DNA of 64,000 bases, from the NCBI RefSeq assembly GCF_009859475.1, contig NZ_CP044549.1, positions 5,270,001 through 5,334,000 on the forward strand, given 5' to 3'. The position numbers and the translations under genes were made by a program. The DNA is from Hydrogenophaga sp. BPS33. Lineage in GTDB: Bacteria > Pseudomonadota > Gammaproteobacteria > Burkholderiales > Burkholderiaceae_C. Numbering within the stretch: the first letter of the stretch is position 1; each line of letters opens with the position of its first letter. This document shows positions 1 to 64,000 of the stretch, one piece after another. The notes below the pieces were generated by a model that saw nothing but the letters and a program-made list of their open reading frames with translations, had not been told where the DNA came from and did no database searches.

Positions 1-1
1 G

Positions 2-142
2 ATCGGCCTGGAGCCCCTGTTCCCGAACGAAGAGAATCCGTTCCCCTGGATGAGCGAGATGATCGACCTCAAGAAGGAACGCAATTTCTTCGAAACCCGC
101 GTGATCGAATACCAGACCGGCGGCGCCCTTTCCTGGGACTGA
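2..142 (+). CDS. nrdB: Ribonucleotide reductase class Ia beta subunit, C-terminal 46 residues (5'-truncated by window edge)
   Basis: Only the last 46 codons and the stop are in the window. The peptide reads LFPNEENPFPWMSEM followed by DLKKERNFFETRVIEYQ and ends GGALSWD. This is the conserved tail of the small, radical-carrying subunit of aerobic ribonucleotide reductase, which reduces ribonucleoside diphosphates for DNA synthesis. In this family the extreme C-terminal peptide docks on the large subunit NrdA. The catalytic iron ligands and the radical tyrosine lie upstream, outside the window. No clear terminator follows before the H1-like gene, 237 bases downstream. Confidence 0.9.
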   Translation: MGLEPLFPNEENPFPWMSEMIDLKKERNFFETRVIEYQTGGALSWD

Positions 143-379
143 GCCACTGCAGCCGGAGCCGCATTGCCCTCTCATCGACCCTCACACAACAACATGTGTT
201 CCGTTCAATCAAGACCTCATGCACAACGGCGCGACGACGCTGCTGATGGGGTCTTGTCACCGAATTCAGCGCATTGGGGCCTACCGTGGATGCATCCACA
301 GGACCCCAGAGCGTTGAATCACTTCGCCGGCGACAAGGCTGGTTGAAGTGCTCTTTGCAACTTGATCAAGGAGAAAACA

Positions 380-931
380 ATGGCAACTGCGAAAAAAGCC
401 CCGGCCAAGAAGGCCGCTGCGAAGAAGGCCGCTCCGGCCAAAAAAGCTGCAGCTAAGAAAGCAGCACCTGCGAAGAAGGCCGCTCCGGCCAAGAAGAAGG
501 CAGCGCCTGCTAAGAAGGTCGCCGTCAAGAAAGTAGCGGCGAAGAAGGCTCCGGCCAAGAAGGCTGCTGCGAAGAAGGCTCCTGCCAAAAAGGTCGCCGT
601 CAAGAAGGTAGCCGCCAAGAAGGCGCCTGCGAAGAAGGTTGCTGCCAAGAAGGCGCCTGCGAAGAAGGCCGCCGTCAAGAAGGCTCCTGCGAAGAAGGCT
701 GCCGTCAAGAAGGCGCCTGCGAAGAAGGCCGCTGCGAAAAAGGCGCCTGCCAAGAAGGCAGCTCCTGCGAAGAAGGCGGCTCCTGCGAAGAAGGCGGCTC
801 CTGCGAAGAAGGCAGCCCCAGCAAAAAAAGCTGAGCCGGCCAAGAAGCCGGCAGCCCCAGCGGCACCTGCAGCGCAGACGAAGCTCAACCCTCAGGCTGC
901 TTGGCCGTTCCCGACGTCCGCCAAGCCCTGA
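380..931 (+). CDS. Histone H1-like nucleoid protein, Lys/Ala/Pro repeat
   Basis: This 183-residue protein is made almost entirely of degenerate [21 protein letters not shown] and similar units, ending in a short [31 protein letters not shown] tail. It resembles eukaryotic linker-histone tails and the AlgP/HctB-like proteins of beta- and gammaproteobacteria, which bind DNA nonspecifically and compact it. The start is the ATG preceded by AAGGAG about 7 bases upstream. An in-frame TTG lies 18 bases earlier but has no better ribosome site. There is no globular domain. The gene stands alone and ends in a strong terminator. Repeat number in this family varies between strains because of slippage; that is family knowledge, not shown here. 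Confidence 0.88.
395..870 (+). repeat. Degenerate tandem repeats coding for [13 protein letters not shown] units
   Basis: The DNA repeats AAGAAGGCxCCTGC, AAGAAGGCxGCC and related units many times, giving the lysine pairs spaced by Ala, Pro and Val. Near-identical copies such as the run around 766-815 (aagaaggcggctcctgcg, three times) indicate recent slippage or duplication. The repeats also hold a long open frame on the opposite strand, which is an artefact of composition. Confidence 0.85.
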
Positions 932-954
932 TCTCCCCGTTGAGATGACCTGCA

Positions 955-982
955 GCCCGGCGCGAAAGCGCCGGGCTTTTTT
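955..982 (+). terminator. Rho-independent terminator of the H1-like gene
   Basis: GCCCGGCGC, GAAA loop, GCGCCGGGC, then TTTTTT. The stem is nine perfect G/C base pairs with a stable GAAA tetraloop and six T. It lies 24 bases after the stop codon and just before the convergent end of the PfkB kinase gene. Confidence 0.93.
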
Positions 983-985
983 ATT

Positions 986-1879
986 TCAGGGCGCGAACGT
1001 GTAGTTCTGGCCACCACGGCTGGCGATCTTGGTCGCGCCGATGCGGTTGCCGAGTTCGGCGCAACGGCGCAGTGGCCAACCCTGCTCCAGGCCATGCAAC
1101 AGCGCAGCGCGGAAGGCGTCGCCACAACCGGTCGGGTCCACGATCTCGGCGGCCGCGACACCGGCGACGTGTTCCTTCTTCGCCGAACCGTCCCACACAT
1201 CACAACCTTGCGCCCCCAGCGTGACGATGAGCCCGCGCACCTGCGCGGCGATCTCGTCCAGCGTGAGCCCGGTGCGCTCGCACAGCATCTGAGCTTCGTA
1301 GTCGTTGAGCGTGACCCAGCTGGCCAGCGCGATGAACTGGCGCAGTTCTTCGCCGTTGAACATGGGCAGGCCTTGGCCCGGATCGAACACGAAGGGCACG
1401 CCGGCGTCGTGCAGCTGGCGCGCGTGCGTGAGCATGGCATCACGGCCATCGGGCGAGATGATGGCCACGGCGATGTCCTTGCGCGAAGGCACCGGGTTCT
1501 GGTGCGCCAGCGACATCGCGCCCGGGTGGAACGCGGTGATCTGGTTGTTGTCGCGGTCGGTCATGATCATGGCCTGCGCGGTGTAGCTCTCGGCCGTGGT
1601 CGACACGTGGCCGACATCCACTCCCAGCGCGCGCATGCGATCGAGGTATTCCTGGCCATCCTCGTTGCCCAGCATGGCCAGCGGTACCGCTTGCGCGCCG
1701 AGTTGGCGCAAACCATAAACGATGTTGCCCGCGCATCCGCCGTATTCGCGGCGCAATCCCGGTACGAGAAACGACACATTGAGGATATGCAATTGGCTGG
1801 GCAGGATTTGCTCGGCGAATCGACCCTCGAAGGTCATGATGGTGTCAAAGGCCAGCGAACCACAAACAAGAATAGGCAT
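986..1879 (-). CDS. PfkB-family carbohydrate/nucleoside kinase
   Basis: This 297-residue cytoplasmic kinase belongs to the ribokinase/adenosine kinase fold. The N-terminus has ILVCGSLAFDTIM, a first glycine region GGCAGNIVYGLRQLG lies near residues 47-61, and the catalytic signature DPTGCGDAFR lies near residue 250, with the Asp as general base and the glycines forming the anion hole. The family phosphorylates sugars or nucleosides with ATP; the substrate cannot be told here. It starts 15 bases after the DUF3426 gene on the same strand, so the two are probably co-transcribed. Its 3' end converges on the H1-like gene. Confidence 0.9.
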   Translation of the reverse strand: MPILVCGSLAFDTIMTFEGRFAEQILPSQLHILNVSFLVPGLRREYGGCAGNIVYGLRQLGAQAVPLAMLGNEDGQEYLDRMRALGVDVGHVSTTAESYTAQAMIMTDRDNNQITAFHPGAMSLAHQNPVPSRKDIAVAIISPDGRDAMLTHARQLHDAGVPFVFDPGQGLPMFNGEELRQFIALASWVTLNDYEAQMLCERTGLTLDEIAAQVRGLIVTLGAQGCDVWDGSAKKEHVAGVAAAEIVDPTGCGDAFRAALLHGLEQGWPLRRCAELGNRIGATKIASRGGQNYTFAP

Positions 1880-1894
1880 GAAGAGTTTCCGTCG

Positions 1895-3022
1895 TCAGGG
1901 ATAAAAAACCAGGGCGTTGTAGCCGGCCATGGGCGTGGATTCGCCCACCGCGAGCGCCAATCGAAATTGAACCGTAATGGATCCGTTGGCCGGCAACACG
2001 GCCGGCGCATCGGGCCACTCGTCGGGCAGGAAAACGCGGCGCGAGATCACATTCCCGCCCACATCCGTGATGCTGAGTTCAAGCGCGGGCATGGCCAACG
2101 CCAGCGACGCGGTGTTCTTGAGCACAAGATCGAATGCGTAGAAATTGCCGAGCCGGTTCACCAGCGAGGTGCTGTCGATGACGATCGCATCGATCTGGCG
2201 CACGGGCGCCAATGTGCAACCCAGATGGATGCAAGCCTGCTGCAGCACGGGTTGCCATTGCGGCTGCCATGCCGCGAGCCGGTCGCGCTCCCGCACGGCC
2301 CACTGCGCCGCCAGCAGCGCCACCAGCACCAGCGCCACCAGCGACAGCGCAATCCGCACGCCGGGCCTGCGCCAAAAAGCCTGGCGGCGCGCCTGGCGCA
2401 CAAATCCGGGTTCGGGCGCAGCCGGGCTCTGCCCGTGGTCCGTCGCATCGGCAAGGTCCGCGTTCTTTTCCGGCTCGGGCTCCGGGTCCAGCTCGCGCGG
2501 CATGGGCGCTGCGGGCATGACCGCGGCGCCCGCCGATGGCGTGGGTTCTGCGAACGCTGCATCGGTGTCGCCGTGGCGGCCAACGCTCTGCGCCGCGCTC
2601 AGGCGGCCCAGACCCACCGCAAAGCGTTCCAGCTCACCATGAAAATCCGATTCGACTTCGTCATCGGGCTCGGCACGAGGCACTGCCTGCGCGGGCGCGG
2701 GCAGGGGCGCGGGCGCATCTTCTTCGCACGCGCCCTCCGGGTCTGGGCTTGGCTCACCCGGCCCGGCATCGATCGGGTCGACATGCGGCACATCGGGCTG
2801 GGAAACACGTTCAGGCTCAGGCGCGGGTTCGGCCACCACCTCCGCCCATGGCTCGGGCTCGGTGCCATCGGCTTCGGGTGCGGTCCACGGCTGCAAATAC
2901 GCTGTGGCGTCGAACACATCCGCGCAATGACCGCAACGCACCCAACCTTCGGAGATCTTCAATTGGTCGGCAACGACCTTGAACATCGTTCCGCAAGCCG
3001 GGCAACGCGTGGTGAAACTCAT
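1895..3022 (-). CDS. DUF3426 zinc-ribbon membrane protein
   Basis: This 375-residue protein has three parts. Residues 1-45 form an MJ0042-type zinc ribbon, with CPAC at 7-10 and CGHC at 30-33. Residues 46-215 are a Pro/Ala/Glu/Asp-rich low-complexity linker. A single membrane helix lies at about 222-242, followed by a DUF3426 domain that should lie on the far side of the membrane. Function is unknown in the family. The gene follows prmA at a distance of 36 bases and precedes the PfkB gene. There is no Shine-Dalgarno sequence. A GATAAT hexamer six bases before the ATG suggests a leaderless mRNA. Confidence 0.88.
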   Translation of the reverse strand: MSFTTRCPACGTMFKVVADQLKISEGWVRCGHCADVFDATAYLQPWTAPEADGTEPEPWAEVVAEPAPEPERVSQPDVPHVDPIDAGPGEPSPDPEGACEEDAPAPLPAPAQAVPRAEPDDEVESDFHGELERFAVGLGRLSAAQSVGRHGDTDAAFAEPTPSAGAAVMPAAPMPRELDPEPEPEKNADLADATDHGQSPAAPEPGFVRQARRQAFWRRPGVRIALSLVALVLVALLAAQWAVRERDRLAAWQPQWQPVLQQACIHLGCTLAPVRQIDAIVIDSTSLVNRLGNFYAFDLVLKNTASLALAMPALELSITDVGGNVISRRVFLPDEWPDAPAVLPANGSITVQFRLALAVGESTPMAGYNALVFYP

Positions 3023-3028
3023 GCGCCG

Positions 3029-3034
3029 ATTATC
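3029..3034 (-). promoter_or_regulatory. -10-like element GATAAT six bases before the DUF3426 start codon
   Basis: Read on the minus strand, GATAAT-CGGCGC-ATG. The spacing places the predicted transcription start on or next to the A of ATG. No convincing -35 hexamer is present at 16-18 bases. Confidence 0.5.
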
Positions 3035-3058
3035 GCGGGCGTTGCGTGGGGCACTTTC

Positions 3059-3977
3059 TCAGGGCTTGACGGCGGTCATCAGGATCCAGCCGTCTTCCTC
3101 GTCGCTGACCTGCAGGGCCACCCACGGTGCGTAGGCCTCCTTCAGCTCATCGGCCTGGCGCGCCAGGATGCCGGCCAACACCAGTTGGCCGCCCGGGCGC
3201 ACGTGCGAACACAGCAAGGGCGCGAGCACCTTCAGCGGCGTGGCCAGGATGTTGGCCAGCACCAGATCGTGTTCGCCGCGGGCCAGGTCGGGCAAGCCTG
3301 CGGACAGCGCCGCGTGGTTGGCCTCGGCGTTGAGCCGGGTCGATTCCACGGCCGCCGGATCGATGTCCACCGCCACGATGTCGCTCGCACCGAACTTGGC
3401 CGCGCCAATGGCCAGGATGCCGGATCCGCAACCGTAGTCCAGCACACGCGGCCCCACGGGGGCATGGCGCGCCGTCCAGCGCAGACACATGCGGGTGGTG
3501 GGGTGAGTGCCGGTGCCAAAGGCCAGCCCGGGATCGAGGCGGATCACCTGTTGCGCGGCCGCGGGGGGCTCGTGCCAGGTCGGCACGATCCAGAAACTCG
3601 GCGTGATCTCGACCGGCTCGAACTGCGACTGCGTCAGGCGCACCCAGTCCTGGTCCGGCACGGCGCGCACGCCCTGCACCACGCAGCCTTCAAAAAAATC
3701 TTGCGCCTCCAGCAGATGCGCCGCTTCGCGCGCGGCCGCATCGGTGGGGAACAGGGCCACGACGCGGGAGCGTTGCCAGCCTTCTTTCGGTGGCGGCATG
3801 CCGGGTTCGCCGAACAGCGCCGTTTCGGCATCGGTCATGGCGTCGGCGTCTTCCACCGACACGCTGAGCGCATCCAAGGCCACCAGCGCATCGCCGATGT
3901 CGTCCACCGCCGCCTCGGGCGCCAGCAGCACCAACTCAAAAAGAGACCCAGCCGGGGGCTGGGTCAGTTGGAAGGCT

Positions 3978-3988
<11 letters not shown>
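3059..3988 (-). CDS. prmA: Ribosomal protein L11 methyltransferase
   Basis: This 309-residue S-adenosylmethionine-dependent enzyme trimethylates ribosomal protein L11. The N-terminal recognition domain carries the typical [14 protein letters not shown]. The Rossmann core has [17 protein letters not shown] for SAM binding, [14 protein letters not shown], and [11 protein letters not shown] (the N-I-L-A motif of PrmA). The chosen start is a GTG that overlaps the end of accC by 11 bases; starting earlier would add 20 non-conserved residues read from within accC. It is the last gene of the accB-accC-prmA operon. Confidence 0.92.
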
Positions 3989-5327
<1,339 letters not shown>

Positions 5328-5346
5328 GGGCTCGGGGCCTTTTTCT

Positions 5347-5802
5347 TTATTCGATCACGAACATGGGCTGGCCGTACTCGACCGCCTGGCCGTTCTCGAC
5401 CAGCACCTGCGTCACGGTGCCGGACTTGTCGGCTTCGATTTCATTGAGGATCTTCATCGCCTCGACGATGCAGATGGTTTCGCCTTCCTTGATGGTGTCG
5501 CCCACTTCCACGAAAGGCTTGGCGCCGGGGCTGGACGCGCGGTAGAAGGTGCCCACCATGGGCGACTTCACCGTGTGGCCGGTGGGCGCAGCGGGGGCCG
5601 CTGCCGCAGGGGCGGCTTCCACCACAGCCGCCGCCGGAGCCGCCACGGGCGCCGGGGTCATGCTGTAGGTCACGGGCGCGGCGGCCATCACGGGCGCGCT
5701 CTTGACAATGCGCACCTTGCCCTCGGCTTCGGTGATTTCAAGCTCGGACACGTTCGACTCGGACACCAGGTCGATCAGCGTCTTTAGTTTTCTTAGATCC
5801 AT
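5347..5802 (-). CDS. accB: Acetyl-CoA carboxylase, biotin carboxyl carrier protein
   Basis: This 151-residue protein has an N-terminal [23 protein letters not shown] segment, an Ala/Pro-rich swivel linker at about residues 45-75, and a C-terminal biotinyl domain. The modified lysine sits in the motif [15 protein letters not shown], where most homologues have EAMKMMNEI. A GGAGA ribosome site precedes the ATG. It is the first gene of the accB-accC-prmA operon. About 240 bases separate it from the upstream TlpA gene. In many Burkholderiales aroQ occupies this place; none is seen here. Confidence 0.96.
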
Positions 5803-6042
5803 GATTTCTCCAACGAAATGCGGTCAAGTTGATCTAAAAGCATCCAACTTCGTCGAAATGCAGCGACGTCAACCCGCCGGGGTGCCGCAGTGTACACGAT
5901 CGGGTCGGGTCACCGAGGCACCAGGAACCGAGTCACGTGGTCGTCATGCGCGAGACCGTGACGGGGTCGTTTTTGAGAGAACGGGGAATTTACTCTTTTT
6001 TGCCAGCGTTTTCCGGTGGCTTGACGAAAGGCGCCAATGGCA

Positions 6043-6570
6043 TCACGCCAAAGTCGCCCACTGCGCCAGATCCTCTTGCGACACTTTGCCGATCTTGCGG
6101 TGCAGCAAGGTGCCATCGCCGCCGAACACCACGCTGAACGGCAATGCCCCGCTGGGGTTGCCCAGGCTGCGGCTGAGATCGGTGCCCGCGAAGCCCGCCA
6201 TGCCCACCGGGAAGTTCAAAGGCAGCTTCTGCATGAAAGAGCGCACCGCGCTGGGCTGGTCCACCGCCAGGCCGAGCACCTGCCAACCGCGCGCCTTGTG
6301 GGCCTCATGGAACGCGTTGAGCATGGGCAACTCTTCCACACAGGGCGGGCACCAGGTGGCCCAGAAGTTGACCAGCAAAGGACGGTCGCGGAAATCGGCG
6401 AGGCGCACGGCCCCGCCATTCGGGCCTTCGAACGCGGTGGCCCAGAACGCGACCTCGGCCTCGCTCATCACCGGCTGCAACTGCAGGCGCCGCGCCGAGA
6501 ACAAGGCCCCGGCGCCACCCGCCACCACGGCCATGCCCGCCATCCAGAGGGTTCTGCGTTGCAGCTTCAT
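6043..6570 (-). CDS. TlpA/ResA-like thioredoxin-fold protein, membrane-anchored
   Basis: This 175-residue protein has an N-terminal hydrophobic anchor (TLWMAGMAVVAGGAGALF, residues about 7-24) and a periplasmic redoxin domain. The active site is NFWATWCPPCVEELP, with the two redox cysteines in WCPPC. A cis-proline region lies in PSGALPFSVVF. Such proteins reduce disulfides for cytochrome c maturation or oxidative defence outside the cytoplasm. The start overlaps the stop of the upstream gene by four bases (ATGA), so translation is probably coupled. The C-terminus is complete. Confidence 0.9.
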   Translation of the reverse strand: MKLQRRTLWMAGMAVVAGGAGALFSARRLQLQPVMSEAEVAFWATAFEGPNGGAVRLADFRDRPLLVNFWATWCPPCVEELPMLNAFHEAHKARGWQVLGLAVDQPSAVRSFMQKLPLNFPVGMAGFAGTDLSRSLGNPSGALPFSVVFGGDGTLLHRKIGKVSQEDLAQWATLA

Positions 6571-7175
6571 GCCGAGACCTCCCCGGCCATCAAGCGGCGC
6601 AACGCGGCGGCATCGCCCCGGGGTTTGCGGCCTTGGGCGTCGGGCTTGAGCGCGCCACGCAGATCGTCCAGGTCGTGCACCATCAGATGCACCAGCACCC
6701 ATTGCCCCAGCGCCTCGCAGCGCACGCGCAGCGTCAGCGCTTGCACGGGCTCGCCACGCCAGCCGTTGACGGTGCCGGGGTGGTATTCCACGCGGTGGTC
6801 GAGCAGCGCCCACTCGGGCGCCTTGGGATCGTCGCAGAAGAGTTGCAGATAGATATCGCTGTGCCGCGTGGCCATGCCATGCCAGACGGCCCCGCCCAAG
6901 TGAGGGCGAAACGCCTGCAGCCGGTCCATCCAGACCAAGGCCAGTTCGCGCAGGGTCTGCAACTCGGCGGCCTGGGTATCGGGGCAGAACACGGCGATGT
7001 CTTCGCGCACCGCCGCGTCCAGCAGCATGTTGTCCGGCAAAGCGGTGCGGGCCGGCAAGCCCAGCTGCTTGACCGCGCGGCGCTTGGCAGCGGCGTATTC
7101 CAGGCCTTCGTCGACCACCAGACGGGCGGCCACTGCGGCAATTTGATGGGGGATGTCGTCTCGGCTCGCGTCCAT
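6567..7175 (-). CDS. Conserved protein of unknown function, nucleotidyltransferase-like motif
   Basis: This 202-residue soluble protein has no signal peptide or membrane helix. I recall homologues in Comamonadaceae next to tlpA, sometimes annotated as UDP-N-acetylmuramate-alanine ligase. That label is wrong for this sequence: no GTNGKT-type ATP site is present and the length is far too short. The segment VWHGMATRHSDIYLQLF resembles the G-x-x-x-R-x-S-D-I/L signature of minimal nucleotidyltransferases, but I cannot confirm this. The start was chosen at MDASRDD because the upstream codons have no ribosome site. It overlaps the TlpA gene by four bases. Confidence 0.8.
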   Translation of the reverse strand: MDASRDDIPHQIAAVAARLVVDEGLEYAAAKRRAVKQLGLPARTALPDNMLLDAAVREDIAVFCPDTQAAELQTLRELALVWMDRLQAFRPHLGGAVWHGMATRHSDIYLQLFCDDPKAPEWALLDHRVEYHPGTVNGWRGEPVQALTLRVRCEALGQWVLVHLMVHDLDDLRGALKPDAQGRKPRGDAAALRRLMAGEVSA

Positions 7176-7183
7176 GGGGAGGG

Positions 7184-7189
7184 ATTGTG
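7184..7189 (-). promoter_or_regulatory. -10-like element CACAAT before the 202-residue unknown gene
   Basis: Minus-strand reading CACAAT, eight bases, ATG. No Shine-Dalgarno sequence lies between, and no clear -35 is present. Included because it fits the leaderless pattern seen at other starts in this window. Confidence 0.3.
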
Positions 7190-7239
7190 CCCGCTGACGT
7201 CCAACCCTTGCCCCACCACGCCCATCCGCGGGTGCGGGC

Positions 7240-8172
7240 TCAACGCGCGGCCACCGAGGCCGCGCGCACCGACACCTCCAAGGCCCGCAGTTCCTGTTCC
7301 GCAATCTGGAGTACCGAACGGCCCCAGGCATCTTCGCGCAGCGCCTGGTTGGCGATGAGCACCAACTGGCTCTTGCGCGCGATGCCCGTGAGCCGGCGCA
7401 TCGCCACCCCCGGTTGCGCCAGAATGGCGCAGGAGGCTGGAACGATGGCCACGCCCAGTCCGCTGCTGACCATGGCCAGCACGCTCATGAATTGGGTGGC
7501 GGTGTGCCGCACATCGGGCTTGAAGCCCGCGCCCTCGCACAGCGAGGCGGTCTGGTCGAAGAAGTCGCTCTCGGCGTAGCGCGAGAACGCGACGAACACC
7601 GCGTGTTCCAGCGCCTTCACGGCGATCGGCTTCGTGCTGCGGGCCAGCGCATGGCCATGGGGCAGCGCGACCCAGTAGGGATCGTCGATGGCGCAGACCC
7701 ACTCGCTCTGCCCCACCACACTGGCGGGCCGGACAAAACCGAGATCGAGCTCGGCATTGCGCAAGGCCTGCAGCTGCCGGGCCGATGGCACGCGCTCCTG
7801 GGCCTCGATCTGAACCGACAGGTTCGATGCCACGAAGCGCCGCAGCAAACCCGGCAGCAAGGATTGCGTGGCCGATGGCACCAGACCGACGCGCAAGGTG
7901 CTGCGCTCGCCCGACTGGAATTCGCGCGCCCGTTGCGTGGCCTGTTCGGCGCGGGCGAGGATGGCGCGCGCATCGTCCAGAAAAGAACTGCCGGCAGGCG
8001 TCAGCCGCACGCCGCGCGACCAACGCACGAGCAGGGCTGCGCCCACCTCTTCTTCCAGCTGCCGGATCTGGGCCGACAAGGGCGGTTGGGCGATGTAGAG
8101 CTTGGCGGCCGCGCGGCTGATGCTGCCCAGCTCGGCCACGGTGACGAAATAGCGCAGGTGTCGAAGTTCCAT
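7240..8172 (-). CDS. LysR-family transcriptional regulator (alcohol dehydrogenase island)
   Basis: This 310-residue regulator has an N-terminal winged helix-turn-helix (residues about 1-60: MELRHLRYFVTVAELGSIS, AAKLYIAQPPLSAQIRQLEEEVG). A periplasmic-binding-like effector domain follows (about 90-295). It is transcribed away from the zinc alcohol dehydrogenase gene, the usual arrangement for a LysR protein controlling its neighbour. A dyad CATAC-N7-GTATG lies just before its start codon and may be its own binding site. The effector cannot be deduced. Confidence 0.92.
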   Translation of the reverse strand: MELRHLRYFVTVAELGSISRAAAKLYIAQPPLSAQIRQLEEEVGAALLVRWSRGVRLTPAGSSFLDDARAILARAEQATQRAREFQSGERSTLRVGLVPSATQSLLPGLLRRFVASNLSVQIEAQERVPSARQLQALRNAELDLGFVRPASVVGQSEWVCAIDDPYWVALPHGHALARSTKPIAVKALEHAVFVAFSRYAESDFFDQTASLCEGAGFKPDVRHTATQFMSVLAMVSSGLGVAIVPASCAILAQPGVAMRRLTGIARKSQLVLIANQALREDAWGRSVLQIAEQELRALEVSVRAASVAAR

Positions 8173-8176
8173 GGAA

Positions 8177-8193
8177 CATACATATCAGGTATG
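8177..8193. promoter_or_regulatory. Candidate LysR binding dyad CATAC-N7-GTATG
   Basis: Perfect five-base arms spaced by seven bases, fitting the T-N11-A LysR-box rule. It begins four bases upstream of the regulator's start codon and 77 bases upstream of the alcohol dehydrogenase start. The position suits autorepression plus activation of the divergent gene. Confidence 0.5.
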
Positions 8194-8269
8194 GGTGGGA
8201 GACTAAATGAGTATTTGACGTATATCAAGCGCGCGCCGAGACTGCAGGCCTCTGCTGACATCGACGCCC

Positions 8270-9325
8270 ATGAAAACCTTGAGAAAAGTTCGTCCCGACC
8301 GCGGCCTGGAATTGCAGGACGCGCCCACGCCCATGCCCGGCCCGGGCGAGGTCTTGGTCCAGGTCCAGGCCACGGGGGTGTGCGGCACCGACCTGCACAT
8401 CGACAAGTGGACGCCGAGCTACCACTTCATGGGCTCGGCCTTGCCCGTGACCATCGGCCACGAATTCGCCGGTGTGGTGGCCGCGCTCGGACAGGACGTC
8501 CACGGCTTGGCCGTGGGGCAGCGGGTCACCGTCAGACCGTCGGTGGTGTGCGGCGTGTGCGCCGCGTGCACCGAGGGCCGGGCCGACGACTGCGTCACCC
8601 GCAAAGGCATTGGCGTCTCGCGCGATGGTGCGTTTGCCGACTTCGTGCGCGTGCCGGTGCGCAATTGCGTTCCGGTGCCCCAGGGCCTGGAGCCGAAGAT
8701 TGCGGCCCTGGCCGAACCCCTGTCGGTCAGTTGGGAAGCGGTGCGCGCCGCCGGCGTGACGGCGGGCGACAAGGTGCTGGTACTGGGCCCGGGCAACATC
8801 GGCCAGGGCATCGCGTTGTTCGCCCGCGCGGCCGGCGCGGCCGAAGTGGTCGTGGCCGGGCATGGCGATGCGCCCCGTCTGCAGATATTGCGCCAGCTCG
8901 GCTTCGACCAACTGCTGGATTTCGCCGAACAGCCCATGGCCGAGGCGCTGGCCAAGGTGGCCAGTTCCCGCCCCTTCGACGTGGTGATCGAGGCCACGGG
9001 CGTCGCGGCCGTCATCGGGCCAGCCATGCAGGCGCTCAAGCCGCGCGGCGTGCTGGTGATCACCGGCATCCATGCCGCGCCGGTGGCGATCGACCTGACC
9101 GCCCTGGTGCGCAAACACCAGGAGATCCGGGGCTCCTACCGGGCGCCCGAGGCGGCCTGGCCCCAGGTCGTGGCGTTCATGGAGGAGCACCAGTCCCTGT
9201 TGGCCCACATGGTCACCCACACCGTGCCGCTGTCGCGCGCCCTCGAGGGCTTCGAACTGGCGCGCAACAAGACCGCCACCAAAGTCATGGTCGTGCCGGA
9301 CGTCATCGAAGAGGCCTCGGCTTGA
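8270..9325 (+). CDS. Zinc-dependent alcohol dehydrogenase, MDR superfamily (polyol/threonine dehydrogenase-like)
   Basis: This 351-residue medium-chain dehydrogenase oxidises an alcohol with NAD(P). The catalytic zinc ligands are C38 in VCGTDLH and H64-E65 in GHEFAG. A structural zinc lobe has C94, C97, C100 and C108. The Rossmann motif LGPGNIGQG lies at about 172-180. The GHEFAG context and structural lobe resemble L-threonine, sorbitol or idonate dehydrogenases, but substrate specificity is not visible. The stop overlaps the next gene's TTG start (TTGA), and a Bug receptor follows, so the three form one operon. Confidence 0.92.
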   Translation: MKTLRKVRPDRGLELQDAPTPMPGPGEVLVQVQATGVCGTDLHIDKWTPSYHFMGSALPVTIGHEFAGVVAALGQDVHGLAVGQRVTVRPSVVCGVCAACTEGRADDCVTRKGIGVSRDGAFADFVRVPVRNCVPVPQGLEPKIAALAEPLSVSWEAVRAAGVTAGDKVLVLGPGNIGQGIALFARAAGAAEVVVAGHGDAPRLQILRQLGFDQLLDFAEQPMAEALAKVASSRPFDVVIEATGVAAVIGPAMQALKPRGVLVITGIHAAPVAIDLTALVRKHQEIRGSYRAPEAAWPQVVAFMEEHQSLLAHMVTHTVPLSRALEGFELARNKTATKVMVVPDVIEEASA

Positions 9326-10053
9326 ACGGGTCCACGCAACCCGCTTTTCTGGCGCTGTGGAACGGCATCGCCCGCGAAGACGACCGCGCCGAGTACGAGC
9401 ACTGGCACACCTTCGAGCACGTGCCCGAACGCACGGCCTTGCCGGGCTTCATCGAGGCCGAGCGCTACCGCGGCACCGATCCGGCCCGCGGCTACTTCAC
9501 GCTCTACCAACTCGACGCGTTGAAGGCGCTCGACACGCCGCTGTACCGCGACGTCTTCACGCACCCCACGCCCTGGTCGGCGCGCATGCGCGCCACCTTG
9601 AGCAACTTCTACCGCCTGCCCTGCGTGCGAGCCGGCCAGCACGGCCTGAGCCGCGCCCCGCGGCTGGCCACCCTGCGCTGGCGTTCGAATGCCACCGATC
9701 TGGCTGCGCGCTTGAACGGCTGGCTGGCCGAGCAGGTGCTGCACGGCCGGCTCGTGCATGCCGCATGGGGCTGGGCGCCGCCCACCGAGGCCTACTGGAA
9801 GCCGAACATCGCCGAGGACGGCGTGGGCGGCGAAGGCGTGGAGCACTGCGCCCTGCTCCAGCATTTCGATGCGCGGGCACTGGAGGCCACCAGCGCCGCA
9901 CTGACCGCGTTCCTCCAACCCATGGCCACCGGCCTGGGCACACCGCAGTCCTTCGAATTGCAATCCACCGTGCGCAATCCCTCGGTGCTGGAACCATCGA
10001 CCGAACGTTTGGCACCCCACACCACCCTTTTCCACCACTACACCAGAGGATGA
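9322..10053 (+). CDS. Unknown protein, likely dimeric alpha/beta-barrel type, catabolic operon
   Basis: This 243-residue soluble protein has no signal peptide. Near the N-terminus it has EYEHWHTFEHVPERTALPGF, a His-rich motif typical of dimeric alpha/beta-barrel (EthD-like) folds. It shares general layout with the product of 38160-38906 (DWAHGEYLPHL), so the two are probably distant paralogues. The start is a TTG overlapping the stop of the alcohol dehydrogenase; no ATG or GTG exists before the conserved ALWNG segment. Role unknown; operon context suggests catabolism or substrate handling. Confidence 0.75.
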   Translation: MNGSTQPAFLALWNGIAREDDRAEYEHWHTFEHVPERTALPGFIEAERYRGTDPARGYFTLYQLDALKALDTPLYRDVFTHPTPWSARMRATLSNFYRLPCVRAGQHGLSRAPRLATLRWRSNATDLAARLNGWLAEQVLHGRLVHAAWGWAPPTEAYWKPNIAEDGVGGEGVEHCALLQHFDARALEATSAALTAFLQPMATGLGTPQSFELQSTVRNPSVLEPSTERLAPHTTLFHHYTRG

Positions 10054-10057
10054 CAAC

Positions 10058-11047
10058 ATGAATCCCACCACCCGCCGCCAGTTCGCCCTGGCCACCACCG
10101 CACTCGCCCTTGCGGCGACCACTTTCTGCGCGTCCGCCGTGGCCGCCGACGCCTGGCCCAACCGGCCCCTCCGCATGGTCGTGGGCTACCCCGCAGGTTC
10201 GTCGCCCGATGTGCAGGCGCGCCTGCTCGCCGAACCGCTGTCCCAGGCTCTGGGCCAGCCCGTGGTGGTCGAAAACCGCCCGGGCGCGAGCAGCAACATC
10301 GGCGCGGACATGATCGCCAAGGCCACCGATGGCCACACCATCGGGGTCATCGGCAACGGTCCGCTGACCAGCTCGAAGTTCCTCTACGCCAAACTGCCCT
10401 ACGACCCGAGCACCGACTTCGCGCCCATCGCGCTCATCGGCGCCGCGCCACTGGTCTGGGTCACGGCCAAGTCGCCCACCGAGCGCACACCGGCGGCCTA
10501 TATCGCACAGCTGCGTGCCGACGGCGACAAACAGACCTACGGTTCGGTCGGCCCGGGCTCCGGCGGCCACCTCGGCATGGAACTGCTCAAGCAGGCGCTG
10601 GGCATCAACCCGCTGCACGTGCCCTTCAATGGCGGGCCGGCCATCCTCAACGGCATCGTGGGGGGACACATCCAGATGACGCTGCTGCCCGCGTCCACCG
10701 TCTCGCCACTGGTGCAGGCCGGCAAGCTCGACGCGATCGCCGTGACCTCGGCCAAGCGCACCCCCTTGGCGCCCACGCTGCCGTCGATGGAAGACATCGG
10801 CGTGAAGGGACTCAACATCGAGGTGTGGAACGCGGTGGTGGCACCTGCCACCATGCCCGCCGCCCACCAGGCACGCCTGAGCGCCGAACTCGGCAAGATC
10901 CTGCTCTCGCGCGACATGCAACAGAAGCTGCTGGTGCAAGGCTGGCGCGTGGACGACCCCAGCGCGAAGAGCCTGAAGGCGCGCATCGCCAGCGACACCG
11001 CGCTGTACCGCGACATCATCGTGCGCAACAAGATCCGGATCGACTGA
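10058..11047 (+). CDS. Bug-family (TctC) tripartite tricarboxylate transporter receptor
   Basis: This 329-residue periplasmic solute-binding protein begins with TTRRQFALATTALALAA, a twin-arginine-like signal ending near AVAAD. The mature start WPNRPLRMVVGYPAGSSPDVQARLL and the later GAAPLVW, LHVPFNGG and PTLPSMEDIGVKG segments are typical of the Bug family. These capture carboxylates, amides or aromatics for a TctAB permease. No tctA or tctB lies nearby. A GAGGAT ribosome site precedes the ATG. It is the last gene of the dehydrogenase operon. Confidence 0.9.
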   Translation: MNPTTRRQFALATTALALAATTFCASAVAADAWPNRPLRMVVGYPAGSSPDVQARLLAEPLSQALGQPVVVENRPGASSNIGADMIAKATDGHTIGVIGNGPLTSSKFLYAKLPYDPSTDFAPIALIGAAPLVWVTAKSPTERTPAAYIAQLRADGDKQTYGSVGPGSGGHLGMELLKQALGINPLHVPFNGGPAILNGIVGGHIQMTLLPASTVSPLVQAGKLDAIAVTSAKRTPLAPTLPSMEDIGVKGLNIEVWNAVVAPATMPAAHQARLSAELGKILLSRDMQQKLLVQGWRVDDPSAKSLKARIASDTALYRDIIVRNKIRID

Positions 11048-11051
11048 AGAG

Positions 11052-11088
11052 GTGGGCCGTCACAGCCGAATGGGCTGTGACGGCCCAC
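11052..11088. other. Perfect 16-bp inverted repeat between Bug gene and mpl
   Basis: GTGGGCCGTCACAGCC, five-base loop, GGCTGTGACGGCCCAC. The RNA hairpin begins five bases after the Bug gene stop and ends one base before the mpl -10-like element. There is no T-tract, so it is not a clear intrinsic terminator; 3'-end protection or an operator are alternatives. Confidence 0.6.
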
Positions 11089-11094
11089 TAAAAT
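11089..11094 (+). promoter_or_regulatory. -10-like element TAAAAT six bases before the mpl start codon
   Basis: TAAAAT-CGCCGC-ATG. There is no Shine-Dalgarno sequence. The region where a -35 should be is the loop of the 16-bp inverted repeat and does not match TTGACA. Confidence 0.45.
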
Positions 11095-11100
11095 CGCCGC

Positions 11101-12486
11101 ATGCACATTCACATCCTGGGCATTTGCGGCACCTTCATGGGCGGCCTGGCCGCCCTGGCCCGCGAAGCCGGCCACCGCGTGACCGGCTGCGACGCCGGTG
11201 TCTACCCCCCCATGAGCGACCAGCTGCGCGCGCTCGGCATCGACCTCATCGAGGGCTTTGGCGCCGACCAGTTGGCCTTGAAGCCCGACATGTTCGTGAT
11301 CGGCAACGTGGTCAGCCGCGCCCGCCTGGCGGACGGCACGTCCAAGTTCCCGCTGATGGAAGCCATCATGGACAGCGGGGCCCCCTACACCAGCGGCCCG
11401 CAGTGGCTGGCCGAACACGTGCTGCAAGGCCGCCACGTGCTGGCGGTGGCCGGCACCCACGGCAAGACCACCACCACCGGCATGCTGACCTGGATCCTCG
11501 AAGCCCATGGCTTGAATCCGGGCTTCCTCATCGGCGGTGTGCCGCTGAACTTCGGTGTGTCGGCGCGCCTGGGCCAAGGCAAGCTCTTCACCATTGAAGC
11601 AGACGAGTACGACACCGCCTTCTTCGACAAGCGCAGCAAGTTCGTGCACTACCGGCCGCGCACCGCGATCCTGAACAACCTCGAGTTCGACCACGCCGAC
11701 ATCTTCGACGACCTGGCCGCGATCGAGCGTCAGTTCCACCACCTCGTGCGCACGGTCCCTGGTCAAGGCCGCGTGGTGGTCAACGGGCTGGAAGACAGCC
11801 TGGAGCGCGTGCTGCACAAGGGCCTGTGGAGCGAGGTGCGCAGCTTTGGCGCAGCGGTGAGCGACTTCACCGCGCACGGCGAACCGCATGCCTTCGACGT
11901 GCTGCACCAGGGCAACCCCGTGGGCCGAGTGGAATGGGAACTCACGGGTGTGCACAACCAGCTGAACGCGCTGGCGGCCATCGCCGCCGCCGAACACGTG
12001 GGCGTTTCCCCGGCGCACGCGGCCCAGGCCCTGGCCACGTTCCAGAACGTGCGCCGGCGCATGGAGGTGCGCGGAACGGTGGAACGCGCGGGCGGTGCGA
12101 TCACGGTCTACGACGATTTCGCGCACCACCCCACCGCCATCCGCACCACGCTCGACGGTCTGGCGCGCAAGCTCGGCACGCCACGCGGGCGCATCCTGGC
12201 GGTGTTCGAGCCGCGCAGCAACACCATGAAACTGGGCACGATGAAGTCGCAACTGCCCTGGAGCCTGGAAGCGGCAGACCTCGCGTTCTGCCACAGCGGC
12301 GGGCTCGACTGGGACGCCGGCGAAGCCCTGGCCCCCATGGGAGCCCGTGCGCAGGTGGGTCGCAACATCGACGAAGTGGTGGCGCAGGTGACGTCCGCCG
12401 CACAAGCGGGCGACCACATCGTGTGCATGAGCAACGGCGGTTTCGGCGGTGTGCACGACCGCCTGTTGAAGACCCTGGCTCAGTAA
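11101..12486 (+). CDS. mpl: UDP-N-acetylmuramate:L-alanyl-gamma-D-glutamyl-meso-diaminopimelate ligase
   Basis: This 461-residue Mur-ligase-family enzyme attaches recycled tripeptide from old peptidoglycan to UDP-MurNAc. The N-terminal HILGICGTFMGGLAALA resembles MurC but has the Mpl-specific GTFMGG. The ATP site is [13 protein letters not shown] near residue 118. EADEYDTAFFDKRSKFVHYRP and YDDFAHHPTAI are conserved Mpl signatures. Length matches the family. The 3' end overlaps the convergent small gene by seven bases. Start context suggests a leaderless message. Confidence 0.95.
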   Translation: MHIHILGICGTFMGGLAALAREAGHRVTGCDAGVYPPMSDQLRALGIDLIEGFGADQLALKPDMFVIGNVVSRARLADGTSKFPLMEAIMDSGAPYTSGPQWLAEHVLQGRHVLAVAGTHGKTTTTGMLTWILEAHGLNPGFLIGGVPLNFGVSARLGQGKLFTIEADEYDTAFFDKRSKFVHYRPRTAILNNLEFDHADIFDDLAAIERQFHHLVRTVPGQGRVVVNGLEDSLERVLHKGLWSEVRSFGAAVSDFTAHGEPHAFDVLHQGNPVGRVEWELTGVHNQLNALAAIAAAEHVGVSPAHAAQALATFQNVRRRMEVRGTVERAGGAITVYDDFAHHPTAIRTTLDGLARKLGTPRGRILAVFEPRSNTMKLGTMKSQLPWSLEAADLAFCHSGGLDWDAGEALAPMGARAQVGRNIDEVVAQVTSAAQAGDHIVCMSNGGFGGVHDRLLKTLAQ

Positions 12487-12800
12487 TTCAGCGCGTGGTT
12501 CGGCACGTCGACCGACACCACCGGCTTGGCCAGCGCCGCACTCGCCGCGCGCGCGAAAGCCATGGCCCAGTCGCCGTGAGCCGCATCGCGAAAATGGGCT
12601 TCGCCCGCAGCCTCGGCCACGCGCAGGATCTTGTCGGCGGTCAACACCTTTCCCGTCGGCCGAATGGGGTCGCAGCCCAGCACCGTGAACTGCTCATCGA
12701 GCCAGTGGCGGGCCTGGTCGTGCGGCATGGGCTGCACCTCCTCCAGGTCGAAGCGGTAGGTGGCGGGTTCGCCCCAACTCACGGAAACGTGGCTACGCAT
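12480..12800 (-). CDS. Small conserved protein of unknown function (106 residues)
   Basis: This soluble protein of 106 residues begins MRSHVSVSWGEPATYRFDLEEV and ends DVPNHALNY. I recognise no domain. A clear AGGAG lies about 8 bases before the ATG, which favours this start over in-frame codons 60 bases upstream. It lies on the same strand as the DAHP synthase, about 80 bases downstream of it, and its stop overlaps the mpl stop by seven bases. Codon usage is like its neighbours. Confidence 0.75.
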   Translation of the reverse strand: MRSHVSVSWGEPATYRFDLEEVQPMPHDQARHWLDEQFTVLGCDPIRPTGKVLTADKILRVAEAAGEAHFRDAAHGDWAMAFARAASAALAKPVVSVDVPNHALNY

Positions 12801-12882
12801 GTGCGTTTCTCCTGATCGGTCGTTCGCCCCATTGTGGACCGCGCGCCGCGCGCGATCCACCCCTGAAAGCCCTTGACCCTGT

Positions 12883-14007
12883 TCAGCCGCGAGCCGTCTT
12901 CACCGCCTGCGACAGCACCTCCAGCGCCTGCAGCGAATCGTCCCAGCCCAGGCAGGCGTCGGTGATGCTCTGGCCGTACTTGAGCGCGCCCACATCGTCC
13001 TTGCCCGGGGTGAACTTCTGCGCACCCGCCTCGATGTGGCTCTCGATCATCACGCCGAAGATGCTGCGCGAGCCCGCCTCGATCTGGCCTGCGATGTCGC
13101 GCGCCACGTCGAGCTGCTTCTCGTGCTGCTTGCTGCTGTTGGCATGGCTGCAGTCCACCATCAGGCGCGGCGCAAGCTTGGCGGCTTCGAGCTCCTTCAC
13201 CGAAGCGGCCACGCTGGCGGCGTCGTAGTTGGGCGCCTTGCCACCGCGCAGGATCACGTGGCAGTCCTTGTTGCCGTTGGTCTGCACGATCGCCACCTGG
13301 CCGTTCTTGTGCACCGAGAGGAAGTGGTGGCCGCGCGAGGCGGCCTGGATCGCGTCAGTCGCGATCTTGATGTTGCCGTCGGTGCCATTCTTGAAGCCGA
13401 TCGGCGCGGAAAGACCGGAAGCCAGTTCGCGGTGCACCTGGCTCTCGGTGGTGCGCGCGCCGATCGCACCCCAGGCGATGAGGTCACCGATGTATTGCGG
13501 CGAGATCACGTCGAGAAATTCGCTGCCCGCCGGCAAGCCCAGGCGGTTGATCTCGATCAGCAGCTGGCGCGCGATACGCAGGCCTTCGTCGATGCGGTAG
13601 CTCTCGTCGAGGTAGGGGTCGTTGATCAGGCCCTTCCAGCCTACGGTGGTGCGGGGTTTCTCGAAATACACGCGCATCACGATCTCCAGCGTGTCGGCGT
13701 ATTTCTCGCGCAGGGGCTTGAGGCGGCGCGCGTAGTCGACTGCCGCTTCGGGATCGTGGATCGAGCAAGGGCCGATCACAACCAGCAAGCGATCGTCCTG
13801 CCCGTGCAGGATGTGGTGGATACGTCGGCGGGTCTGGCTGATCAGCGCTTCCACGGGCGTGCCGCCAATGGGGAAGAAGCGGATGAGGTGTTCAGGAGGC
13901 GGCAACACGGTGATGTCCTTGATGCGTTCGTCGTCGGTCCGGCTGGTCTTGTCGGCGGGACGGGCATGCCAGGCGTCGCTGCTGGCGGAGGCGTTTTTGG
14001 CGGTCAT
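12883..14007 (-). CDS. aroG: 3-deoxy-7-phosphoheptulonate (DAHP) synthase, class I
   Basis: This 374-residue enzyme condenses phosphoenolpyruvate and erythrose 4-phosphate, the committed step of aromatic amino acid synthesis. Motifs include LLVVIGPCSIHDPEAAVDYA, VMRVYFEKPRTTVGWKG, AIGARTTESQVHRELASG, GFKNGTDGNIKIA, and MVDCSHANSSK. It is of the AroF/G/H type; which amino acid inhibits it cannot be decided by eye. The ATG has an AGGAG site. The transcript starts far upstream and passes through a Phe/Tyr/Trp-rich leader peptide and terminator at 14067-14197, so expression is probably controlled by attenuation. Confidence 0.95.
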   Translation of the reverse strand: MTAKNASASSDAWHARPADKTSRTDDERIKDITVLPPPEHLIRFFPIGGTPVEALISQTRRRIHHILHGQDDRLLVVIGPCSIHDPEAAVDYARRLKPLREKYADTLEIVMRVYFEKPRTTVGWKGLINDPYLDESYRIDEGLRIARQLLIEINRLGLPAGSEFLDVISPQYIGDLIAWGAIGARTTESQVHRELASGLSAPIGFKNGTDGNIKIATDAIQAASRGHHFLSVHKNGQVAIVQTNGNKDCHVILRGGKAPNYDAASVAASVKELEAAKLAPRLMVDCSHANSSKQHEKQLDVARDIAGQIEAGSRSIFGVMIESHIEAGAQKFTPGKDDVGALKYGQSITDACLGWDDSLQALEVLSQAVKTARG

Positions 14008-14066
14008 CACGAGGCTCCTGAGTGGGGTTGAATGAAAAGAAGAGAGAGAGAGAGGGGGAAGGGACG

Positions 14067-14100
14067 AAAAAAAACCGCCGGGCTTGACGCTCCGGCGGTT
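14067..14100 (-). terminator. Attenuator (Rho-independent terminator) upstream of DAHP synthase
   Basis: Minus-strand RNA: AACCGCCGG, ten-base loop, CCGGCGGTT, followed by a run of T (eight in total, 14074-14067, two of them paired in the stem). It lies 22 bases after the leader-peptide stop and about 60 bases before the DAHP synthase start. Because no gene ends here other than the leader, it is best read as a conditional terminator. Its 5' arm (CCGCCGG) can instead pair with CCGGCGG at 14148-14142 inside the leader reading frame. Confidence 0.88.
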
Positions 14101-14122
14101 TGATCGAGATTCGGTGATGCGC

Positions 14123-14197
14123 TTACAGCTTCGCCTCTCGTCCGCCGGGGACTGAGAACCAAAAGTAAAAAGCAAAAAAGACGAAGCGCGAAGACAT
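14123..14197 (-). CDS. Aromatic-rich leader peptide of the DAHP synthase attenuator (24 residues)
   Basis: A 24-codon frame whose residues 5-14 read FVFFAFYFWF: six Phe, one Tyr and one Trp in ten codons. The remainder is SVPGGREAKL. This composition matches leader peptides such as PheL, where ribosome stalling on scarce aminoacyl-tRNA controls a downstream terminator. The start lacks a Shine-Dalgarno sequence (CCAACCCC precedes ATG) and sits eight bases after a TACATT -10 element, so the mRNA is probably leaderless or nearly so. Codons 17-19 contain CCGGCGG, which can form the antiterminator. Confidence 0.85.
   Translation of the reverse strand: MSSRFVFFAFYFWFSVPGGREAKL
14142..14148 (-). 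promoter_or_regulatory. Antiterminator strand CCGGCGG within leader codons 17-19
   Basis: CCGGCGG here is identical to the 3' arm of the terminator and fully complementary to CCGCCGG of its 5' arm (14098-14092). A ribosome stalled on the aromatic codons would leave it free to pair and prevent termination. A ribosome that reaches the stop codon, six codons further on, would cover it. Confidence 0.7.
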
Positions 14198-14205
14198 GGG
14201 GTTGG

Positions 14206-14214
14206 AATGTAGCA
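14206..14214 (-). promoter_or_regulatory. Extended -10 promoter element TGCTACATT for the DAHP synthase leader
   Basis: Minus-strand TGC-TACATT matches the TGN extended -10 pattern. The predicted start lies within two bases of the leader peptide ATG at 14197. The element begins ten bases after the tldD stop codon. No good -35 hexamer is visible. Confidence 0.5.
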
Positions 14215-14223
14215 CAGGCAACT

Positions 14224-15684
14224 TCAAGCGGTTCCGCCGACCGTCAAGCCGTCGATGCGCAAGGTCGGCTGACCCACGCCCACCGGCACGCTCTGGCCTT
14301 CCTTGCCGCAAGTGCCCACACCGCTGTCGAGCTTCATGTCGTTGCCGATCATGCTCACGCGGGTGAGTGCGTCCGGGCCATTGCCCACCAGCGTCGCACC
14401 CTTCACCGGGTACTGGATCTGGCCGTTCTCCACCCAGTAGGCCTGGCTGGCGGAAAACACGAACTTGCCGCTGGTGATGTCGACCTGGCCACCCCCGAAA
14501 TTGGTGGCGTACAGACCCTTCTTGATGCTGGCCACGATTTCCTCGGGCGCCTTGTCGCCGCCGAGCATGTAGGTGTTGGTCATGCGCGGCATGGGCACGT
14601 GGGCATAGCTCTCGCGCCGGCCGTTGCCGGTGGGTTTGACGCCCATCAGGCGCGCGTTCATCGCGTCCTGGATGTAGCCGCGCAGGATGCCGTCTTCGAT
14701 CAGCACGTTCTTCTGCGAGACATGGCCTTCGTCGTCGACGTTGAGCGAGCCGCGGCGGTCGGCGATGGTGCCGTCGTCCAGCACGGTGACGCCCTTGGCG
14801 GCCACGCGCTGACCGATCTTGCCGGAGAAGGCGCTGGAACCTTTGCGGTTGAAGTCGCCTTCCAGGCCATGTCCCACCGCTTCGTGCAGCAGGATGCCAG
14901 GCCAGCCCGACCCGAGCACCACCACCATCTCGCCGGCGGGCGCGGGGCGGGCGTCGAGATTGGTCAAGGCATAGGAAACGGCTTCGTCGACATAGGCCTG
15001 CACTTGCTCGTCGTCGAAGTAGCCGAGCCCGAAACGGCCGCCGCCACCCGATGAGCCGGCCTCGCGCCGGCCCGCCTGCTCGGCAATCACCGTGACCGAC
15101 AGACGGATCAACGGGCGCACGTCCGCCGCCAGGGTGCCGTCGGCGCGCGCCACCAGCACCACGTCGTACTCGCTCGCCAGGCCGGCCATGACCTGCTTCA
15201 CGCGCGGGTCCTTGGCCTTGGCCATGCGTTCCACTTTTTCCAGCAACGCGACTTTGGCGGTGCTGTCGAGCGTGCCGATGGGGTCCAGACCCGGATACAG
15301 CGAACGCGACTTGGAGACCTTGGCGGCCGGCACCTTCACCTGGCGGCCCTGGCCTTGAGCGGAGATCGAGCGCACGGTATGCGCGGCGTCGAGCAGCGAG
15401 CTCCAGGACAAATCGTCGGAGTACGCGAAAGCGGTTTTCTCGCCACTGACCGCGCGCACGCCGACGCCCTGGTCGATGCTGAAACTGCCGGTCTTGACGA
15501 TGCCCTCTTCCAGGCTCCAGCCCTCGCTGCGGGTGGTCTGGAAGTAGAGGTCGGCATCGTCGACACCGTGGGACATGATCTCGCCCAGGGCACGTTGCAG
15601 GTGCGAGGGAGAAAGACCGAAGGGATCGAGCAACAAGCCTTGGGCGGTGGCCAGGCGGGCCAGGGTGGGTTCGCGTGAAATCAT
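14224..15684 (-). CDS. tldD: Metalloprotease TldD
   Basis: This 486-residue protein is the catalytic half of the TldD/TldE (PmbA) complex, which degrades or matures unfolded peptides such as microcins and CcdA. The zinc-binding motif HEAVGH lies at residues 267-272, followed by GLEGDFNRKGSSAF. The C-terminal region has the conserved TNTYMLGGD and FGGGQVDITSGKFVFSASQAYW segments. TldE is not in the window. The start is the ATG of MISREPT, placed six bases after a good TACAAT element with a TTGGCA -35 box, which indicates a leaderless message. Confidence 0.95.
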   Translation of the reverse strand: MISREPTLARLATAQGLLLDPFGLSPSHLQRALGEIMSHGVDDADLYFQTTRSEGWSLEEGIVKTGSFSIDQGVGVRAVSGEKTAFAYSDDLSWSSLLDAAHTVRSISAQGQGRQVKVPAAKVSKSRSLYPGLDPIGTLDSTAKVALLEKVERMAKAKDPRVKQVMAGLASEYDVVLVARADGTLAADVRPLIRLSVTVIAEQAGRREAGSSGGGGRFGLGYFDDEQVQAYVDEAVSYALTNLDARPAPAGEMVVVLGSGWPGILLHEAVGHGLEGDFNRKGSSAFSGKIGQRVAAKGVTVLDDGTIADRRGSLNVDDEGHVSQKNVLIEDGILRGYIQDAMNARLMGVKPTGNGRRESYAHVPMPRMTNTYMLGGDKAPEEIVASIKKGLYATNFGGGQVDITSGKFVFSASQAYWVENGQIQYPVKGATLVGNGPDALTRVSMIGNDMKLDSGVGTCGKEGQSVPVGVGQPTLRIDGLTVGGTA

Positions 15685-15690
15685 TGGGCC

Positions 15691-15719
15691 ATTGTAAGAA
15701 TGGTCGCCCCCTGTGCCAA
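15691..15719 (-). promoter_or_regulatory. Sigma-70 promoter of tldD (TTGGCA-17-TACAAT), leaderless
   Basis: Minus strand: TTGGCA (15719-15714), 17-base spacer, TACAAT (15696-15691), six bases, then ATG. This is the best complete promoter in the window. The predicted transcription start coincides with the start codon. Confidence 0.8.
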
Positions 15720-15739
15720 CGCCAGGGTCTTCGCGCCAT

Positions 15740-16714
15740 TCACTTGTCGATCTTGATCTTGCCGTCAATGATCACCTTGCGCCATTTCTGGATGTCGTTG
15801 CTCACGCGCCTTGAGAAATCTGCAGGGTTGCTGGCGACGATCGTGAAGCCGGCCTCCTCCAGCTTCTTGCGCATGGCCGCGTCGATGAGCGCCCGTCGGC
15901 TGTCCTCGCTGACCTTGCGGACGATGGCCGCAGGCGTTCCTGCCGGGGCAAAGAGACCAAACCACACGTCCGACTCGTAGCCAGGAAAGCCCGACTCCGC
16001 GACGGTCGGAATGTCAGGGACCAAGGGGCTGCGCTGGGCGCTGGTCACGGCAAGCGCGCGCAACCGCCCTGCCTGCAAATGCGGCAACGTGGTCATGACC
16101 ACATCGAAGCTGGCGGTCAGTTGACCCGCAATCAGGTCGTTCATGGCGGGACCGGAACCCTTGTAGGGGACCGGCAGCAACGAGATGTTCGCGCGCGTGG
16201 CAAGCATCGCCATGGACATGTGCGGTGTGGCACCGACGCTGCCGTTGTACGGAATCTCGCCAGGGTGGGCCTTGGCATAGGCGACAAATTCGGCCAACGA
16301 ACGGACCGGCAGCGAGGGGTGCACCGACAGGATCTGTGGAATCGTCACCAGTTCGGTGACCGGCAGGAAGTCGCGCTGCACGTCGTAACGCAAATTGGGA
16401 TACAAGGTCTGCGCCACCGCATGGGTGGTGACGGTGCCCAGCAACAAGGTGTGACCATCGGGCTTGGCCTTGGCTGCATACTCCGCGCCGATCACGCCAC
16501 CGGCGCCCGCACGGTTCTCGACGATGACAGGCTGTTTCCAGGCTTCCCCGAGCCGCTCTGCCAAGCTGCGAGCAAGGAGGTCTGTGGACCCACCAGCGGC
16601 GAAGGGTACGACGATCTTCACGATCGCGTTGGGGTAGTTGTCCTGGCTCCAGGCGGGCGCAGGTGCAGATGCGAAGGCCGCCAGGCACAACAGCAGGGAA
16701 TGAATACGCTTCAT
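15740..16714 (-). CDS. Bug-family (TctC) receptor, hydantoinase operon
   Basis: This 324-residue periplasmic binding protein has a Sec signal (MKRIHSLLLCLAAFASAPAPAWSQ). The mature domain begins NYPNAIVKIVVPFAAGGSTDLLARSL and contains VENRAGAGGVIGAEYAAKA, LLPVPYKGSGPAMNDLIAGQ and VPDIPTVAESGFPGYES, all family hallmarks. It follows HyuB by 35 bases on the same strand, suggesting that it captures the substrate of the HyuAB enzyme. No TctAB permease is near. Confidence 0.9.
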   Translation of the reverse strand: MKRIHSLLLCLAAFASAPAPAWSQDNYPNAIVKIVVPFAAGGSTDLLARSLAERLGEAWKQPVIVENRAGAGGVIGAEYAAKAKPDGHTLLLGTVTTHAVAQTLYPNLRYDVQRDFLPVTELVTIPQILSVHPSLPVRSLAEFVAYAKAHPGEIPYNGSVGATPHMSMAMLATRANISLLPVPYKGSGPAMNDLIAGQLTASFDVVMTTLPHLQAGRLRALAVTSAQRSPLVPDIPTVAESGFPGYESDVWFGLFAPAGTPAAIVRKVSEDSRRALIDAAMRKKLEEAGFTIVASNPADFSRRVSNDIQKWRKVIIDGKIKIDK

Positions 16715-16749
16715 GGTTTTCCTTGGATCAGATGATGGGATCTGCGGAC

Positions 16750-18513
16750 TCAGACTGAGCGCGCAGGCAAGCGGGCCCGTGCTGCCCGGGCACGTTCAGC
16801 GCCATAGAGTTTTTCGGCCACGGCCATGGACATGACGCCGTCCTGGAGATCGTCGGCCAGTGCCTCGATAGGTCTCTCTGCAGGATCGCCAAATCCCGCG
16901 CCGCCAGGCGTCTGGATGCGGACGGTGTCGCCGCGGGCCAGCACCACCTGCGACACCTTGGAAGCCAGCTTCTGCTCGTGTGGAAGACCCGCGTTGAGCA
17001 GCAACAGACCTCGCCCTCCCTCCCCTCCGCCTTCCGCACCCTCCGCGCCGCGGAAGTGGCTATCGGATCGGGAGGACATCACAGTGTCACCCCGAAGCAC
17101 GCGAACTTCGCGCACGATGCCGAGCCCGCCACGGTGGCGTCCAGCCCCCGCAGAATCCTCGGCCAGTCCGTACAGCTCCACATGCAGCGGGAATTCGTTC
17201 TCCAGCACTTCCGAAGGCAGGTTCAGCGAGTTCGTGACGTGGACATGGATCGCATCCATACCGTCGGCGTCGTCTCTTGCGCCACCACCGCCGCCCAGCG
17301 TCTCGCCACAGAGGTAGAAGCTGTCCGTATCGACGAGCTGTCCCGAGAAGGAGATCTGCGGCAAGGTGTCGTTGCTCGACGCCATCAGTCGGTCCCGCGG
17401 CACCAGCGCGCGGAAGGCGCCGAAGATGGCTCCGGCCACACGCTGGCAGGCGATCGTCCGCGCGCCACAGGCTGCTGGCGGGCGCGGGTTGACAATGCTG
17501 CCTTGCGGTGCGCGGATCTCGATGGCCCGGGCCATGCCGCTGTTGGCCATGAGATCCCGGTCGAGCATGGCCTTCACGCAGTAGTAGACCGTCGCCCGCA
17601 ATGCACTCTCTGCCACGTTGAGCGCGCCCTTCGATTCGGGACCGCTGCCGGCCAAGTCGACCACCAGCTTGCCCTCCTCCACAAAGAGCGTGGCCACCAC
17701 AGGAACGGGCTCCCCCTCGCCACTACCGTCGTCGTCCAGCCAGGTCGTGAAGCTGTGGCGGCCCGGCGTCAGGTTGTCGATGCGCCGCTGCGCGCGGCGC
17801 TGGGTATAGGCCAGCACGTCGTCGATGGCCCGATGGAAAGCGCCGATACCGCCCATGCGAGCCACCAGCGCACGTACTGCGATAGCACCACCCGCGTTGG
17901 TGGAAACTTGCACGCGCAGATCGAGGGCCCGCTCTTGCGGCAGGCGTGAATTCAACGCAACGAGGGCGATCACGTCCTCGTCTACAACATGCGAACGTGC
18001 GACCCGCAGGATTGGGATGCGCAGCCCCTCTTCGTAGATGGTGCGGGCCCGAGCCGACGTGGAACCGGGTATGGGACCACCGACATCCGAATGGTGGCCA
18101 ATGTTGGCCGCAAAAGCGACCAGGAGACCGCCGATGAAGATCGGCGTGATGATGGAGATGTCCGGCAGATGTGTGCCTCCTGCGGCGTAAGGATCGTTGC
18201 ACATGTAGACATCACCATCGCGGATGTCTTCGGGTGCATAGCGGGAGCACACGGCCTCGACAGCCCCCAACAGCGAACCGAGGTGCACGGGAATGTGGGT
18301 TCCCTGAGCGATCAGCTGGCCGCGGTGGTCGAAGATTCCCACGGAGAAATCCCGGCGCTCCTTGATCTGAGGCGAGAACGAGGCGCGCATCATGTTGCTG
18401 GCCATCGATTCGGTGACGGCCAGCAGGCGGTTGGTAAAAACCTCGACCGCAATCGGATCAAAGTCGGGCAACGCAACAGCGGATGCCGGGGTATGGGATG
18501 CAGTCATGTTCAC
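16750..18513 (-). CDS. Hydantoinase B / oxoprolinase-family subunit
   Basis: This 587-residue HyuB-family protein has FDPIAVEVFTNRLLAVTESMASNMMRAS at the N-terminus, FSVGIFDHRGQLIAQGTHIPVHLGSL, DGDVYMCNDPYAAGGTHLPDISIITP (metal-ligand region), and a C-terminal PGGAGFGDPAERP. HyuB partners HyuA in ATP-dependent ring-opening or carboxylation enzymes: hydantoinases, N-methylhydantoinase, oxoprolinase, acetone or acetophenone carboxylase. It starts three bases after the HyuA stop. The substrate is not determined by sequence alone. Confidence 0.92.
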   Translation of the reverse strand: MNMTASHTPASAVALPDFDPIAVEVFTNRLLAVTESMASNMMRASFSPQIKERRDFSVGIFDHRGQLIAQGTHIPVHLGSLLGAVEAVCSRYAPEDIRDGDVYMCNDPYAAGGTHLPDISIITPIFIGGLLVAFAANIGHHSDVGGPIPGSTSARARTIYEEGLRIPILRVARSHVVDEDVIALVALNSRLPQERALDLRVQVSTNAGGAIAVRALVARMGGIGAFHRAIDDVLAYTQRRAQRRIDNLTPGRHSFTTWLDDDGSGEGEPVPVVATLFVEEGKLVVDLAGSGPESKGALNVAESALRATVYYCVKAMLDRDLMANSGMARAIEIRAPQGSIVNPRPPAACGARTIACQRVAGAIFGAFRALVPRDRLMASSNDTLPQISFSGQLVDTDSFYLCGETLGGGGGARDDADGMDAIHVHVTNSLNLPSEVLENEFPLHVELYGLAEDSAGAGRHRGGLGIVREVRVLRGDTVMSSRSDSHFRGAEGAEGGGEGGRGLLLLNAGLPHEQKLASKVSQVVLARGDTVRIQTPGGAGFGDPAERPIEALADDLQDGVMSMAVAEKLYGAERARAARARLPARSV

Positions 18514-18516
18514 AAC

Positions 18517-20553
18517 TCAGATCTCCAGGTGAATGTTTCCGGTCAGGTCGACGCGCATCCGCGTACCCGGCGGGACCACGGTCGTCGAACTCATTTCCTC
18601 GATCACCAGCGGGCCGACCCGCTCCGTATCGAGGGCCAACGCATCGCGGTGGAGCACGGGCGTTGACACCCAGCCGTGTCCATCGCCGAAATACACATCT
18701 CGCCTTCCGGTCGGACGGTTCGAAGACACTGCGGACCCGGTTCGCTGGATGTCGGGCTTGGGCACCTGGCCCACGGCTTGCATCCGGCAGGTGACGACCT
18801 CGATGGGGCGGTCGGCGTGGTCATGGCCATACTGGGCCTGATGGCAGCAGTGAAAGGCTTCCTCGAACGCTGCTCGTGCGCCCGGCTCAACCGACTGCAC
18901 CGGTACCCGGATGTCGTGTGTCTGGCCTCGATAGCGCGCGTCGATGGCCAGATGAAACCGCCGAAGAGGCTCGGGCACCTTCTCGCTTTGTAGCCAGCGG
19001 TTCCCCTCATCCTGCATCTGCTGCGCCAGCGCGCCCAAGGCCTTCCAGCTCGCGTCATCCAGCGGTGCCAGTTGGGTCCGCACGAAGTCCCGGCTCACGT
19101 CCGACAGAAGAATGCCACGCGCGCACATGGTGCCTGGCTCGTTGGGAATGAGTACGCGGCTCATGCCGCACTCCTTCGCGACTTCGGCTGCATGCAACGG
19201 ACCAGCACCACCGAAGGCAAACAACACGAATTCGGCGGCATCGTGACCATGCTCGTTCGATATGGCGCGGATGGCGCGGCTCATGCTGGCCGTGGCGATG
19301 CGCACGATGCCGTAGGCAGCCTCCTCCACCGACAACCCCAGCGGCCGGGCGATCTGCGACTCGATGGCTTGCACAGCGGCATGACGGTCAACGGCCATGC
19401 GGCCATCGAGCAGGCGCTGCGGGTGGAGTCGGCCCAGCACGATGTTGGCATCGGTCACCGTGATCTGGCTTCCGCCTTTGCGGAATGCGACCGGCCCCGG
19501 AACGGCGCCGGCGCTCTCCGGTCCCACTTTCAGGGCGCCTACGTCGTCCAATCGAGCAATGCTGCCTCCGCCCGCCCCGACAACATGAATATCGACCATG
19601 GGCATCTTCACCGGATATCCGGCGATCAACCGATCCGACGTGAAACTCGGCCGCTGGCCGGTGATGAGCGAGACGTCGGTACTGGTGCCCCCCACATCGA
19701 AGGTGATGATCTCCGACAGACCCGTCGCAGCGCCAATCATCGTGGATCCGACCACACCGGCCGCTGGCCCGGAAAGACAGGTCAGCACCGGCAGGCGCTT
19801 CACGGTTTCCGTCGGCATGAGGCCGCCGTTGGAATGGAAGGTCAGCGGGTCGGCCTGAACGCCCACTTCGAGCATGCGAGCGCTTAGGCGGTCCAGATAC
19901 TGCTGCATCCGAGGCGCGACATAGGCATTCAGTACCGTGGTCGACGTGCGCTCGAATTCCCGGAACTCGGGCAGCACCTCCGAAGAGATGCTCACATGCA
20001 GACTCGGTGCCACCCGTTGCACAACGCGGCGCGCCTGCTCCTCGTGCCCCGGATTTCGATAGGCGTGGATGAAGACGATTGCCAATGACTGCACGCCAGC
20101 AGCCACCAGCGCACGTGCCTGTTCCTCCAGTGCAGCTTCGTCGAGCGGGCGCAGGACATTTCCTCCTGCATCCAGACGCTCTTCGTTTTCCAGCCTGTGC
20201 GCCCTGCGCACCAGTGGTGCGGGCTTTTGCACCGCGTAGTCGTACAACGCCGGGCGCGTCTGCCGTCCAATGGCCAACACATCACGAAATCCGCGGGTGG
20301 TGATCAGACCGGTTGACACACCCCGTCGCTCAATCACCATGTTGGTGGCCACCGTCGTACCGTGACCGAAGTACTCGACTTCCTGCGGCGCAACGCCGAA
20401 GCGCGCCAGCAACTCCCGTGTGCCATCGGCGATGGCCTCCGATGGATCCGCCGGCGAAGACGGCACTTTGAAAAAAGAAAGCTGCCCCGTGCGGGTGTCC
20501 GACATCACGAAATCCGTGAACGTGCCGCCAACATCAATACCTATTCGAACCAT
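18517..20553 (-). CDS. Hydantoinase A / oxoprolinase-family subunit
   Basis: This 678-residue HyuA-family protein has an ASKHA-type nucleotide fold. It shows IGIDVGGTFTDFVMSD near the N-terminus, FGHGTTVATNMVIERRG, TFDVGGTSTDVSLITGQRP (second phosphate loop), and FAFGGAGPLHAAEVAKE. It activates the substrate with ATP for HyuB. The start at MVRIGID is preferred because the preceding ten residues are not family-like. It is the first gene of the HyuA-HyuB-Bug operon and is divergent from a LysR regulator 191 bases away. Confidence 0.92.
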   Translation of the reverse strand: MVRIGIDVGGTFTDFVMSDTRTGQLSFFKVPSSPADPSEAIADGTRELLARFGVAPQEVEYFGHGTTVATNMVIERRGVSTGLITTRGFRDVLAIGRQTRPALYDYAVQKPAPLVRRAHRLENEERLDAGGNVLRPLDEAALEEQARALVAAGVQSLAIVFIHAYRNPGHEEQARRVVQRVAPSLHVSISSEVLPEFREFERTSTTVLNAYVAPRMQQYLDRLSARMLEVGVQADPLTFHSNGGLMPTETVKRLPVLTCLSGPAAGVVGSTMIGAATGLSEIITFDVGGTSTDVSLITGQRPSFTSDRLIAGYPVKMPMVDIHVVGAGGGSIARLDDVGALKVGPESAGAVPGPVAFRKGGSQITVTDANIVLGRLHPQRLLDGRMAVDRHAAVQAIESQIARPLGLSVEEAAYGIVRIATASMSRAIRAISNEHGHDAAEFVLFAFGGAGPLHAAEVAKECGMSRVLIPNEPGTMCARGILLSDVSRDFVRTQLAPLDDASWKALGALAQQMQDEGNRWLQSEKVPEPLRRFHLAIDARYRGQTHDIRVPVQSVEPGARAAFEEAFHCCHQAQYGHDHADRPIEVVTCRMQAVGQVPKPDIQRTGSAVSSNRPTGRRDVYFGDGHGWVSTPVLHRDALALDTERVGPLVIEEMSSTTVVPPGTRMRVDLTGNIHLEI

Positions 20554-20688
20554 GTCTGTTCCAGTTGTCTGACGCCTTCGCAACCCCGACGCTGCGGTAT
20601 CGCGACGCCGGTTTCAAAGCGCTGAAATCGGTGCAGGAATCGTGACACGACATTCGCTGCGCCACAACGCCAGACCGGGTTGGACGCA

Positions 20689-20705
20689 CATAAACAAATG
20701 TTATG
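20689..20705. promoter_or_regulatory. Candidate LysR box CATAA-N7-TTATG
   Basis: Perfect five-base arms around seven bases (ACAAATG), fitting T-N11-A. It lies 39 bases before the LysR start at 20745 and 135 bases before the HyuA start. It is an AT-rich patch in an otherwise GC-rich region. Confidence 0.5.
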
Positions 20706-20744
20706 CTGATCGCCCACTCGCCCTCCTGCGAAGGCCATCACGGC

Positions 20745-21647
20745 ATGCAACTCAACCCTCGACAACTCGAAGCCTTTCGCCAGGTCATGCGCACCGGCAG
20801 CATGACGCTGGCTGCGGAATTGCTGGAGATCAGCCAGCCTGCGGTAAGCCGTCTGATCAAGGATCTGGAGCGTGCAGTGGGCATGCGTCTGTTCAGGCGA
20901 GAGGGCAACCGGCTGATTCCCGGCATTGAAGCGGAGCGCCTGTTCCGTGAGGTCGATCGCTTCTACCAAGGCATCGAGCACGTCGAACGCGTGGCCCAAG
21001 ACCTCAAGTCGGCCCGCATTGGCACATTGCGCATCGCGTCCATCAGCGCCCTGGGACTGGGGTTGCTGAGCGAGGCCATACAACGCTTCTCACAGTCCCG
21101 GCCTGGAGTCGCCACCTCGCTGGAAGTGTGCCCCTCGCTGGGCGTTCTGGAACTGACCGCCGCCCACCAGGTGGACATCGGTTACATCGGGTTCGTGGGC
21201 GGCGAATACCCGGGCGTGGACATCTTCCCGCATCCCGGCGTTGCTGCCGTGTGTGTGCTGCCGCGCGGACACGCCCTGGCCCGGCGCAAAGCGGTGCGCA
21301 TCACGGATTTGCAAGGGCAGGCCCTCATTTCCCTGCACCGCGGTAGCCCCCTGCGCACGCGCGTGGAAATGGCGCTCGCGGCAGCGGGCGTCACCTGCCA
21401 ACCCGCCGTCGAGACGACATTCGCGCATTCGGCCTGCAGCATGGTGGCTGCAGGCCTGGGCATCACGGTAGCCGACCCGTTCACCGCCGCCCACTTTCGC
21501 GATCCGCGAATCGTCGTCCGCCCGTTGGTGCCGACGGTGCCCTACATCTTCTCGATGGTGCTGCCCGCGCATCAGCCACGCTCCATGGTGGTCAACGACT
21601 TCGTTCAGGTCATGCAGGGCCTTCTGAAAGACAAGGGGCCGGCCTGA
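20745..21647 (+). CDS. LysR-family regulator, divergent from HyuAB
   Basis: This 300-residue regulator has a helix-turn-helix at residues about 1-60 (MQLNPRQLEAFRQVMRTGSMT, AAELLEISQPAVSRLIKDLE) and a substrate-binding effector domain. The start at MQLNPRQ is preferred over an ATG 42 bases upstream because LysR proteins begin close to this motif and the dyad operator lies between. It probably controls the divergent HyuA-HyuB-Bug operon. Its end faces the RidA gene, 57 bases away, with only a small CCCGC-AA-GCGGG hairpin between. Confidence 0.9.
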   Translation: MQLNPRQLEAFRQVMRTGSMTLAAELLEISQPAVSRLIKDLERAVGMRLFRREGNRLIPGIEAERLFREVDRFYQGIEHVERVAQDLKSARIGTLRIASISALGLGLLSEAIQRFSQSRPGVATSLEVCPSLGVLELTAAHQVDIGYIGFVGGEYPGVDIFPHPGVAAVCVLPRGHALARRKAVRITDLQGQALISLHRGSPLRTRVEMALAAAGVTCQPAVETTFAHSACSMVAAGLGITVADPFTAAHFRDPRIVVRPLVPTVPYIFSMVLPAHQPRSMVVNDFVQVMQGLLKDKGPA

Positions 21648-21704
21648 CACGGCTGCATCCACCCGCAAGCGGGCGGGCGAATGCCAGATGGAGATTGCGC
21701 TGTC

Positions 21705-22082
21705 TCAGCGTGCAGCGGCCGGAGCTGCCGCGGTCACGAGGATTTCAACGAGCGTCCCAGGCTTGGCCATGCTGCATTGGGCCGTGGCCCGCGCGGGACT
21801 GGCGCCCGGCGCGGTCCACGCGTCCCAGACCTCGTTCATGCCGTGGAAGTCGCGCTCGATGTTCTTCAACCAGATCTGCGCCGACAACAGCCTGCTCTTG
21901 TCCGTCCCTGCTTCGGCCAGATAGATGTCGACCTTGCGCAGTGCCTCGCGCGTCTGACCACCGATGTCCAGATCCTTGTTGTCGGAGGTTTGGCCGCCGA
22001 CGAACACCATGCCGTTGTAGATGACCACGCGGCTGCGGCGTTCGTTGCAATCGATGCGGGAGATGTCGTTCATGGATTTCAT
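21705..22082 (-). CDS. RidA-family (YjgF/YER057c/UK114) protein
   Basis: This protein of about 125 residues belongs to the Rid family, trimeric enzymes that hydrolyse reactive enamines and imines released by amino acid-metabolising enzymes. The conserved VIYNGMVFVGGQT, GGQTREALRKVDIYLAEAG and C-terminal KPGTLVEILVTAAA are visible. The catalytic Arg of canonical RidA sits in an R-x-x-C/V-E motif; here the equivalent C-terminal stretch shows ARATAQCSMAKPGTLVEI, so it may belong to a Rid subfamily. It is the last gene of the operon encoding the flavin dehydrogenase subunits, fitting imine clean-up. Start could be ATG 22082 or 22073. Confidence 0.85.
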   Translation of the reverse strand: MKSMNDISRIDCNERRSRVVIYNGMVFVGGQTSDNKDLDIGGQTREALRKVDIYLAEAGTDKSRLLSAQIWLKNIERDFHGMNEVWDAWTAPGASPARATAQCSMAKPGTLVEILVTAAAPAAAR

Positions 22083-22105
22083 GTGCAAAGCGTCGAGGAT
22101 CTTTT

Positions 22106-23560
22106 TCAGCCCTCGCTGGCGACGGCCAAGTGGGCAAGTTCGTCAAGGCTGATGGGCCGGATCGGAGGGCGTAGTCGCAACGGGCCGACAGCGTCCGGCG
22201 CGATGTCGCGCTCATCGGCGACCAGGGCAGCCACCGGCAGTCCGCAGACGCGACCCTGGCAGGGCCCCATGCCGCAACGCAGCTGCGACTTGACACCGTC
22301 GACGGTGCGACAACCGGAGCGTACGGCCTCGCGCACCTGGCCGGCGGTCACCGATTCGCACCTGCAGACGAGCTGCACATCGGGCGGCAGCCGCACCTCC
22401 TCGCGCGGAAGATAGAGCGCATCCAGAAATGGGCGAATCGCCATTTCCCTGACCAGCTGGCGCTCCGTGTCCGCAGACCAGTCGACCCTGGCCGTGGCAC
22501 CGAGCCTGCCCAGGCGCGCGGCTGCCTCGCCGGCCGCCAAGCGGCCCTGCAGCTCGGCCGCACGGGCTCCGCCGATGCCCGCGCAGTCTCCAGCAACCAG
22601 AATGCGGTCGATCGAGGTGACCCCACCCGTACCAACGACCGGTCGGAAGCAGGCTTGGTGCTCATCCCAGACGTGGGCGCAACCGATGGCCTGCGCGAGC
22701 TGCGTGTGAGGCACGACGCCCTCGTGCAGCAGCACACCTTGCGCCGGCCGCTCCTGCCAGCCGTGGCGGCTCTTCCAGCGAATGGCCTGCACGCGCTCTT
22801 CTCCCTGGATCTCGAGTGCGGTCACGCCTCCGAAATACGGCACGGACGACAAGCGCAAGCGTGCCAGGTAGCCGACCCCCTTCGCGAGATACGCCGCGCG
22901 GCGCAACGCGCCAGCCCAGTGCCGAACGGCGACCCTGCGGTTGCTCGGGACGGCAGTGTCCAGAAACCCGGCCAGGCGCACGCCTTGGCGCGCCAGGCTA
23001 GCGGCGTAGTACAGCGCCAGGGGACCACAGCCCGCGATCCAGACGTCCTTCGCGGGCAACGCCTGGGCCGTCTTCTGCATGATCTGGGCCGCACCCACGG
23101 TCATCACCCCGGGCAGAGTCCAGCCCGGAGCAAGGGGGGGCCGCTCCATGGCACCGGTGGCCAGCAGCACGCAGGCGGCGGCCAGCCGATGGCTGCGGCC
23201 CATGCGGCTGTAGTACACAGAACCGTCGGCATCCACTTGCCAGACCATGCTCCGGGCCAGGTACTGCGCACCGCAATCCCGGAAGCGTCGGACCAGGCCG
23301 GCGCCGCGGAGGTAGTCTGCGCCCAGGCCTGCGTCGGTGCAGCGCCGAAGGTTGTCCTCGATGTTGCGGTAGATCTGTCCGCCAGGCGCCTCCTGGTCGT
23401 CCAGGAGGATCACGCTCAGACCCAGTTCCCGCGCAGCGACACCGGCCGCGAGTCCCGCAGGGCCGGCCCCCACGATCACCAAATCGACGGCGCTCACGGG
23501 TGTACCTTCGACAACGCCAGCGATGCGAGCTTGCTTGGGGCGGCCCGGCGCGGCGCTCAT
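22106..23560 (-). CDS. FAD/NAD(P)-binding subunit with BFD-type [2Fe-2S] domain (HcnB/OoxA-like)
   Basis: This 484-residue flavoprotein has DLVIVGAGPAGLAAGVAARELG for FAD binding, a second dinucleotide region near WIAGCGPLALYYAASLARQG, and VAGDCAGIGGARAAELQGRLAA. The C-terminus has a BFD-like iron-sulfur site: CRCES, then CGMGPCQGRVCG. It resembles the alpha subunits of hydrogen cyanide synthase, opine oxidase and D-hydroxyproline dehydrogenase. It overlaps the small [2Fe-2S] gene by four bases, and RidA follows by 23 bases. The likely partner catalytic subunit is at 26004-27170. Confidence 0.88.
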   Translation of the reverse strand: MSAAPGRPKQARIAGVVEGTPVSAVDLVIVGAGPAGLAAGVAARELGLSVILLDDQEAPGGQIYRNIEDNLRRCTDAGLGADYLRGAGLVRRFRDCGAQYLARSMVWQVDADGSVYYSRMGRSHRLAAACVLLATGAMERPPLAPGWTLPGVMTVGAAQIMQKTAQALPAKDVWIAGCGPLALYYAASLARQGVRLAGFLDTAVPSNRRVAVRHWAGALRRAAYLAKGVGYLARLRLSSVPYFGGVTALEIQGEERVQAIRWKSRHGWQERPAQGVLLHEGVVPHTQLAQAIGCAHVWDEHQACFRPVVGTGGVTSIDRILVAGDCAGIGGARAAELQGRLAAGEAAARLGRLGATARVDWSADTERQLVREMAIRPFLDALYLPREEVRLPPDVQLVCRCESVTAGQVREAVRSGCRTVDGVKSQLRCGMGPCQGRVCGLPVAALVADERDIAPDAVGPLRLRPPIRPISLDELAHLAVASEG

Positions 23561-23853
23561 CGCAGCTCCTCGACGTGCGTTGCGATGTCGATGACCATGC
23601 CCGGCACCACACGGATCAGGCATGCCTGACGATCGGGCACGCCGTCGATGGTCATGAGGCATTCGAAGCAGACACCCATCATGCAGTAGGGTGCACGCGG
23701 CGTCAGATCCCCGGGTGCGATTCGCGTGGTGGTCTCTCCTGCCAGCAGCACGGCCGCTGCCGCGGAACAGGCAGGAGGCACCGACACCGAGCGACCAGCA
23801 ACGCGGACCTCGACATGCTCGACAGCGCAATCCGCGGTATGGAACAGAGCCAT
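23557..23853 (-). CDS. Small [2Fe-2S] ferredoxin-like subunit (HcnA-like)
   Basis: This 98-residue protein has the plant-type motif CMMGVCFECLMTIDG followed by VPDRQAC, i.e. C-x4-C-x2-C-x12-C ligands for one [2Fe-2S] cluster. It resembles HcnA and the gamma subunits of hydroxyproline or opine dehydrogenases, which pass electrons between flavins or to the respiratory chain. It lies between the Bug receptor gene (four-base gap) and the FAD subunit gene (four-base overlap). Confidence 0.88.
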   Translation of the reverse strand: MALFHTADCAVEHVEVRVAGRSVSVPPACSAAAAVLLAGETTTRIAPGDLTPRAPYCMMGVCFECLMTIDGVPDRQACLIRVVPGMVIDIATHVEELR

Positions 23854-23857
23854 GCCT

Positions 23858-24844
23858 TCAGTCCGCCTTGATGTTTCCGCGCCGGATGACTGCGCCCCAA
23901 CGGGCGTTGTCGGACTTGATCAATTCCGCGAACTGCGCTGCGTTCTGCGGCGCGGATTCGTAGCCCAAATCGTTGAGCTGGCGCACCACGGCCGGGTCTT
24001 TCAGGACAGCCGTGATCTCTGCGCTGAGCCGGCTGACCACCTCCTCGGGCAGGGCGGCCGGCCCGACCACGCCACCCCAGGTCAGCATCTCGGCGGCAGG
24101 TACACCGGCCTCGGCCATGGTCGGCACATTGGGCAGCAGCGGCGAGCGTTTGGGACCCGTGGTGGCCAACGCACGAATGCGCCCCCCCTTGACGTTGGGC
24201 ACCATGGTGCTGAGGTTGTCGATCATCAGCTGGACCTGCCCCGCTGCCAGGTCGGTGCCCGCCGCGACGCTGCTCTTGTAGGGCACGTGCGTGAGCTCGA
24301 TGCCGGCGCTGGTGCGAAAAAGTTCGGTGACCACGTGCAATGCCGAGCCCGATCCCGACGAACCGTAGAACAGTGGGCTCGGATGTGATTTGGCGTATGT
24401 GGTCAGCTCAGCGACCGAATGGACCGGTAACGAGGTGGCCACACCCAGCAGGTTGGGCTGTGTCGTCAGCCGTGCGATCGGCGTGAAATCCTGCGCCGGG
24501 CGATAGGGCAGCTGCCGCGCTGCGATGGAAGCGACCACGAAGTTGGAGAGGTTGGCGGTACCAATGGTGTAGCCGTCGGGCGCGGCCTTCGCAATCGCGT
24601 TGAGCCCGATGGCGCCTGCCGCTCCTGGCCGGTTGTCCAGGACGAAGGGCTGGCCCATGCGCTTCGTCAAGGCGGCCGTGACGACGCGCACCGCGGCATC
24701 GGCGCCGCCACCGGCTGCGGCCGGAATGATCCAGCGGATGGGCCGCTCGGGATACGCCGCCTGCGCCGCCGGCCAACATCCGAGCAGACAGAGAACGGAC
24801 GTCCATGCGGCCAGACGCCGTGTCACGCCAGATTGCATCGCCAT
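23858..24844 (-). CDS. Bug-family (TctC) receptor, amine dehydrogenase operon
   Basis: This 328-residue periplasmic receptor has a signal peptide ending near QAAYPERPIRWIIPAAAGGGADAAVRVV. The family segments VLDNRPGAAGAIGLNAIAKA, THVPYKSSVAAGTDLAAGQ and LPNVPTMAEAGVPAAE are present. The chosen ATG has a GAGG site upstream; a second ATG lies two codons later. It is the first gene of the Bug-[2Fe-2S]-FAD-RidA operon and follows a LysR gene on the same strand. Confidence 0.9.
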   Translation of the reverse strand: MAMQSGVTRRLAAWTSVLCLLGCWPAAQAAYPERPIRWIIPAAAGGGADAAVRVVTAALTKRMGQPFVLDNRPGAAGAIGLNAIAKAAPDGYTIGTANLSNFVVASIAARQLPYRPAQDFTPIARLTTQPNLLGVATSLPVHSVAELTTYAKSHPSPLFYGSSGSGSALHVVTELFRTSAGIELTHVPYKSSVAAGTDLAAGQVQLMIDNLSTMVPNVKGGRIRALATTGPKRSPLLPNVPTMAEAGVPAAEMLTWGGVVGPAALPEEVVSRLSAEITAVLKDPAVVRQLNDLGYESAPQNAAQFAELIKSDNARWGAVIRRGNIKAD

Positions 24845-24950
24845 GTGCTGACCTCGCTGGGTTAAGTTGCAGAACGGCCATCGTAGGAAAAGCCTGGTCC
24901 GCAACCCATCCCAGCAGGTTGGCGAATTCATCCGCGAGCGGTATGCGTCG

Positions 24951-25847
24951 TCAGTCCGAGGCGCCCAGGACGGACTGCACGTACTGGAGCAGATCGCGTG
25001 CCGGCGCGCTCATGCGGGCATCGCCCATCGCCAGCGCCTGGACGGTGTAGGGCAGCGCGGGAGCCAACGGCAGAGCACTGCCTCCTTTTTGCCGGTGCAT
25101 GGCGGCCGTAAAAGGATCGACCACCGAAACGCCCATCCCGCGCAGCACCAATTCGCTGGCCGAAAGGGACTGCGAGGCCTCCGCCACCACGTCCAACTCG
25201 GCGCCAATGCCATCCAGCATGTCCTCCAGCCGTTTCTGCAGCGTTCCGCGCAGTGCCACAAATGGTCTGCCAGGAAGTTGCGCCAAGCCGACCTGGCGCC
25301 ATCCAGCGGGAAACTGGCCAGCGGCGGCGATGCACACGCAATCGCTGGTGAACTCGGCCACCGCCTCCACGTCACCGAACGCCAGTCCCTGCGCGGCAAA
25401 GCCCAGGTCGGCTTGACGATTGCGCACACGGCGGGCAACTTCAATCGAGGACGCGATCTCCAGGCTCACCACGACCTTCTCTTGCCGACGGCGCAGAAAC
25501 TCCATGGCCGCCGGCATGACCGAATGACCGATCGCCGGGATCGCGCAGACAGAAAGGCGGCCGATGCGCTGCTTGCGCAGTTGCTCGTAGAAGCGCGCGA
25601 TGTCCTCCAACCCCAGGAAGGACTGCTGCACCTTGGCCATCAGCGCCAGCGCCTCTTCGGTCGGCCTGACCGTGCGCCCGTGCTTGGCGAATAGCTGGAA
25701 ACCGACCAGCTTCTGCAAGTTGGCGATGTCGCGACTCAGGGCAGGTTGGGAAGTACCTAGCGCCTCAGCCGCCGCACTGATGCCGCCATGCAGCACAGCA
25801 GCGCGAAAGGCCTCGATCATCCGGTGGGAGGGCAGTGGGGGCGGCAT
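24951..25847 (-). CDS. LysR-family regulator, amine dehydrogenase operon
   Basis: This 298-residue regulator has the winged helix-turn-helix in residues about 1-60 (HRMIEAFRAAVLHGGIS, AAEALGTSQPALSRDIANLQ). Its effector domain has the usual VSLEIASS and SELVLRGMGVSVVDPF segments. The start at MPPPLPSHRMIEAFR is chosen for position. A large nested palindrome lies 11-53 bases upstream, between this gene and the divergent FAD oxidase at 26004, and is a candidate operator. Confidence 0.9.
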   Translation of the reverse strand: MPPPLPSHRMIEAFRAAVLHGGISAAAEALGTSQPALSRDIANLQKLVGFQLFAKHGRTVRPTEEALALMAKVQQSFLGLEDIARFYEQLRKQRIGRLSVCAIPAIGHSVMPAAMEFLRRRQEKVVVSLEIASSIEVARRVRNRQADLGFAAQGLAFGDVEAVAEFTSDCVCIAAAGQFPAGWRQVGLAQLPGRPFVALRGTLQKRLEDMLDGIGAELDVVAEASQSLSASELVLRGMGVSVVDPFTAAMHRQKGGSALPLAPALPYTVQALAMGDARMSAPARDLLQYVQSVLGASD

Positions 25848-25857
25848 GCGGCAGATT

Positions 25858-25900
25858 CTCACGCAATTCCATCCATACCCCATGTGGATGGTTGCGTGAG
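25858..25900. promoter_or_regulatory. Nested palindrome (9-bp outer, 6-bp inner arms) in LysR/oxidase divergent region
   Basis: CTCACGCAA, TT, CCATCC, an 11-base centre, GGATGG, TTGCGTGAG. Both outer and inner arms are perfect, with only the TT unpaired. It begins 10 bases upstream of the LysR start. It may be an operator for the regulator or, in the LysR transcript, a 5'-UTR hairpin. Confidence 0.65.
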
Positions 25901-26003
25901 CGTCGCGGGATGGTTGCGCCGATCGTCGACTGGAAGAATGGGCGTCAAACCCGTCGGCATGCGTGCAGATGCCTGCGCGCAAGCGATCCGGCGATTCACC
26001 CGA

Positions 26004-27170
26004 ATGGATTCTTTCATGGCTGCCAGCTCATCCCCCTCATACCGCAGCACGCAAGCGCTGATCGTGGGCGGCGGTATCCACGGCTGCAGCCTGGCGCTGA
26101 ACCTTGCGCTGCGGGGCGTGGAATGCGTAGTGATCGAGAAGGACTACGTGGCGCGCCATGCCTCGGGCGTCAATGGCGGTGGTGTGCGCACGCTCGGACG
26201 GCACCTGGCCGAGATCACGCTGGCCCTGAAATCTGCGGCGCTGTGGCGCGACATGGACTCGCTGCTGGACCAGCCTTGCGGCCTTCGCGTGAGCGGCAAC
26301 ATCCGTCTGGCCGAAAACGAACAGGATCTCGAAAAATTGTCCCGCCGCGTGCGCGAGCTGCAAAGCCTGGGCTTCTGGCACGAGAGGATGGTGGACCCGT
26401 CGGAACTGCGGTCCATTGCGCCCGCTGTGTCCCGGCACTGCCTGGGCGGCCTGTACGTGGCCGAGGACGGATTCGCCAACCCGTTCACAGTCACCTCCGC
26501 ATTCAGGGCCCGCGCGGCTGCGAAAGGAGCCACGTTCGTGGAGGGCACGCGGGTGACGGGCGTGGATGTCCAGGCCGGCGGCTGGGCGGTGCAGACCGAC
26601 ACCGGCGCATGGCGCAGCCGGTGGCTGTTCAATTGCGCCGGCGGCTGGTCACAGCAGCTCGCACAACGCATGGGCGATCCCCTCCCGATCCGCGCCGATG
26701 GGTCCATGCAGATCGTCACCGCACGGATGCCTGCGTTTCTGCAGCCGGTCGTGGGTTCGGCCAGCCGCTCGGTTTCCATCAAGCAATGGCCCAACGGCAC
26801 GGTGACCATCGGCGGCGGACACCGAGCTGCGGTCAACCTGGCGACTGGACAGTCGTCCATCCGGCCGGAGAAGCTGTCCCTGGCCGCCGCCTCGGCAGCC
26901 GCTCTCTTCCCCTGCCTGCGTCAAGCCCAGGCTGTGCGCTTCTGGTCGGGCATCGAAGCTTTCACACCAGACGGGCTGCCGATCATCGACCGCGGGAGCC
27001 AGGAGGGCGCGTTCCATGTCACGGGCTTTTCGGCGCACGGTTTCCAGTTGGCGCCCATCGTGGGGCAACTGGTTGCCCGCTGGGCCGTGGAAGGCACGAT
27101 GCCGGCGCTCTTGGCACCCTTTTCCCGAACCCGCTTTTCCCGCAGTTCACCGGCGACGTCCTCGCACTGA
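26004..27170 (+). CDS. FAD-dependent oxidoreductase, DAO family (HcnC/OoxB/sarcosine oxidase-like)
   Basis: This 388-residue flavoprotein begins with TQALIVGGGIHGCSLALNLALRG for FAD binding. It continues with HASGVNGGGVRTLGRHLAE and ends with EAFTPDGLPIIDRG and VTGFSAHGFQLAPIVGQLVA, as in glycine oxidase, sarcosine oxidase beta and HcnC. It is probably the catalytic subunit that pairs with the FAD and [2Fe-2S] subunits at 22106-23853, though encoded on the opposite strand. Start chosen at MDSFMAASS; an internal ATG 12 bases on is possible. Ends nine bases from the convergent rodA. Confidence 0.88.
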   Translation: MDSFMAASSSPSYRSTQALIVGGGIHGCSLALNLALRGVECVVIEKDYVARHASGVNGGGVRTLGRHLAEITLALKSAALWRDMDSLLDQPCGLRVSGNIRLAENEQDLEKLSRRVRELQSLGFWHERMVDPSELRSIAPAVSRHCLGGLYVAEDGFANPFTVTSAFRARAAAKGATFVEGTRVTGVDVQAGGWAVQTDTGAWRSRWLFNCAGGWSQQLAQRMGDPLPIRADGSMQIVTARMPAFLQPVVGSASRSVSIKQWPNGTVTIGGGHRAAVNLATGQSSIRPEKLSLAAASAAALFPCLRQAQAVRFWSGIEAFTPDGLPIIDRGSQEGAFHVTGFSAHGFQLAPIVGQLVARWAVEGTMPALLAPFSRTRFSRSSPATSSH

Positions 27171-27178
27171 CCCTCTCT

Positions 27179-28336
27179 CTAAGACTGCATCAGACGCTTC
27201 GATTTGGCGATCGACATCAAGATGCCCAGCCCCACGCCCATGGTCACCATGGCGGTGCCGCCATAGCTGATGAACGGCAAGGGCACGCCCACCACGGGCA
27301 GGATCCCACTGACCATGCCCATGTTGACGAAGGCGTAGACAAACACGTTGAGCGTGACCGCGCCCGCCAGCAGGCGCGCGAACTGGGTCGGCGCCTCCAC
27401 CGCGATCAGCAGGCCACGCACGATGAGGAAGATGAAGCCGCCCATGAGGCACAACACCCCCACCAGCCCGAACTCCTCCGAGAACGCGGCGTAGATGAAG
27501 TCGGTCGTGCGCTCGGGGATGAACTCCAGGTGCGTCTGCGTGCCCTGCATGAAGCCCTTGCCCCAGACGCCGCCCGAGCCGATGGCGATCATGCCCTGGA
27601 TGATGTGGAAGCCCTTGCCCAGCGGGTCCTTGGACGGGTCTAGCAGGGTGCAGATCCGCTGGCGCTGGTACTCGTGCAGGACCTTCCAGTCCACGCCGGG
27701 CGCGCACATCTGCGGCTCCAGGATGATCAGCGCCACGATCGCCACCGCACCGATCACCACCGGCGGCACGATGAGCTTCCAGCTCAGGCCGGCGAAGAAG
27801 ATCACGAAGAGCCCCGACGAGAGCACCAGCAGGGACGTGCCCAGATCGGGCTGCTTGAGGATCAGCGCCACCGGAATGATGAGCAGAAACCCGGCCACCA
27901 CGAAATCGAGCGGCTTGAGCTGGCCTTCGCGCCGGTGGAACCACCAGGACAGCATCAGCGGCATGGCGATCTTCATGAGCTCGCTGGGCTGGATCACGGT
28001 CGCGCCCACATCCAGCCAGCGTTGGGAGCCCTTGCGCATGATGCCGAAGAATTCCACCCCCAGCAGCAGCAGCACGCCCAGCGCGTACAGGGGCAATGCC
28101 AGCGACATCAGACGCTGCGGCGGCACCTGGGACACCAGGAACAGCAGCCCCGCGGCCAGCAGCATGTTGCGGCCGTGGGAAGAAAAGCGCGTGCCATGGT
28201 CGAAGCCCACCGAGTACATGGCGACCAGGCCGATCCCCGCCATCAAGAGGATCGCGAACAACAGCCAGCCGTCAAAACCCTGAAAGATGGGGAGGATGCG
28301 CTGCAGCGGTGAGGGTTTGTCGAAAGTCGCGGCCAT
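27179..28336 (-). CDS. rodA: Rod shape-determining SEDS glycosyltransferase
   Basis: This 385-residue polytopic membrane protein of the SEDS family polymerises glycan strands for cell elongation with PBP2. Visible segments are GFDGWLLFAILLMAGIGLVAMYSVGFDHG, RGSQRWLDVGATVIQPSELMKIAMPLML, LKQPDLGTSLLVLSSG, GFHIIQGMIAIGSGGVWGKGFMQGTQTHLEFIPERTTDFIYA, and VPLPFISYGGTAMV near the C-terminus. It is distinct from ftsW at 56131-57465. mrdA and mreBCD would be expected just upstream but are not present; a divergent YqiA-like gene lies there instead. Confidence 0.93.
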   Translation of the reverse strand: MAATFDKPSPLQRILPIFQGFDGWLLFAILLMAGIGLVAMYSVGFDHGTRFSSHGRNMLLAAGLLFLVSQVPPQRLMSLALPLYALGVLLLLGVEFFGIMRKGSQRWLDVGATVIQPSELMKIAMPLMLSWWFHRREGQLKPLDFVVAGFLLIIPVALILKQPDLGTSLLVLSSGLFVIFFAGLSWKLIVPPVVIGAVAIVALIILEPQMCAPGVDWKVLHEYQRQRICTLLDPSKDPLGKGFHIIQGMIAIGSGGVWGKGFMQGTQTHLEFIPERTTDFIYAAFSEEFGLVGVLCLMGGFIFLIVRGLLIAVEAPTQFARLLAGAVTLNVFVYAFVNMGMVSGILPVVGVPLPFISYGGTAMVTMGVGLGILMSIAKSKRLMQS

Positions 28337-28344
28337 GGGCCGGG

Positions 28345-28352
28345 ATTATCCT
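28345..28352. promoter_or_regulatory. Overlapping divergent -10-like elements (rodA and YqiA-like gene)
   Basis: The eight bases ATTATCCT read GATAAT on the minus strand (eight bases before the rodA ATG) and TATCCT on the plus strand (six bases before the esterase ATG). Neither gene has a Shine-Dalgarno sequence. No -35 elements are evident. Confidence 0.4.
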
Positions 28353-28358
28353 TTGCCC

Positions 28359-28973
28359 ATGACCGCCCCGACCACCACCCATCTGCTGTACCTCCACGGT
28401 TTTCGCTCATCGCCCCAATCGATGAAGGCGCAAAAAGTCGCCGAGCGCGTGCGCGCGCAACACCCCAATGTGGTGTGGTGGTGCCCGCAGTTGCCGCCCT
28501 CGCCGCGCGAAGCCATGGAGGCGGTGCTGCACGGCGTGCGGGACTGGCCGCGTAGCACGATGGCGGTGGTGGGTTCGTCGCTGGGTGGGTTTTACGCGCG
28601 CTGGCTGTCGCTGGCACTGGGGTGCCGCGCGGTGCTGCTCAACCCGGCACCGTTTCCCGCCCGCGACCTGGCCCACTACATCGGCGAGCAGACCGCGTGG
28701 CACGACCCGCAGGAGCGGTTCTTCTTCGAACCGCGCTTCGTGGAGGAGCTGGAGGTGCAGCAGGCCGACATCGCGCGGCTGGCGCCGCAGCACCCCGCCA
28801 CACCCGAGCGCCAGTTCGCGATCGTCTCGAAAGGCGACGAGGTGCTCGACTGGCGCGAGATGCAGGCCTTCTGCGCGGGGGGCACGATCCATGTGCTCGA
28901 AGGCAGCGACCACGCCATCAGCGACTTCGATGCGCACATCGATGGGGTCTTCCAGTTCCTGGCGCTGGCATAG
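28359..28973 (+). CDS. YqiA-like esterase, alpha/beta hydrolase fold
   Basis: This 204-residue cytoplasmic hydrolase has LLYLHGFRSSPQSMKAQ at the N-terminus, the nucleophile motif VGSSLGGFYARWL (G-x-S-x-G), an aspartate in SKGDEVLDWREM, and a C-terminal catalytic histidine in EGSDHAISDFD. This is the UPF0227/YqiA pattern, small acyl-CoA or short-chain esterases. It is divergent from rodA with 22 bases between start codons. The start is the ATG of MTAPTTTHLLYLHGF. Confidence 0.9.
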   Translation: MTAPTTTHLLYLHGFRSSPQSMKAQKVAERVRAQHPNVVWWCPQLPPSPREAMEAVLHGVRDWPRSTMAVVGSSLGGFYARWLSLALGCRAVLLNPAPFPARDLAHYIGEQTAWHDPQERFFFEPRFVEELEVQQADIARLAPQHPATPERQFAIVSKGDEVLDWREMQAFCAGGTIHVLEGSDHAISDFDAHIDGVFQFLALA

Positions 28974-28993
28974 CCCCCTCCCCCCGCGAGCGC

Positions 28994-29959
28994 CTATTCG
29001 GCCTGGATGTTCGCGGTGCGGATGACGTTTTCCATCTTGGCGCGGGTGGACTGGATCAGATCCGCCAGGTCCTTCGGCGTGCCCGCCTTGGGCGTCACGC
29101 CGAGCTTGGCCAGGGTGGCGGCCACCTGAGGGTCTTGAATGGCCTTGTTCAATTCCTGGTTGAGCCGCTCGACGATGGCCGGCGGCGTGCCCTTGGGCAC
29201 CAGCATGCCCGACCAGGTGGCGAACGAGAAGCCGGGCACGGCCTCGGCCACCGTGGGCAACTGCGGCAACAAGGGCGTGCGGGTGGTCGACGCCACCGCC
29301 AAGGGCACCAGCTTGCCGGTTTCAATGGCACCGAGCGCGACCGACAAGGCCGAGAACATGACCTGCACCTGCCCCCCTTGCACATCCGCCAAGGCCGCGG
29401 CAGCACCGCGGTACGGAATGTGCAGAAGGCGGGTTCCCGTGGCCGACTTGAACATCTCCATCACCACCTGGTGCGAGCTGCCCAGACCACTGGAGGCGTA
29501 GTTCAACTGCCCGGGCTGGGCCTTGGCCTTCGCCACCAATTCCCCCACCGTTTTCACGCCCACCGAGGGATGGGCCACCAGCACCCAGGTGCTGGGCGCG
29601 ATGACACCGACGGGGTCCAGCGTGTCCAGGGGATCGAAGTTCGCGCGCTTCTGGATGATGGGCACGTAGGTCAGCGTGCTGTCGCTGATGCCGCCGATGG
29701 TGTAGCCATCGGGCCGGGATCGGGACAGGCGGTCCAGGCCGATCATGCCGGCGGCACCGACCACGTTTTCCACCGCGAAGGACTGGCGCATGTTCTCCGA
29801 CATCTTCTGCGTGACCACGCGCAGCGTGGTGTCCCCGGCGGAGCCGGCCTGCACGGGTGAGATGACGGTGATGGGCGCGCTCGGCCATGGCGCGGTCTGG
29901 GCAAACGCCATCCATGGCGCCATGCACACAAAGGCCCATACGGTTCTGCGGGTTGTCAT
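28994..29959 (-). CDS. Bug-family (TctC) receptor 1 of monooxygenase island
   Basis: This 321-residue receptor starts MTTRRTVWAFVCMAPWMAFAQ and contains WPSAPITVISPVQAGSAGDTTLRVVTQKMSENM, VVGAAGMIGLDRLSRS, LHIPYRGAAAALADVQGGQ, and LPTVAEAVPGFSF. The QKMSENM segment is shared with the receptor at 34563-35558, so the two may recognise related ligands. A GGAG ribosome site lies upstream. It is the last gene of the hydrolase-CMD-Bug operon on the minus strand. Confidence 0.9.
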   Translation of the reverse strand: MTTRRTVWAFVCMAPWMAFAQTAPWPSAPITVISPVQAGSAGDTTLRVVTQKMSENMRQSFAVENVVGAAGMIGLDRLSRSRPDGYTIGGISDSTLTYVPIIQKRANFDPLDTLDPVGVIAPSTWVLVAHPSVGVKTVGELVAKAKAQPGQLNYASSGLGSSHQVVMEMFKSATGTRLLHIPYRGAAAALADVQGGQVQVMFSALSVALGAIETGKLVPLAVASTTRTPLLPQLPTVAEAVPGFSFATWSGMLVPKGTPPAIVERLNQELNKAIQDPQVAATLAKLGVTPKAGTPKDLADLIQSTRAKMENVIRTANIQAE

Positions 29960-29989
29960 GGGGTTGTCTCCTGGTGGTGGTGCTGAACG

Positions 29990-30826
29990 TCAAACAGGGG
30001 TTTCGTCGACCTGGCGCATGGCCCGCACGCCGATCTTCAGCGTCATCGCGCCGGTCATGGGCAGCACGCATGACACAGCTTCGAGCACCTGCGTGCGCGT
30101 CATGCCGTAGGCGTAGGCGCGGCGCATGTGTTCGACGGCCAGGTCGGTCTCACCGCGCGCGCACGCCGCGGCGATGGCCACCAGCTCGCGCGCGCCGGGA
30201 CCCAGCTTCGCGTTGGGCGCTGGCGCCAGGCAGTGGTTCACCCAACGCGCCGCCACACGGGCCAGCTCCGGGTCGAGTGCGGCGATGTAGGCGTACTCGT
30301 CGCGGTCGCGCTCGTTGTCGGACACGCTGCCGTTCTGCTCTCGTCCCTGCGCCATTTCCGGAAATGGGAGCAGTTCCTTGGGCTCTCCATCCGGGGGCAT
30401 GGAGCCGAAGGGGTACTCGGGTTTGTTCGCCATGAGGATGGCCGAGGCGGTGTGGGCCACGGTGGTCCAGCCGGTCACCGCGGCCATGGCGGTCGCGGCC
30501 TCCAGCATCACCGCATTGGTCACGCCCAGGTTGTAGAGCCGGCGCACATGGTTGGGCGTGAAGCCATGTTCGGCCTTCGCCGCGAGCATGGCCAGCGTGA
30601 TCAGTTCGCGCATCACCCCCGACAGTTGTTGGGCCGAACCGGTTTTCCCGGTGTAGTGGTGCACGTAGCCTGCGGTCTTGGAGATGAGGTCGTAGGTGGC
30701 GGCGGATTCGCGGATGAGCAGCTTGAACTGGTCGAAGATGTCGCCGCGTCGGGCCAGCGCGCGTTGCAGCACCGCGTCCGGGTGCAGGCTTTCGCCCTCG
30801 TCGTTGACGCCGTGGTCTGCGCTCAT
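29990..30826 (-). CDS. Carboxymuconolactone decarboxylase-family protein, two domains
   Basis: This 278-residue protein has two CMD/AhpD-like helical domains, one around VMRELITLAMLAAKAEHGFTPNHVRRLYNLGVT (about residues 75-110) and one around ARELVAIAAACARGETDLAVEHMRRAYAYGMT (about 215-248). Neither carries the CxxC of AhpD, so peroxidase activity is unlikely; gamma-carboxymuconolactone decarboxylase-type or lactone-isomerase roles are possible. It overlaps the hydrolase gene by four bases. A single-domain relative is encoded at 36690-37133. Confidence 0.87.
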   Translation of the reverse strand: MSADHGVNDEGESLHPDAVLQRALARRGDIFDQFKLLIRESAATYDLISKTAGYVHHYTGKTGSAQQLSGVMRELITLAMLAAKAEHGFTPNHVRRLYNLGVTNAVMLEAATAMAAVTGWTTVAHTASAILMANKPEYPFGSMPPDGEPKELLPFPEMAQGREQNGSVSDNERDRDEYAYIAALDPELARVAARWVNHCLAPAPNAKLGPGARELVAIAAACARGETDLAVEHMRRAYAYGMTRTQVLEAVSCVLPMTGAMTLKIGVRAMRQVDETPV

Positions 30827-31656
30827 GGTGTCTCCTTTTCCTGCAGGGGCGCTTGGGCCGTGGTCGCCTCGGTCACGGCATGCACGAAGGCGGGTGGGTC
30901 GTCCAGCATGGGAAAGTGCCCGGCGTTCCCGATCACGTGAATGGCCGCGCCGGGCAGACATTCTTCGTACCGCGCGCGCCCCGCGATCACGGGACCCTGG
31001 TCGCCCATCAACACCGCGGCCGGCACGTCCGAGGCGCTCAACTGGCGCAGACGGTCCAAAACGCCGTATTGCCGGATCGCCCACATCACGTCCACCATGC
31101 GCCAGCCGCCCGCCTTGTTGCGGTCGATGTTCCAGCGGTTCAACAAGGCGGCCGAGAGCGAGCGAAAGCGCGGCGCAACTTCCTCGTGCGTCTGCGTGGC
31201 CAGGGCAAAACTGGTTTCGATGCGCAGCCACTGGCCGGCCCATTCGGAGGACGTGCGCACGGCAGTCTCAACGATCACCGCGCTGGCCACGCGCGACGGT
31301 GCCGCCAAAGCCATTTCGATCGCGATGAACCCGCCCACGGACACGCCGCAGACGTGCGCCCTCGCGATACCGAGCGCGTCCATGAACGCCAGCGCAGCGC
31401 GCGCATAGTCGGCGATCGACTGGTGGCCCTGCGGCGGGTCCGAGTCGCCATGGCCGGGCATGTCCCACGCAATGCAGCGGTGGCGTTGGGCCAGACCGTC
31501 CAGCACGGCTTCGAACTCGTGCCAGGAACAACCATTGCTGTGCAGCAACAGCAGGGGCGGGCCGTCGCCCTGCGCGATGTAGTGGACGCGGCCGCTGGAG
31601 GTGTCGCAAAAGGCTTCGGCGCGCGAAGCGTCAGGGGTATGGGGTATCTGCGTCAT
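30823..31656 (-). CDS. Alpha/beta hydrolase
   Basis: This 277-residue hydrolase has the oxyanion region LLLLHSNGCSWHEFEAVLDGL, the nucleophile elbow HVCGVSVGGFIAIEMAL (G-x-S-x-G), and the catalytic histidine in VIGNAGHFPMLDDPPAF. It resembles 3-oxoadipate enol-lactonases and C-C bond hydrolases. In this island it could open a lactone produced by a luciferase-like (Baeyer-Villiger type) monooxygenase; that role is inferred. First gene of the minus-strand operon. A 20-bp motif lies 33 bases upstream of its start. Confidence 0.9.
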   Translation of the reverse strand: MTQIPHTPDASRAEAFCDTSSGRVHYIAQGDGPPLLLLHSNGCSWHEFEAVLDGLAQRHRCIAWDMPGHGDSDPPQGHQSIADYARAALAFMDALGIARAHVCGVSVGGFIAIEMALAAPSRVASAVIVETAVRTSSEWAGQWLRIETSFALATQTHEEVAPRFRSLSAALLNRWNIDRNKAGGWRMVDVMWAIRQYGVLDRLRQLSASDVPAAVLMGDQGPVIAGRARYEECLPGAAIHVIGNAGHFPMLDDPPAFVHAVTEATTAQAPLQEKETP

Positions 31657-31688
31657 GCCCCCAAGCGTAGGAACATGCGCGGCTTTGG

Positions 31689-31708
31689 GGAAATGATCTT
31701 GCTTGATC
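31689..31708 (-). promoter_or_regulatory. Island motif, site A, before the hydrolase operon
   Basis: GATCAAGCAAGATCATTTCC on the minus strand, between the LysR and hydrolase genes. It shares 17 of 20 bases with site C (38994-39013), including an identical 13-mer CAAGATCATTTCC, and 14 of 20 with site B. Confidence 0.65.
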
Positions 31709-31741
31709 GCCCGGATCAGCAATCGTGATGCGCCGGGGTCT

Positions 31742-32671
31742 TCAGGCCCCCAGCTGTTCGGCGGCCGCGCTCAAGGCCTCCGTGCCCGACTTCAGCATGG
31801 CCAGGAACGCCTTGGCCGGCGCGGTCAGCGGCTTGCGCGCGCGCTCGATGCGGAACAGGTCGAGTGAGAGCACCGGGTCGACGATCGGGTTGATCACCAG
31901 CGTGCGGCTCGCCACTTCTCGCATCATGGAAATGCCCGGGTGCACCGAGACCCAATCGGTCTGGCTGACGAAATCGATCGCGGCCAGCGAACTGTCGATC
32001 TCCATGCGCTCGGCCACCACCGCGCCGTTGGCGGCCAGGTAGCGCTCCAGATGGGTGCGGCGCACCTGCAACAGGCTGGGCAGCACGAGCTTGATCGGAG
32101 GCAGGTTCGCCACGCGCACCGGCGCACCATGCGCCAGGCCCAGCCGCGACGCAGGACCGCTCACCAGGAACTCGGGCGTGCGTGCGAACAGTTCGCTGCG
32201 CAGGCCCGGATCCGAGCTGAAACCGGGCACGATGCCGAAGTCGAGTTCGCCCGCGCGCACCTTGGCGATCACGATGTCGCTGTAGGCATCGATCACGCGC
32301 ACCGACACATTGGGGTGTTCGAGCTTGAACTTCGCCAGCGACGCGGCCAGCGCGGCACGCGTCATGGTCGGCGTGAGGCCGACCAGCACCTCCCCCTCCA
32401 GGCTGGCCCCGTAGGCGCGGATGGTTTCCCGCGCCTCCTCGTGCGCGCGCAGCACGTCGATGCAACCCCGGTAGTAGGCGTCGCCGGCCGGCGTGGGCAC
32501 CACGCTGCCGGTGCCCCGCAGGAACAGCTTCACCCCGTACTGGTCTTCGAGCTTGCGCACGTGTTGCGTCACGCCGGACTGGGTGGCGTTTTCCCGCTGG
32601 GCGGCGGCGGTGAACGAGCGCTCCTCGTACACGGCGGCGAACAACCGCATGCGAAGCAAGGTGTCTGACAT
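31742..32671 (-). CDS. LysR-family regulator of the monooxygenase island
   Basis: This 309-residue regulator has the DNA-binding helix-turn-helix within residues about 1-60 (MSDTLLRMRLFAAVYEERSFT, AAQRENATQSGVTQHVRKLE). The effector domain has GEVLVGLTPTMTRAALAASL. It lies between the hydrolase operon (same strand) and the divergent flavin reductase operon. Four copies of one 20-bp motif flank genes of the island, one in its own divergent promoter region, making it the best candidate for the binding protein. The start at MSDTLL is preferred over a codon 27 bases upstream. Confidence 0.9.
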   Translation of the reverse strand: MSDTLLRMRLFAAVYEERSFTAAAQRENATQSGVTQHVRKLEDQYGVKLFLRGTGSVVPTPAGDAYYRGCIDVLRAHEEARETIRAYGASLEGEVLVGLTPTMTRAALAASLAKFKLEHPNVSVRVIDAYSDIVIAKVRAGELDFGIVPGFSSDPGLRSELFARTPEFLVSGPASRLGLAHGAPVRVANLPPIKLVLPSLLQVRRTHLERYLAANGAVVAERMEIDSSLAAIDFVSQTDWVSVHPGISMMREVASRTLVINPIVDPVLSLDLFRIERARKPLTAPAKAFLAMLKSGTEALSAAAEQLGA

Positions 32672-32701
32672 GGTGTCCCCATCACTAATTTTGATCAAAT
32701 T

Positions 32702-32721
32702 TATCAGATCAAATCATTTCC
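32702..32721 (+). promoter_or_regulatory. Island motif, site B, before the flavin reductase operon
   Basis: TATCAGATCAAATCATTTCC, 63 bases before the flavin reductase start and 30 bases before the divergent LysR start. GATCAAAT occurs twice here (32693 and 32707), 14 bases apart. The patch is AT-rich in a GC-rich context. Confidence 0.65.
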
Positions 32722-32784
32722 ATTGATTCGGGGTGAACCGTATCTTTGCGGCATCGCGTCGCCCGACGCCAGGAGAACCGCAGC

Positions 32785-33351
32785 ATGCAAGCCGCTATCG
32801 CTATCGCTATCGCCACCGCCGCCCCGCCACCGCACCGCCCGGTGGCTCCAGCACCCACCATTGCGCCGCGCGAATTGCGCCAGGTGCTGGGCGCCTTCGC
32901 CACGGGTGTCACCGTCATCACGGCGCTGGATACGCAGGGCAAGGCCCACGGCCTCACCGTCAATTCGTTCAGCTCGGTGTCGCTGGACCCACCGCTGATC
33001 CTGTGGAGCCAGTCGGTCAGCGCGCCCAGCCATCCAGTGTTTCGCGATGCACCCCGCTTTGCGGTGAACATCCTGGCCGAAGACCAGATCGAGATGTCTC
33101 GCCGTTTCTCCACGGCCGGCCACGACAAGTTCGCCGGCCTCACGGTGATCGAAGGCCTGGGCGGCGTGCCGCTGATCCCGGGTTGCGCGGCCTACCTGGA
33201 GTGCACGCAGGAGACCCGCTTTCCCGGTGGCGACCACACCGTGTTCATCGGCCGTGTGGAGCGCATCGAACACGGCATGCGCAAGTCGCTGGTGTTCGCC
33301 GGCGGCCAGTACATGACGGCCCTGCCCCACACGCAGACTGGCCGCGCCTGA
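32785..33351 (+). CDS. Flavin reductase-family protein (monooxygenase reductase component)
   Basis: This 188-residue protein of the HpaC/ActVB-type flavin reductase family has LRQVLGAFATGVTVITALD, GLTVNSFSSVSLDPPLILWS and HTVFIGRVERIE. It supplies reduced FMN or FAD to a partner monooxygenase using NAD(P)H. The luciferase-like monooxygenase gene follows 33 bases downstream, forming a two-component pair. AGGAG precedes the ATG. The N-terminus has three CGCTAT repeats giving an Ala-Ile-rich stretch not typical of the family. Confidence 0.92.
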   Translation: MQAAIAIAIATAAPPPHRPVAPAPTIAPRELRQVLGAFATGVTVITALDTQGKAHGLTVNSFSSVSLDPPLILWSQSVSAPSHPVFRDAPRFAVNILAEDQIEMSRRFSTAGHDKFAGLTVIEGLGGVPLIPGCAAYLECTQETRFPGGDHTVFIGRVERIEHGMRKSLVFAGGQYMTALPHTQTGRA

Positions 33352-33384
33352 GCGCCGCAGCAACCTCTCAAGATTCCGGAGACC

Positions 33385-34515
33385 ATGATGAAACTGGGCA
33401 TGTTCATGATGCCGGTGCACCCGCTGCACCGAAACCCCACCGAGACCCTGCGCGAGGACCGCGAGGCGATCATCCTCGCCGACCAGCTCGGCTTCCACGA
33501 TGCCTTCGTGGGCGAGCACCTCTCCGACCAGGCCGAGAACATCACCAACAGCCTGCTCTTCCTCGCCACGCTGATCCATTCCACCCGGCAGATCAAGCTC
33601 GCCTCGGGCACCTGCAACCTGTCGCAGATCCACCCGACCATCGTCGCGGCGCAAGCCGCCATGTTCGACCACCTGGCCGAGGGCCGCTTCATTCTGGGTG
33701 TGAGCCCGGGCGCACTCGGGTCGGACGCAGAGGCCATCGGCATCCTGGGCCAGGACCGCAACAAGATGTTCGCCGAGGCCATCGACGTGATCCTGGCGAT
33801 CTGGGAACGCGAAGCACCTTACGACATCGACTTCCCCGACAACCGCTACAAGGTCAGCACGCGGCAATCGCTGGCGGCCGACGTGGGTGTGGGCATCATG
33901 CCCAAGCCGTTCCAGTCGCCGCGCCCGGAGATCGTGGGCACGGTGGTGGCGCCTTTCAGCAAGGGCGTGATCGCCATGGGCGAGCGCGACTTCCACCCGC
34001 TCTCGGCCAACTTCCTGCTGCCGCAATGGGTCAAGACGCACTGGGTCAACTACGCGCAAGGCAAGCAGCAGGCGGGCGTCAGCGCCGATGTCGGCGACTG
34101 GCGCGTGGCGCGCACCATCTTCGTCGCCGACGACGACCGCGTCGCCCGTGCCTATGGCCGTGACGACGCGACCAGCCCGTACCGCTTCTACTACAAACAG
34201 ATGCTGACCAAGCTGATGAAGTCCGGCCGGCACGAGGTGTTCAAGACCTACCGCGACCAACCCGACAGCGAGATCACCGTGGACTACGTGCTCGACAAGC
34301 TCTGCCTGTGCGGCACGGTGAACGAGGTGGTCGACCAGATCCTGGCGTTGCACGAGGTCACGGGCGATTTCGGCGAGCTGGTGTATGCGGGCATGGACTG
34401 GGTCGACCCGGTCCTGGGCAAGCGCTCGATGCAGCTGATGGCCGAGCAGGTGATGCCGCGGGTGAACGCCGCCCTCGCGGCGGGCCGCACCCGCAGCGCA
34501 CCCGTGGCCGCCTGA
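33385..34515 (+). CDS. Luciferase-like (LLM class) flavin-dependent monooxygenase
   Basis: This 376-residue TIM-barrel flavoprotein has MKLGMFMMPVHPLHRNPTET at the N-terminus, DAFVGEHLSDQAENIT, IKLASGTCNLSQIHPTIVAAQAAMFDHLAEGRFILGVSPG, and ILGQDRNKMFAEAIDVILAIW. The pattern resembles limonene 1,2-monooxygenase and alkanal or diketocamphane-type monooxygenases. It uses reduced flavin from the preceding reductase and oxygen to hydroxylate, epoxidise or perform Baeyer-Villiger oxidation; the reaction here is not known. A GGAGA precedes the start; a second ATG follows immediately. Confidence 0.92.
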   Translation: MMKLGMFMMPVHPLHRNPTETLREDREAIILADQLGFHDAFVGEHLSDQAENITNSLLFLATLIHSTRQIKLASGTCNLSQIHPTIVAAQAAMFDHLAEGRFILGVSPGALGSDAEAIGILGQDRNKMFAEAIDVILAIWEREAPYDIDFPDNRYKVSTRQSLAADVGVGIMPKPFQSPRPEIVGTVVAPFSKGVIAMGERDFHPLSANFLLPQWVKTHWVNYAQGKQQAGVSADVGDWRVARTIFVADDDRVARAYGRDDATSPYRFYYKQMLTKLMKSGRHEVFKTYRDQPDSEITVDYVLDKLCLCGTVNEVVDQILALHEVTGDFGELVYAGMDWVDPVLGKRSMQLMAEQVMPRVNAALAAGRTRSAPVAA

Positions 34516-34562
34516 ACGCGTCCACGCCCCCGATCGCACCACGACAGAAAAGGAGACACCGC

Positions 34563-35558
34563 ATGACATACCTTCCCGCTCCCCGCCGGCGCACCCTGTT
34601 GCGCGCCGGTGTCCTGGCCGCGGCCACCTTCTGCGCCGGCACCGCGCTGGCACAGGCCACCTACCCTTCGCGCCCGATCACCATGCTGCTGCCCCTGGCC
34701 GCCGGCAGCGCGGGCGACGTGGCGCTGCGCGTGGTGGCGCAGAAGATGTCGGAGAACATGAAGCAGAGCATCGTGATCGAGAACCTTCCCGGTGTCTCAG
34801 GCCTGCTCGGTACCGAGCGCGTGGTGCGCGCCGCGCCAGACGGCTACCTGATCGGCGGCATCGGCGACAGCGTGCTCAACTTCGCCGCCAACCTCGCGCC
34901 GAAGATGAATTTCGACCCCATCCACGACCTGGATCCGATCGCGCTGGTGGCCACCATCCCGTGGACGATCGCGGTGAACCCGGGCTTCGGCACCAAGACC
35001 CTGGGCGAGTTCATCGCCAAGGCCAAGGCCGCACCCCACAAAATCGACTACGCCTCCACCGGCAGTGGCAGCGCGTCGCACATCGGCATGGAGATGCTGG
35101 CCGCTCGCACCGGCATCGCGCTCACGCACATTCCCTACAAGGGCGCGACACCGGGCGTGACCGACGTGGTGGGTGGCCAAGTGCCGGCGGTGTTCTCCGC
35201 GGTGTCCGTGGTGTTGCCCCACGTGAAGAGCGGCAAGCTGCTGGCGCTGGGCATTCCCGCCGACCAACGTTCCGCGCTGCTGCCCGAAACGCCGACCTTC
35301 GCCGAAGCGGGCGTGCCCAACTTCAGCTTCGTCACCTGGGTCTCGCTGTTCGCGCCCAAGGGAACGCCCAAGGCCATCGTCGACAAGCTCAACGCCGAAA
35401 CGGTGAAGGCCGTGGCCGACCCCGCCGTGCGCGAGAAGCTGCTGTCGCTGGGCCTGGAGCCGCAGACCTCGACGCCGGAGCAACTGGGGCAGATGGTCCG
35501 CAGCGGACATGCGCGCGTGGCGAAGATCGTCCAAGACGCGAACATCAAGATCGACTGA
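34563..35558 (+). CDS. Bug-family (TctC) receptor 2 of monooxygenase island
   Basis: This 331-residue receptor begins MTYLPAPRRRTLLRAGVLAA, with a signal ending at ALAQA, followed by YPSRPITMLLPLAAGSAGDVALRVVAQKMSENM. Family segments VIENLPGVSGLLGTERVVRA, LTHIPYKGATPGVTDVVGGQ and LPETPTFAEAGVPNFSF are clear. GGAGA precedes the ATG. It shares the QKMSENM helix with the receptor at 28994-29959. The downstream PRISE gene starts seven bases after its stop. Confidence 0.92.
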   Translation: MTYLPAPRRRTLLRAGVLAAATFCAGTALAQATYPSRPITMLLPLAAGSAGDVALRVVAQKMSENMKQSIVIENLPGVSGLLGTERVVRAAPDGYLIGGIGDSVLNFAANLAPKMNFDPIHDLDPIALVATIPWTIAVNPGFGTKTLGEFIAKAKAAPHKIDYASTGSGSASHIGMEMLAARTGIALTHIPYKGATPGVTDVVGGQVPAVFSAVSVVLPHVKSGKLLALGIPADQRSALLPETPTFAEAGVPNFSFVTWVSLFAPKGTPKAIVDKLNAETVKAVADPAVREKLLSLGLEPQTSTPEQLGQMVRSGHARVAKIVQDANIKID

Positions 35559-35564
35559 GCGGCC

Positions 35565-36647
35565 ATGACCCGCAAGACCCTTCTCGTTGCCGGCGCCACC
35601 GGCATCGTGGGCGCGGCCGCGCTCGAGCACTTCAGCGCCCAGGGCGACTGGGACGTGGTCGCGCTCTCGCGCCGCGCGATTCCCCCTGCGCCACGCGTGC
35701 GCCACGTGGCCCTGGACCTGACCGATGCCACCGCGTGTCAGCGCAGCGCCGGCGCATTCGAAGGCGTAACCCATCTGCTCTACACCGCGCTCTACGAAAA
35801 GCCCGACCTGGTCGCCGGTTGGCGCGACGCGCAACAGATGGAAGTCAACCTCGCCATGCTGCGCCATCTGCTCGACGCGCTGGCCCTGGGCGCGCCGCAG
35901 TTGCGCCACATCGGCATCCTGCAAGGCACCAAGGCCTATGGCCTGCACCACACCCAGGTGCCGGTGCCGGCCAAGGAGCGTTGGCCCCGCGCGCCGCACG
36001 ATGTCTTCTACTGGCACCAGGAAGACCTGTTGCGCGAACGCCAGGCCGGCGCCGCCTGGACCTTCACCGTGCTGCGGCCGCAGATCATCCTGGGCCATGC
36101 GGTGTCCAGCCCGATGAACGTCATCGGTGCCATCGGTGCGTACGCCAGCATCCAGCGCGAGCTGGGACGCCCGCTGTGCTTCCCGGGTGGCGGACGCTAC
36201 GTGCACGCCGGCAGCGACAGCCGCCTGATCGCGCGCGCCGCGGAATTCGCCGCCACGCACGCCGTTGCCGCCAACGAGACCTACAACGTCGTCAATGGCG
36301 ACATGCTGGTCTGGCAGGACGTGTGGCCCGCCATCGCCGCGCACTTCGGCATGGCGGTCGGCGAGCCCACGCCGCTGCGCCTGGCCGAGGAGATGCCCAG
36401 GCACGAAGCGACCTGGCAGCGCTTGGTGCAGCACCACGACCTGCAACCGCTCACGCTGGCGCAGTTGCTGGGCAGCTCCTGGCAATTCACCGACCGCACT
36501 TTCGGCCACGGGCTGGAAACACCGCTGGACCGGATCGTGAGCCCGATCAAGCTGTACCAGGCGGGGTTCAACGGCTGCGAAGACACCGAGGACGCCCTGA
36601 TCCACTGGCTCGCGCGCATGCAGCAATCGCGCCTGCTGCCTGCCTGA
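35565..36647 (+). CDS. PRISE-type short-chain dehydrogenase/reductase 1
   Basis: This 360-residue NAD(P)-binding protein has LLVAGATGIVGAAALEHFS at the N-terminus. The PRISE motifs are present: LQGTKAYGLHH, with the catalytic Lys, and DVFYWHQEDLLRER, with the catalytic Tyr; then FTVLRPQIILGHAVSSPMNVI, ETYNVVNGD and a C-terminal SPIKLYQAGF. PRISE enzymes (progesterone 5-beta-reductase and iridoid synthase-like) reduce the double bond of enones or enals. A close paralogue lies at 39059-40150. Both sit beside the monooxygenase, suggesting an enone intermediate. Confidence 0.9.
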   Translation: MTRKTLLVAGATGIVGAAALEHFSAQGDWDVVALSRRAIPPAPRVRHVALDLTDATACQRSAGAFEGVTHLLYTALYEKPDLVAGWRDAQQMEVNLAMLRHLLDALALGAPQLRHIGILQGTKAYGLHHTQVPVPAKERWPRAPHDVFYWHQEDLLRERQAGAAWTFTVLRPQIILGHAVSSPMNVIGAIGAYASIQRELGRPLCFPGGGRYVHAGSDSRLIARAAEFAATHAVAANETYNVVNGDMLVWQDVWPAIAAHFGMAVGEPTPLRLAEEMPRHEATWQRLVQHHDLQPLTLAQLLGSSWQFTDRTFGHGLETPLDRIVSPIKLYQAGFNGCEDTEDALIHWLARMQQSRLLPA

Positions 36648-36689
36648 GCCGCGGCACGTTCACACCCACCCATTGGAAGGAGACATGGC

Positions 36690-37133
36690 ATGACACACCC
36701 CTCGAAAGACATCAGCGACATGACCGGGGCGCACGCCGCCGGCGTGGACGTGCTGCACCAACTCGGCTGGCCCATCGACAGCGGCTTCGCCGACATGGAC
36801 CCGGAGTTCTGGCGCTTCACCACCGGCCACCTGTTCGGGCAGGTATGGGCACGCCCAGGCCTGAGCCTGCGCGACCGGGCCCTGGTCACGCTCGCCGTGC
36901 TGCTCGCGGTGGACGCGGACCGCGGCTCGATGAACCACATCCGCCATGCGCACAACCTGGGCATCACCGAAGAGGAAATGCGAGAGCTGATCATTCAGGT
37001 CGGTTTCTACGCCGGCTGGCCCAAAGGCGCCCATGCCATGGCGCGCTTCAGCGCCATCCTCAACGAACCGGGCAGTGGGTGGGCTGCCAAGGCCGCAGCG
37101 GCCAAGGCCAGCCACACCGCAGAGCAGGCATGA
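36690..37133 (+). CDS. Carboxymuconolactone decarboxylase-family protein, single domain
   Basis: This 147-residue protein has DRALVTLAVLLAVDADRGSMNHIRHAHNLGITEEEMRELIIQVGFYAGWPKGAHAM, the full signature of gamma-carboxymuconolactone decarboxylase-like helical proteins. It lacks the AhpD CxxC pair. Such proteins decarboxylate or isomerise lactones in aromatic or terpene breakdown. GGAGA lies eight bases before the first ATG (MTHPSK). Its stop overlaps the next Bug gene by four bases. Confidence 0.9.
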   Translation: MTHPSKDISDMTGAHAAGVDVLHQLGWPIDSGFADMDPEFWRFTTGHLFGQVWARPGLSLRDRALVTLAVLLAVDADRGSMNHIRHAHNLGITEEEMRELIIQVGFYAGWPKGAHAMARFSAILNEPGSGWAAKAAAAKASHTAEQA

Positions 37134-37165
37134 ACCCCATGACCCCCATGAACCCCATGAACACC
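37130..37165 (+). repeat. Four tandem 9-bp units, each beginning with ATG, at the start of Bug receptor 3
   Basis: ATGAACCCC, ATGACCCCC, ATGAACCCC, ATGAACACC. The copies supply four alternative in-frame start codons. Gain or loss of a unit would keep the frame and the signal peptide. Confidence 0.85.
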
Positions 37166-38143
37166 CTCACGCGCCGCTCGCTCCAGTGCATCGGCCTGGC
37201 CAGTCTGCTCGCGGCAGTCCTGCCCGGCCATGCGCAAACCACCGCCTGGCCCAGCCGCCCCATCAACGTCACCGTGGGATTGCAAGCCGGCACGGGCTCG
37301 GACGTGGCCGTGCGCAACGTGGCCGAGAAAGTCGCCGCCGCGCTGGGCCAGCCGCTGGTGATCGGCAACCTGCCCGGTGCCGCCGGCCTGCTCGCGGCGC
37401 AGCAGGGCATCAAGGCCACGCCCGACGGCTACAACCTCGTCGCGCTGAGCGGCGCGGCCGTGACCACGCTGCCCCATATGCAGAAAGGCACCAGCTTCAA
37501 CCCGGTGCGCGACCTGGTTCCCATCGCCATGATCGTGTCCTTCCCCAGCGTGATCAGCGTCAACCGCAGCGTGCCCGCCCAGACCTTCCAGGAATTCGTG
37601 GCGCTGGCCCGGAAGAACCCGGGCAAATACACCTATGCCTCCGGCGGCAATGGCAGCGTGCAGCACACCGCCATGGAACAGCTCATGGCCATGACCGGCA
37701 TGAAGCTGCTGCACGTGCCCTACAAAGGCATGGCCCAGGCCACCAGCGACCTGGTCGCCGGACAAGTGGACACTGCGATCCAGGGCGTGGTGGCGGTCAT
37801 TCCGTTCACCAAGACCGGTCAGGTGCGGCCATTGGCCTGGACCGGCGCGAACCGAAACCCGCTGTACCCCGATCTGCCCACGCTGCACGAAGCCGGCGTG
37901 ACGGGCTACAACTTCCAGTCGTGGACCGCCTTGTTCGGTCCTCCCGGCACGCCCAGGGAGGTGGTCGCGCGCCTGAATGCCGAGATCCGCAAGGCGGTCG
38001 CTGCGCCCGATCTGCGCGAACGCTGGCTGCCCAATGGCATGGAGTCGATGGACCTCGACCCGGCGCAGATGGCCAAGCTGATCCGCGAAGAAAACGAACA
38101 GATGGCCAAGCTCGTGCGCGAGGTGGGCATTCAGGCCGACTGA
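37130..38143 (+). CDS. Bug-family (TctC) receptor 3 of monooxygenase island
   Basis: This receptor of up to 337 residues starts at any of four in-frame ATGs in a tandem MNPMTPMNPMN stretch. The signal MNTLTRRSLQCIGLASLLAAVLPGHAQ has a TRRSL twin-arginine-like motif. The mature part has WPSRPINVTVGLQAGTGSDVAVRNVAEKV, VIGNLPGAAGLLAAQQGIKA, LHVPYKGMAQATSDLVAGQ and YPDLPTLHEAGVTGYNF. It is the last gene of the plus-strand operon, ending 17 bases from a convergent gene. Confidence 0.9.
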   Translation: MNPMTPMNPMNTLTRRSLQCIGLASLLAAVLPGHAQTTAWPSRPINVTVGLQAGTGSDVAVRNVAEKVAAALGQPLVIGNLPGAAGLLAAQQGIKATPDGYNLVALSGAAVTTLPHMQKGTSFNPVRDLVPIAMIVSFPSVISVNRSVPAQTFQEFVALARKNPGKYTYASGGNGSVQHTAMEQLMAMTGMKLLHVPYKGMAQATSDLVAGQVDTAIQGVVAVIPFTKTGQVRPLAWTGANRNPLYPDLPTLHEAGVTGYNFQSWTALFGPPGTPREVVARLNAEIRKAVAAPDLRERWLPNGMESMDLDPAQMAKLIREENEQMAKLVREVGIQAD

Positions 38144-38159
38144 GCGCGCTGCGACCGCC

Positions 38160-38906
38160 TCACGCCGAAGACCAGATGCGCGCGCCGATGAAGGGCGACC
38201 CCGGCGCGTGCACGCTGGCGCGCGTGATCTTGTGGGTCCAGTGCGCGGGGTCGAGCGCGAGCGACTCGTGTCCTTGCTCGAAGTGCTGGAGCCGCATCGG
38301 CAAGGATTCGAACTCGTAGAGGATGCCATGCCGCGCCCAGCCCGCCACGGCCGTGAGCTTGCGGGTGCGCACACAGCCCGTCATCTTCGCCATGGAAGGC
38401 AGCCGGTACTGGGCGTACCACCGGATCAGATCGAACTCGGCGTCGACCGAGCGCGCGCGCAGCGTGCCCATCTGGATCGCGGGTGCGGGGCCGGCCCGGC
38501 CGTCGGCGCTCGGCAGCGCGGGGCCATCCACGCGCGCCTCCTCCGAGAAGGCCACGGTGCGCACACCGCGGCGCAGAGCGAGCATGTCCCGCGCGGGCAC
38601 CGCCACGTCGTCGAAGAAGGGGTTGAAAAAGGTGTGCACCGTGGGTGCACCGATCAGCAGCACGTACTGCGATCCCTGGCCAACCTCGTCCTGCGCGGCA
38701 TGGCTCACCACGTTCTGCTTGATGTCGTTCATCTGCGCACCGCCGCCCTCGTAACGGTAGTGCGCGACCCAGGCGTGGGCCGGCTGGCGCGCGAGATGGG
38801 GCAGGTACTCGCCGTGCGCCCAGTCCAGGTAGCGGTCGCGGTCCTTCTCGTCGAGGTCGTACCAGGTGGCCCAGATGGCGCGGTCTTGTGCGGGGATCGA
38901 TGTCAC
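38160..38906 (-). CDS. Unknown protein, barrel-like, with WYDLDEKDRDRYLDWAHGEYLPHL motif
   Basis: This protein of about 248 residues is soluble. Its N-terminal AIWATWYDLDEKDRDRYLDW and HGEYLPHLARQP parallel ALWNGIAREDDRAEYEHWHTFEHVP of the product of 9322-10053, so both probably share a dimeric alpha/beta-barrel fold. Function unknown. The GTG at 38906 is favoured because a copy of the island motif lies at 38969-38988 and would otherwise fall inside the gene; ATG 38957 is an alternative. It converges on the Bug receptor gene and diverges from the second PRISE gene. Confidence 0.72.
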   Translation of the reverse strand: MTSIPAQDRAIWATWYDLDEKDRDRYLDWAHGEYLPHLARQPAHAWVAHYRYEGGGAQMNDIKQNVVSHAAQDEVGQGSQYVLLIGAPTVHTFFNPFFDDVAVPARDMLALRRGVRTVAFSEEARVDGPALPSADGRAGPAPAIQMGTLRARSVDAEFDLIRWYAQYRLPSMAKMTGCVRTRKLTAVAGWARHGILYEFESLPMRLQHFEQGHESLALDPAHWTHKITRASVHAPGSPFIGARIWSSA

Positions 38907-38968
38907 GTCTTGCCCATCAAAATGTTCTCGGTCGTTGCGGCGCAGCTTAGCGGGCATGGCGCCTGCGC

Positions 38969-38988
38969 ACCAATCATCTTGAATGATC
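38969..38988 (-). promoter_or_regulatory. Island motif, site D (weaker), before the barrel-like gene
   Basis: GATCATTCAAGATGATTGGT on the minus strand, 14 of 20 bases identical to site A, including GATCA and CAAGAT. It is oriented toward the gene starting at 38906, 63 bases away. The half-sites also form ATCAT-cttga-ATGAT, a dyad. Confidence 0.5.
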
Positions 38989-38993
38989 CCCGC

Positions 38994-39013
38994 CATCAGC
39001 CAAGATCATTTCC
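38994..39013 (+). promoter_or_regulatory. Island motif, site C, before the second PRISE gene
   Basis: CATCAGCCAAGATCATTTCC, 45 bases before the start of the gene at 39059. It is 17 of 20 identical to site A and 15 of 20 to site B, and lies on the strand pointing at its gene. Confidence 0.65.
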
Positions 39014-39058
39014 GAACGGGGCGCTGCCACGTTAGCGTAGCGGCCTACCCGATACACC

Positions 39059-40150
39059 ATGAAACCCAACACCCTCCTCATCGCGGGCGCCACCGGCATC
39101 GTCGGCCACGCCGCCATCGAACACTTCAGCGCCCTGCCCGACTGGAACGTGGTCACCCTCTCGCGCCGCGCCCCACCGGCGCGCGAAGGCGTGCGCCACC
39201 TGAGCGCCGATCTGACGGACGCCGCGGCGTGCCAGCAGGCCGTGGCCCTCGCGCCGGACATCACGCATGTGCTGTACGCGGCGCTGTACGAAAAGCCGCA
39301 GTTGCTCGCCGGCTGGACCGACCCCGAGCAGATCGAGGTCAACCGGTCCATGTTGCGCCACCTGCTCGATGCGCTGGCCCTGCACGCGCCCGGTCTGCGC
39401 CACGTCGCGCTGCTGCAAGGTACCAAGGCCTATGGCTCGCACGTGGGGCGCGTGCCCGTGCCCGCCAAGGAGCGCTGGCCGCGCCTGCCCCACCCGATCT
39501 TCTACTGGCAGCAGGAAGACCTGTTGCGCGAGCGTCAGCGCCACGCCGATTGGTCTTTCACCATCCTGCGCCCGCAGATCGTGCTGGGCTATGCGCAGGC
39601 CAGTCCCATGAACGTGATCGCCGCGATCGGCGCCTACGCGGCCATTCAGCAGGAGCGGGGACTTCCGCTGTCCTTTCCCGGGGGCGGGCGCTATGTGAAC
39701 GCCTGCAGCGACAGCCGCCTCATCGCCCGCGCCGTGGAATGGGCAGGCCAGCACCCGAACGCCGCCAACGAGACCTTCAACGTCGTCAACGGCGACGTGC
39801 TGGTATGGCAAGACATCTGGCCCTCTATTGCCACACACCTGGGCATGCCCGTCGGCGAAGACGCCCCACTGGAACTGGCGCGGGACATGCCCCGGCACGA
39901 AGACGTCTGGAGCCGCATCGTGCAACGCCATGGCCTGCAGCCCACGACGCTGGCCGGCCTGGTCGGCAGTTCCTGGCAGTTCGCCGATCGCAACCTGGCC
40001 TATGGACAGGCCACGCCGGACGACCGCATCGTCAGCCCGATCAAGCTGCGTCAGGCCGGGTTCGCGGATTGCATCGACACCGAAGATGCCGTTCTGTACT
40101 GGCTCGACCGCATGCGCAAAGCCCGCCTGCTGCCGCCAGGGCCAGCCTGA
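39059..40150 (+). CDS. PRISE-type short-chain dehydrogenase/reductase 2
   Basis: This 363-residue protein is a clear paralogue of the product of 35565-36647, with LLIAGATGIVGHAAIEHFS, LQGTKAYGSHVGRVPVPAKERWPR, IFYWQQEDLLRERQ, FTILRPQIVLGYAQASPMNVI, ETFNVVNGDVLVWQD and SPIKLRQAGF. Catalytic Lys and Tyr are retained, so both copies are probably active. The duplication may give different enone substrates. There is no good Shine-Dalgarno sequence. Site C of the island motif lies upstream. The gene ends the catabolic island; the RNase II gene follows after 66 bases. Confidence 0.9.
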   Translation: MKPNTLLIAGATGIVGHAAIEHFSALPDWNVVTLSRRAPPAREGVRHLSADLTDAAACQQAVALAPDITHVLYAALYEKPQLLAGWTDPEQIEVNRSMLRHLLDALALHAPGLRHVALLQGTKAYGSHVGRVPVPAKERWPRLPHPIFYWQQEDLLRERQRHADWSFTILRPQIVLGYAQASPMNVIAAIGAYAAIQQERGLPLSFPGGGRYVNACSDSRLIARAVEWAGQHPNAANETFNVVNGDVLVWQDIWPSIATHLGMPVGEDAPLELARDMPRHEDVWSRIVQRHGLQPTTLAGLVGSSWQFADRNLAYGQATPDDRIVSPIKLRQAGFADCIDTEDAVLYWLDRMRKARLLPPGPA

Positions 40151-40203
40151 AAACAAGGCCACACGGCCGGTCGGCCCGGGCAGGCGCGCCAAACATCCCA
40201 TGG

Positions 40204-40209
40204 GACAAT
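40204..40209 (+). promoter_or_regulatory. -10-like element GACAAT seven bases before the RNase II-family start
   Basis: GACAAT, seven bases, ATG; no Shine-Dalgarno sequence and no clear -35. Fits the leaderless pattern. Confidence 0.4.
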
Positions 40210-40216
40210 CGCGCCC

Positions 40217-42286
40217 ATGCACATTCTGTTTGACGAAGCCGGCAAATTGTTGACCGGCCGCCTCCTCTCCGAGGCCGAAAGTTCTCTCCAGGTCGAGCTC
40301 GATTCGGGCAAGCGGGTCAAGGTCAAGGCCGCCAACGCCCTGCTGCGCTTCGACAAGCCCGCCCCGGGCCAGCTCATGCCCGCCGCCACCGCCCTGGCCG
40401 AGAGCATGGAACTGGAACTGGCCTACGAATTCGCCCCCGAAGACGAATTCGGCTTCGCCGACCTGGCGCACGAGTATTTCAGCGACAACGCCACCACCAC
40501 CGAGCAGGTGGCTGCGCTGATCTGCCTGCAGGGCGCGCCGCACTACTTCCGCCGCGCCGGCAAGGGCCGCTACAAGAAGGCCCCGCCCGACGTCCTGGCC
40601 CAGGCACTGGCCGCTATGGAGAAGAAGAAGCAGGTGCAGGCGCAGATCGAGGCCTGGGCCGCCGAACTCGCCGCCGGCACCTGCCCCGAGCCGGTGCGCC
40701 AGCAGCTCTACAAGATTCTCTTCCGGCCGGACAAGAACGCGCCCGAATACAAGGCTGTGGTCGAGGCCGCACGCACCAGCCAGACCGCGCCGCTCGACCT
40801 GCTGCAAAACGCCGGTGCGATCCACAACGCCTACCAGTTCCACTGGCAGCGCTTCCTGTTCGACCAGTTCCCCAAGGGCACGGGCTTCCCGCCGCTGCAG
40901 GCCCCGGTGATCGCCGACGAGCTGCCCCTGGCTCCGGTGCAGGCGTTTTCCATCGACGACTCCGCCACCACCGAGATCGACGACGCGCTCTCCCTGCAGG
41001 GCCTGGGGCAAGGCAGCGTCACGCTGGGCATCCACATCGCCGCACCCGGTCTGGCGGTGTTGCCCGAAGGCGCGGTCGACCAGGTGGCGCGCCAGCGCCT
41101 GTCCACGGTCTACATGCCGGGCCACAAGGTCACCATGCTGCCCGACGACGTGGTGCAGGCCTACACGCTGATGGAAGGGCGCGACTGCCCGGCCGTGTCG
41201 CTCTACGTCACCTTCGACGAAGCCACCCTGGCCATCACCGACAGCCGCACCGCGCTGGAGCGCGTGCCGATCGCGATCAACCTGCGCCACGACCAGCTCG
41301 ACGAGGTGATCACCGAAGCCTGGCTCGACGGCACACCCGCCGCCGATGTGAAACCCGAGATCGCTGCGCTGCAACCCTCGCTGGCTTTTTTGTGGCGTTT
41401 GGCGCGCCACCTGAAAACGCAACGCGAAATCGTGCGCGGCAAGCCGGAAACCTTCAACCGCCCCGACTACACCTTCCGCCTCGAAGGTGTGGCGGGCGAC
41501 GAGCCCACCGGCGACGAGCGCGTGCTCATCACCACGCGCAAGCGCGGCGCGCCGCTGGACCTGATGGTCTCCGAGGCCATGATCCTGGCCAACAGCACTT
41601 GGGGTAACTGGCTCAACGAATGCGGCGTGCCCGGCGTCTACCGCAGCCAGGCCAGCCTGCAGCCGGGCGTGAAGGTGCGCATGGGCACCAAGGCGCAGCC
41701 GCATGCGGGCATCGGCGTCAAGAGCTATGCCTGGGCCACCTCGCCCTTGCGGCGCTACGTGGACCTGGTCAACCAGTGGCAGATCATCGCCTGCGCGCGC
41801 CACGGCAAGACCGCCGCGCTAGCCGCGCCGTTCAAGCCCAAGGACGCCAACCTGTTCGGCGTCATCGGCGCGTTCGACGCTGCCTACAGCGCCTACAACG
41901 GCTTCCAGAACGGCATGGAGCGCTACTGGACGCTGCGCTACCTGCGCCAGGAAGGCATCACCGAACTCACCGCCACGCTGATCAAGGACAACCTGGTGCG
42001 CGCCGACACCCTGCCGCTGGTGCTGCCGGTACTGGGCGCCGAAGGCCTGCCGCGCGGCGCGCACCTGCGCGTGAAGCTGGGCGAGATCGACGACATCACG
42101 CTCGACCTCCATGGCACGGTCACCGAGCGGCTGGACCTGGCCCTCGAAAACGCCGATGCCACCGAGGAAGGGGACACCGAAGACGAGGACCTGGGCGCGC
42201 CCTTGGCCCTGGCCATCGACGTCGACGAGCCGCAGGGCGAAGCCACCGCCCAGGCGGCCCAGACGCCCGATCCGGCAGGGGTCTGA
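40217..42286 (+). CDS. RNase II/R-family 3'-5' exoribonuclease
   Basis: This 689-residue exonuclease degrades RNA from the 3' end. The catalytic RNB domain begins near AFSIDDSATTEIDDALSLQ, holding the aspartates that bind magnesium, and continues through TVYMPGHKVTMLPDD and APLDLMVSEAMILANSTWGNWL to YAWATSPLRRYVDLVNQWQ. The length lies between E. coli RNase II (644) and RNase R (813). The N-terminal cold-shock-like part is short and the tail after residue 640 is acidic, so it is a VacB/RNase II-type enzyme rather than a full RNase R. Confidence 0.92.
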   Translation: MHILFDEAGKLLTGRLLSEAESSLQVELDSGKRVKVKAANALLRFDKPAPGQLMPAATALAESMELELAYEFAPEDEFGFADLAHEYFSDNATTTEQVAALICLQGAPHYFRRAGKGRYKKAPPDVLAQALAAMEKKKQVQAQIEAWAAELAAGTCPEPVRQQLYKILFRPDKNAPEYKAVVEAARTSQTAPLDLLQNAGAIHNAYQFHWQRFLFDQFPKGTGFPPLQAPVIADELPLAPVQAFSIDDSATTEIDDALSLQGLGQGSVTLGIHIAAPGLAVLPEGAVDQVARQRLSTVYMPGHKVTMLPDDVVQAYTLMEGRDCPAVSLYVTFDEATLAITDSRTALERVPIAINLRHDQLDEVITEAWLDGTPAADVKPEIAALQPSLAFLWRLARHLKTQREIVRGKPETFNRPDYTFRLEGVAGDEPTGDERVLITTRKRGAPLDLMVSEAMILANSTWGNWLNECGVPGVYRSQASLQPGVKVRMGTKAQPHAGIGVKSYAWATSPLRRYVDLVNQWQIIACARHGKTAALAAPFKPKDANLFGVIGAFDAAYSAYNGFQNGMERYWTLRYLRQEGITELTATLIKDNLVRADTLPLVLPVLGAEGLPRGAHLRVKLGEIDDITLDLHGTVTERLDLALENADATEEGDTEDEDLGAPLALAIDVDEPQGEATAQAAQTPDPAGV

Positions 42287-42308
42287 AGCGAGGCCGGCGG
42301 CCAGCACG

Positions 42309-42314
42309 GATAAT
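42309..42314 (+). promoter_or_regulatory. -10-like element GATAAT nine bases before the TonB-like start
   Basis: GATAAT-GCCCGCCTG-ATG. No Shine-Dalgarno sequence. The predicted 5' UTR is two to three bases. Confidence 0.4.
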
Positions 42315-42323
42315 GCCCGCCTG

Positions 42324-43190
42324 ATGTCGTCTGCCCTGTCCTTTTTCAAGAAGCTGAGCACGCTGCAAATCGCGTTGGGCGTCTCGATCGCCGTGCACGC
42401 CGCGATCCTTACCGTGCGCTTCGTGGACCCCGAGCGCTTCAACCGCGTGTTCCAGGACACGCCGCTGGAAGTGATCCTGGTCAACGCCCGCAGCGACGAG
42501 CGCCCCGACAAGGCCACCGCGATCGCCCAAGCCTCCCTGGCCGGCGGTGGCGACCGCGAACACGGCCGCGCCACCTCCCCTCTGCCGCCGAGCATGGTGG
42601 CGCGCATGGGCGATGCCCACGAAGAAGACCAGCGCACCGTCGAAATGCTGCGCGAGCAACAGAACCGCTTGCTGGCCCAGGTGCGCAACGAACTCGCCAA
42701 GATGCCGCCGCCCGATCCGGAGGCCCTCAACCCCACGGCCGAGCAGGCCGAGCGCGAACAGAAACGCCGCGCACTGGTGAAGATCCTGGCCGAGATCGAA
42801 AAGCGCATCAACGAAGAAAACGCCCGCCCGAAAAAGCGCTACATCAGCCCGGCCACGCGCGAGGCGGTCTACGCCATCTACTACGACGAGCTGCGCCGCA
42901 AGATCGAAGACCGCGGCACCAGCAACTTCCCCGAAGTGGGCGGCCGCAAGCTCTACGGCGAACTCACCATGACCATCACCGTGAACCACACCGGCGCGGT
43001 GCTGGACACCGAGGTGGTGCAAGCCTCGGGCACCGCCTTGCTCGACCGCCGCGCCCAGGCCATCGTGCGCAGCCTGTCCTTCGGCAGATTCAGCGACGCC
43101 ATGCGCCGCCAGGCCGACCAGATCGTGGTGGTGTCGCGCTTTCGCTTTACGCGAGACGAAGTGCTGCAGACCCAACTGTCCGGGCAGTAG
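42324..43190 (+). CDS. TonB-family C-terminal domain protein
   Basis: This 288-residue protein has an N-terminal cytoplasmic stub, one membrane anchor (LQIALGVSIAVHAAILTVRF, about residues 13-32), a charged helical region (about 95-180) and a C-terminal TonB-like domain with LYGELTMTITVNHTGAVLDTEVVQASGTALLD. It lacks the long Pro-Glu/Pro-Lys spacer of classical TonB and no exbBD lie nearby, so it may work in envelope organisation rather than iron uptake. mtgA begins directly after its stop codon. In related genomes I recall aroE between these two; it is absent here. Confidence 0.87.
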   Translation: MSSALSFFKKLSTLQIALGVSIAVHAAILTVRFVDPERFNRVFQDTPLEVILVNARSDERPDKATAIAQASLAGGGDREHGRATSPLPPSMVARMGDAHEEDQRTVEMLREQQNRLLAQVRNELAKMPPPDPEALNPTAEQAEREQKRRALVKILAEIEKRINEENARPKKRYISPATREAVYAIYYDELRRKIEDRGTSNFPEVGGRKLYGELTMTITVNHTGAVLDTEVVQASGTALLDRRAQAIVRSLSFGRFSDAMRRQADQIVVVSRFRFTRDEVLQTQLSGQ

Positions 43191-43937
43191 ATGAAATCCC
43201 TCGGACGCTGGTTGTTGTGGTTGATCCTCGCCGGTCTGGCGCTGCAGCTGTTCTTCGTCGCGCGCATCGCGGTCATGGTGGCGATCGACCCGGTCAGCAC
43301 CACCTTCATGCGCTCCGAAGCCTGGCGCATCGCCGGCGCGAGCTTGGCGGGCGACAAGCGCTGGCGCTGGTCGCACGAATGGGTCGATGGCGCGCAGATC
43401 AGCCCGCACCTCAAGCGCGCGGTCATCGCCTCCGAGGACGCGGGCTTCAACGACCACGCGGGCGTGGAATGGGAAGCCATCGAGGGCGCGTGGCAGAAGA
43501 ACGAACGCCGCCAGCAGCAGGCCGAGAAGCGCGCCGCCAGCCAACCCAATCGGCCCGTGCGCGAACCCAAGATCGTGGGCGGCTCCACCATCACCCAGCA
43601 ACTCGCCAAGAACCTGCTGCTGTCGGGCGAACGCCAGTTCCTGCGCAAAGGCCAGGAGCTGATGCTCACCGTGGCACTCGAACTGCTGCTGGACAAGCGC
43701 CGCATCCTGGAGATCTACCTCAACAGCGTCGAGTGGGGCGAAGGCATCTTCGGTGCCGAGGCCGCCGCGCAGCGTTACTTCAACAAGCCGGCGAGCAAGC
43801 TCAACGCCCACGAGGCCGCGCGCCTGGCGGTGATGCTGCCGTCGCCCAAGTTCTTCGAAACACGCCAGGGTTCGGCCTATCTCGCACGCCGCACCGGCAC
43901 CATCGTGGCCCGCATGGGCGGAGTACAGCTCCCATGA
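43191..43937 (+). CDS. mtgA: Monofunctional biosynthetic peptidoglycan transglycosylase
   Basis: This 248-residue inner-membrane enzyme polymerises lipid II into glycan strands. A single N-terminal anchor (LLLWLILAGLALQLFFVARI region) precedes the GT51 domain. Its motifs are VIASEDAGFNDHAGVEW (catalytic Glu), IVGGSTITQQLAKNLLLSGERQFLRKGQE, LLLDKRRILEIYLNSVEWGEGIFGAEAAAQRYF and AHEAARLAVMLPSPKFF. The start codon follows the previous stop with no gap. It overlaps plsC by four bases. Confidence 0.94.
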   Translation: MKSLGRWLLWLILAGLALQLFFVARIAVMVAIDPVSTTFMRSEAWRIAGASLAGDKRWRWSHEWVDGAQISPHLKRAVIASEDAGFNDHAGVEWEAIEGAWQKNERRQQQAEKRAASQPNRPVREPKIVGGSTITQQLAKNLLLSGERQFLRKGQELMLTVALELLLDKRRILEIYLNSVEWGEGIFGAEAAAQRYFNKPASKLNAHEAARLAVMLPSPKFFETRQGSAYLARRTGTIVARMGGVQLP

Positions 43938-44551
43938 ACCTTCGCGCCAAGGCCATGAGCCTGTTTCTCCTGGGCCTGGTGCGCCTGCTCACCGGCGCGC
44001 AGGCGCGCTGGCACGGCTGCCCGCCCAAGGCCGAGCAGCGCATCTACTTCGCCAACCACCAGAGCCATGCCGACCTGGTGCTGATGTGGGCGGCGCTGCC
44101 CCTGGAACTGCGCAGCATCACGCGTCCGATCGCGGCCAAGGACTACTGGACCGCATCGAACTTCAAGCGCTGGATCACCACCGAGGTCTTCAACGCCGTG
44201 TACGTCGAGCGCGAGCGCAAGGGCGACGAAGACCCGCTCGCGCCCTTGATCCAGGCGCTGGAAAACGGCGACTCGCTCATCCTGTTCCCCGAAGGCACGC
44301 GCGGCCACGAGGAAGACCCGCAGGCGTTCAAGTCGGGTCTGTACAACCTGGCGCTGCGTTTCCCCGACGTGGTGCTCGTCCCGGCCTGGATCCACAACGT
44401 GCAGCGCGTCATTCCCAAGGGCGAAGTGGTACCGGTGCCGGTGCTGTGTTCGGTCACGTTCGGCGAGCCCGTCCAGCTCGGCGTGGACGAACCGCGTGCC
44501 GATTTCCTGAAACGCGCGCGCGAAGCCGTGATGGCGCTGCGAGAAGTCTGA
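43934..44551 (+). CDS. plsC: 1-acyl-sn-glycerol-3-phosphate acyltransferase (PlsC family)
   Basis: This 205-residue membrane-associated acyltransferase has the H-x4-D catalytic motif in FANHQSHADLVLMW and the phosphate-binding motif ILFPEGTRGHEED. It makes phosphatidic acid from lysophosphatidic acid. The start overlaps mtgA by four bases (ATGA) and the stop overlaps the CdsA-like gene by one base (TGATG). The group mtgA-plsC-cdsA-like is clearly one operon. Length is short for PlsC, but motifs are intact. Confidence 0.9.
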   Translation: MNLRAKAMSLFLLGLVRLLTGAQARWHGCPPKAEQRIYFANHQSHADLVLMWAALPLELRSITRPIAAKDYWTASNFKRWITTEVFNAVYVERERKGDEDPLAPLIQALENGDSLILFPEGTRGHEEDPQAFKSGLYNLALRFPDVVLVPAWIHNVQRVIPKGEVVPVPVLCSVTFGEPVQLGVDEPRADFLKRAREAVMALREV

Positions 44552-45555
44552 TGGGATCCTTTCTTCGAAACCTCACCCCCGACCAGCAGGTCAGCCTGGT
44601 GTTCGTCGTGCTGTTCGGCCTGCTGCTGATCGCCACCGGCGTGAGCGTGCTGCTCTCGCTGCGCGAACGCCGGCTCTCCGATGGCAGCGACCCCGACGAC
44701 CTCTCGGACGTGCGCGCCCTGCACCTGCAGGACAACCAGGCGCTGTTGCGCAGCTCGTGGATCATGACCGTGGTGTTCTGGGTCGGCTGGGCCGCCGGTG
44801 ACCACGCGGCGCTGGTCCTGTTCGGTGTGGTCTCCTTCTTCATCCTGCGCGAATTCATCAGCCTTTCGCCCACGCGCCGCAGCGACCACCGCAGCCTGGT
44901 GCTGGCCTTCTTCGTGGTGTTGCCGGTGCAATACGCGCTGGTGTGGATGGAACTCTTCGACCTTTTCACGGTTTTCATCCCGGTCTACGTGTTCCTCGCC
45001 CTCCCCGTGGTCAGCGCTCTGGGCAACGACCCGCAGCGCTTCCTGGAGCGCAATGCGAAGCTGCAATGGGGCATCATGGTTTGTGTCTATGGCATGAGCC
45101 ATGTGCCCGCCTTGCTGCTGCTGCACTTCAAGGACTTCGCCGGCAAGACCGCCTTCCTGGTGTTCTTCCTGGTGCTGGTGGTGCAGACCTGCATGCTGGT
45201 GCAGCACATCGCTGCGCGGGGCCTGCGCCGCCCGGTGGCCCCGGCCATCAGCGACGGTTTTCATTGGCGCAGTTGGGCGCTGGGCCTGGCCGCCGGGGGC
45301 GTGCTGGGCGCGCTGCTCGCGGGCTTCACGCCCTTCAAGCCGCTGCCCGCGCTGGCGATGGCGCTGGTGGCGTGCGCCGCGGGCAGCTTCGGCCATCTCG
45401 TCATGAAGGCCATCAAGCGCGACCGCGGCGTCACGCATTGGGGCCTCGCGGGCCGTTCGGTGACCGGCACCAGCGGCCTGCTCGACCGCGTGGATGCCCT
45501 GTGTTTCGCGGCGCCGGTGTTTTTCCATTCGGTGCGTTGGGCGTTCGATCTGTAA
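44551..45555 (+). CDS. Phosphatidate cytidylyltransferase-like integral membrane protein (CdsA family)
   Basis: This 334-residue protein has about eight membrane helices. The C-terminal RDRGVTHWGLAGRSVTGTSGLLDRVDALCFAAPVFFH corresponds to the CdsA signature, in which an Asp pair near GxxDRxDS binds the magnesium; D-R-V-D is retained. The family converts phosphatidic acid and CTP to CDP-diacylglycerol, the next step after PlsC. A second cdsA is usual near frr/dxr in proteobacteria, so this may be a paralogue. Start TGATG overlaps plsC. Confidence 0.88.
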   Translation: MGSFLRNLTPDQQVSLVFVVLFGLLLIATGVSVLLSLRERRLSDGSDPDDLSDVRALHLQDNQALLRSSWIMTVVFWVGWAAGDHAALVLFGVVSFFILREFISLSPTRRSDHRSLVLAFFVVLPVQYALVWMELFDLFTVFIPVYVFLALPVVSALGNDPQRFLERNAKLQWGIMVCVYGMSHVPALLLLHFKDFAGKTAFLVFFLVLVVQTCMLVQHIAARGLRRPVAPAISDGFHWRSWALGLAAGGVLGALLAGFTPFKPLPALAMALVACAAGSFGHLVMKAIKRDRGVTHWGLAGRSVTGTSGLLDRVDALCFAAPVFFHSVRWAFDL

Positions 45556-45558
45556 AGT
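45553..45558 (+). promoter_or_regulatory. -10-like element TAAAGT six bases before the ruvC start codon
   Basis: TAAAGT-GTCCGC-ATG. It overlaps the TAA stop of the preceding gene. No Shine-Dalgarno sequence and no clear -35. Confidence 0.4.
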
Positions 45559-45564
45559 GTCCGC

Positions 45565-46113
45565 ATGAGAATTCTCGGCATCGACCCCGGTCTGCAATGC
45601 ACCGGTTTTGGCGTGATCGACGCCGAAGGCGCGGCCTTGCATTACGTGGCCAGCGGCACCATCCAGACCAGCCCCAAGGACGGCGCGCTGCTGCCTGGGC
45701 GCTTGAAGGTGCTGTTCGATGGCATCAGCGAAGTGGTGGCGCGTTACCAGCCCGAGGTCTCGGCTTGCGAGATCGTGTTCGTCAACGTGAACCCGCAGGC
45801 CACCCTGCTGCTCGGTCAGGCGCGCGGCGCCTGTCTCACCGCGCTGGTGGCCAACCAGCTGGAAGTGGCCGAATACACCGCGCTGCAGTTGAAGAAGGCG
45901 GTAGCCGGCAGCGGCCGGGCGGGCAAGCCGCAGATGCAGGAGATGGTCAAGCGGCTGCTGCGCCTGCCCGGCCTGCCTGGCAAGGACGCGGCCGATGCGC
46001 TCGGCCTGGCCATCACACACGCGCAGGTCCACCGCACGCTGCAGGCCATCGGCAAGGTGGCGGCACAGAACGCCCGCACACACGCCAGCTACAAGGCAGG
46101 CCGGATCTACTGA
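45565..46113 (+). CDS. ruvC: Holliday junction resolvase RuvC
   Basis: This 182-residue nuclease cuts Holliday junctions with Ruv[21 protein letters not shown] holds the first catalytic Asp (residue 7). [22 protein letters not shown] holds the second acidic residue. [29 protein letters not shown] holds the C-terminal DAADA acidic pair. Length is slightly above the E. coli protein (173). ruvAB are not adjacent. The following sensor gene starts two bases after its stop. Confidence 0.95.
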
Positions 46114-46115
46114 CG

Positions 46116-47687
46116 ATGCAGGAGCCGAACCGCATGCGCCGACTCAGCCTGGGGGCCTGGCTGGCCCTGGCCTTCACCGCGCTCTCGCTGCTGCTCACCG
46201 TGAGTCTCACGCTGCTCAGCGACCGCATGGCCAGCACCCAGGTGCGCGCCGGCATTGCCGGTACCCTGGGCGTGTTGGCACAACAGACCACCAGCCGCCT
46301 GGACCGCGCAATGTTCGAGCGCTACCGCGAGGTGCGCCTGATCGCCCAGCGGTTGCAGGGCGTGACCGACCCGGTGGCGGTGCGGCAAGCCATCGACGAG
46401 GTGCAGAAGAGCTATCCGTACTACGCGTGGATCGGTGTGACCGATACCGCCGGCGTCGTGCGCACCGCCACGCGCGGCATGCTCGAAGGCGTGGACGTGT
46501 CCTCGCGCCCGTGGTTCCGCAACGCGATGGCGGACAAGGCCATGGGCGACGTGCACGACGCGGTGCTGCTCGCGCAACTGCTCGGCACACCGGGCGGCGG
46601 CGAGCCTTTGCGTTTTGTCGACATCGCTTTTGCGCTCACCGATGCCACGGGCGCGACCACGGGTGCCGTGGGGGTGCACCTGTCGTGGAACTGGGCCACC
46701 GATATCCAGCAGGCCATCTTCGCGCCTGTGAACCGGCACCGCACGGTGGACATGCTGATCGTCTCCTCCAACGGCACGGTGCTGCTCGGCCCGGCCGACG
46801 TGCAGGGCAAGACACTGCAAGTGCCCAGCCTGGAAGCCGCGGGCCGGGGCGAGACCGGGCACTCGACGGAGGTCTGGCCCGATGGCAAGACCTACGTGGT
46901 GGGATACAGCCGGGACAGCGGCTACGACGTCTACCCCGGGCTGCAGTGGCGGGTGCTGGTGCGGCAGACGCAGGAAGACGCCTACGGACCCGTCAACCAG
47001 TTGCACCGCCAGATGTTGATCGGCGGCCTGATCGCGGCCCTGCTGTTCTCCCTGATCGGCTGGTGGCTGGCGCGGTTGATCACCCGCCCCTTGCTCGACC
47101 TGACCGACGTGGCGCGCGGCATCGAGGCAGGCTATGCGGTGAAGGCGCCCACCACTGCGAGCTACCGGGAGGTGGTATTGCTGGGCAATGCTTTCAACTC
47201 CCTGGTCAAGAGCCTGCAAACGCAAGAGTCCGAGTTGCGCCACAGCTACGCCGCGCTGGAGCGGCGCGTGAGCGAGCGCACGGCGGAGTTGCGCGAGGCC
47301 CTGGACGACGTGCGCGCCAACGAGGAGCGCGTGCAGACCGTGATCGACGCGGCGCAGGAAGCCTTCATCGGCATGGACTTCGAAGGCCTCATCACCGACT
47401 GGAACGCCGAGGCCGAGAAGTTGTTGGGCTGGAAGCGGCACGAGGTGCTGGGCGAATCGCTGGCCGACATCGTATTGCCCGAGCGTTTCCAGACCCCGTT
47501 CGTGCAGGCGCTGGCCGGCTTTTTGACCACCGGCAAGGCGCCGTTCACGGGCCAACGCATGCGCCGCACGGTGGTGCACCGCGACGGCCATGAAATGGAG
47601 GTGGAAATGAAGATCGGCTTGATCCACACCGCCGAGGTGCAACTCTTCAGCGCGTTCGTGCGGCCGGTGTCGGACGGCGAGCGCTGA
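46116..47687 (+). CDS. Cache-HAMP-PAS sensor protein lacking an output domain
   Basis: This 523-residue membrane sensor has a first helix at about 11-34, a periplasmic double-Cache ligand-binding region at about 40-295, a second helix at about 300-322, HAMP at about 323-375, a coiled coil (RRVSERTAELREALDDVRANEERV, about 383-406) and a PAS domain at about 403-516 containing DAAQEAFIGMDFEGLITDWNAEAEKLLGW. The frame ends seven residues after the PAS with no kinase, GGDEF, EAL or methyl-accepting domain. Either it signals through a partner or it is a 3'-truncated receptor. The start follows ruvC by two bases. Confidence 0.85.
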   Translation: MQEPNRMRRLSLGAWLALAFTALSLLLTVSLTLLSDRMASTQVRAGIAGTLGVLAQQTTSRLDRAMFERYREVRLIAQRLQGVTDPVAVRQAIDEVQKSYPYYAWIGVTDTAGVVRTATRGMLEGVDVSSRPWFRNAMADKAMGDVHDAVLLAQLLGTPGGGEPLRFVDIAFALTDATGATTGAVGVHLSWNWATDIQQAIFAPVNRHRTVDMLIVSSNGTVLLGPADVQGKTLQVPSLEAAGRGETGHSTEVWPDGKTYVVGYSRDSGYDVYPGLQWRVLVRQTQEDAYGPVNQLHRQMLIGGLIAALLFSLIGWWLARLITRPLLDLTDVARGIEAGYAVKAPTTASYREVVLLGNAFNSLVKSLQTQESELRHSYAALERRVSERTAELREALDDVRANEERVQTVIDAAQEAFIGMDFEGLITDWNAEAEKLLGWKRHEVLGESLADIVLPERFQTPFVQALAGFLTTGKAPFTGQRMRRTVVHRDGHEMEVEMKIGLIHTAEVQLFSAFVRPVSDGER

Positions 47688-47702
47688 CGAAGGCAGAGAG
47701 GG

Positions 47703-47724
47703 GTGGCGCTACACGCAACGCCAC
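47703..47724. other. Hairpin between convergent sensor and 58-residue genes
   Basis: GTGGCG, ten-base loop, CGCCAC, sitting between the two convergent stop codons. There is no T-tract on either strand, so it is at best a weak bidirectional 3'-end structure. Confidence 0.35.
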
Positions 47725-47725
47725 A

Positions 47726-47902
47726 CTAAAGCAGCCGCTCGAGAATCAGCACGCCGAAGAAGCCGAGCGCGGCGATCACGGTCCATTTCAGGATCACGAT
47801 GCCCCATTGCCGGTAGCGCTTCTGCCCGGTGCCGATGTAGAACGCGAAGCACACGCCCGCTGCGAGCAGCAGCAGCATGACGGTCCAGCGGAACAGCAGC
47901 AT
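47726..47902 (-). CDS. Small two-helix membrane protein (58 residues)
   Basis: This 58-residue protein has two hydrophobic segments, about residues 5-23 and 35-55, joined by a short polar loop GTGQKRYRQWG. No signal peptidase site or cysteine ligands are evident. It follows lpxC by eight bases on the same strand, at the end of the dcw region. I recognise no function; similar small proteins follow lpxC in related genomes, from memory. Start is the first ATG of the hydrophobic stretch. Confidence 0.7.
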   Translation of the reverse strand: MLLFRWTVMLLLLAAGVCFAFYIGTGQKRYRQWGIVILKWTVIAALGFFGVLILERLL

Positions 47903-47910
47903 GGGCGCGC

Positions 47911-48834
47911 TTACCAGGCCGGCGCGAGTTGGGCGAAGCCGCTGGGCGCTTCGCGGTCGTGCGCGAAGCTGACCACTTCGTAACGCTCGGGGTGCTCCAG
48001 CAAGGCGCGCAACAGCTGGTTGTTCATGGCGTGGCCGCTGCGAAACGCGCTGTAGGCGGCCAGCAGGGGTTTGCCCACGATGTAGAGGTCGCCCATGGCG
48101 TCGAGGATCTTGTGTTTGACGAACTCGTCCTGGTAGCGCAGGCCATCGGCGTTGAGCACTTTCACGTCGTCCATCACGATGGCGTTGTCCAGTCCGCCGC
48201 CCATGGCCAGGCCGTTGGAGCGCATCATTTCCACGTCGCGGGTGAAGCCGAAGGTGCGGGCGCGGGCGATTTCGCGCGCGTACTGGCCGCTGCCAAAATC
48301 GAACTCCACGCGTTGTCCGGTGGAGTTCACGGCCGGGTGGTCGAACTCGATTTCGAACGCGAGCTTGTAGCCATGGAAGGGGTCGAGCCGCGCCCACTTC
48401 AAGGAGCGGCCTTCGCCTTCGCGCACTTCCACCGGCTGGGTGACGCGGATGAACTGCTTGGGCGCGTTCTGCATCACGATGCCGGCACTTTGCAGCAGGT
48501 AGACGAAGGAGGCCGACGAGCCATCGAGGATGGGGACTTCTTCGGCGGTGATGTCGACGTAGAGGTTGTCCAACCCGAGCCCGGCGCAGGCACTCATGAG
48601 GTGCTCGATGGTGTGGACCTTAACGCCACCGTTGGAGATGGTGGAGGCCAGACGCGTGTCGGACACGGCCATGGCGTTGACGGGAATCTCGACCGGCTGG
48701 GGCAGGTCCACGCGGCGGAACACGATGCCGGTGTCGGGCGCGGCGGGGCGCAGGGTCAACTCCACCCGCTGACCGCTGTGCAGGCCGACACCGACCGCCT
48801 TGGTCAGGGATTTGAGGGTGCGTTGCGCAAGCAT
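47911..48834 (-). CDS. lpxC: UDP-3-O-acyl-N-acetylglucosamine deacetylase
   Basis: This 307-residue zinc enzyme catalyses the committed step of lipid A synthesis. It shows [21 protein letters not shown] at the N-terminus and [24 protein letters not shown] with the first zinc histidine. Further on are [48 protein letters not shown] and [15 protein letters not shown] with the other ligands, and [14 protein letters not shown]. The start at MLAQRTL is family-typical. Upstream, TACAAT sits six bases before the ATG and no Shine-Dalgarno sequence is present, so it probably has its own leaderless promoter. Confidence 0.96.
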
Positions 48835-48840
48835 CCCGGA

Positions 48841-48846
48841 ATTGTA
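48841..48846 (-). promoter_or_regulatory. -10 element TACAAT six bases before the lpxC start codon
   Basis: Minus strand TACAAT-TCCGGG-ATG, the same hexamer and spacing as at tldD. No good -35 hexamer at 16-18 bases was found. Confidence 0.5.
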
Positions 48847-48969
48847 GTTTTCGCGCCGCCAGAACATGGTTAAGAAAGGTGATGGCCTTGATAGGGAGGT
48901 TTTTTTCTCTCTCCGCCTGCTTCTGATTTTTCTCCGGCTGCAACGGTCAGCGGCGACCGGGGTGCCCGG

Positions 48970-49169
48970 CTCCGCGGGTGTCCCCCGCCCGGGGCTACGC
49001 CCCGGGCTCCTCCTTTACCCCGCTGCGCCGGACACCCCGATCACCGCCGACCTACGTGTAGCACTCAATGTAGGACCACCAACCCGCTCTCGGATCGCGG
49101 GCGCTGGGCGTTCTGCGCAGCGGGGTAAAGGAGGAGCCGCCCTCCCGGCGGCGGGGGACACCCGCGGAG
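48970..49169. repeat. Long interrupted inverted repeat between lpxC and ftsZ
   Basis: The only gene-free stretch above 300 bases (48835-49236) is dominated by this element. The left arm 48970-49028 and right arm 49115-49169 share a perfect 18-bp outer block (CTCCGCGGGTGTCCCCCG) and a perfect 22-bp inner block (48970-48987 with 49152-49169; 49007-49028 with 49115-49136). Between the blocks each arm has a different small palindrome: CCCGGGGC-TAC-GCCCCGGG on the left, CCGCC-CTCCC-GGCGG on the right. The 86-base centre has a weaker CCTAC/GTAGG dyad. No T-tract follows on either strand. Confidence 0.85.
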
Positions 49170-49236
49170 CAGAGCGCCCGGCGTCCGCGAGCCCGCGAGG
49201 TGCAGGCCAGCAAACACCAGGACCAACCCAACGAGA

Positions 49237-50448
49237 TCAATCGGCTTGCTTGCGCAGAAAGGCAGGGATCTCGAAATCGTCCATGCCACCCGAAGCCAGC
49301 GCATCGACCTTGGCCGCGGCCTGCGTGCGGTTCGTGCGCCACACGCTGGGCACGGCCATGGAGTTGTAGTCCGGCTGCGCGGCACCCGGGCCACCCACGG
49401 CGGCGTTCATCGTCGGCACATTGAACGGCACGTTATCGGTACCGGTGCGCAGCACTTGCAGCGGGGGCGCCGTGCGGCGCTGCTGACCCTGGCGCGACAG
49501 GCCCGTGGCCACCACGGTCACGCGCATTTCGTCGCCCAGCGCATCGTCGTAGGCCGCGCCGTAGATCACGTGCGCTTCGGGCGAAGCGTAGGCGCGGATG
49601 GTGTTCATCGCCAGCTTCGATTCCGACAGCTTGAGCGAACCCTTGGCGGCCGTCACCAGCACCAGCACGCCCTTGGCGCCCGACAGGTCGATGCCTTCGA
49701 GCAACGGGCAGGCCACGGCCTGCTCGGCCGCGATGCGCGCGCGGTCCGGACCCGCGGCCACCGCGGTGCCCATCATGGCCTTGCCGGGCTCGCCCATCAC
49801 GGTGCGCACGTCTTCGAAGTCAACGTTCACGTTGCCGTATTCGTTGATGATCTCGGCGATGCCGCCCACGGCGTTCTTGAGCACGTCATTGGCATGGGCG
49901 AAGGCCTCGTCCTGCGTTACGTCATCGCCCAGCACTTCGAGCAGCTTCTCGTTGAGCACCACGATCAGCGAGTCCACGTTGGCTTCGAGCTCGGCCAGGC
50001 CGTTGTCGGCGTTGGTCATGCGGCGGCCACCTTCCCAATCGAAGGGCTTGGTGACCACGCCCACGGTGAGGATGCCCATTTCCTTGGCCACGCGCGCGAT
50101 CACCGGCGCAGCACCGGTGCCGGTGCCACCGCCCATGCCGGCGGTGATGAACAGCATGTGCGCGCCTGCAATGGCTTCGCGGATGTCATCCACCGCCACC
50201 TCGGCCGCGTCACGGCCCTTCTCGGGCTTGCTGCCTGCGCCCAGGCCCGTCGTGCCCAATTGGATCGTCTTGTGCGCGGCGCTGCGCGTGAGCGACTGCG
50301 CGTCGGTGTTGGCACAGATGAATTCGACGCCCTGCACGCTGCGCGAAATCATGTGCTCGACGGCATTGCCGCCGCCACCGCCCACGCCGATGACCTTGAT
50401 CTGGGTGCCTTGGTTGAATTCTTCAACTTCGATCATTTCGATGCTCAT
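49237..50448 (-). CDS. ftsZ: Cell division GTPase FtsZ
   Basis: This 403-residue tubulin homologue forms the Z ring. It shows IKVIGVGGGGGNAVEHMI, NTDAQSL, the tubulin signature GMGGGTGTGAAPVIA, TVGVVTKPFDWEGGRRM and the synergy-loop region DFEDVRTVMGEPGKAMMG. The C-terminal anchor DDFEIPAFLRKQAD binds FtsA and other partners. The start has an AGGAG site. It is downstream of ftsA with 168 bases between, probably including local regulation. Confidence 0.97.
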   Translation of the reverse strand: MSIEMIEVEEFNQGTQIKVIGVGGGGGNAVEHMISRSVQGVEFICANTDAQSLTRSAAHKTIQLGTTGLGAGSKPEKGRDAAEVAVDDIREAIAGAHMLFITAGMGGGTGTGAAPVIARVAKEMGILTVGVVTKPFDWEGGRRMTNADNGLAELEANVDSLIVVLNEKLLEVLGDDVTQDEAFAHANDVLKNAVGGIAEIINEYGNVNVDFEDVRTVMGEPGKAMMGTAVAAGPDRARIAAEQAVACPLLEGIDLSGAKGVLVLVTAAKGSLKLSESKLAMNTIRAYASPEAHVIYGAAYDDALGDEMRVTVVATGLSRQGQQRRTAPPLQVLRTGTDNVPFNVPTMNAAVGGPGAAQPDYNSMAVPSVWRTNRTQAAAKVDALASGGMDDFEIPAFLRKQAD

Positions 50449-50521
50449 GTGATGCTCCTGTTCTGTGTCTGTTGCCTGGATGCGGCGGTATGCGAGAAGT
50501 TCATTCGGGTTTCAGGTTCGG

Positions 50522-50616
50522 TCATCCGGGGGGTCCGGTGTGTTCGGCACACCGGCCTCGTCGTCGTCGACATCGACCCAGGGAAAAACGCAGAGCGTGG
50601 TAGCGAGCGTGTTTCA

Positions 50617-50617
<1 letters not shown>
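50522..50617 (-). CDS. Possible small frame (31 residues) coupled to the ftsA stop
   Basis: An ATG overlaps the ftsA stop codon (TGATG) and opens a 31-codon frame, MKHARYHALRFSLGRC followed by an arginine-rich stretch and EHTGPPG. Most of the ftsA-ftsZ gap lies within it. It contains a perfect hairpin CCGGTGTG-TTCGG-CACACCGG at 50535-50555. It may be a real coupled peptide, a device letting ribosomes clear the hairpin, or chance. Confidence 0.3.
50535..50555. other. 8-bp perfect hairpin in the ftsA-ftsZ gap
   Basis: CCGGTGTG, five-base loop, CACACCGG. No T-run follows on the minus strand. It could be an RNA processing or stability element in the ftsA-ftsZ transcript. Confidence 0.5.
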
Positions 50618-51846
<1,229 letters not shown>

Positions 51847-51860
51847 GATGTGCTTCTTGC

Positions 51861-52667
51861 TTACCTACGGGGTTGTGTACGGGGATGCGTTGCGCCGGGC
51901 GGCGTGTCGATGACGGTGGTCACGCCGCGCAAGCGCAGGGCGTAACCATTGGGGTAGCGCAAGTCCACGGACTGCACCGCACCCGCATAGCGTTCGGTGA
52001 GCTGGGACAACGTGCCGGTGAAGCGGCGCGTGCGCGCCAGCAGTTCGTCTGGCGTGCCACGGCCGAGCTCGATGCGCGCGCCACTGTCGAGCGCGGCGCG
52101 CCAGGTGCCGTGTTCGGTGAGTTCGAGACGTTCGAGCTCCAGGTCGAGCCGCTTGAATTCGCCGGCCAACACCTGGTACAGCGACCACACCTCGGCCGAT
52201 TTCTCGCCCGGGCCCGCCAGCTCCGGCAAACCATCACCGTCGTCGGGGCTGGCGTCGAACACCTCGCCGAGCTGGTTGACCAACTGGCCCGATCCCGACT
52301 GGCCCCACCAGGCCACGGCCTGGTGCTCTTCGAGCGTCACGCGCAGGCGGTTCGGGAATTCGCGCTGCACCACGGCCTTGCGCACCCAGGGCACGGACTC
52401 GAACAGCTGGCGCACCTGCTGCAGGTCCACGGTGAGGAAGCTGCCGGTCAGCCGCGTGCGCATCTGCGACGACAGCTGCGCGCGCAAGGTCACGGCGCTC
52501 TGGTGCGACACGTCGCCATGCACCGACATGGCCTTCACCGACCAGATCGGGTGGCGCACCAGCCAGGTCGTGAACAGGCCCAGGCTGAGCACGGCAAACA
52601 CCACGACCAGCACGTGCGTGACCACGGTCATGAGTTTGACGTCCAGGGGCAGTTCGGTGCTGGCCAT
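51861..52667 (-). CDS. ftsQ: Cell division protein FtsQ
   Basis: This 268-residue divisome protein has a cytoplasmic N-terminus, a single membrane helix (VVTHVLVVVFAVLSLGLFTTWLV, about 14-36), a POTRA domain beginning near WSVKAMSVHGDVSHQSAVTLRAQL, and a beta domain containing VPWVRKAVVQREFPNRLRVTLEEHQAVAWWG. It bridges early and late divisome proteins in the periplasm. It follows ddlB by 16 bases. Confidence 0.94.
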   Translation of the reverse strand: MASTELPLDVKLMTVVTHVLVVVFAVLSLGLFTTWLVRHPIWSVKAMSVHGDVSHQSAVTLRAQLSSQMRTRLTGSFLTVDLQQVRQLFESVPWVRKAVVQREFPNRLRVTLEEHQAVAWWGQSGSGQLVNQLGEVFDASPDDGDGLPELAGPGEKSAEVWSLYQVLAGEFKRLDLELERLELTEHGTWRAALDSGARIELGRGTPDELLARTRRFTGTLSQLTERYAGAVQSVDLRYPNGYALRLRGVTTVIDTPPGATHPRTQPRR

Positions 52668-52683
52668 GTCGTTGTTCCGTGGC

Positions 52684-53652
52684 TCAGGCGGCCTTGTGGT
52701 CCAGCGCCGCGCTGGCCAACAGTTGCACGCACAGGTCTTCGTACGACAGGCCCGCCGCCTTGGCCGACATCGGCACGAGCGAATGGCCGGTCATGCCGGG
52801 CGAGGTGTTGATCTCAAGCAACCAGGGCTTGCGGGTCTTCGCGTCGATCATCACGTCGGCGCGCGACCAGCCGCGGCAGTCGAGCGTGCGGTAGGCCTGG
52901 AGCACCAGTGCCTGGATGGCGGCCTCTTCGCCCTCGGGCAGGCCGCAGGGCACGAGGTACTTCGTGTCGTCGTTGAAGTACTTGTTCTGGTAGTCGTAGT
53001 TGCCATCGGGCGCGACGATGCGGATCACCGGCAGCGCCCTCGCCTGCTCGCCCGTGCCCAGCACCGGGCAGGTCACCTCGTCGCCGGCGATGAACTGCTC
53101 GCACATCACCAGCGGGTCCTGTCCGGCGGCGAGTTCGTAGGCTGCCGCGCATTGGTCTTCGCTCACCACCTTGGTCAGGCCGATGGTGGAGCCTTCGCGC
53201 ACTGGCTTCACGATCATGGGCGAGCCCAGGGCCTTGAACGCGGCCACCGTTTCCCCGGCGCTGCGCACCTGCCGCCAGGCCGGCGTGGCCAGGTCTTCGG
53301 CGAGCCAGATGCGCTTGGTCATGAGCTTGTCCATGGCCACGCTCGAGGCCATGACGCCGGGCCCGGTGTATGGGATGCCCAGGAGCTCCAGCGCACCCTG
53401 CACCGTGCCGTCTTCGCCGAACCGGCCATGCAGCGCGATGAAGCAGCGCTGGAAGCCTTCGCGCTGGAGTTCGTCCATGACCCGCTCTGCCGGGTCGAAG
53501 GCATGGGCGTCAACGCCTTTGGAGCGCAGCGCGGCCAGCACGCCGTTGCCCGACATCAGCGAGACCTCGCGTTCGGCGGAACGGCCACCCATGAGCACGG
53601 CCACTTTGCCGAGCGATTTCACATCCACCTTCTTCATCTCCATTGCATTCAT
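52684..53652 (-). CDS. ddlB: D-alanine-D-alanine ligase
   Basis: This 322-residue ATP-grasp ligase makes the D-Ala-D-Ala dipeptide for MurF. It shows [26 protein letters not shown] at the N-terminus, [53 protein letters not shown] and [19 protein letters not shown]. It overlaps the murC stop by four bases (ATGA). Two ATGs lie at its start (MNAMEM); the first is taken because it couples to murC. Confidence 0.96.
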
Positions 53653-55061
53653 GCTGCCGTCCCTTGCGCCAGCTCGATCACACGACCGGCCACCGCACCC
53701 ACCGTGCCCGCGCCCATGCAGAGCACCACATCACCATCGCGCGCGTTGTCGAGCACAGCCTGCGGCATGGTGGCGATGTCGTCGATGAACACGGGTTCGA
53801 GCTTGCCGGCCACGCGCAGGGCACGCGCCAGCGAACGGCCGTCGGCTGCGACGATGGGGGCTTCACCCGCGGCATACACCTCGGCCAGCAGCACCGCGTC
53901 GGCCTGGCCGATCACCTTGACGAAGTCTTCGAAGCAATCGCGCGTGCGGGTGTAGCGGTGCGGCTGGAACGCCAGCACCAGACGCCGACCCGGGAAGGCG
54001 CCACGCGCGGCCGCCAGCGTGGCCGCCATTTCCACCGGGTGGTGGCCGTAGTCGTCGACCACGGTGATGCGGCCGCTGCCATCGGCCAGGCGGGCTTCGC
54101 CGTACGACTGGAAGCGCCGGCCCACGCCCTTGAACTCGGCCAGCGCCTGTTGCACAGCGGCATCGGGCACGTTCAACTCCACCGCGATACCGATGGCGGC
54201 CAGTGCGTTGAGCACGTTGTGCCTGCCGGGCAGGTTGAGCACCACCGGCAGGTCGGGCAGCTCCACGCCGTTGCGGCGCTGCACGGTGAAGTGCATCTGC
54301 GTGCCGACCGAGCGCACATCGATGGCGCGCACCTGCGCGTCTTCGGAGAAGCCGTAGCTGGTGATGGGGCGCGCGATCTGCGGCAGGATCTCGCGGATCG
54401 CGGCGTCGTCCACGCACACCACGGCCGCGCCGTAGAACGGCATCTTGTGCAGGAAGTCCACGAAGGCCGACTTGAGCTTGCCGAAATCGTGGCCGTAGGT
54501 GTCCATGTGGTCGGCGTCGATGTTGGTCACGACGGAGAGCACTGGCAGCAGGTTGAGGAACGAGGCGTCGGACTCGTCGGCCTCGACCACGATGTACTCG
54601 CCCGCGCCCAGCTGCGCGTTGGCGCCGGCGCTGTTGAGCCGGCCACCGATCACGAAGGTCGGGTCCATGCCGGCGGCGGCCAGCACGCTGGCCACCAGGC
54701 TGGTGGTGGTGGTCTTGCCATGCGTGCCAGCAATGGCCACGCCTTTCTTCATGCGCATCAGCTCGGCGAGCATCACGGCGCGCGGCACGACCGGAATCAG
54801 CTTGGCGTGGGCCGCCGCCACCTCGGGGTTGTCGGCCTTCACGGCGGTCGAGGTGACGATGGCGTCGGCCCCTTCGATGTAGGCGGCATCGTGGCCCACG
54901 AACACCTCGGCGCCCATGGCCACCAGGCGGCGCGTGGCGGTGCTCTCGCCCAGGTCGCTGCCAGTGATGCGGTAACCCTGGTTGAGCAGCACCTCTGCGA
55001 TGCCGCTCATGCCGGCACCGCCAATGCCCACGAAGTGGATGTGTCGGATGGCGTGCTTCAT
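53649..55061 (-). CDS. murC: UDP-N-acetylmuramate-L-alanine ligase
   Basis: This 470-residue Mur ligase adds L-Ala to UDP-MurNAc. It shows [23 protein letters not shown] (UDP site), [20 protein letters not shown] (ATP loop), [25 protein letters not shown] and [15 protein letters not shown]. Length matches MurC of E. coli (491) within family range. It overlaps both murG and ddlB by four bases. It is distinct from mpl at 11101-12486, which shares the fold. Confidence 0.97.
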
Positions 55062-56134
55062 GCTGTCGGAACTTTCGCAAGTTGCTCGCACGCGGCCACG
55101 ACGGCCGCCACGGCTTCGGTTTTTTTCAAGGCATGGGCCTTCTCGGCCATGGCCAGCAACTGCTCGCGCTGCACGGTCTGCAGGATCTGGGCGAGCCGCT
55201 GGGGGGTGAGTTCGGCCTGAGGCATGAGCCAGGCCGCGCCGGCGTCGACGAGGAAGCGGGCGTTGGTGGTCTGGTGGTCGTCCACCGCGGCGGGGAACGG
55301 CACGAACAGCGCGGCCGCGCCCAGGGCGGCGATTTCGGTGACGGTGCTCGCGCCACTGCGGCAGACGATGAGGTCGGCCTCGGCAAAGGCTTTCGCGGTG
55401 TCGTCGATGAAGGGCGTGAGCTCGGCCTGGATGCCGGCGGCCACATAGTTGGCGCGCAGCGCGTCGATCTGTTTCTCGCCGCTCTGGTGGGTAACCTGGG
55501 GCTGCTGCACCTTGGGCAGCAGGGCCAGCGCCAGCGGCACCACGTCGTTGAGCGCCTTGGCGCCCAGGCTGCCGCCCACCACCAGCAGGCGCAACGGGCC
55601 GCTGCGGCCGGCAAAACGCTCGGCCGGCGCGGGCTGTTGCAGGAAGGCCGCGCGCAGCGGGTTGCCGACCCACTGGGCCTTCTTGAACACGTTAGGGAAG
55701 GCGGTGAACACCCGATCGGCCACACCGGCCAGCACGCGGTTGGCCATGCCTGCGATGGAGTTCTGTTCGTGCAGCACCAGCGGCTTGCCGGCGAGCACAC
55801 CCATCATGCCGCCCGGGAAGGTGATGTAGCCGCCCAGACCCACCACCACGTCAGGCTTGACCCGCCGCACCACTTGCAGCGACTGCCAGAAGGCGCGCAG
55901 CAGACGCAGCGGCAGCAGGGCCAGCGTGACCAGACCCTTGCCGCGCACGCCGCCGAAATCGATGGTCTCCAGCGCGAAGCCGCGCGGCGGCACGAGCCGG
56001 CTTTCCATGCTGCCGGGCGCGCCCAGCCAATGCACGCGCCAGCCCCGCTCACGCAAGGCTTCGGCCACGGCCAGGCCAGGAAAGATGTGGCCGCCGGTGC
56101 CGCCGGCCATGATGAGAGCGCAAGGGGCGGTCAC
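55058..56134 (-). CDS. murG: UDP-GlcNAc:undecaprenyl-PP-MurNAc-pentapeptide transferase
   Basis: This 358-residue peripheral membrane glycosyltransferase makes lipid II from lipid I. It shows [24 protein letters not shown] (first G-loop), [49 protein letters not shown] (second G-loop) and [40 protein letters not shown] with UDP-GlcNAc-binding residues. It overlaps ftsW and murC by four bases each. Confidence 0.97.
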
Positions 56135-57465
56135 GCGCGGCCCCCTTTCATCATCTGGCGGTTCTCGTAGTCAACGCGCAGCACGATCGCCAGCGCCACC
56201 AGATTGAGCAGAATTGCCGACCCGCCGTAACTCATCAAGGGCAAGGTCAGGCCCTTGGTGGGCAACGCGCCCAGGTTCACGCCGATGTTGATGAAGGCCT
56301 GGAAGCCCATCCACAAACCGATGCCCTGCGCCACCAGACCGGCAAACACCTGGTCGAGCGCGATCGCCTGGCGGCCGATGTGCATGATGCGGCGCGTGAG
56401 CCACAGGAACAGGCCGATCAGCACCACCACGCCCAGCAGGCCGAACTCCTCACCGATCACGGCCAGCAGGAAGTCGGTGTGCGCCTCGGGCAGCCAGTGC
56501 AGCTTCTCCACGCTGCCCCCCAGGCCCACGCCGAAGATCTCGCCACGCCCGAACGCGATCAGCGAGTGCGAGAGCTGATAACCCTTGCCCAGGGCGTGCT
56601 CCACGCTCCAGGGGTCCAGATAGGCGAACACGCGCTGGCGGCGGAATTCGCTGGTCATGACCATGAGCGCGAACGCCCCCACGACCACGAGCGCCATCAG
56701 GAAGAACATGCGCGCGTTCACGCCGCCCAGGAACAGGATGCCCATGGCGATCACCACGATCACCATGAAGGCGCCCATGTCCGGCTCGGCCAGCAGCAAC
56801 ATGCCCACGACGCCCACGGCCACGGCCATCGGCGCCACCGCCTTGAAGAAGCGTTCCTTCACTTCCATCTTGCGCACCATGTAGCTGGCGGCGTACATCA
56901 CCACGGCCAGCTTGGCCAGCTCCGAGGGCTGGAAGTTCATGATGCCCAGCGGAATCCAGCGCCGCGCGCCATTCACGGCCAGGCCAATAAAGGGCACCAG
57001 CACCAGCACCAGCAGCACCAGGGCCACGGCAAACATCCAGGGCGCAAGCCTCTCCCAGGCCTTCATGGGGAACTGGAACGCCACCATCGCGGCCACCACG
57101 CCGATCACCATGGCCATGCCATGGCGCAGCACGAAATGGCTCTGCGCGTAATTGCCAAAGCGCGGGTTGTCGGGCAAGGCGATGGAGGCCGAATACACCA
57201 TCACCAGGCCCCAGGCCAGCAACGACACCACCACCCACAGAAGCGGCTGGTCAAAGCCGAGTTCGCGCACGGCGACGTTGCGCGTGCCGGCGTAGGTGCG
57301 GTTGGACAGGCGCACCGGCAGGTCGTCGCGCGAAGTGCCACCGGCGAGCGCGCCCGCCAGGTCGCGGCCCGGCCAGCGCGGCATCAGGCCTGCCAGGGCA
57401 GAGCGCACGCGCTGGCCCCAGGGTGCGCGGTTGCGCTGGGCGGCGGCGGTTGCGGTCTTCTTCAC
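56131..57465 (-). CDS. ftsW: Septal SEDS glycosyltransferase FtsW
   Basis: This 444-residue protein has about ten membrane helices and an unusually long cytoplasmic N-terminus of about 75 residues before [27 protein letters not shown]. It shows [101 protein letters not shown], and [13 protein letters not shown]. It polymerises septal peptidoglycan with FtsI. It overlaps murD and murG by four bases. Confidence 0.95.
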
Positions 57466-59333
57466 AGGCTGCCCTCCAGGCCGTTGCCCATCTCGGCGGC
57501 CAGTTCGTTCACCGCTTCGACGAAGACGCGGGCACGGTGTTCGTAGTGGTCGAACATGTCCAGGCTGGCGCAGGCGGGCGACATCAGCACCGCATCGCCG
57601 GCATGGGCCTGCTGCGACGCGAGAATCACCGCCTCGGGCAGCGTGGTGGCGTCGAATTGCGGCACGGACACCCGCTCCAGCGCGGCCGCCACGGCTTCCC
57701 GGATGCGGCCCGCATCGCGGCCGATGTACACGACGGCGCGGGCGAAACGCGCCAGCGGCTCGGACAGAGGCGCGAAGTCCTGGCCCTTGCCGTCGCCGCC
57801 GAGGATGACCACCAGCTTGCGGTCCACGCCCAGGCCATTCACCGCCGCGAGCGTGGCGCCCACGTTGGTGCCTTTGCTGTCGTCGAAATACTCGACCTCG
57901 TCGACGATGCCCACGGGTTCGACGCGGTGCGGCTCGCCGCGGTACTCGCGCAGGCCGTGCAGCATGGGCGCGAGTGCGGCGCCGGTGGACGTTGCCAGTG
58001 CCAATGCCGCCAGCGCGTTGGCGGCGTTGTGGCGGCCACGGATGCGCAAGGCTTCCACGGGCATGAGGCGCTGGAAGTACAGCTCTTCCTCTTCGTCGGC
58101 CGCGCGGCCACGCTTGCGCGTTTCGTCCAGCGCCAGCGCGCGCACCAGCCAGCTCATGCCGTTGACGGTTTCAATGCCCCAGTCACCGGGGCGCGTGGGG
58201 GCGTCCAGCCCGAACGTGACCCAGGGCCTGGCGCTTTGCTGGCGGTTGCGGTTGCCCACCTTCACCGTGACCAGGCCCGGCTTCATCGCCAAGACCTGCG
58301 GGTCGTCGCGGTTGAGCAGCATGAGCGCCTGCGCGCCGAACACCGCCGTCTTGGCTTGCGCGTAGGCGGCCATGCTGCCGTGCCAGTCGAGGTGGTCTTC
58401 GGTGAGGTTGAGCACGGTGGCGGCGGTGGGCACGGTGGCCCAGTCGCCACCGGCGGTGCGGTCGAGCTGGAAGCTGGAGAGTTCGAGCACCCATGCCTGG
58501 GGCAGGTGCGCGGGTTGCGGCGGCTCCACGGGCGGTGGCACGAGCTGGGTCGGCGCGTCGTCGTCTTCGGCGGGCGTGGGCGCCACCTCCAACGCGTCGC
58601 CTTCTTCGGCATCGCTTTCTTCGGTGTCGCTTAACGTGCCCTCATCGAGCAGGCTGGCCTGCGCATCGGGTTCGGGGATGTCTTCTTGCGCCGGGGCCTC
58701 GGCCTGGTGCGCTGCGGCCGCGGCAGCCTGTGCCGCCGCTGCAGCCGCTTCGGCCTGCTCGGCTTGTGCTTTTTCCTGCGCTTCGGCGGCGGCCCGCTCG
58801 TCGTCGGCCTTCTGCGCCACCGCTTCGTGGTCCAGCGCGGCGGACAGCACGTCCAGCAGGTTGGGGCCGATGTTGCCGGCCACGGCCACGTTCAAGCCGG
58901 CGCGTTGCAGCAGCAGGCCCGTGAGGGAAGTGACCGTGGTCTTGCCGTTGGTGCCGGTGATGGCCAGCACCTTCGGGCGGTACGGCAGGCGCTCGCGCTG
59001 CGCCAGCCCGCGCAAGGCACGCGCGAACAGATCCAGCTCGCCGACCAGCGCCACGCCGTGTTCCTGCGCCCAGGCAAACGCCAGCTGCAGCAGCTCGGGT
59101 GCCAGGCCTGGGCTGCGCGCGATCAGGCTCCATTCGGCGCGCGCCAGCAAGGCGTCGTCGAACGGCCCCGCCACGAACTGGGCGTCGGGGCATTCGGTGC
59201 GCAGCACGGCAAGCTGCGGCGGCGCCTCGCGCGTGTCGGCCACGGTTACGCGCGCACCCTGGCGCGCGCACCAGCGCGCCATGGCCAGGCCGGAGGCGCC
59301 CAGACCGAGGATGAGGACGGACTGCTCGTTCAT
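57462..59333 (-). CDS. murD: UDP-N-acetylmuramoyl-L-alanine-D-glutamate ligase with large internal insertion
   Basis: This Mur ligase adds D-Glu. It has 623 residues against about 440 for E. coli MurD. It shows [100 protein letters not shown] and [23 protein letters not shown]. Between GNIGPNLLD and [10 protein letters not shown], residues about 166-279 form an Ala/Glu/Gln-rich helix-like stretch then an acidic Pro-rich stretch. A smaller charged insertion, [17 protein letters not shown], follows later. The catalytic motifs are intact, so the enzyme is probably active. Confidence 0.93.
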
Positions 59334-60508
59334 CTCAGTTTCAAAGTCGACAGGCCGACCAGGCACAACAACATGGTGATGATCCAGAAGCGCACGACGA
59401 CCTGCGTCTCCTTCCAGCCCTTCTTCTCGTAGTGGTGGTGCAGCGGCGCCATCTGGAACAGGCGCCGGCCCGTGCCGTAGCGGCGCTTGGTGTATTTGAA
59501 CCAGGTCACCTGCAACATGACCGAGAGCGCCTCGACCACGAAGATGCCACCCATGATGGCCAGCACGATTTCCTGGCGCACGATCACGGCGATCGTGCCC
59601 AGCGCGCCACCGAGCGCGAGCGCGCCCACGTCGCCCATGAAGACCTGCGCCGGGTGGGTGTTGAACCACAGAAAGGCCAGGCCCGCGCCGGCCATCGCGG
59701 CGCAGAAGATCAAGAGCTCGCCCGCGCCGGGAATGTGCGGCAGCAGCAGGTATTTCGCAAACACCGAGTTGCCGGTGACGTAGCAGAACACGCCCAGCGC
59801 CGAACCGACCATGACCACCGGCATGATCGCCAGGCCGTCCAGGCCGTCGGTGAGGTTCACCGCGTTGCTCGAGCCGACGATGACCAGGTAGGTCATGATC
59901 ACGAAGCCGGCCACGCCCAGCGGGTAGCTGATTTCCTTGAAGAAGGGCACCAGCAGACCGGCCTGCGGCGGCATGTCGAGCGAGAAGCCCGAGCTGATCC
60001 AGGCCACGAACAGCTCGAACACGCGTTCGTTGCTGGTGCCGGAGACGGCGAACACGAGGTAGAACGCGGCCACCAGGCCGATCACCGACTGCCAGAAATA
60101 CTTCTCGCGCGAGCGCATGCCCTCGGGGTCTTTCTTGACGACCTTGCGCCAGTCGTCCACCCAGCCGATCGCACCGAAACCCAGGGTGACCAGCAGCACG
60201 ATCCAGACGAAGCGGTTGGACAAGTCGAACCACAGCAGCGTGGACAGCGCGATCGCGAACAGGATCAACACGCCGCCCATGGTGGGCGTTCCCCCTTTGC
60301 TCAGGTGGGTCTGCATGGCGTATTCGCGGATCGGCTGGCCGATCTTGAGGGCGGCGAGCCGGCGGATGAAGTACGGGCCCGCCACGAGACCCACCAGCAG
60401 CGCGGTCATGGCCGCCATCACCGCACGGAAGGTGAGGTACTGGAACACCCGCAGGAAACCGAAATCGGGTGAGAGGCTTTGCAGCCACATGGCCAGGCTA
60501 AGCAGCAT
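59330..60508 (-). CDS. mraY: Phospho-N-acetylmuramoyl-pentapeptide transferase
   Basis: This 392-residue enzyme with ten membrane helices makes lipid I from UDP-MurNAc-pentapeptide and undecaprenyl phosphate. It shows [38 protein letters not shown] (catalytic Asp pair), [43 protein letters not shown] and [17 protein letters not shown]. Length is typical of betaproteobacterial MraY. It overlaps murF by 11 bases and murD by four. Confidence 0.97.
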
Positions 60509-61919
60509 GGAGAGGGTCCTTTTTGTTCGAGCCGGCGTGCGCGGGGTCCAGCGCCTGCAGGGCCTGCACCACACGCTCCATGCGCATGAAACGCGAGCCC
60601 TTGACGAGCACGCTCTTGAAGATGGGGCGGTCGTCGCGCACCAGCGCGCAAACGGCGCCGGCAAGCGCCGGCACTTCAGCCCAGTGCACGACTTGGGGCA
60701 GCGCCGCGCTGGCCTGGCGCATCCAGTCGCCACTCACGTGCACGGCCTCGATGCCACGCGCCAGCGCGTGGCGCAGCACTTCCTCGTGGAAGGCCATTCC
60801 CTGTTCACCGACTTCGCCCATGTCGCCCAGCACCAGCAGGCGCGGCGCGGGCAGCTCGGCGAGCACGTCGATGGCGGCGCGCACGGAGTCGGGGTTGGCG
60901 TTGTAGGTGTCGTCGATCAGCGTGAGCTTGCGCTCCTCCACGCGCACAGCCAGGGCACGCGAGCGTCCACCGACCGGCTCGAAGCCGTCGAGGCCGCGCA
61001 CCACAGCGTCCAGCGCCACGCCGGCGGCGAGCGCACAGGCGGTGGCGGCCAGCGCATTGCGCACGTTGTGGCGGCCGGCGATGCGAAGCCGCACCGTGGC
61101 CTCACCGGGGGGGGACGCGAGGTCCAGCACCCAGGCGCCCTCGGCCCACTCGGTCCGCAGGGCCTTCACGTCGGCGTCGGGGTCGCTGTCGCTGAAAGTC
61201 AGCACGCGGCGCGCGCCGGCGAACCCGTGCCACAACGGCGTGTAGGTATCGTCGGACGGGAACACCGCCGTGCCCTGCTCGTCCAGGGCCTGGATCACCG
61301 AGCCGTTCTCGCGCGCCACGGCTTCTACCGTGGCCATGAATTCGAGATGCTCGCGCTGCGCGTTGTTCACCAAGGCCACGGTGGGCCGGGCCAGTGCGGC
61401 GAGCTCGGCGATTTCGCCCGGGTGGTTCATGCCCAGCTCGACCACCGAGAGTCGGTGCGCCGCCTGCAGGCGCAGCAGCGTGAGCGGCACGCCGATGTCG
61501 TTGTTGAAATTGCCTTGTGTGGCATGCGCGGCCTCGCCCGCGGCAGCGCGCAGGATGGACGCGATCATCTGCGTGACGGTGGTCTTGCCGTTGCTGCCGG
61601 TGACGGCGATCAACGGCAGCTCGAACTGGCTGCGCCACAGGCGCGAGAGCTCGCCCAGCGCGCGGCGCGTGTCGGGCACTTCCACGCCGGGCAGGCCGGC
61701 CTGCGCCAGGCCCTGGTGGGCGATGGCGGCCAGCGCGCCTTGCGCTTGCGCCTGCGGCAGGAAGTCGTGCGCGTCGAAGCGCTCCCCCTGGAGCGCGACG
61801 AACAGGTCACCCGGCTGCAGGCTGCGGGTGTCGGTGTGCACGCGGGAGAAAGACAGGTCGGGCTGGCCCACCACGCGGGCGCCCGTGAGTTGCGGCAGCA
61901 GCTGGCCCAGGGTCTTCAT
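60498..61919 (-). CDS. murF: UDP-MurNAc-tripeptide-D-alanyl-D-alanine ligase
   Basis: This 473-residue Mur ligase joins D-Ala-D-Ala to the UDP-MurNAc-tripeptide. It shows [28 protein letters not shown] at the N-terminus, [71 protein letters not shown] and [14 protein letters not shown]. It overlaps murE by four bases and mraY by 11. Confidence 0.97.
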
Positions 61920-63472
61920 GCGTGCACCCCGTTGCCGGCGCGGCGCGCGAGCGCCTGGCGGGCCTGTTCCAGATCGGAGAAAGGTTTCTTCACACCCTGC
62001 GCGTCCTGGTAGTCCTCGTGGCCCTTGCCGGCGATCAGCACCACGTCGCGCGCGCCAGCGCGGGCCACGGCCAGGGCGATGGCGCGTGCGCGATCGGGCT
62101 CGACCATGGCCGCATCGGGCGCGCTCAGGCCGGCCACCATCTGGCGCAGGATCTGCTGCGGGTCCTCGCTGCGCGGGTTGTCGCTGGTGAACACGGTGCG
62201 CGTGGCTTCGCGCTCGGCGGCTGCGGCCATCATCGGGCGCTTGCGCGCATCGCGGTCGCCGCCACAGCCCACCACCACCCAGAGCGCGCCGCCGCGTTTG
62301 CGGGCCAGCGGTTGCAGCGCCTGCAAGGCCTTCTCCAGCGCGTCGGACGTGTGCGCATAGTCGACCAGCACCAGCGGCTGGCCAGGCCCCGCGCCGGCCA
62401 GCTCCATGCGGCCAGGCACCGGCGTGAGCGCGGCGCAGGCGCTGACGGCATCGGCCATCGGCACGCCCAAGGCGCGCGCCGAGGCCAGCACGCACAGCAG
62501 GTTCGATACGTTGTAGCGCCCTACCAACGGCAGGCTCAAGGCGTGCGTGGCCATCACGCGGCCCTGGGCATCGCGCTCGCCCACCTGGAAGGCCATGCCG
62601 CTGTCGGTGAAGACCAGGTCCTGTGCGAACAGGCGCGCCTTGGCGATGCGCTGGTGCGCAGCCGGGTCGGCGGATTCGATCGCCACGGTCCACAGGCCCA
62701 GCCCCCGCGCGGCCAGCTTGGCGGCCAGGCCGACACCGCGCACGTCGTCGAGGTTGACCACGGCGCAGGCCAGGCCGGGCCAGTCGAACAGCGCGGCCTT
62801 GGCATTCCAGTAGGCTTCCATGCTGCCGTGGAAATCGAGATGGTCCTGCGTGAAATTGGTGAACACCGCCACGCGCAATTGCGTGGCGTTGAGCCGGCCT
62901 TCCACCAGACCGATCGACGAGGCTTCGATGGCGCAGGCCTTGAGGCCTTCGCGCACGAAGCGGCGCAGCTCCGTCTGCAGCATCACCGGGTCGGGCGTGG
63001 TCAGGCCGGTGGGCACCAGCGACGGGGCATCGGCACCGGGCGCCGGCGCACGGCCCATGCCCAGCGTGCCCACCACCGCGCAAGGCTTCTGGCAGGCCGA
63101 GAGCAGTTGCGCCATCCACCAGGCGGTGGAAGTCTTGCCGTTGGTGCCGGTGATGGCGACCATGTCGAGTTCGGCGCTCGGCGTGCCGTGGAATTCGCTG
63201 GCGATCGCACCCGCCAGGTTCTTCAGGCCCGGCACCGCCACCACGCGTTCGTCGTCGAACCCATAAGGCTCGACCCGGTCGTGCTCTACCAGCGCCGCCA
63301 CGGCGCCCGCACCCAGCGCGGCCGCCACGAAGCGGCGCCCATCGGTGGCCGCTCCGGGCCAGGCCACGAAGCCGTCGCCCGCCTGCACACGGCGGCTGTC
63401 GCAATGCAACGCGCCGACGGCGCGTTCATGCAACCAGTCGGCCACGGCGGTGGGCTTGGTGATGACCTGCAT
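61916..63472 (-). CDS. murE: UDP-MurNAc-L-alanyl-D-glutamate-2,6-diaminopimelate ligase
   Basis: This 518-residue Mur ligase adds meso-diaminopimelate. It shows [94 protein letters not shown] and VFTSDNPRSEDPQQIL. The DNPR motif selects meso-diaminopimelate over lysine, matching a Gram-negative wall. The start overlaps the ftsI stop by one base (TGATG). Confidence 0.97.
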   Translation of the reverse strand: MQVITKPTAVADWLHERAVGALHCDSRRVQAGDGFVAWPGAATDGRRFVAAALGAGAVAALVEHDRVEPYGFDDERVVAVPGLKNLAGAIASEFHGTPSAELDMVAITGTNGKTSTAWWMAQLLSACQKPCAVVGTLGMGRAPAPGADAPSLVPTGLTTPDPVMLQTELRRFVREGLKACAIEASSIGLVEGRLNATQLRVAVFTNFTQDHLDFHGSMEAYWNAKAALFDWPGLACAVVNLDDVRGVGLAAKLAARGLGLWTVAIESADPAAHQRIAKARLFAQDLVFTDSGMAFQVGERDAQGRVMATHALSLPLVGRYNVSNLLCVLASARALGVPMADAVSACAALTPVPGRMELAGAGPGQPLVLVDYAHTSDALEKALQALQPLARKRGGALWVVVGCGGDRDARKRPMMAAAAEREATRTVFTSDNPRSEDPQQILRQMVAGLSAPDAAMVEPDRARAIALAVARAGARDVVLIAGKGHEDYQDAQGVKKPFSDLEQARQALARRAGNGVHA

Positions 63473-64000
63473 CAGAAGGATTCCTCCACCACTTCGGTGA
63501 CGATCTGAGGCTTCACGTTGATGTCGGGCTGCACGCCGAGAATGCGCAGCGTCTGCTGCACCGTCTCGCTGAAGACGGGCGCGGCGACCAGGCCGCCGAA
63601 GTACTGGCCGTTGCTGGGCTCGTCGAGCATCACCGCGACCACGATGCGCGGCGACTCCAGCGGCGCCAGGCCGACGAACCAGCTGCGGTACTTGTTGCTG
63701 GCGTAGCCCTTGCCCTCTTGCTTGTGTGCGGTGCCGCTCTTGCCGCCCACGGAGTAGCCCATGGTCTGCGCGCGCGAGCCGGTGCCGCCGGGGCCGGCCG
63801 CCAGGCCCAGCATCTGGCGCACGGCGATGGTGTTCTTTGCGCTGAACACGCGCACGCCTTGCGCCGGCTCTTCGGTCTTCTGCAAGGTCAGGGGAATCAG
63901 CTCGCCATCGTGCGCGAAGATGGTGTACGCCTGCGAGATCTGGAACAGCGAAGCCGACAGGCCATAGCCATAGCTCATGGTGGCCTGCTCGATCGGACGC
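63472..64000 (-). CDS. ftsI: Septal transpeptidase FtsI (PBP3), C-terminal part (cut by window edge)
   Basis: The frame runs off the right edge of the window, so the N-terminal anchor and the SxxK and SxN motifs are outside. The visible 176 residues include MSYGYGLSASLFQISQAYTIFAHDGELIPLTL, the KSG-type third transpeptidase motif in GYSVGGKSGTAHKQEGKGY, and WFVGLAPLESPRIVVAVMLDEPSNGQYFGGLVAAPVFSE. This is class B penicillin-binding protein sequence. It is the most upstream dcw gene seen and partners FtsW. Confidence 0.95.
   Translation of the reverse strand, partial: RPIEQATMSYGYGLSASLFQISQAYTIFAHDGELIPLTLQKTEEPAQGVRVFSAKNTIAVRQMLGLAAGPGGTGSRAQTMGYSVGGKSGTAHKQEGKGYASNKYRSWFVGLAPLESPRIVVAVMLDEPSNGQYFGGLVAAPVFSETVQQTLRILGVQPDINVKPQIVTEVVEESF

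Follow-up and report, generated by a model that had tools for sequence, protein, structure and literature searches.

Attenuation by a translated leader peptide is a textbook form of control, with the trp operon (TrpL) and pheA (PheL) of enterobacteria as its standard cases, and the multivalent ilv leaders, also enterobacterial, each combine codons for several end products of one common pathway. The element described here precedes aroG, the gene for a DAHP synthase, in a Hydrogenophaga genome of 6.77 Mb. It resembles the TrpL and PheL attenuators in having a leader ORF with regulatory codons, alternative 1:2, 2:3 and 3:4 pairing and a terminator with a U tract. Unlike them, it targets the common entry enzyme of the pathway and mixes codons for all three aromatic amino acids, the stop codon of its leader lies 3' of region 2, and no Shine-Dalgarno (SD) sequence precedes the leader. 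The ilv leaders serve branched-chain amino acids on a leadered mRNA, whereas the present element serves aromatics on an mRNA that is predicted to be leaderless.

In Sinorhizobium meliloti, the 5' end of the trpL leader RNA is the ATG of the leader ORF and the RNA may act as a leaderless mRNA (excerpt of PMC7298713). The likeness to the present locus lies in the leader ATG at the 5' end of the RNA, which is predicted here, and in the aromatic pathway; the differences are that trpL/rnTrpL serves the Trp pathway only, stands before trpE(G), encodes a 14-residue peptide and belongs to another bacterial class (same excerpt). The uORFC-13-1 motif upstream of aroF in Acholeplasma is read by its authors as likely attenuation, and they mention an earlier hypothesis of attenuation for E. 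coli aroF (excerpt of PMC8632094). There too, a DAHP synthase gene is preceded by a short ORF, which has at least one Phe codon, and by an apparent terminator, but the 24 sequences of the motif come from Acholeplasma and environmental DNA only, and it has a ribosome binding site (same excerpt). In Burkholderia cenocepacia, 82 5'UTRs give short transcripts (excerpt of PMC5688073). The excerpts of PMC2965389 and PMC5343134 report no DAHP synthase leader of the present kind.

Taken singly, leader-peptide attenuation, multivalent sensing and leaderless leader ORFs all have precedents; neither their combination at aroG nor any report of the present attenuator was found in the literature, of which mainly open-access papers were covered. 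The older comparative studies of attenuation by Vitreschak (2004) and Panina (2001) may mention it. The small RNA ncS35 of B. cenocepacia was considered as a possible precedent and rejected because it lies elsewhere (excerpt of PMC5760752).

Layout of the leader and its aromatic codons

The window, i.e. the whole stretch of 64,000 nucleotides that was analysed, carries aroG on the minus strand (12883..14007) with an ATG start at 14007 and the SD sequence AGGAG at 14019-14015. Its product is a type I DAHP synthase that matches NCBIfam TIGR00034 aroFGH (E 3.1e-162, above the family cut-off), and two Hydrogenophaga loci (L035 and L036) are among its closest named relatives with 90% identity. Upstream on the same strand, outside the switch, is tldD (14224..15768, start not fixed), which matches NCBIfam PRK10735.1 metalloprotease TldD above the cut-off. 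The original prediction named a set of attenuator elements between these two genes, and all of them are present on the minus strand: an extended -10 element TGCTACATT (TGC-TACATT, 14206..14214, within TGTGCTACATT), a leader ORF MSSRFVFFAFYFWFSVPGGREAKL of 24 codons from the ATG at 14197 to the TAA at 14123 (14123..14197), a CCGGCGG core in codons 17-19 (14148-14142), and an intrinsic terminator (14067..14101) with the arms AACCGCCGG at 14100-14092 and CCGGCGGTT at 14081-14073 and eight T at 14074-14067. A simple promoter and terminator scan of the window listed neither the terminator of the aroG leader nor a promoter on the minus strand, a result that its loop limit (8) and its requirement for two hexamers probably explain. 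Rfam release 15 has no match in the window at the gathering score, and at E values up to 10 the region 13950-14350 gave Hrs12 alone, with a score of 18.3 bits where the gathering score is 70.

For the comparison 113 loci were gathered, and the DAHP synthase gene was placed in 112 of them (all but L003). An ORF was counted as aromatic if at least five of 12 residues are Phe, Tyr or Trp; the window leader has such residues at eight of 12 (residues 5-16), and its aromatic control codons are codons 5-14 (FVFFAFYFWF, 14156..14185). An aromatic ORF lies upstream of the DAHP synthase gene in 91/112 loci. Among the 109 loci with a full-length upstream stretch of 320 nt, the rule holds for 90 upstream stretches compared with 2/109 reverse strands and 19/545 dinucleotide shuffles, and at least seven aromatic residues of 12 are found in 71/109, 0/109 and 0/545, respectively. 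A GGCGG core within the ORF together with a CCGCC...GGCGG terminator core is present in 86 of the 91 loci with an aromatic ORF; L076, L078, L091, L094 and L110 do not have both cores and were left out. The count of 86, and that of 61 used below, include two repeats (L004 of L002 and L034 of L017), and the sets of distinct sequences number 74 for the outer-column covariation, 83 for the fold and stall scans, 73 for the peptides and 72 for the antiterminator pairs.

Phe is found in all 73 distinct leader peptides, Tyr in 72, Trp in 60 and all three in 59, with means of 4.66, 1.66 and 0.85 residues per peptide for Phe, Tyr and Trp. Two loci, L022 and L056, fall below the aromatic-ORF rule, L056 with a weaker leader that contains His. 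L022 has kept the attenuator RNA while promoter and ATG are absent, and both a chimeric contig and a real loss are possible. His is mixed into the aromatic run in L056 and L201 (YHFWHFH and FYFWHFH), which hints at drift or loss of aromatic codons. With the same test, no aromatic leader was found in L061-L064, L066 and L087, which are from Cupriavidus, Polynucleobacter and one MAG, with one of them located on Cupriavidus chromosome 2.

The two halves of the leader are conserved differently in the 30 same-genus-type leaders. Tyr, Trp and most Phe positions are fixed as residues, with the Tyr codon divided evenly between TAC and TAT (15/15) and with both TTT and TTC at most Phe positions. The region 2 codons GTC, GGC, GGA, CGA and GAG are invariant in 30/30 leaders, even though the third base is fourfold degenerate in four of the five. 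The Ser codon standing between them varies (TCA 16, TCT 11, TCG 3), and in most of the folds this third base is the one left unpaired in the 1:2 hairpin. With the aromatic codons varying synonymously and the silent sites of region 2 frozen, what is conserved is the peptide in the front half and the RNA in the back half. Of the 162 Phe codons in these leaders, 92 are TTT and 70 TTC; the aroG gene of the window has one TTT and seven TTC. TTC is preferred in three genes of the window (aroG 7/8, tldD 10/11, mpl 19/21), in contrast to the TTT-rich leaders. The excess of TTT might aid stalling or keep the stretch unstructured.

RNA pairing and the switching model

RNA folding gives -21.2 kcal/mol for the terminator (regions 3:4), -23.8 kcal/mol for the antiterminator segment (14150-14091) and -15.2 kcal/mol for the segment of the 1:2 hairpin (14166-14127). 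Region 2, the 5' strand of the antiterminator, lies inside the ORF at 14136..14148, and region 3 (14092..14109, UCUCG...AACCGCCGG) is both the 3' strand of the antiterminator and the 5' arm of the terminator, which makes the two structures mutually exclusive in silico. The CCGGCGG strand of the original prediction is thus present but was drawn too short, because region 2 reads CCGGCGG-A-CGAGA and pairs with UCUCG...CCGCCGG. The 1:2 hairpin (14129..14164), an anti-antiterminator that overlaps the last aromatic codons and region 2, is a fourth attenuator element that was absent from that account. The fold of the whole leader is just mildly unusual (z = -1.95; 9/200 shuffles fold as well), and therefore the case for an attenuator rests on comparison and not on folding energy.

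The alignment and the covariance model R1 were built on 59 of the 86 loci. The 1:2 helix has two-sided compensatory changes at 5/9 pairs, with 85.7% of cells paired. When the 1:2 helix and the terminator are taken together, 92.3% of cells are paired compared with 87.2% after shuffling (reached by 0/500 shuffles) and 40-58% when the partners are slid by 1-3 columns, and there are 46 two-sided changes compared with 17.9 in a shuffle that does not remove relatedness. Two other measures are weak: further pair types number 21 compared with 18.9 after shuffling (reached by 45/500 shuffles), and two-sided change occurs at 7 pairs, a count that slides of -1 and +2 also reach. The terminator helix is 99.8% paired in the 59 sequences, its core having been required in their selection, and the five core pairs of terminator and antiterminator, which were subject to the same requirement, do not vary and give no covariation signal.

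Outside the core, the first terminator pair is GC in 51, AT in 21 and TA in 2 of the 74 distinct leaders, i.e. it is paired in 74/74 compared with 55.6 expected from shuffling. Region 2 follows the same outer column in the 2:3 pairing (64/74, 51.9 expected), and the second pair outward is near expectation (60 compared with 56.5, and 59 compared with 56.0). The antiterminator pairs were counted on anchored strands because the MAFFT alignment displaced one lineage by one base in region 2. In the outer antiterminator segment, which is CGAGA with UCUCG in the window, the 72 distinct pairs have -9.52 kcal/mol with their own partners compared with -8.40 kcal/mol when permuted (0/500). GGCGG is kept even though the reading frame shifts between lineages (CCC GGC GGA; CTG GCG GAT; CCC TGG CGG in L080), which is not what a constraint on the peptide would be expected to produce. 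A local hairpin around region 2 is predicted in nearly every distinct segment; L097 folds otherwise. The original prediction had staked itself on the aromatic codons and the pairing being conserved in relatives, and both are conserved.

Stalling was modelled with an assumed ribosome footprint of -15/+12 around the A-site codon and checked with -18/+13. With the former, the antiterminator in the window has a probability of 0.97 for codons 2-13; this falls to 0.14 for codon 14 and to 0 for codons 15-23, and rises again to 0.58 for codon 24 and 1.00 for the stop codon. With the latter it is 0.97 at codons 2-13, 0.00 at codons 14-24 and 0.60 at the stop codon. The claim that stalling on the aromatic codons frees CCGGCGG is therefore borne out by the folding model. 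The end of the aromatic run coincides with the boundary in the scan, and because a stall at Phe14 would be of little help (0.14 or 0.00), the effective sensors would be codons 5-13. Across the 83 distinct leaders, the effective codons hold 549 of 599 aromatic residues compared with 438 of 1266 other residues. Non-aromatic codons ahead of the aromatic run are also effective by this measure, and the scan leaves the front boundary of the run unexplained.

A ribosome at the stop codon had been expected to mask CCGGCGG, and this was not supported in the window, where the antiterminator forms with a probability of 1.00 or 0.60 depending on the footprint. As the stop codon does not clearly mask region 2, the off state in the window would have to rely on release of the ribosome and on the 1:2 hairpin. 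With the ribosome at the stop codon, the antiterminator has a probability of at least 0.5 in 55/83 leaders, and in leaders with the stop directly after GGCGG (e.g. L046 and L058) the probability is 0.00 and region 2 is masked. Without a ribosome, before region 4 is made, the window leader has a probability of 0.26, and 36/83 leaders reach 0.5 or more. The logic of the off state, as modelled, is uneven across lineages. At equilibrium of the full-length RNA the terminator wins in most loci (mean 0.94-0.99 across the 83 leaders; exceptions include L079 and L097), and consequently the decision must be kinetic and made during transcription, as is general for attenuators of the trp/phe kind.

In the proposed mechanism, the extended -10 element would direct RNA polymerase to start on the leader AUG or beside it, and the ribosome would load on a leaderless message. 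When charged tRNA-Phe, -Tyr or -Trp is scarce, the ribosome would stall in codons 5-13 and occupy the 5' arm of the 1:2 hairpin, so that region 2 would pair with region 3 and transcription would continue into aroG. When all three aromatics are ample, the ribosome would run on and leave, and the 1:2 hairpin would form and trap region 2; region 3 would then pair with region 4 and transcription would end in the U tract. The conservation of the aromatic residues, the frozen antiterminator, the covariation of the helices and the position before DAHP synthase genes support the central claim of the original prediction, attenuation of aroG by a mixed Phe/Tyr/Trp leader. We infer, with a probability of about 0.93, that a transcription attenuator of the trp/phe type controls aroG and thereby the entry enzyme of aromatic biosynthesis.

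Promoter spacing and the start of the leader message

The term Comamonadaceae-type is used here for 61 loci (up to L071 plus L074) grouped by similarity rank and not by taxonomy. In 60 of them the sequence TGnTAnAnT ends 6-8 nt ahead of the leader ATG, and the 15 nt searched in each of the 61 contain none of six SD-like words. In 40 further genomes, a slightly looser -10 pattern lies 6-9 nt before the ATG in 37/40 and an SD-like word is present in 1/40. These 40 genomes, from 39 genera, are the 20 top matches, the 15 weakest and five between on the family list of R1, and they may overlap the training loci. ATG starts are the rule in this sample, with the reservation that the scripts prefer ATG among equal starts and the ATG count is not independent. 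A similar -10 spacing is seen in Xanthomonas (L104).

Transcription normally starts about seven nt after the -10 element. With a -10 element that ends 6-8 nt before the AUG, the 5' end of the mRNA would coincide with the AUG or lie 1-2 nt upstream (predicted start at 14197..14199, minus strand). The arrangement has the features of a promoter for a leaderless mRNA, i.e. a spacing from which +1 would fall on the AUG or beside it, an AUG start and no SD sequence, and from its sequence the leader mRNA appears to be leaderless.

Attenuation could also be real with the leader translated from an ordinary leadered mRNA, made from an upstream start or by read-through from tldD. This would agree with the direction of tldD, which reads toward the leader, with the leader 5' ends being predicted only, and with the 25 loci outside the Comamonadaceae type, where the best -10-like site lies 25-39 nt upstream in 21/25 and an SD-like word occurs in 1/25. 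A leadered message is nevertheless unlikely, because the extended -10 element is nearly fixed at its short distance in 60/61 loci and in 37/40 more genomes, and because SD-like words are almost absent before the leader (0/61 and 1/40) whereas aroG in the window has AGGAG.

The leaderless arrangement can also be followed as a sequence pattern. In the genome of the window, TGTGNTACATTN{4,9}ATG has a single occurrence, at the aroG leader. The strict pattern GTGCTACATTN{6,8}ATG is found in 87/150 genomes of the family compared with three genomes with the reversed pattern; it stands directly before the R1 match in 69/150, and elsewhere only in the other 18 (positions compared by hand). Occurrences of GTGCTACATTN{6,8}ATG away from the aroG leader were seen in many family genomes (G000-G723), and they outnumber those of the reversed control. 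The same promoter arrangement may serve further leaderless genes.

An inverted-repeat-like element, T(A/C)AG(A/G)C-N4-GTCA, was seen by eye about 26-12 nt before the -10 hexamer in a subset of the same-genus-type loci (L018, L021, L030, L031, L033, L035 and L036). The window is without this element, which is possibly an operator.

Distribution of the element and its place in the pathway

All 150 genomes sampled from the family, each at least 95% complete, contain one match of model R1 with E <= 1e-6, and the model matches in 115/115 genera. At E < 1e-7, matches were found in 60/250 genomes of the order and in 7/275 genomes of the class sample, the genome of the window being included in both counts. 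Where the locus of a strong match was fetched and its downstream gene checked (L116-L148), a DAHP synthase gene follows directly in 33/33 cases, and at least L116 and L126 are from genomes that also supplied training sequences. Another 23 weak matches (L149-L171, E 3e-5 to 0.002) are probably due to chance, as 22 have no DAHP synthase match and L167 has one of 35%.

A conserved short transcript might instead be mainly a trans-acting small RNA or peptide, with the control of aroG secondary, as the terminated leader RNA acts in trans in S. meliloti (rnTrpL and peTrpL; excerpt of PMC7298713). Such a primary role is highly improbable here, since conservation tracks the cis pairing and the aroG neighbour, the ends of the leader peptide vary freely among relatives, and there is no Rfam match; an additional role in trans is still compatible with these observations. 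It is a doubtful extension of the attenuator reading that the leaderless three-amino-acid attenuator is the master aromatic sensor of the whole family and that its terminated RNA of about 130 nt, or the peptide, also acts in trans like rnTrpL/peTrpL.

The gene tldD is in the fetched flank of 57/86 loci, at distances of roughly 26 to 1091 nt (extrapolated from alignments). Because the distance varies and tldD is missing from some flanks, the leader and its promoter belong to aroG and not to tldD. It is scarcely credible that the terminator merely ends tldD transcription, that aroG has its own downstream promoter and that the ORF is incidental: in the window the leader ATG follows the tldD stop codon after only 26 nt, and a terminator after a gene is ordinary, but the unit stays with aroG in the 29/86 loci without tldD in the fetched flank, tldD appears hundreds of nucleotides away in others (e.g. 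L042 and L057), 33/33 strong R1 matches with a locus precede a DAHP synthase gene, and both the freezing of silent sites and the aromatic conservation would be left without a role.

R1 matches the genome of the window once. In the same genome, no aromatic leader ORF was found in the approximately 600 nt before the matched parts of the second DAHP synthase gene, trpE and pheA (best 2/12), where pheA coding sequence takes up part of the pheA stretch and a leader higher up an operon would lie outside the stretches covered. These stretches contain one T tract, before the second DAHP synthase gene, with no evident hairpin by eye, and the trpE-like matches L213 and L214 are internal and uninformative. 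If no branch leaders exist, the entry step, rather than the branches, is where aromatic attenuation acts in this host.

Attenuation is thereby placed at the first common step of aromatic biosynthesis, unlike the enterobacterial textbook case with its pheA and trp branches. The prediction is that the charging states of three tRNAs would be summed by one short leader on a leaderless message, which offers a clean system for studying how leaderless initiation is coupled to attenuation. The work also provides a covariance model for an element without a matching Rfam family. For non-pathogenic Comamonadaceae, the attenuator is a practical target for de-repressing aromatic production.
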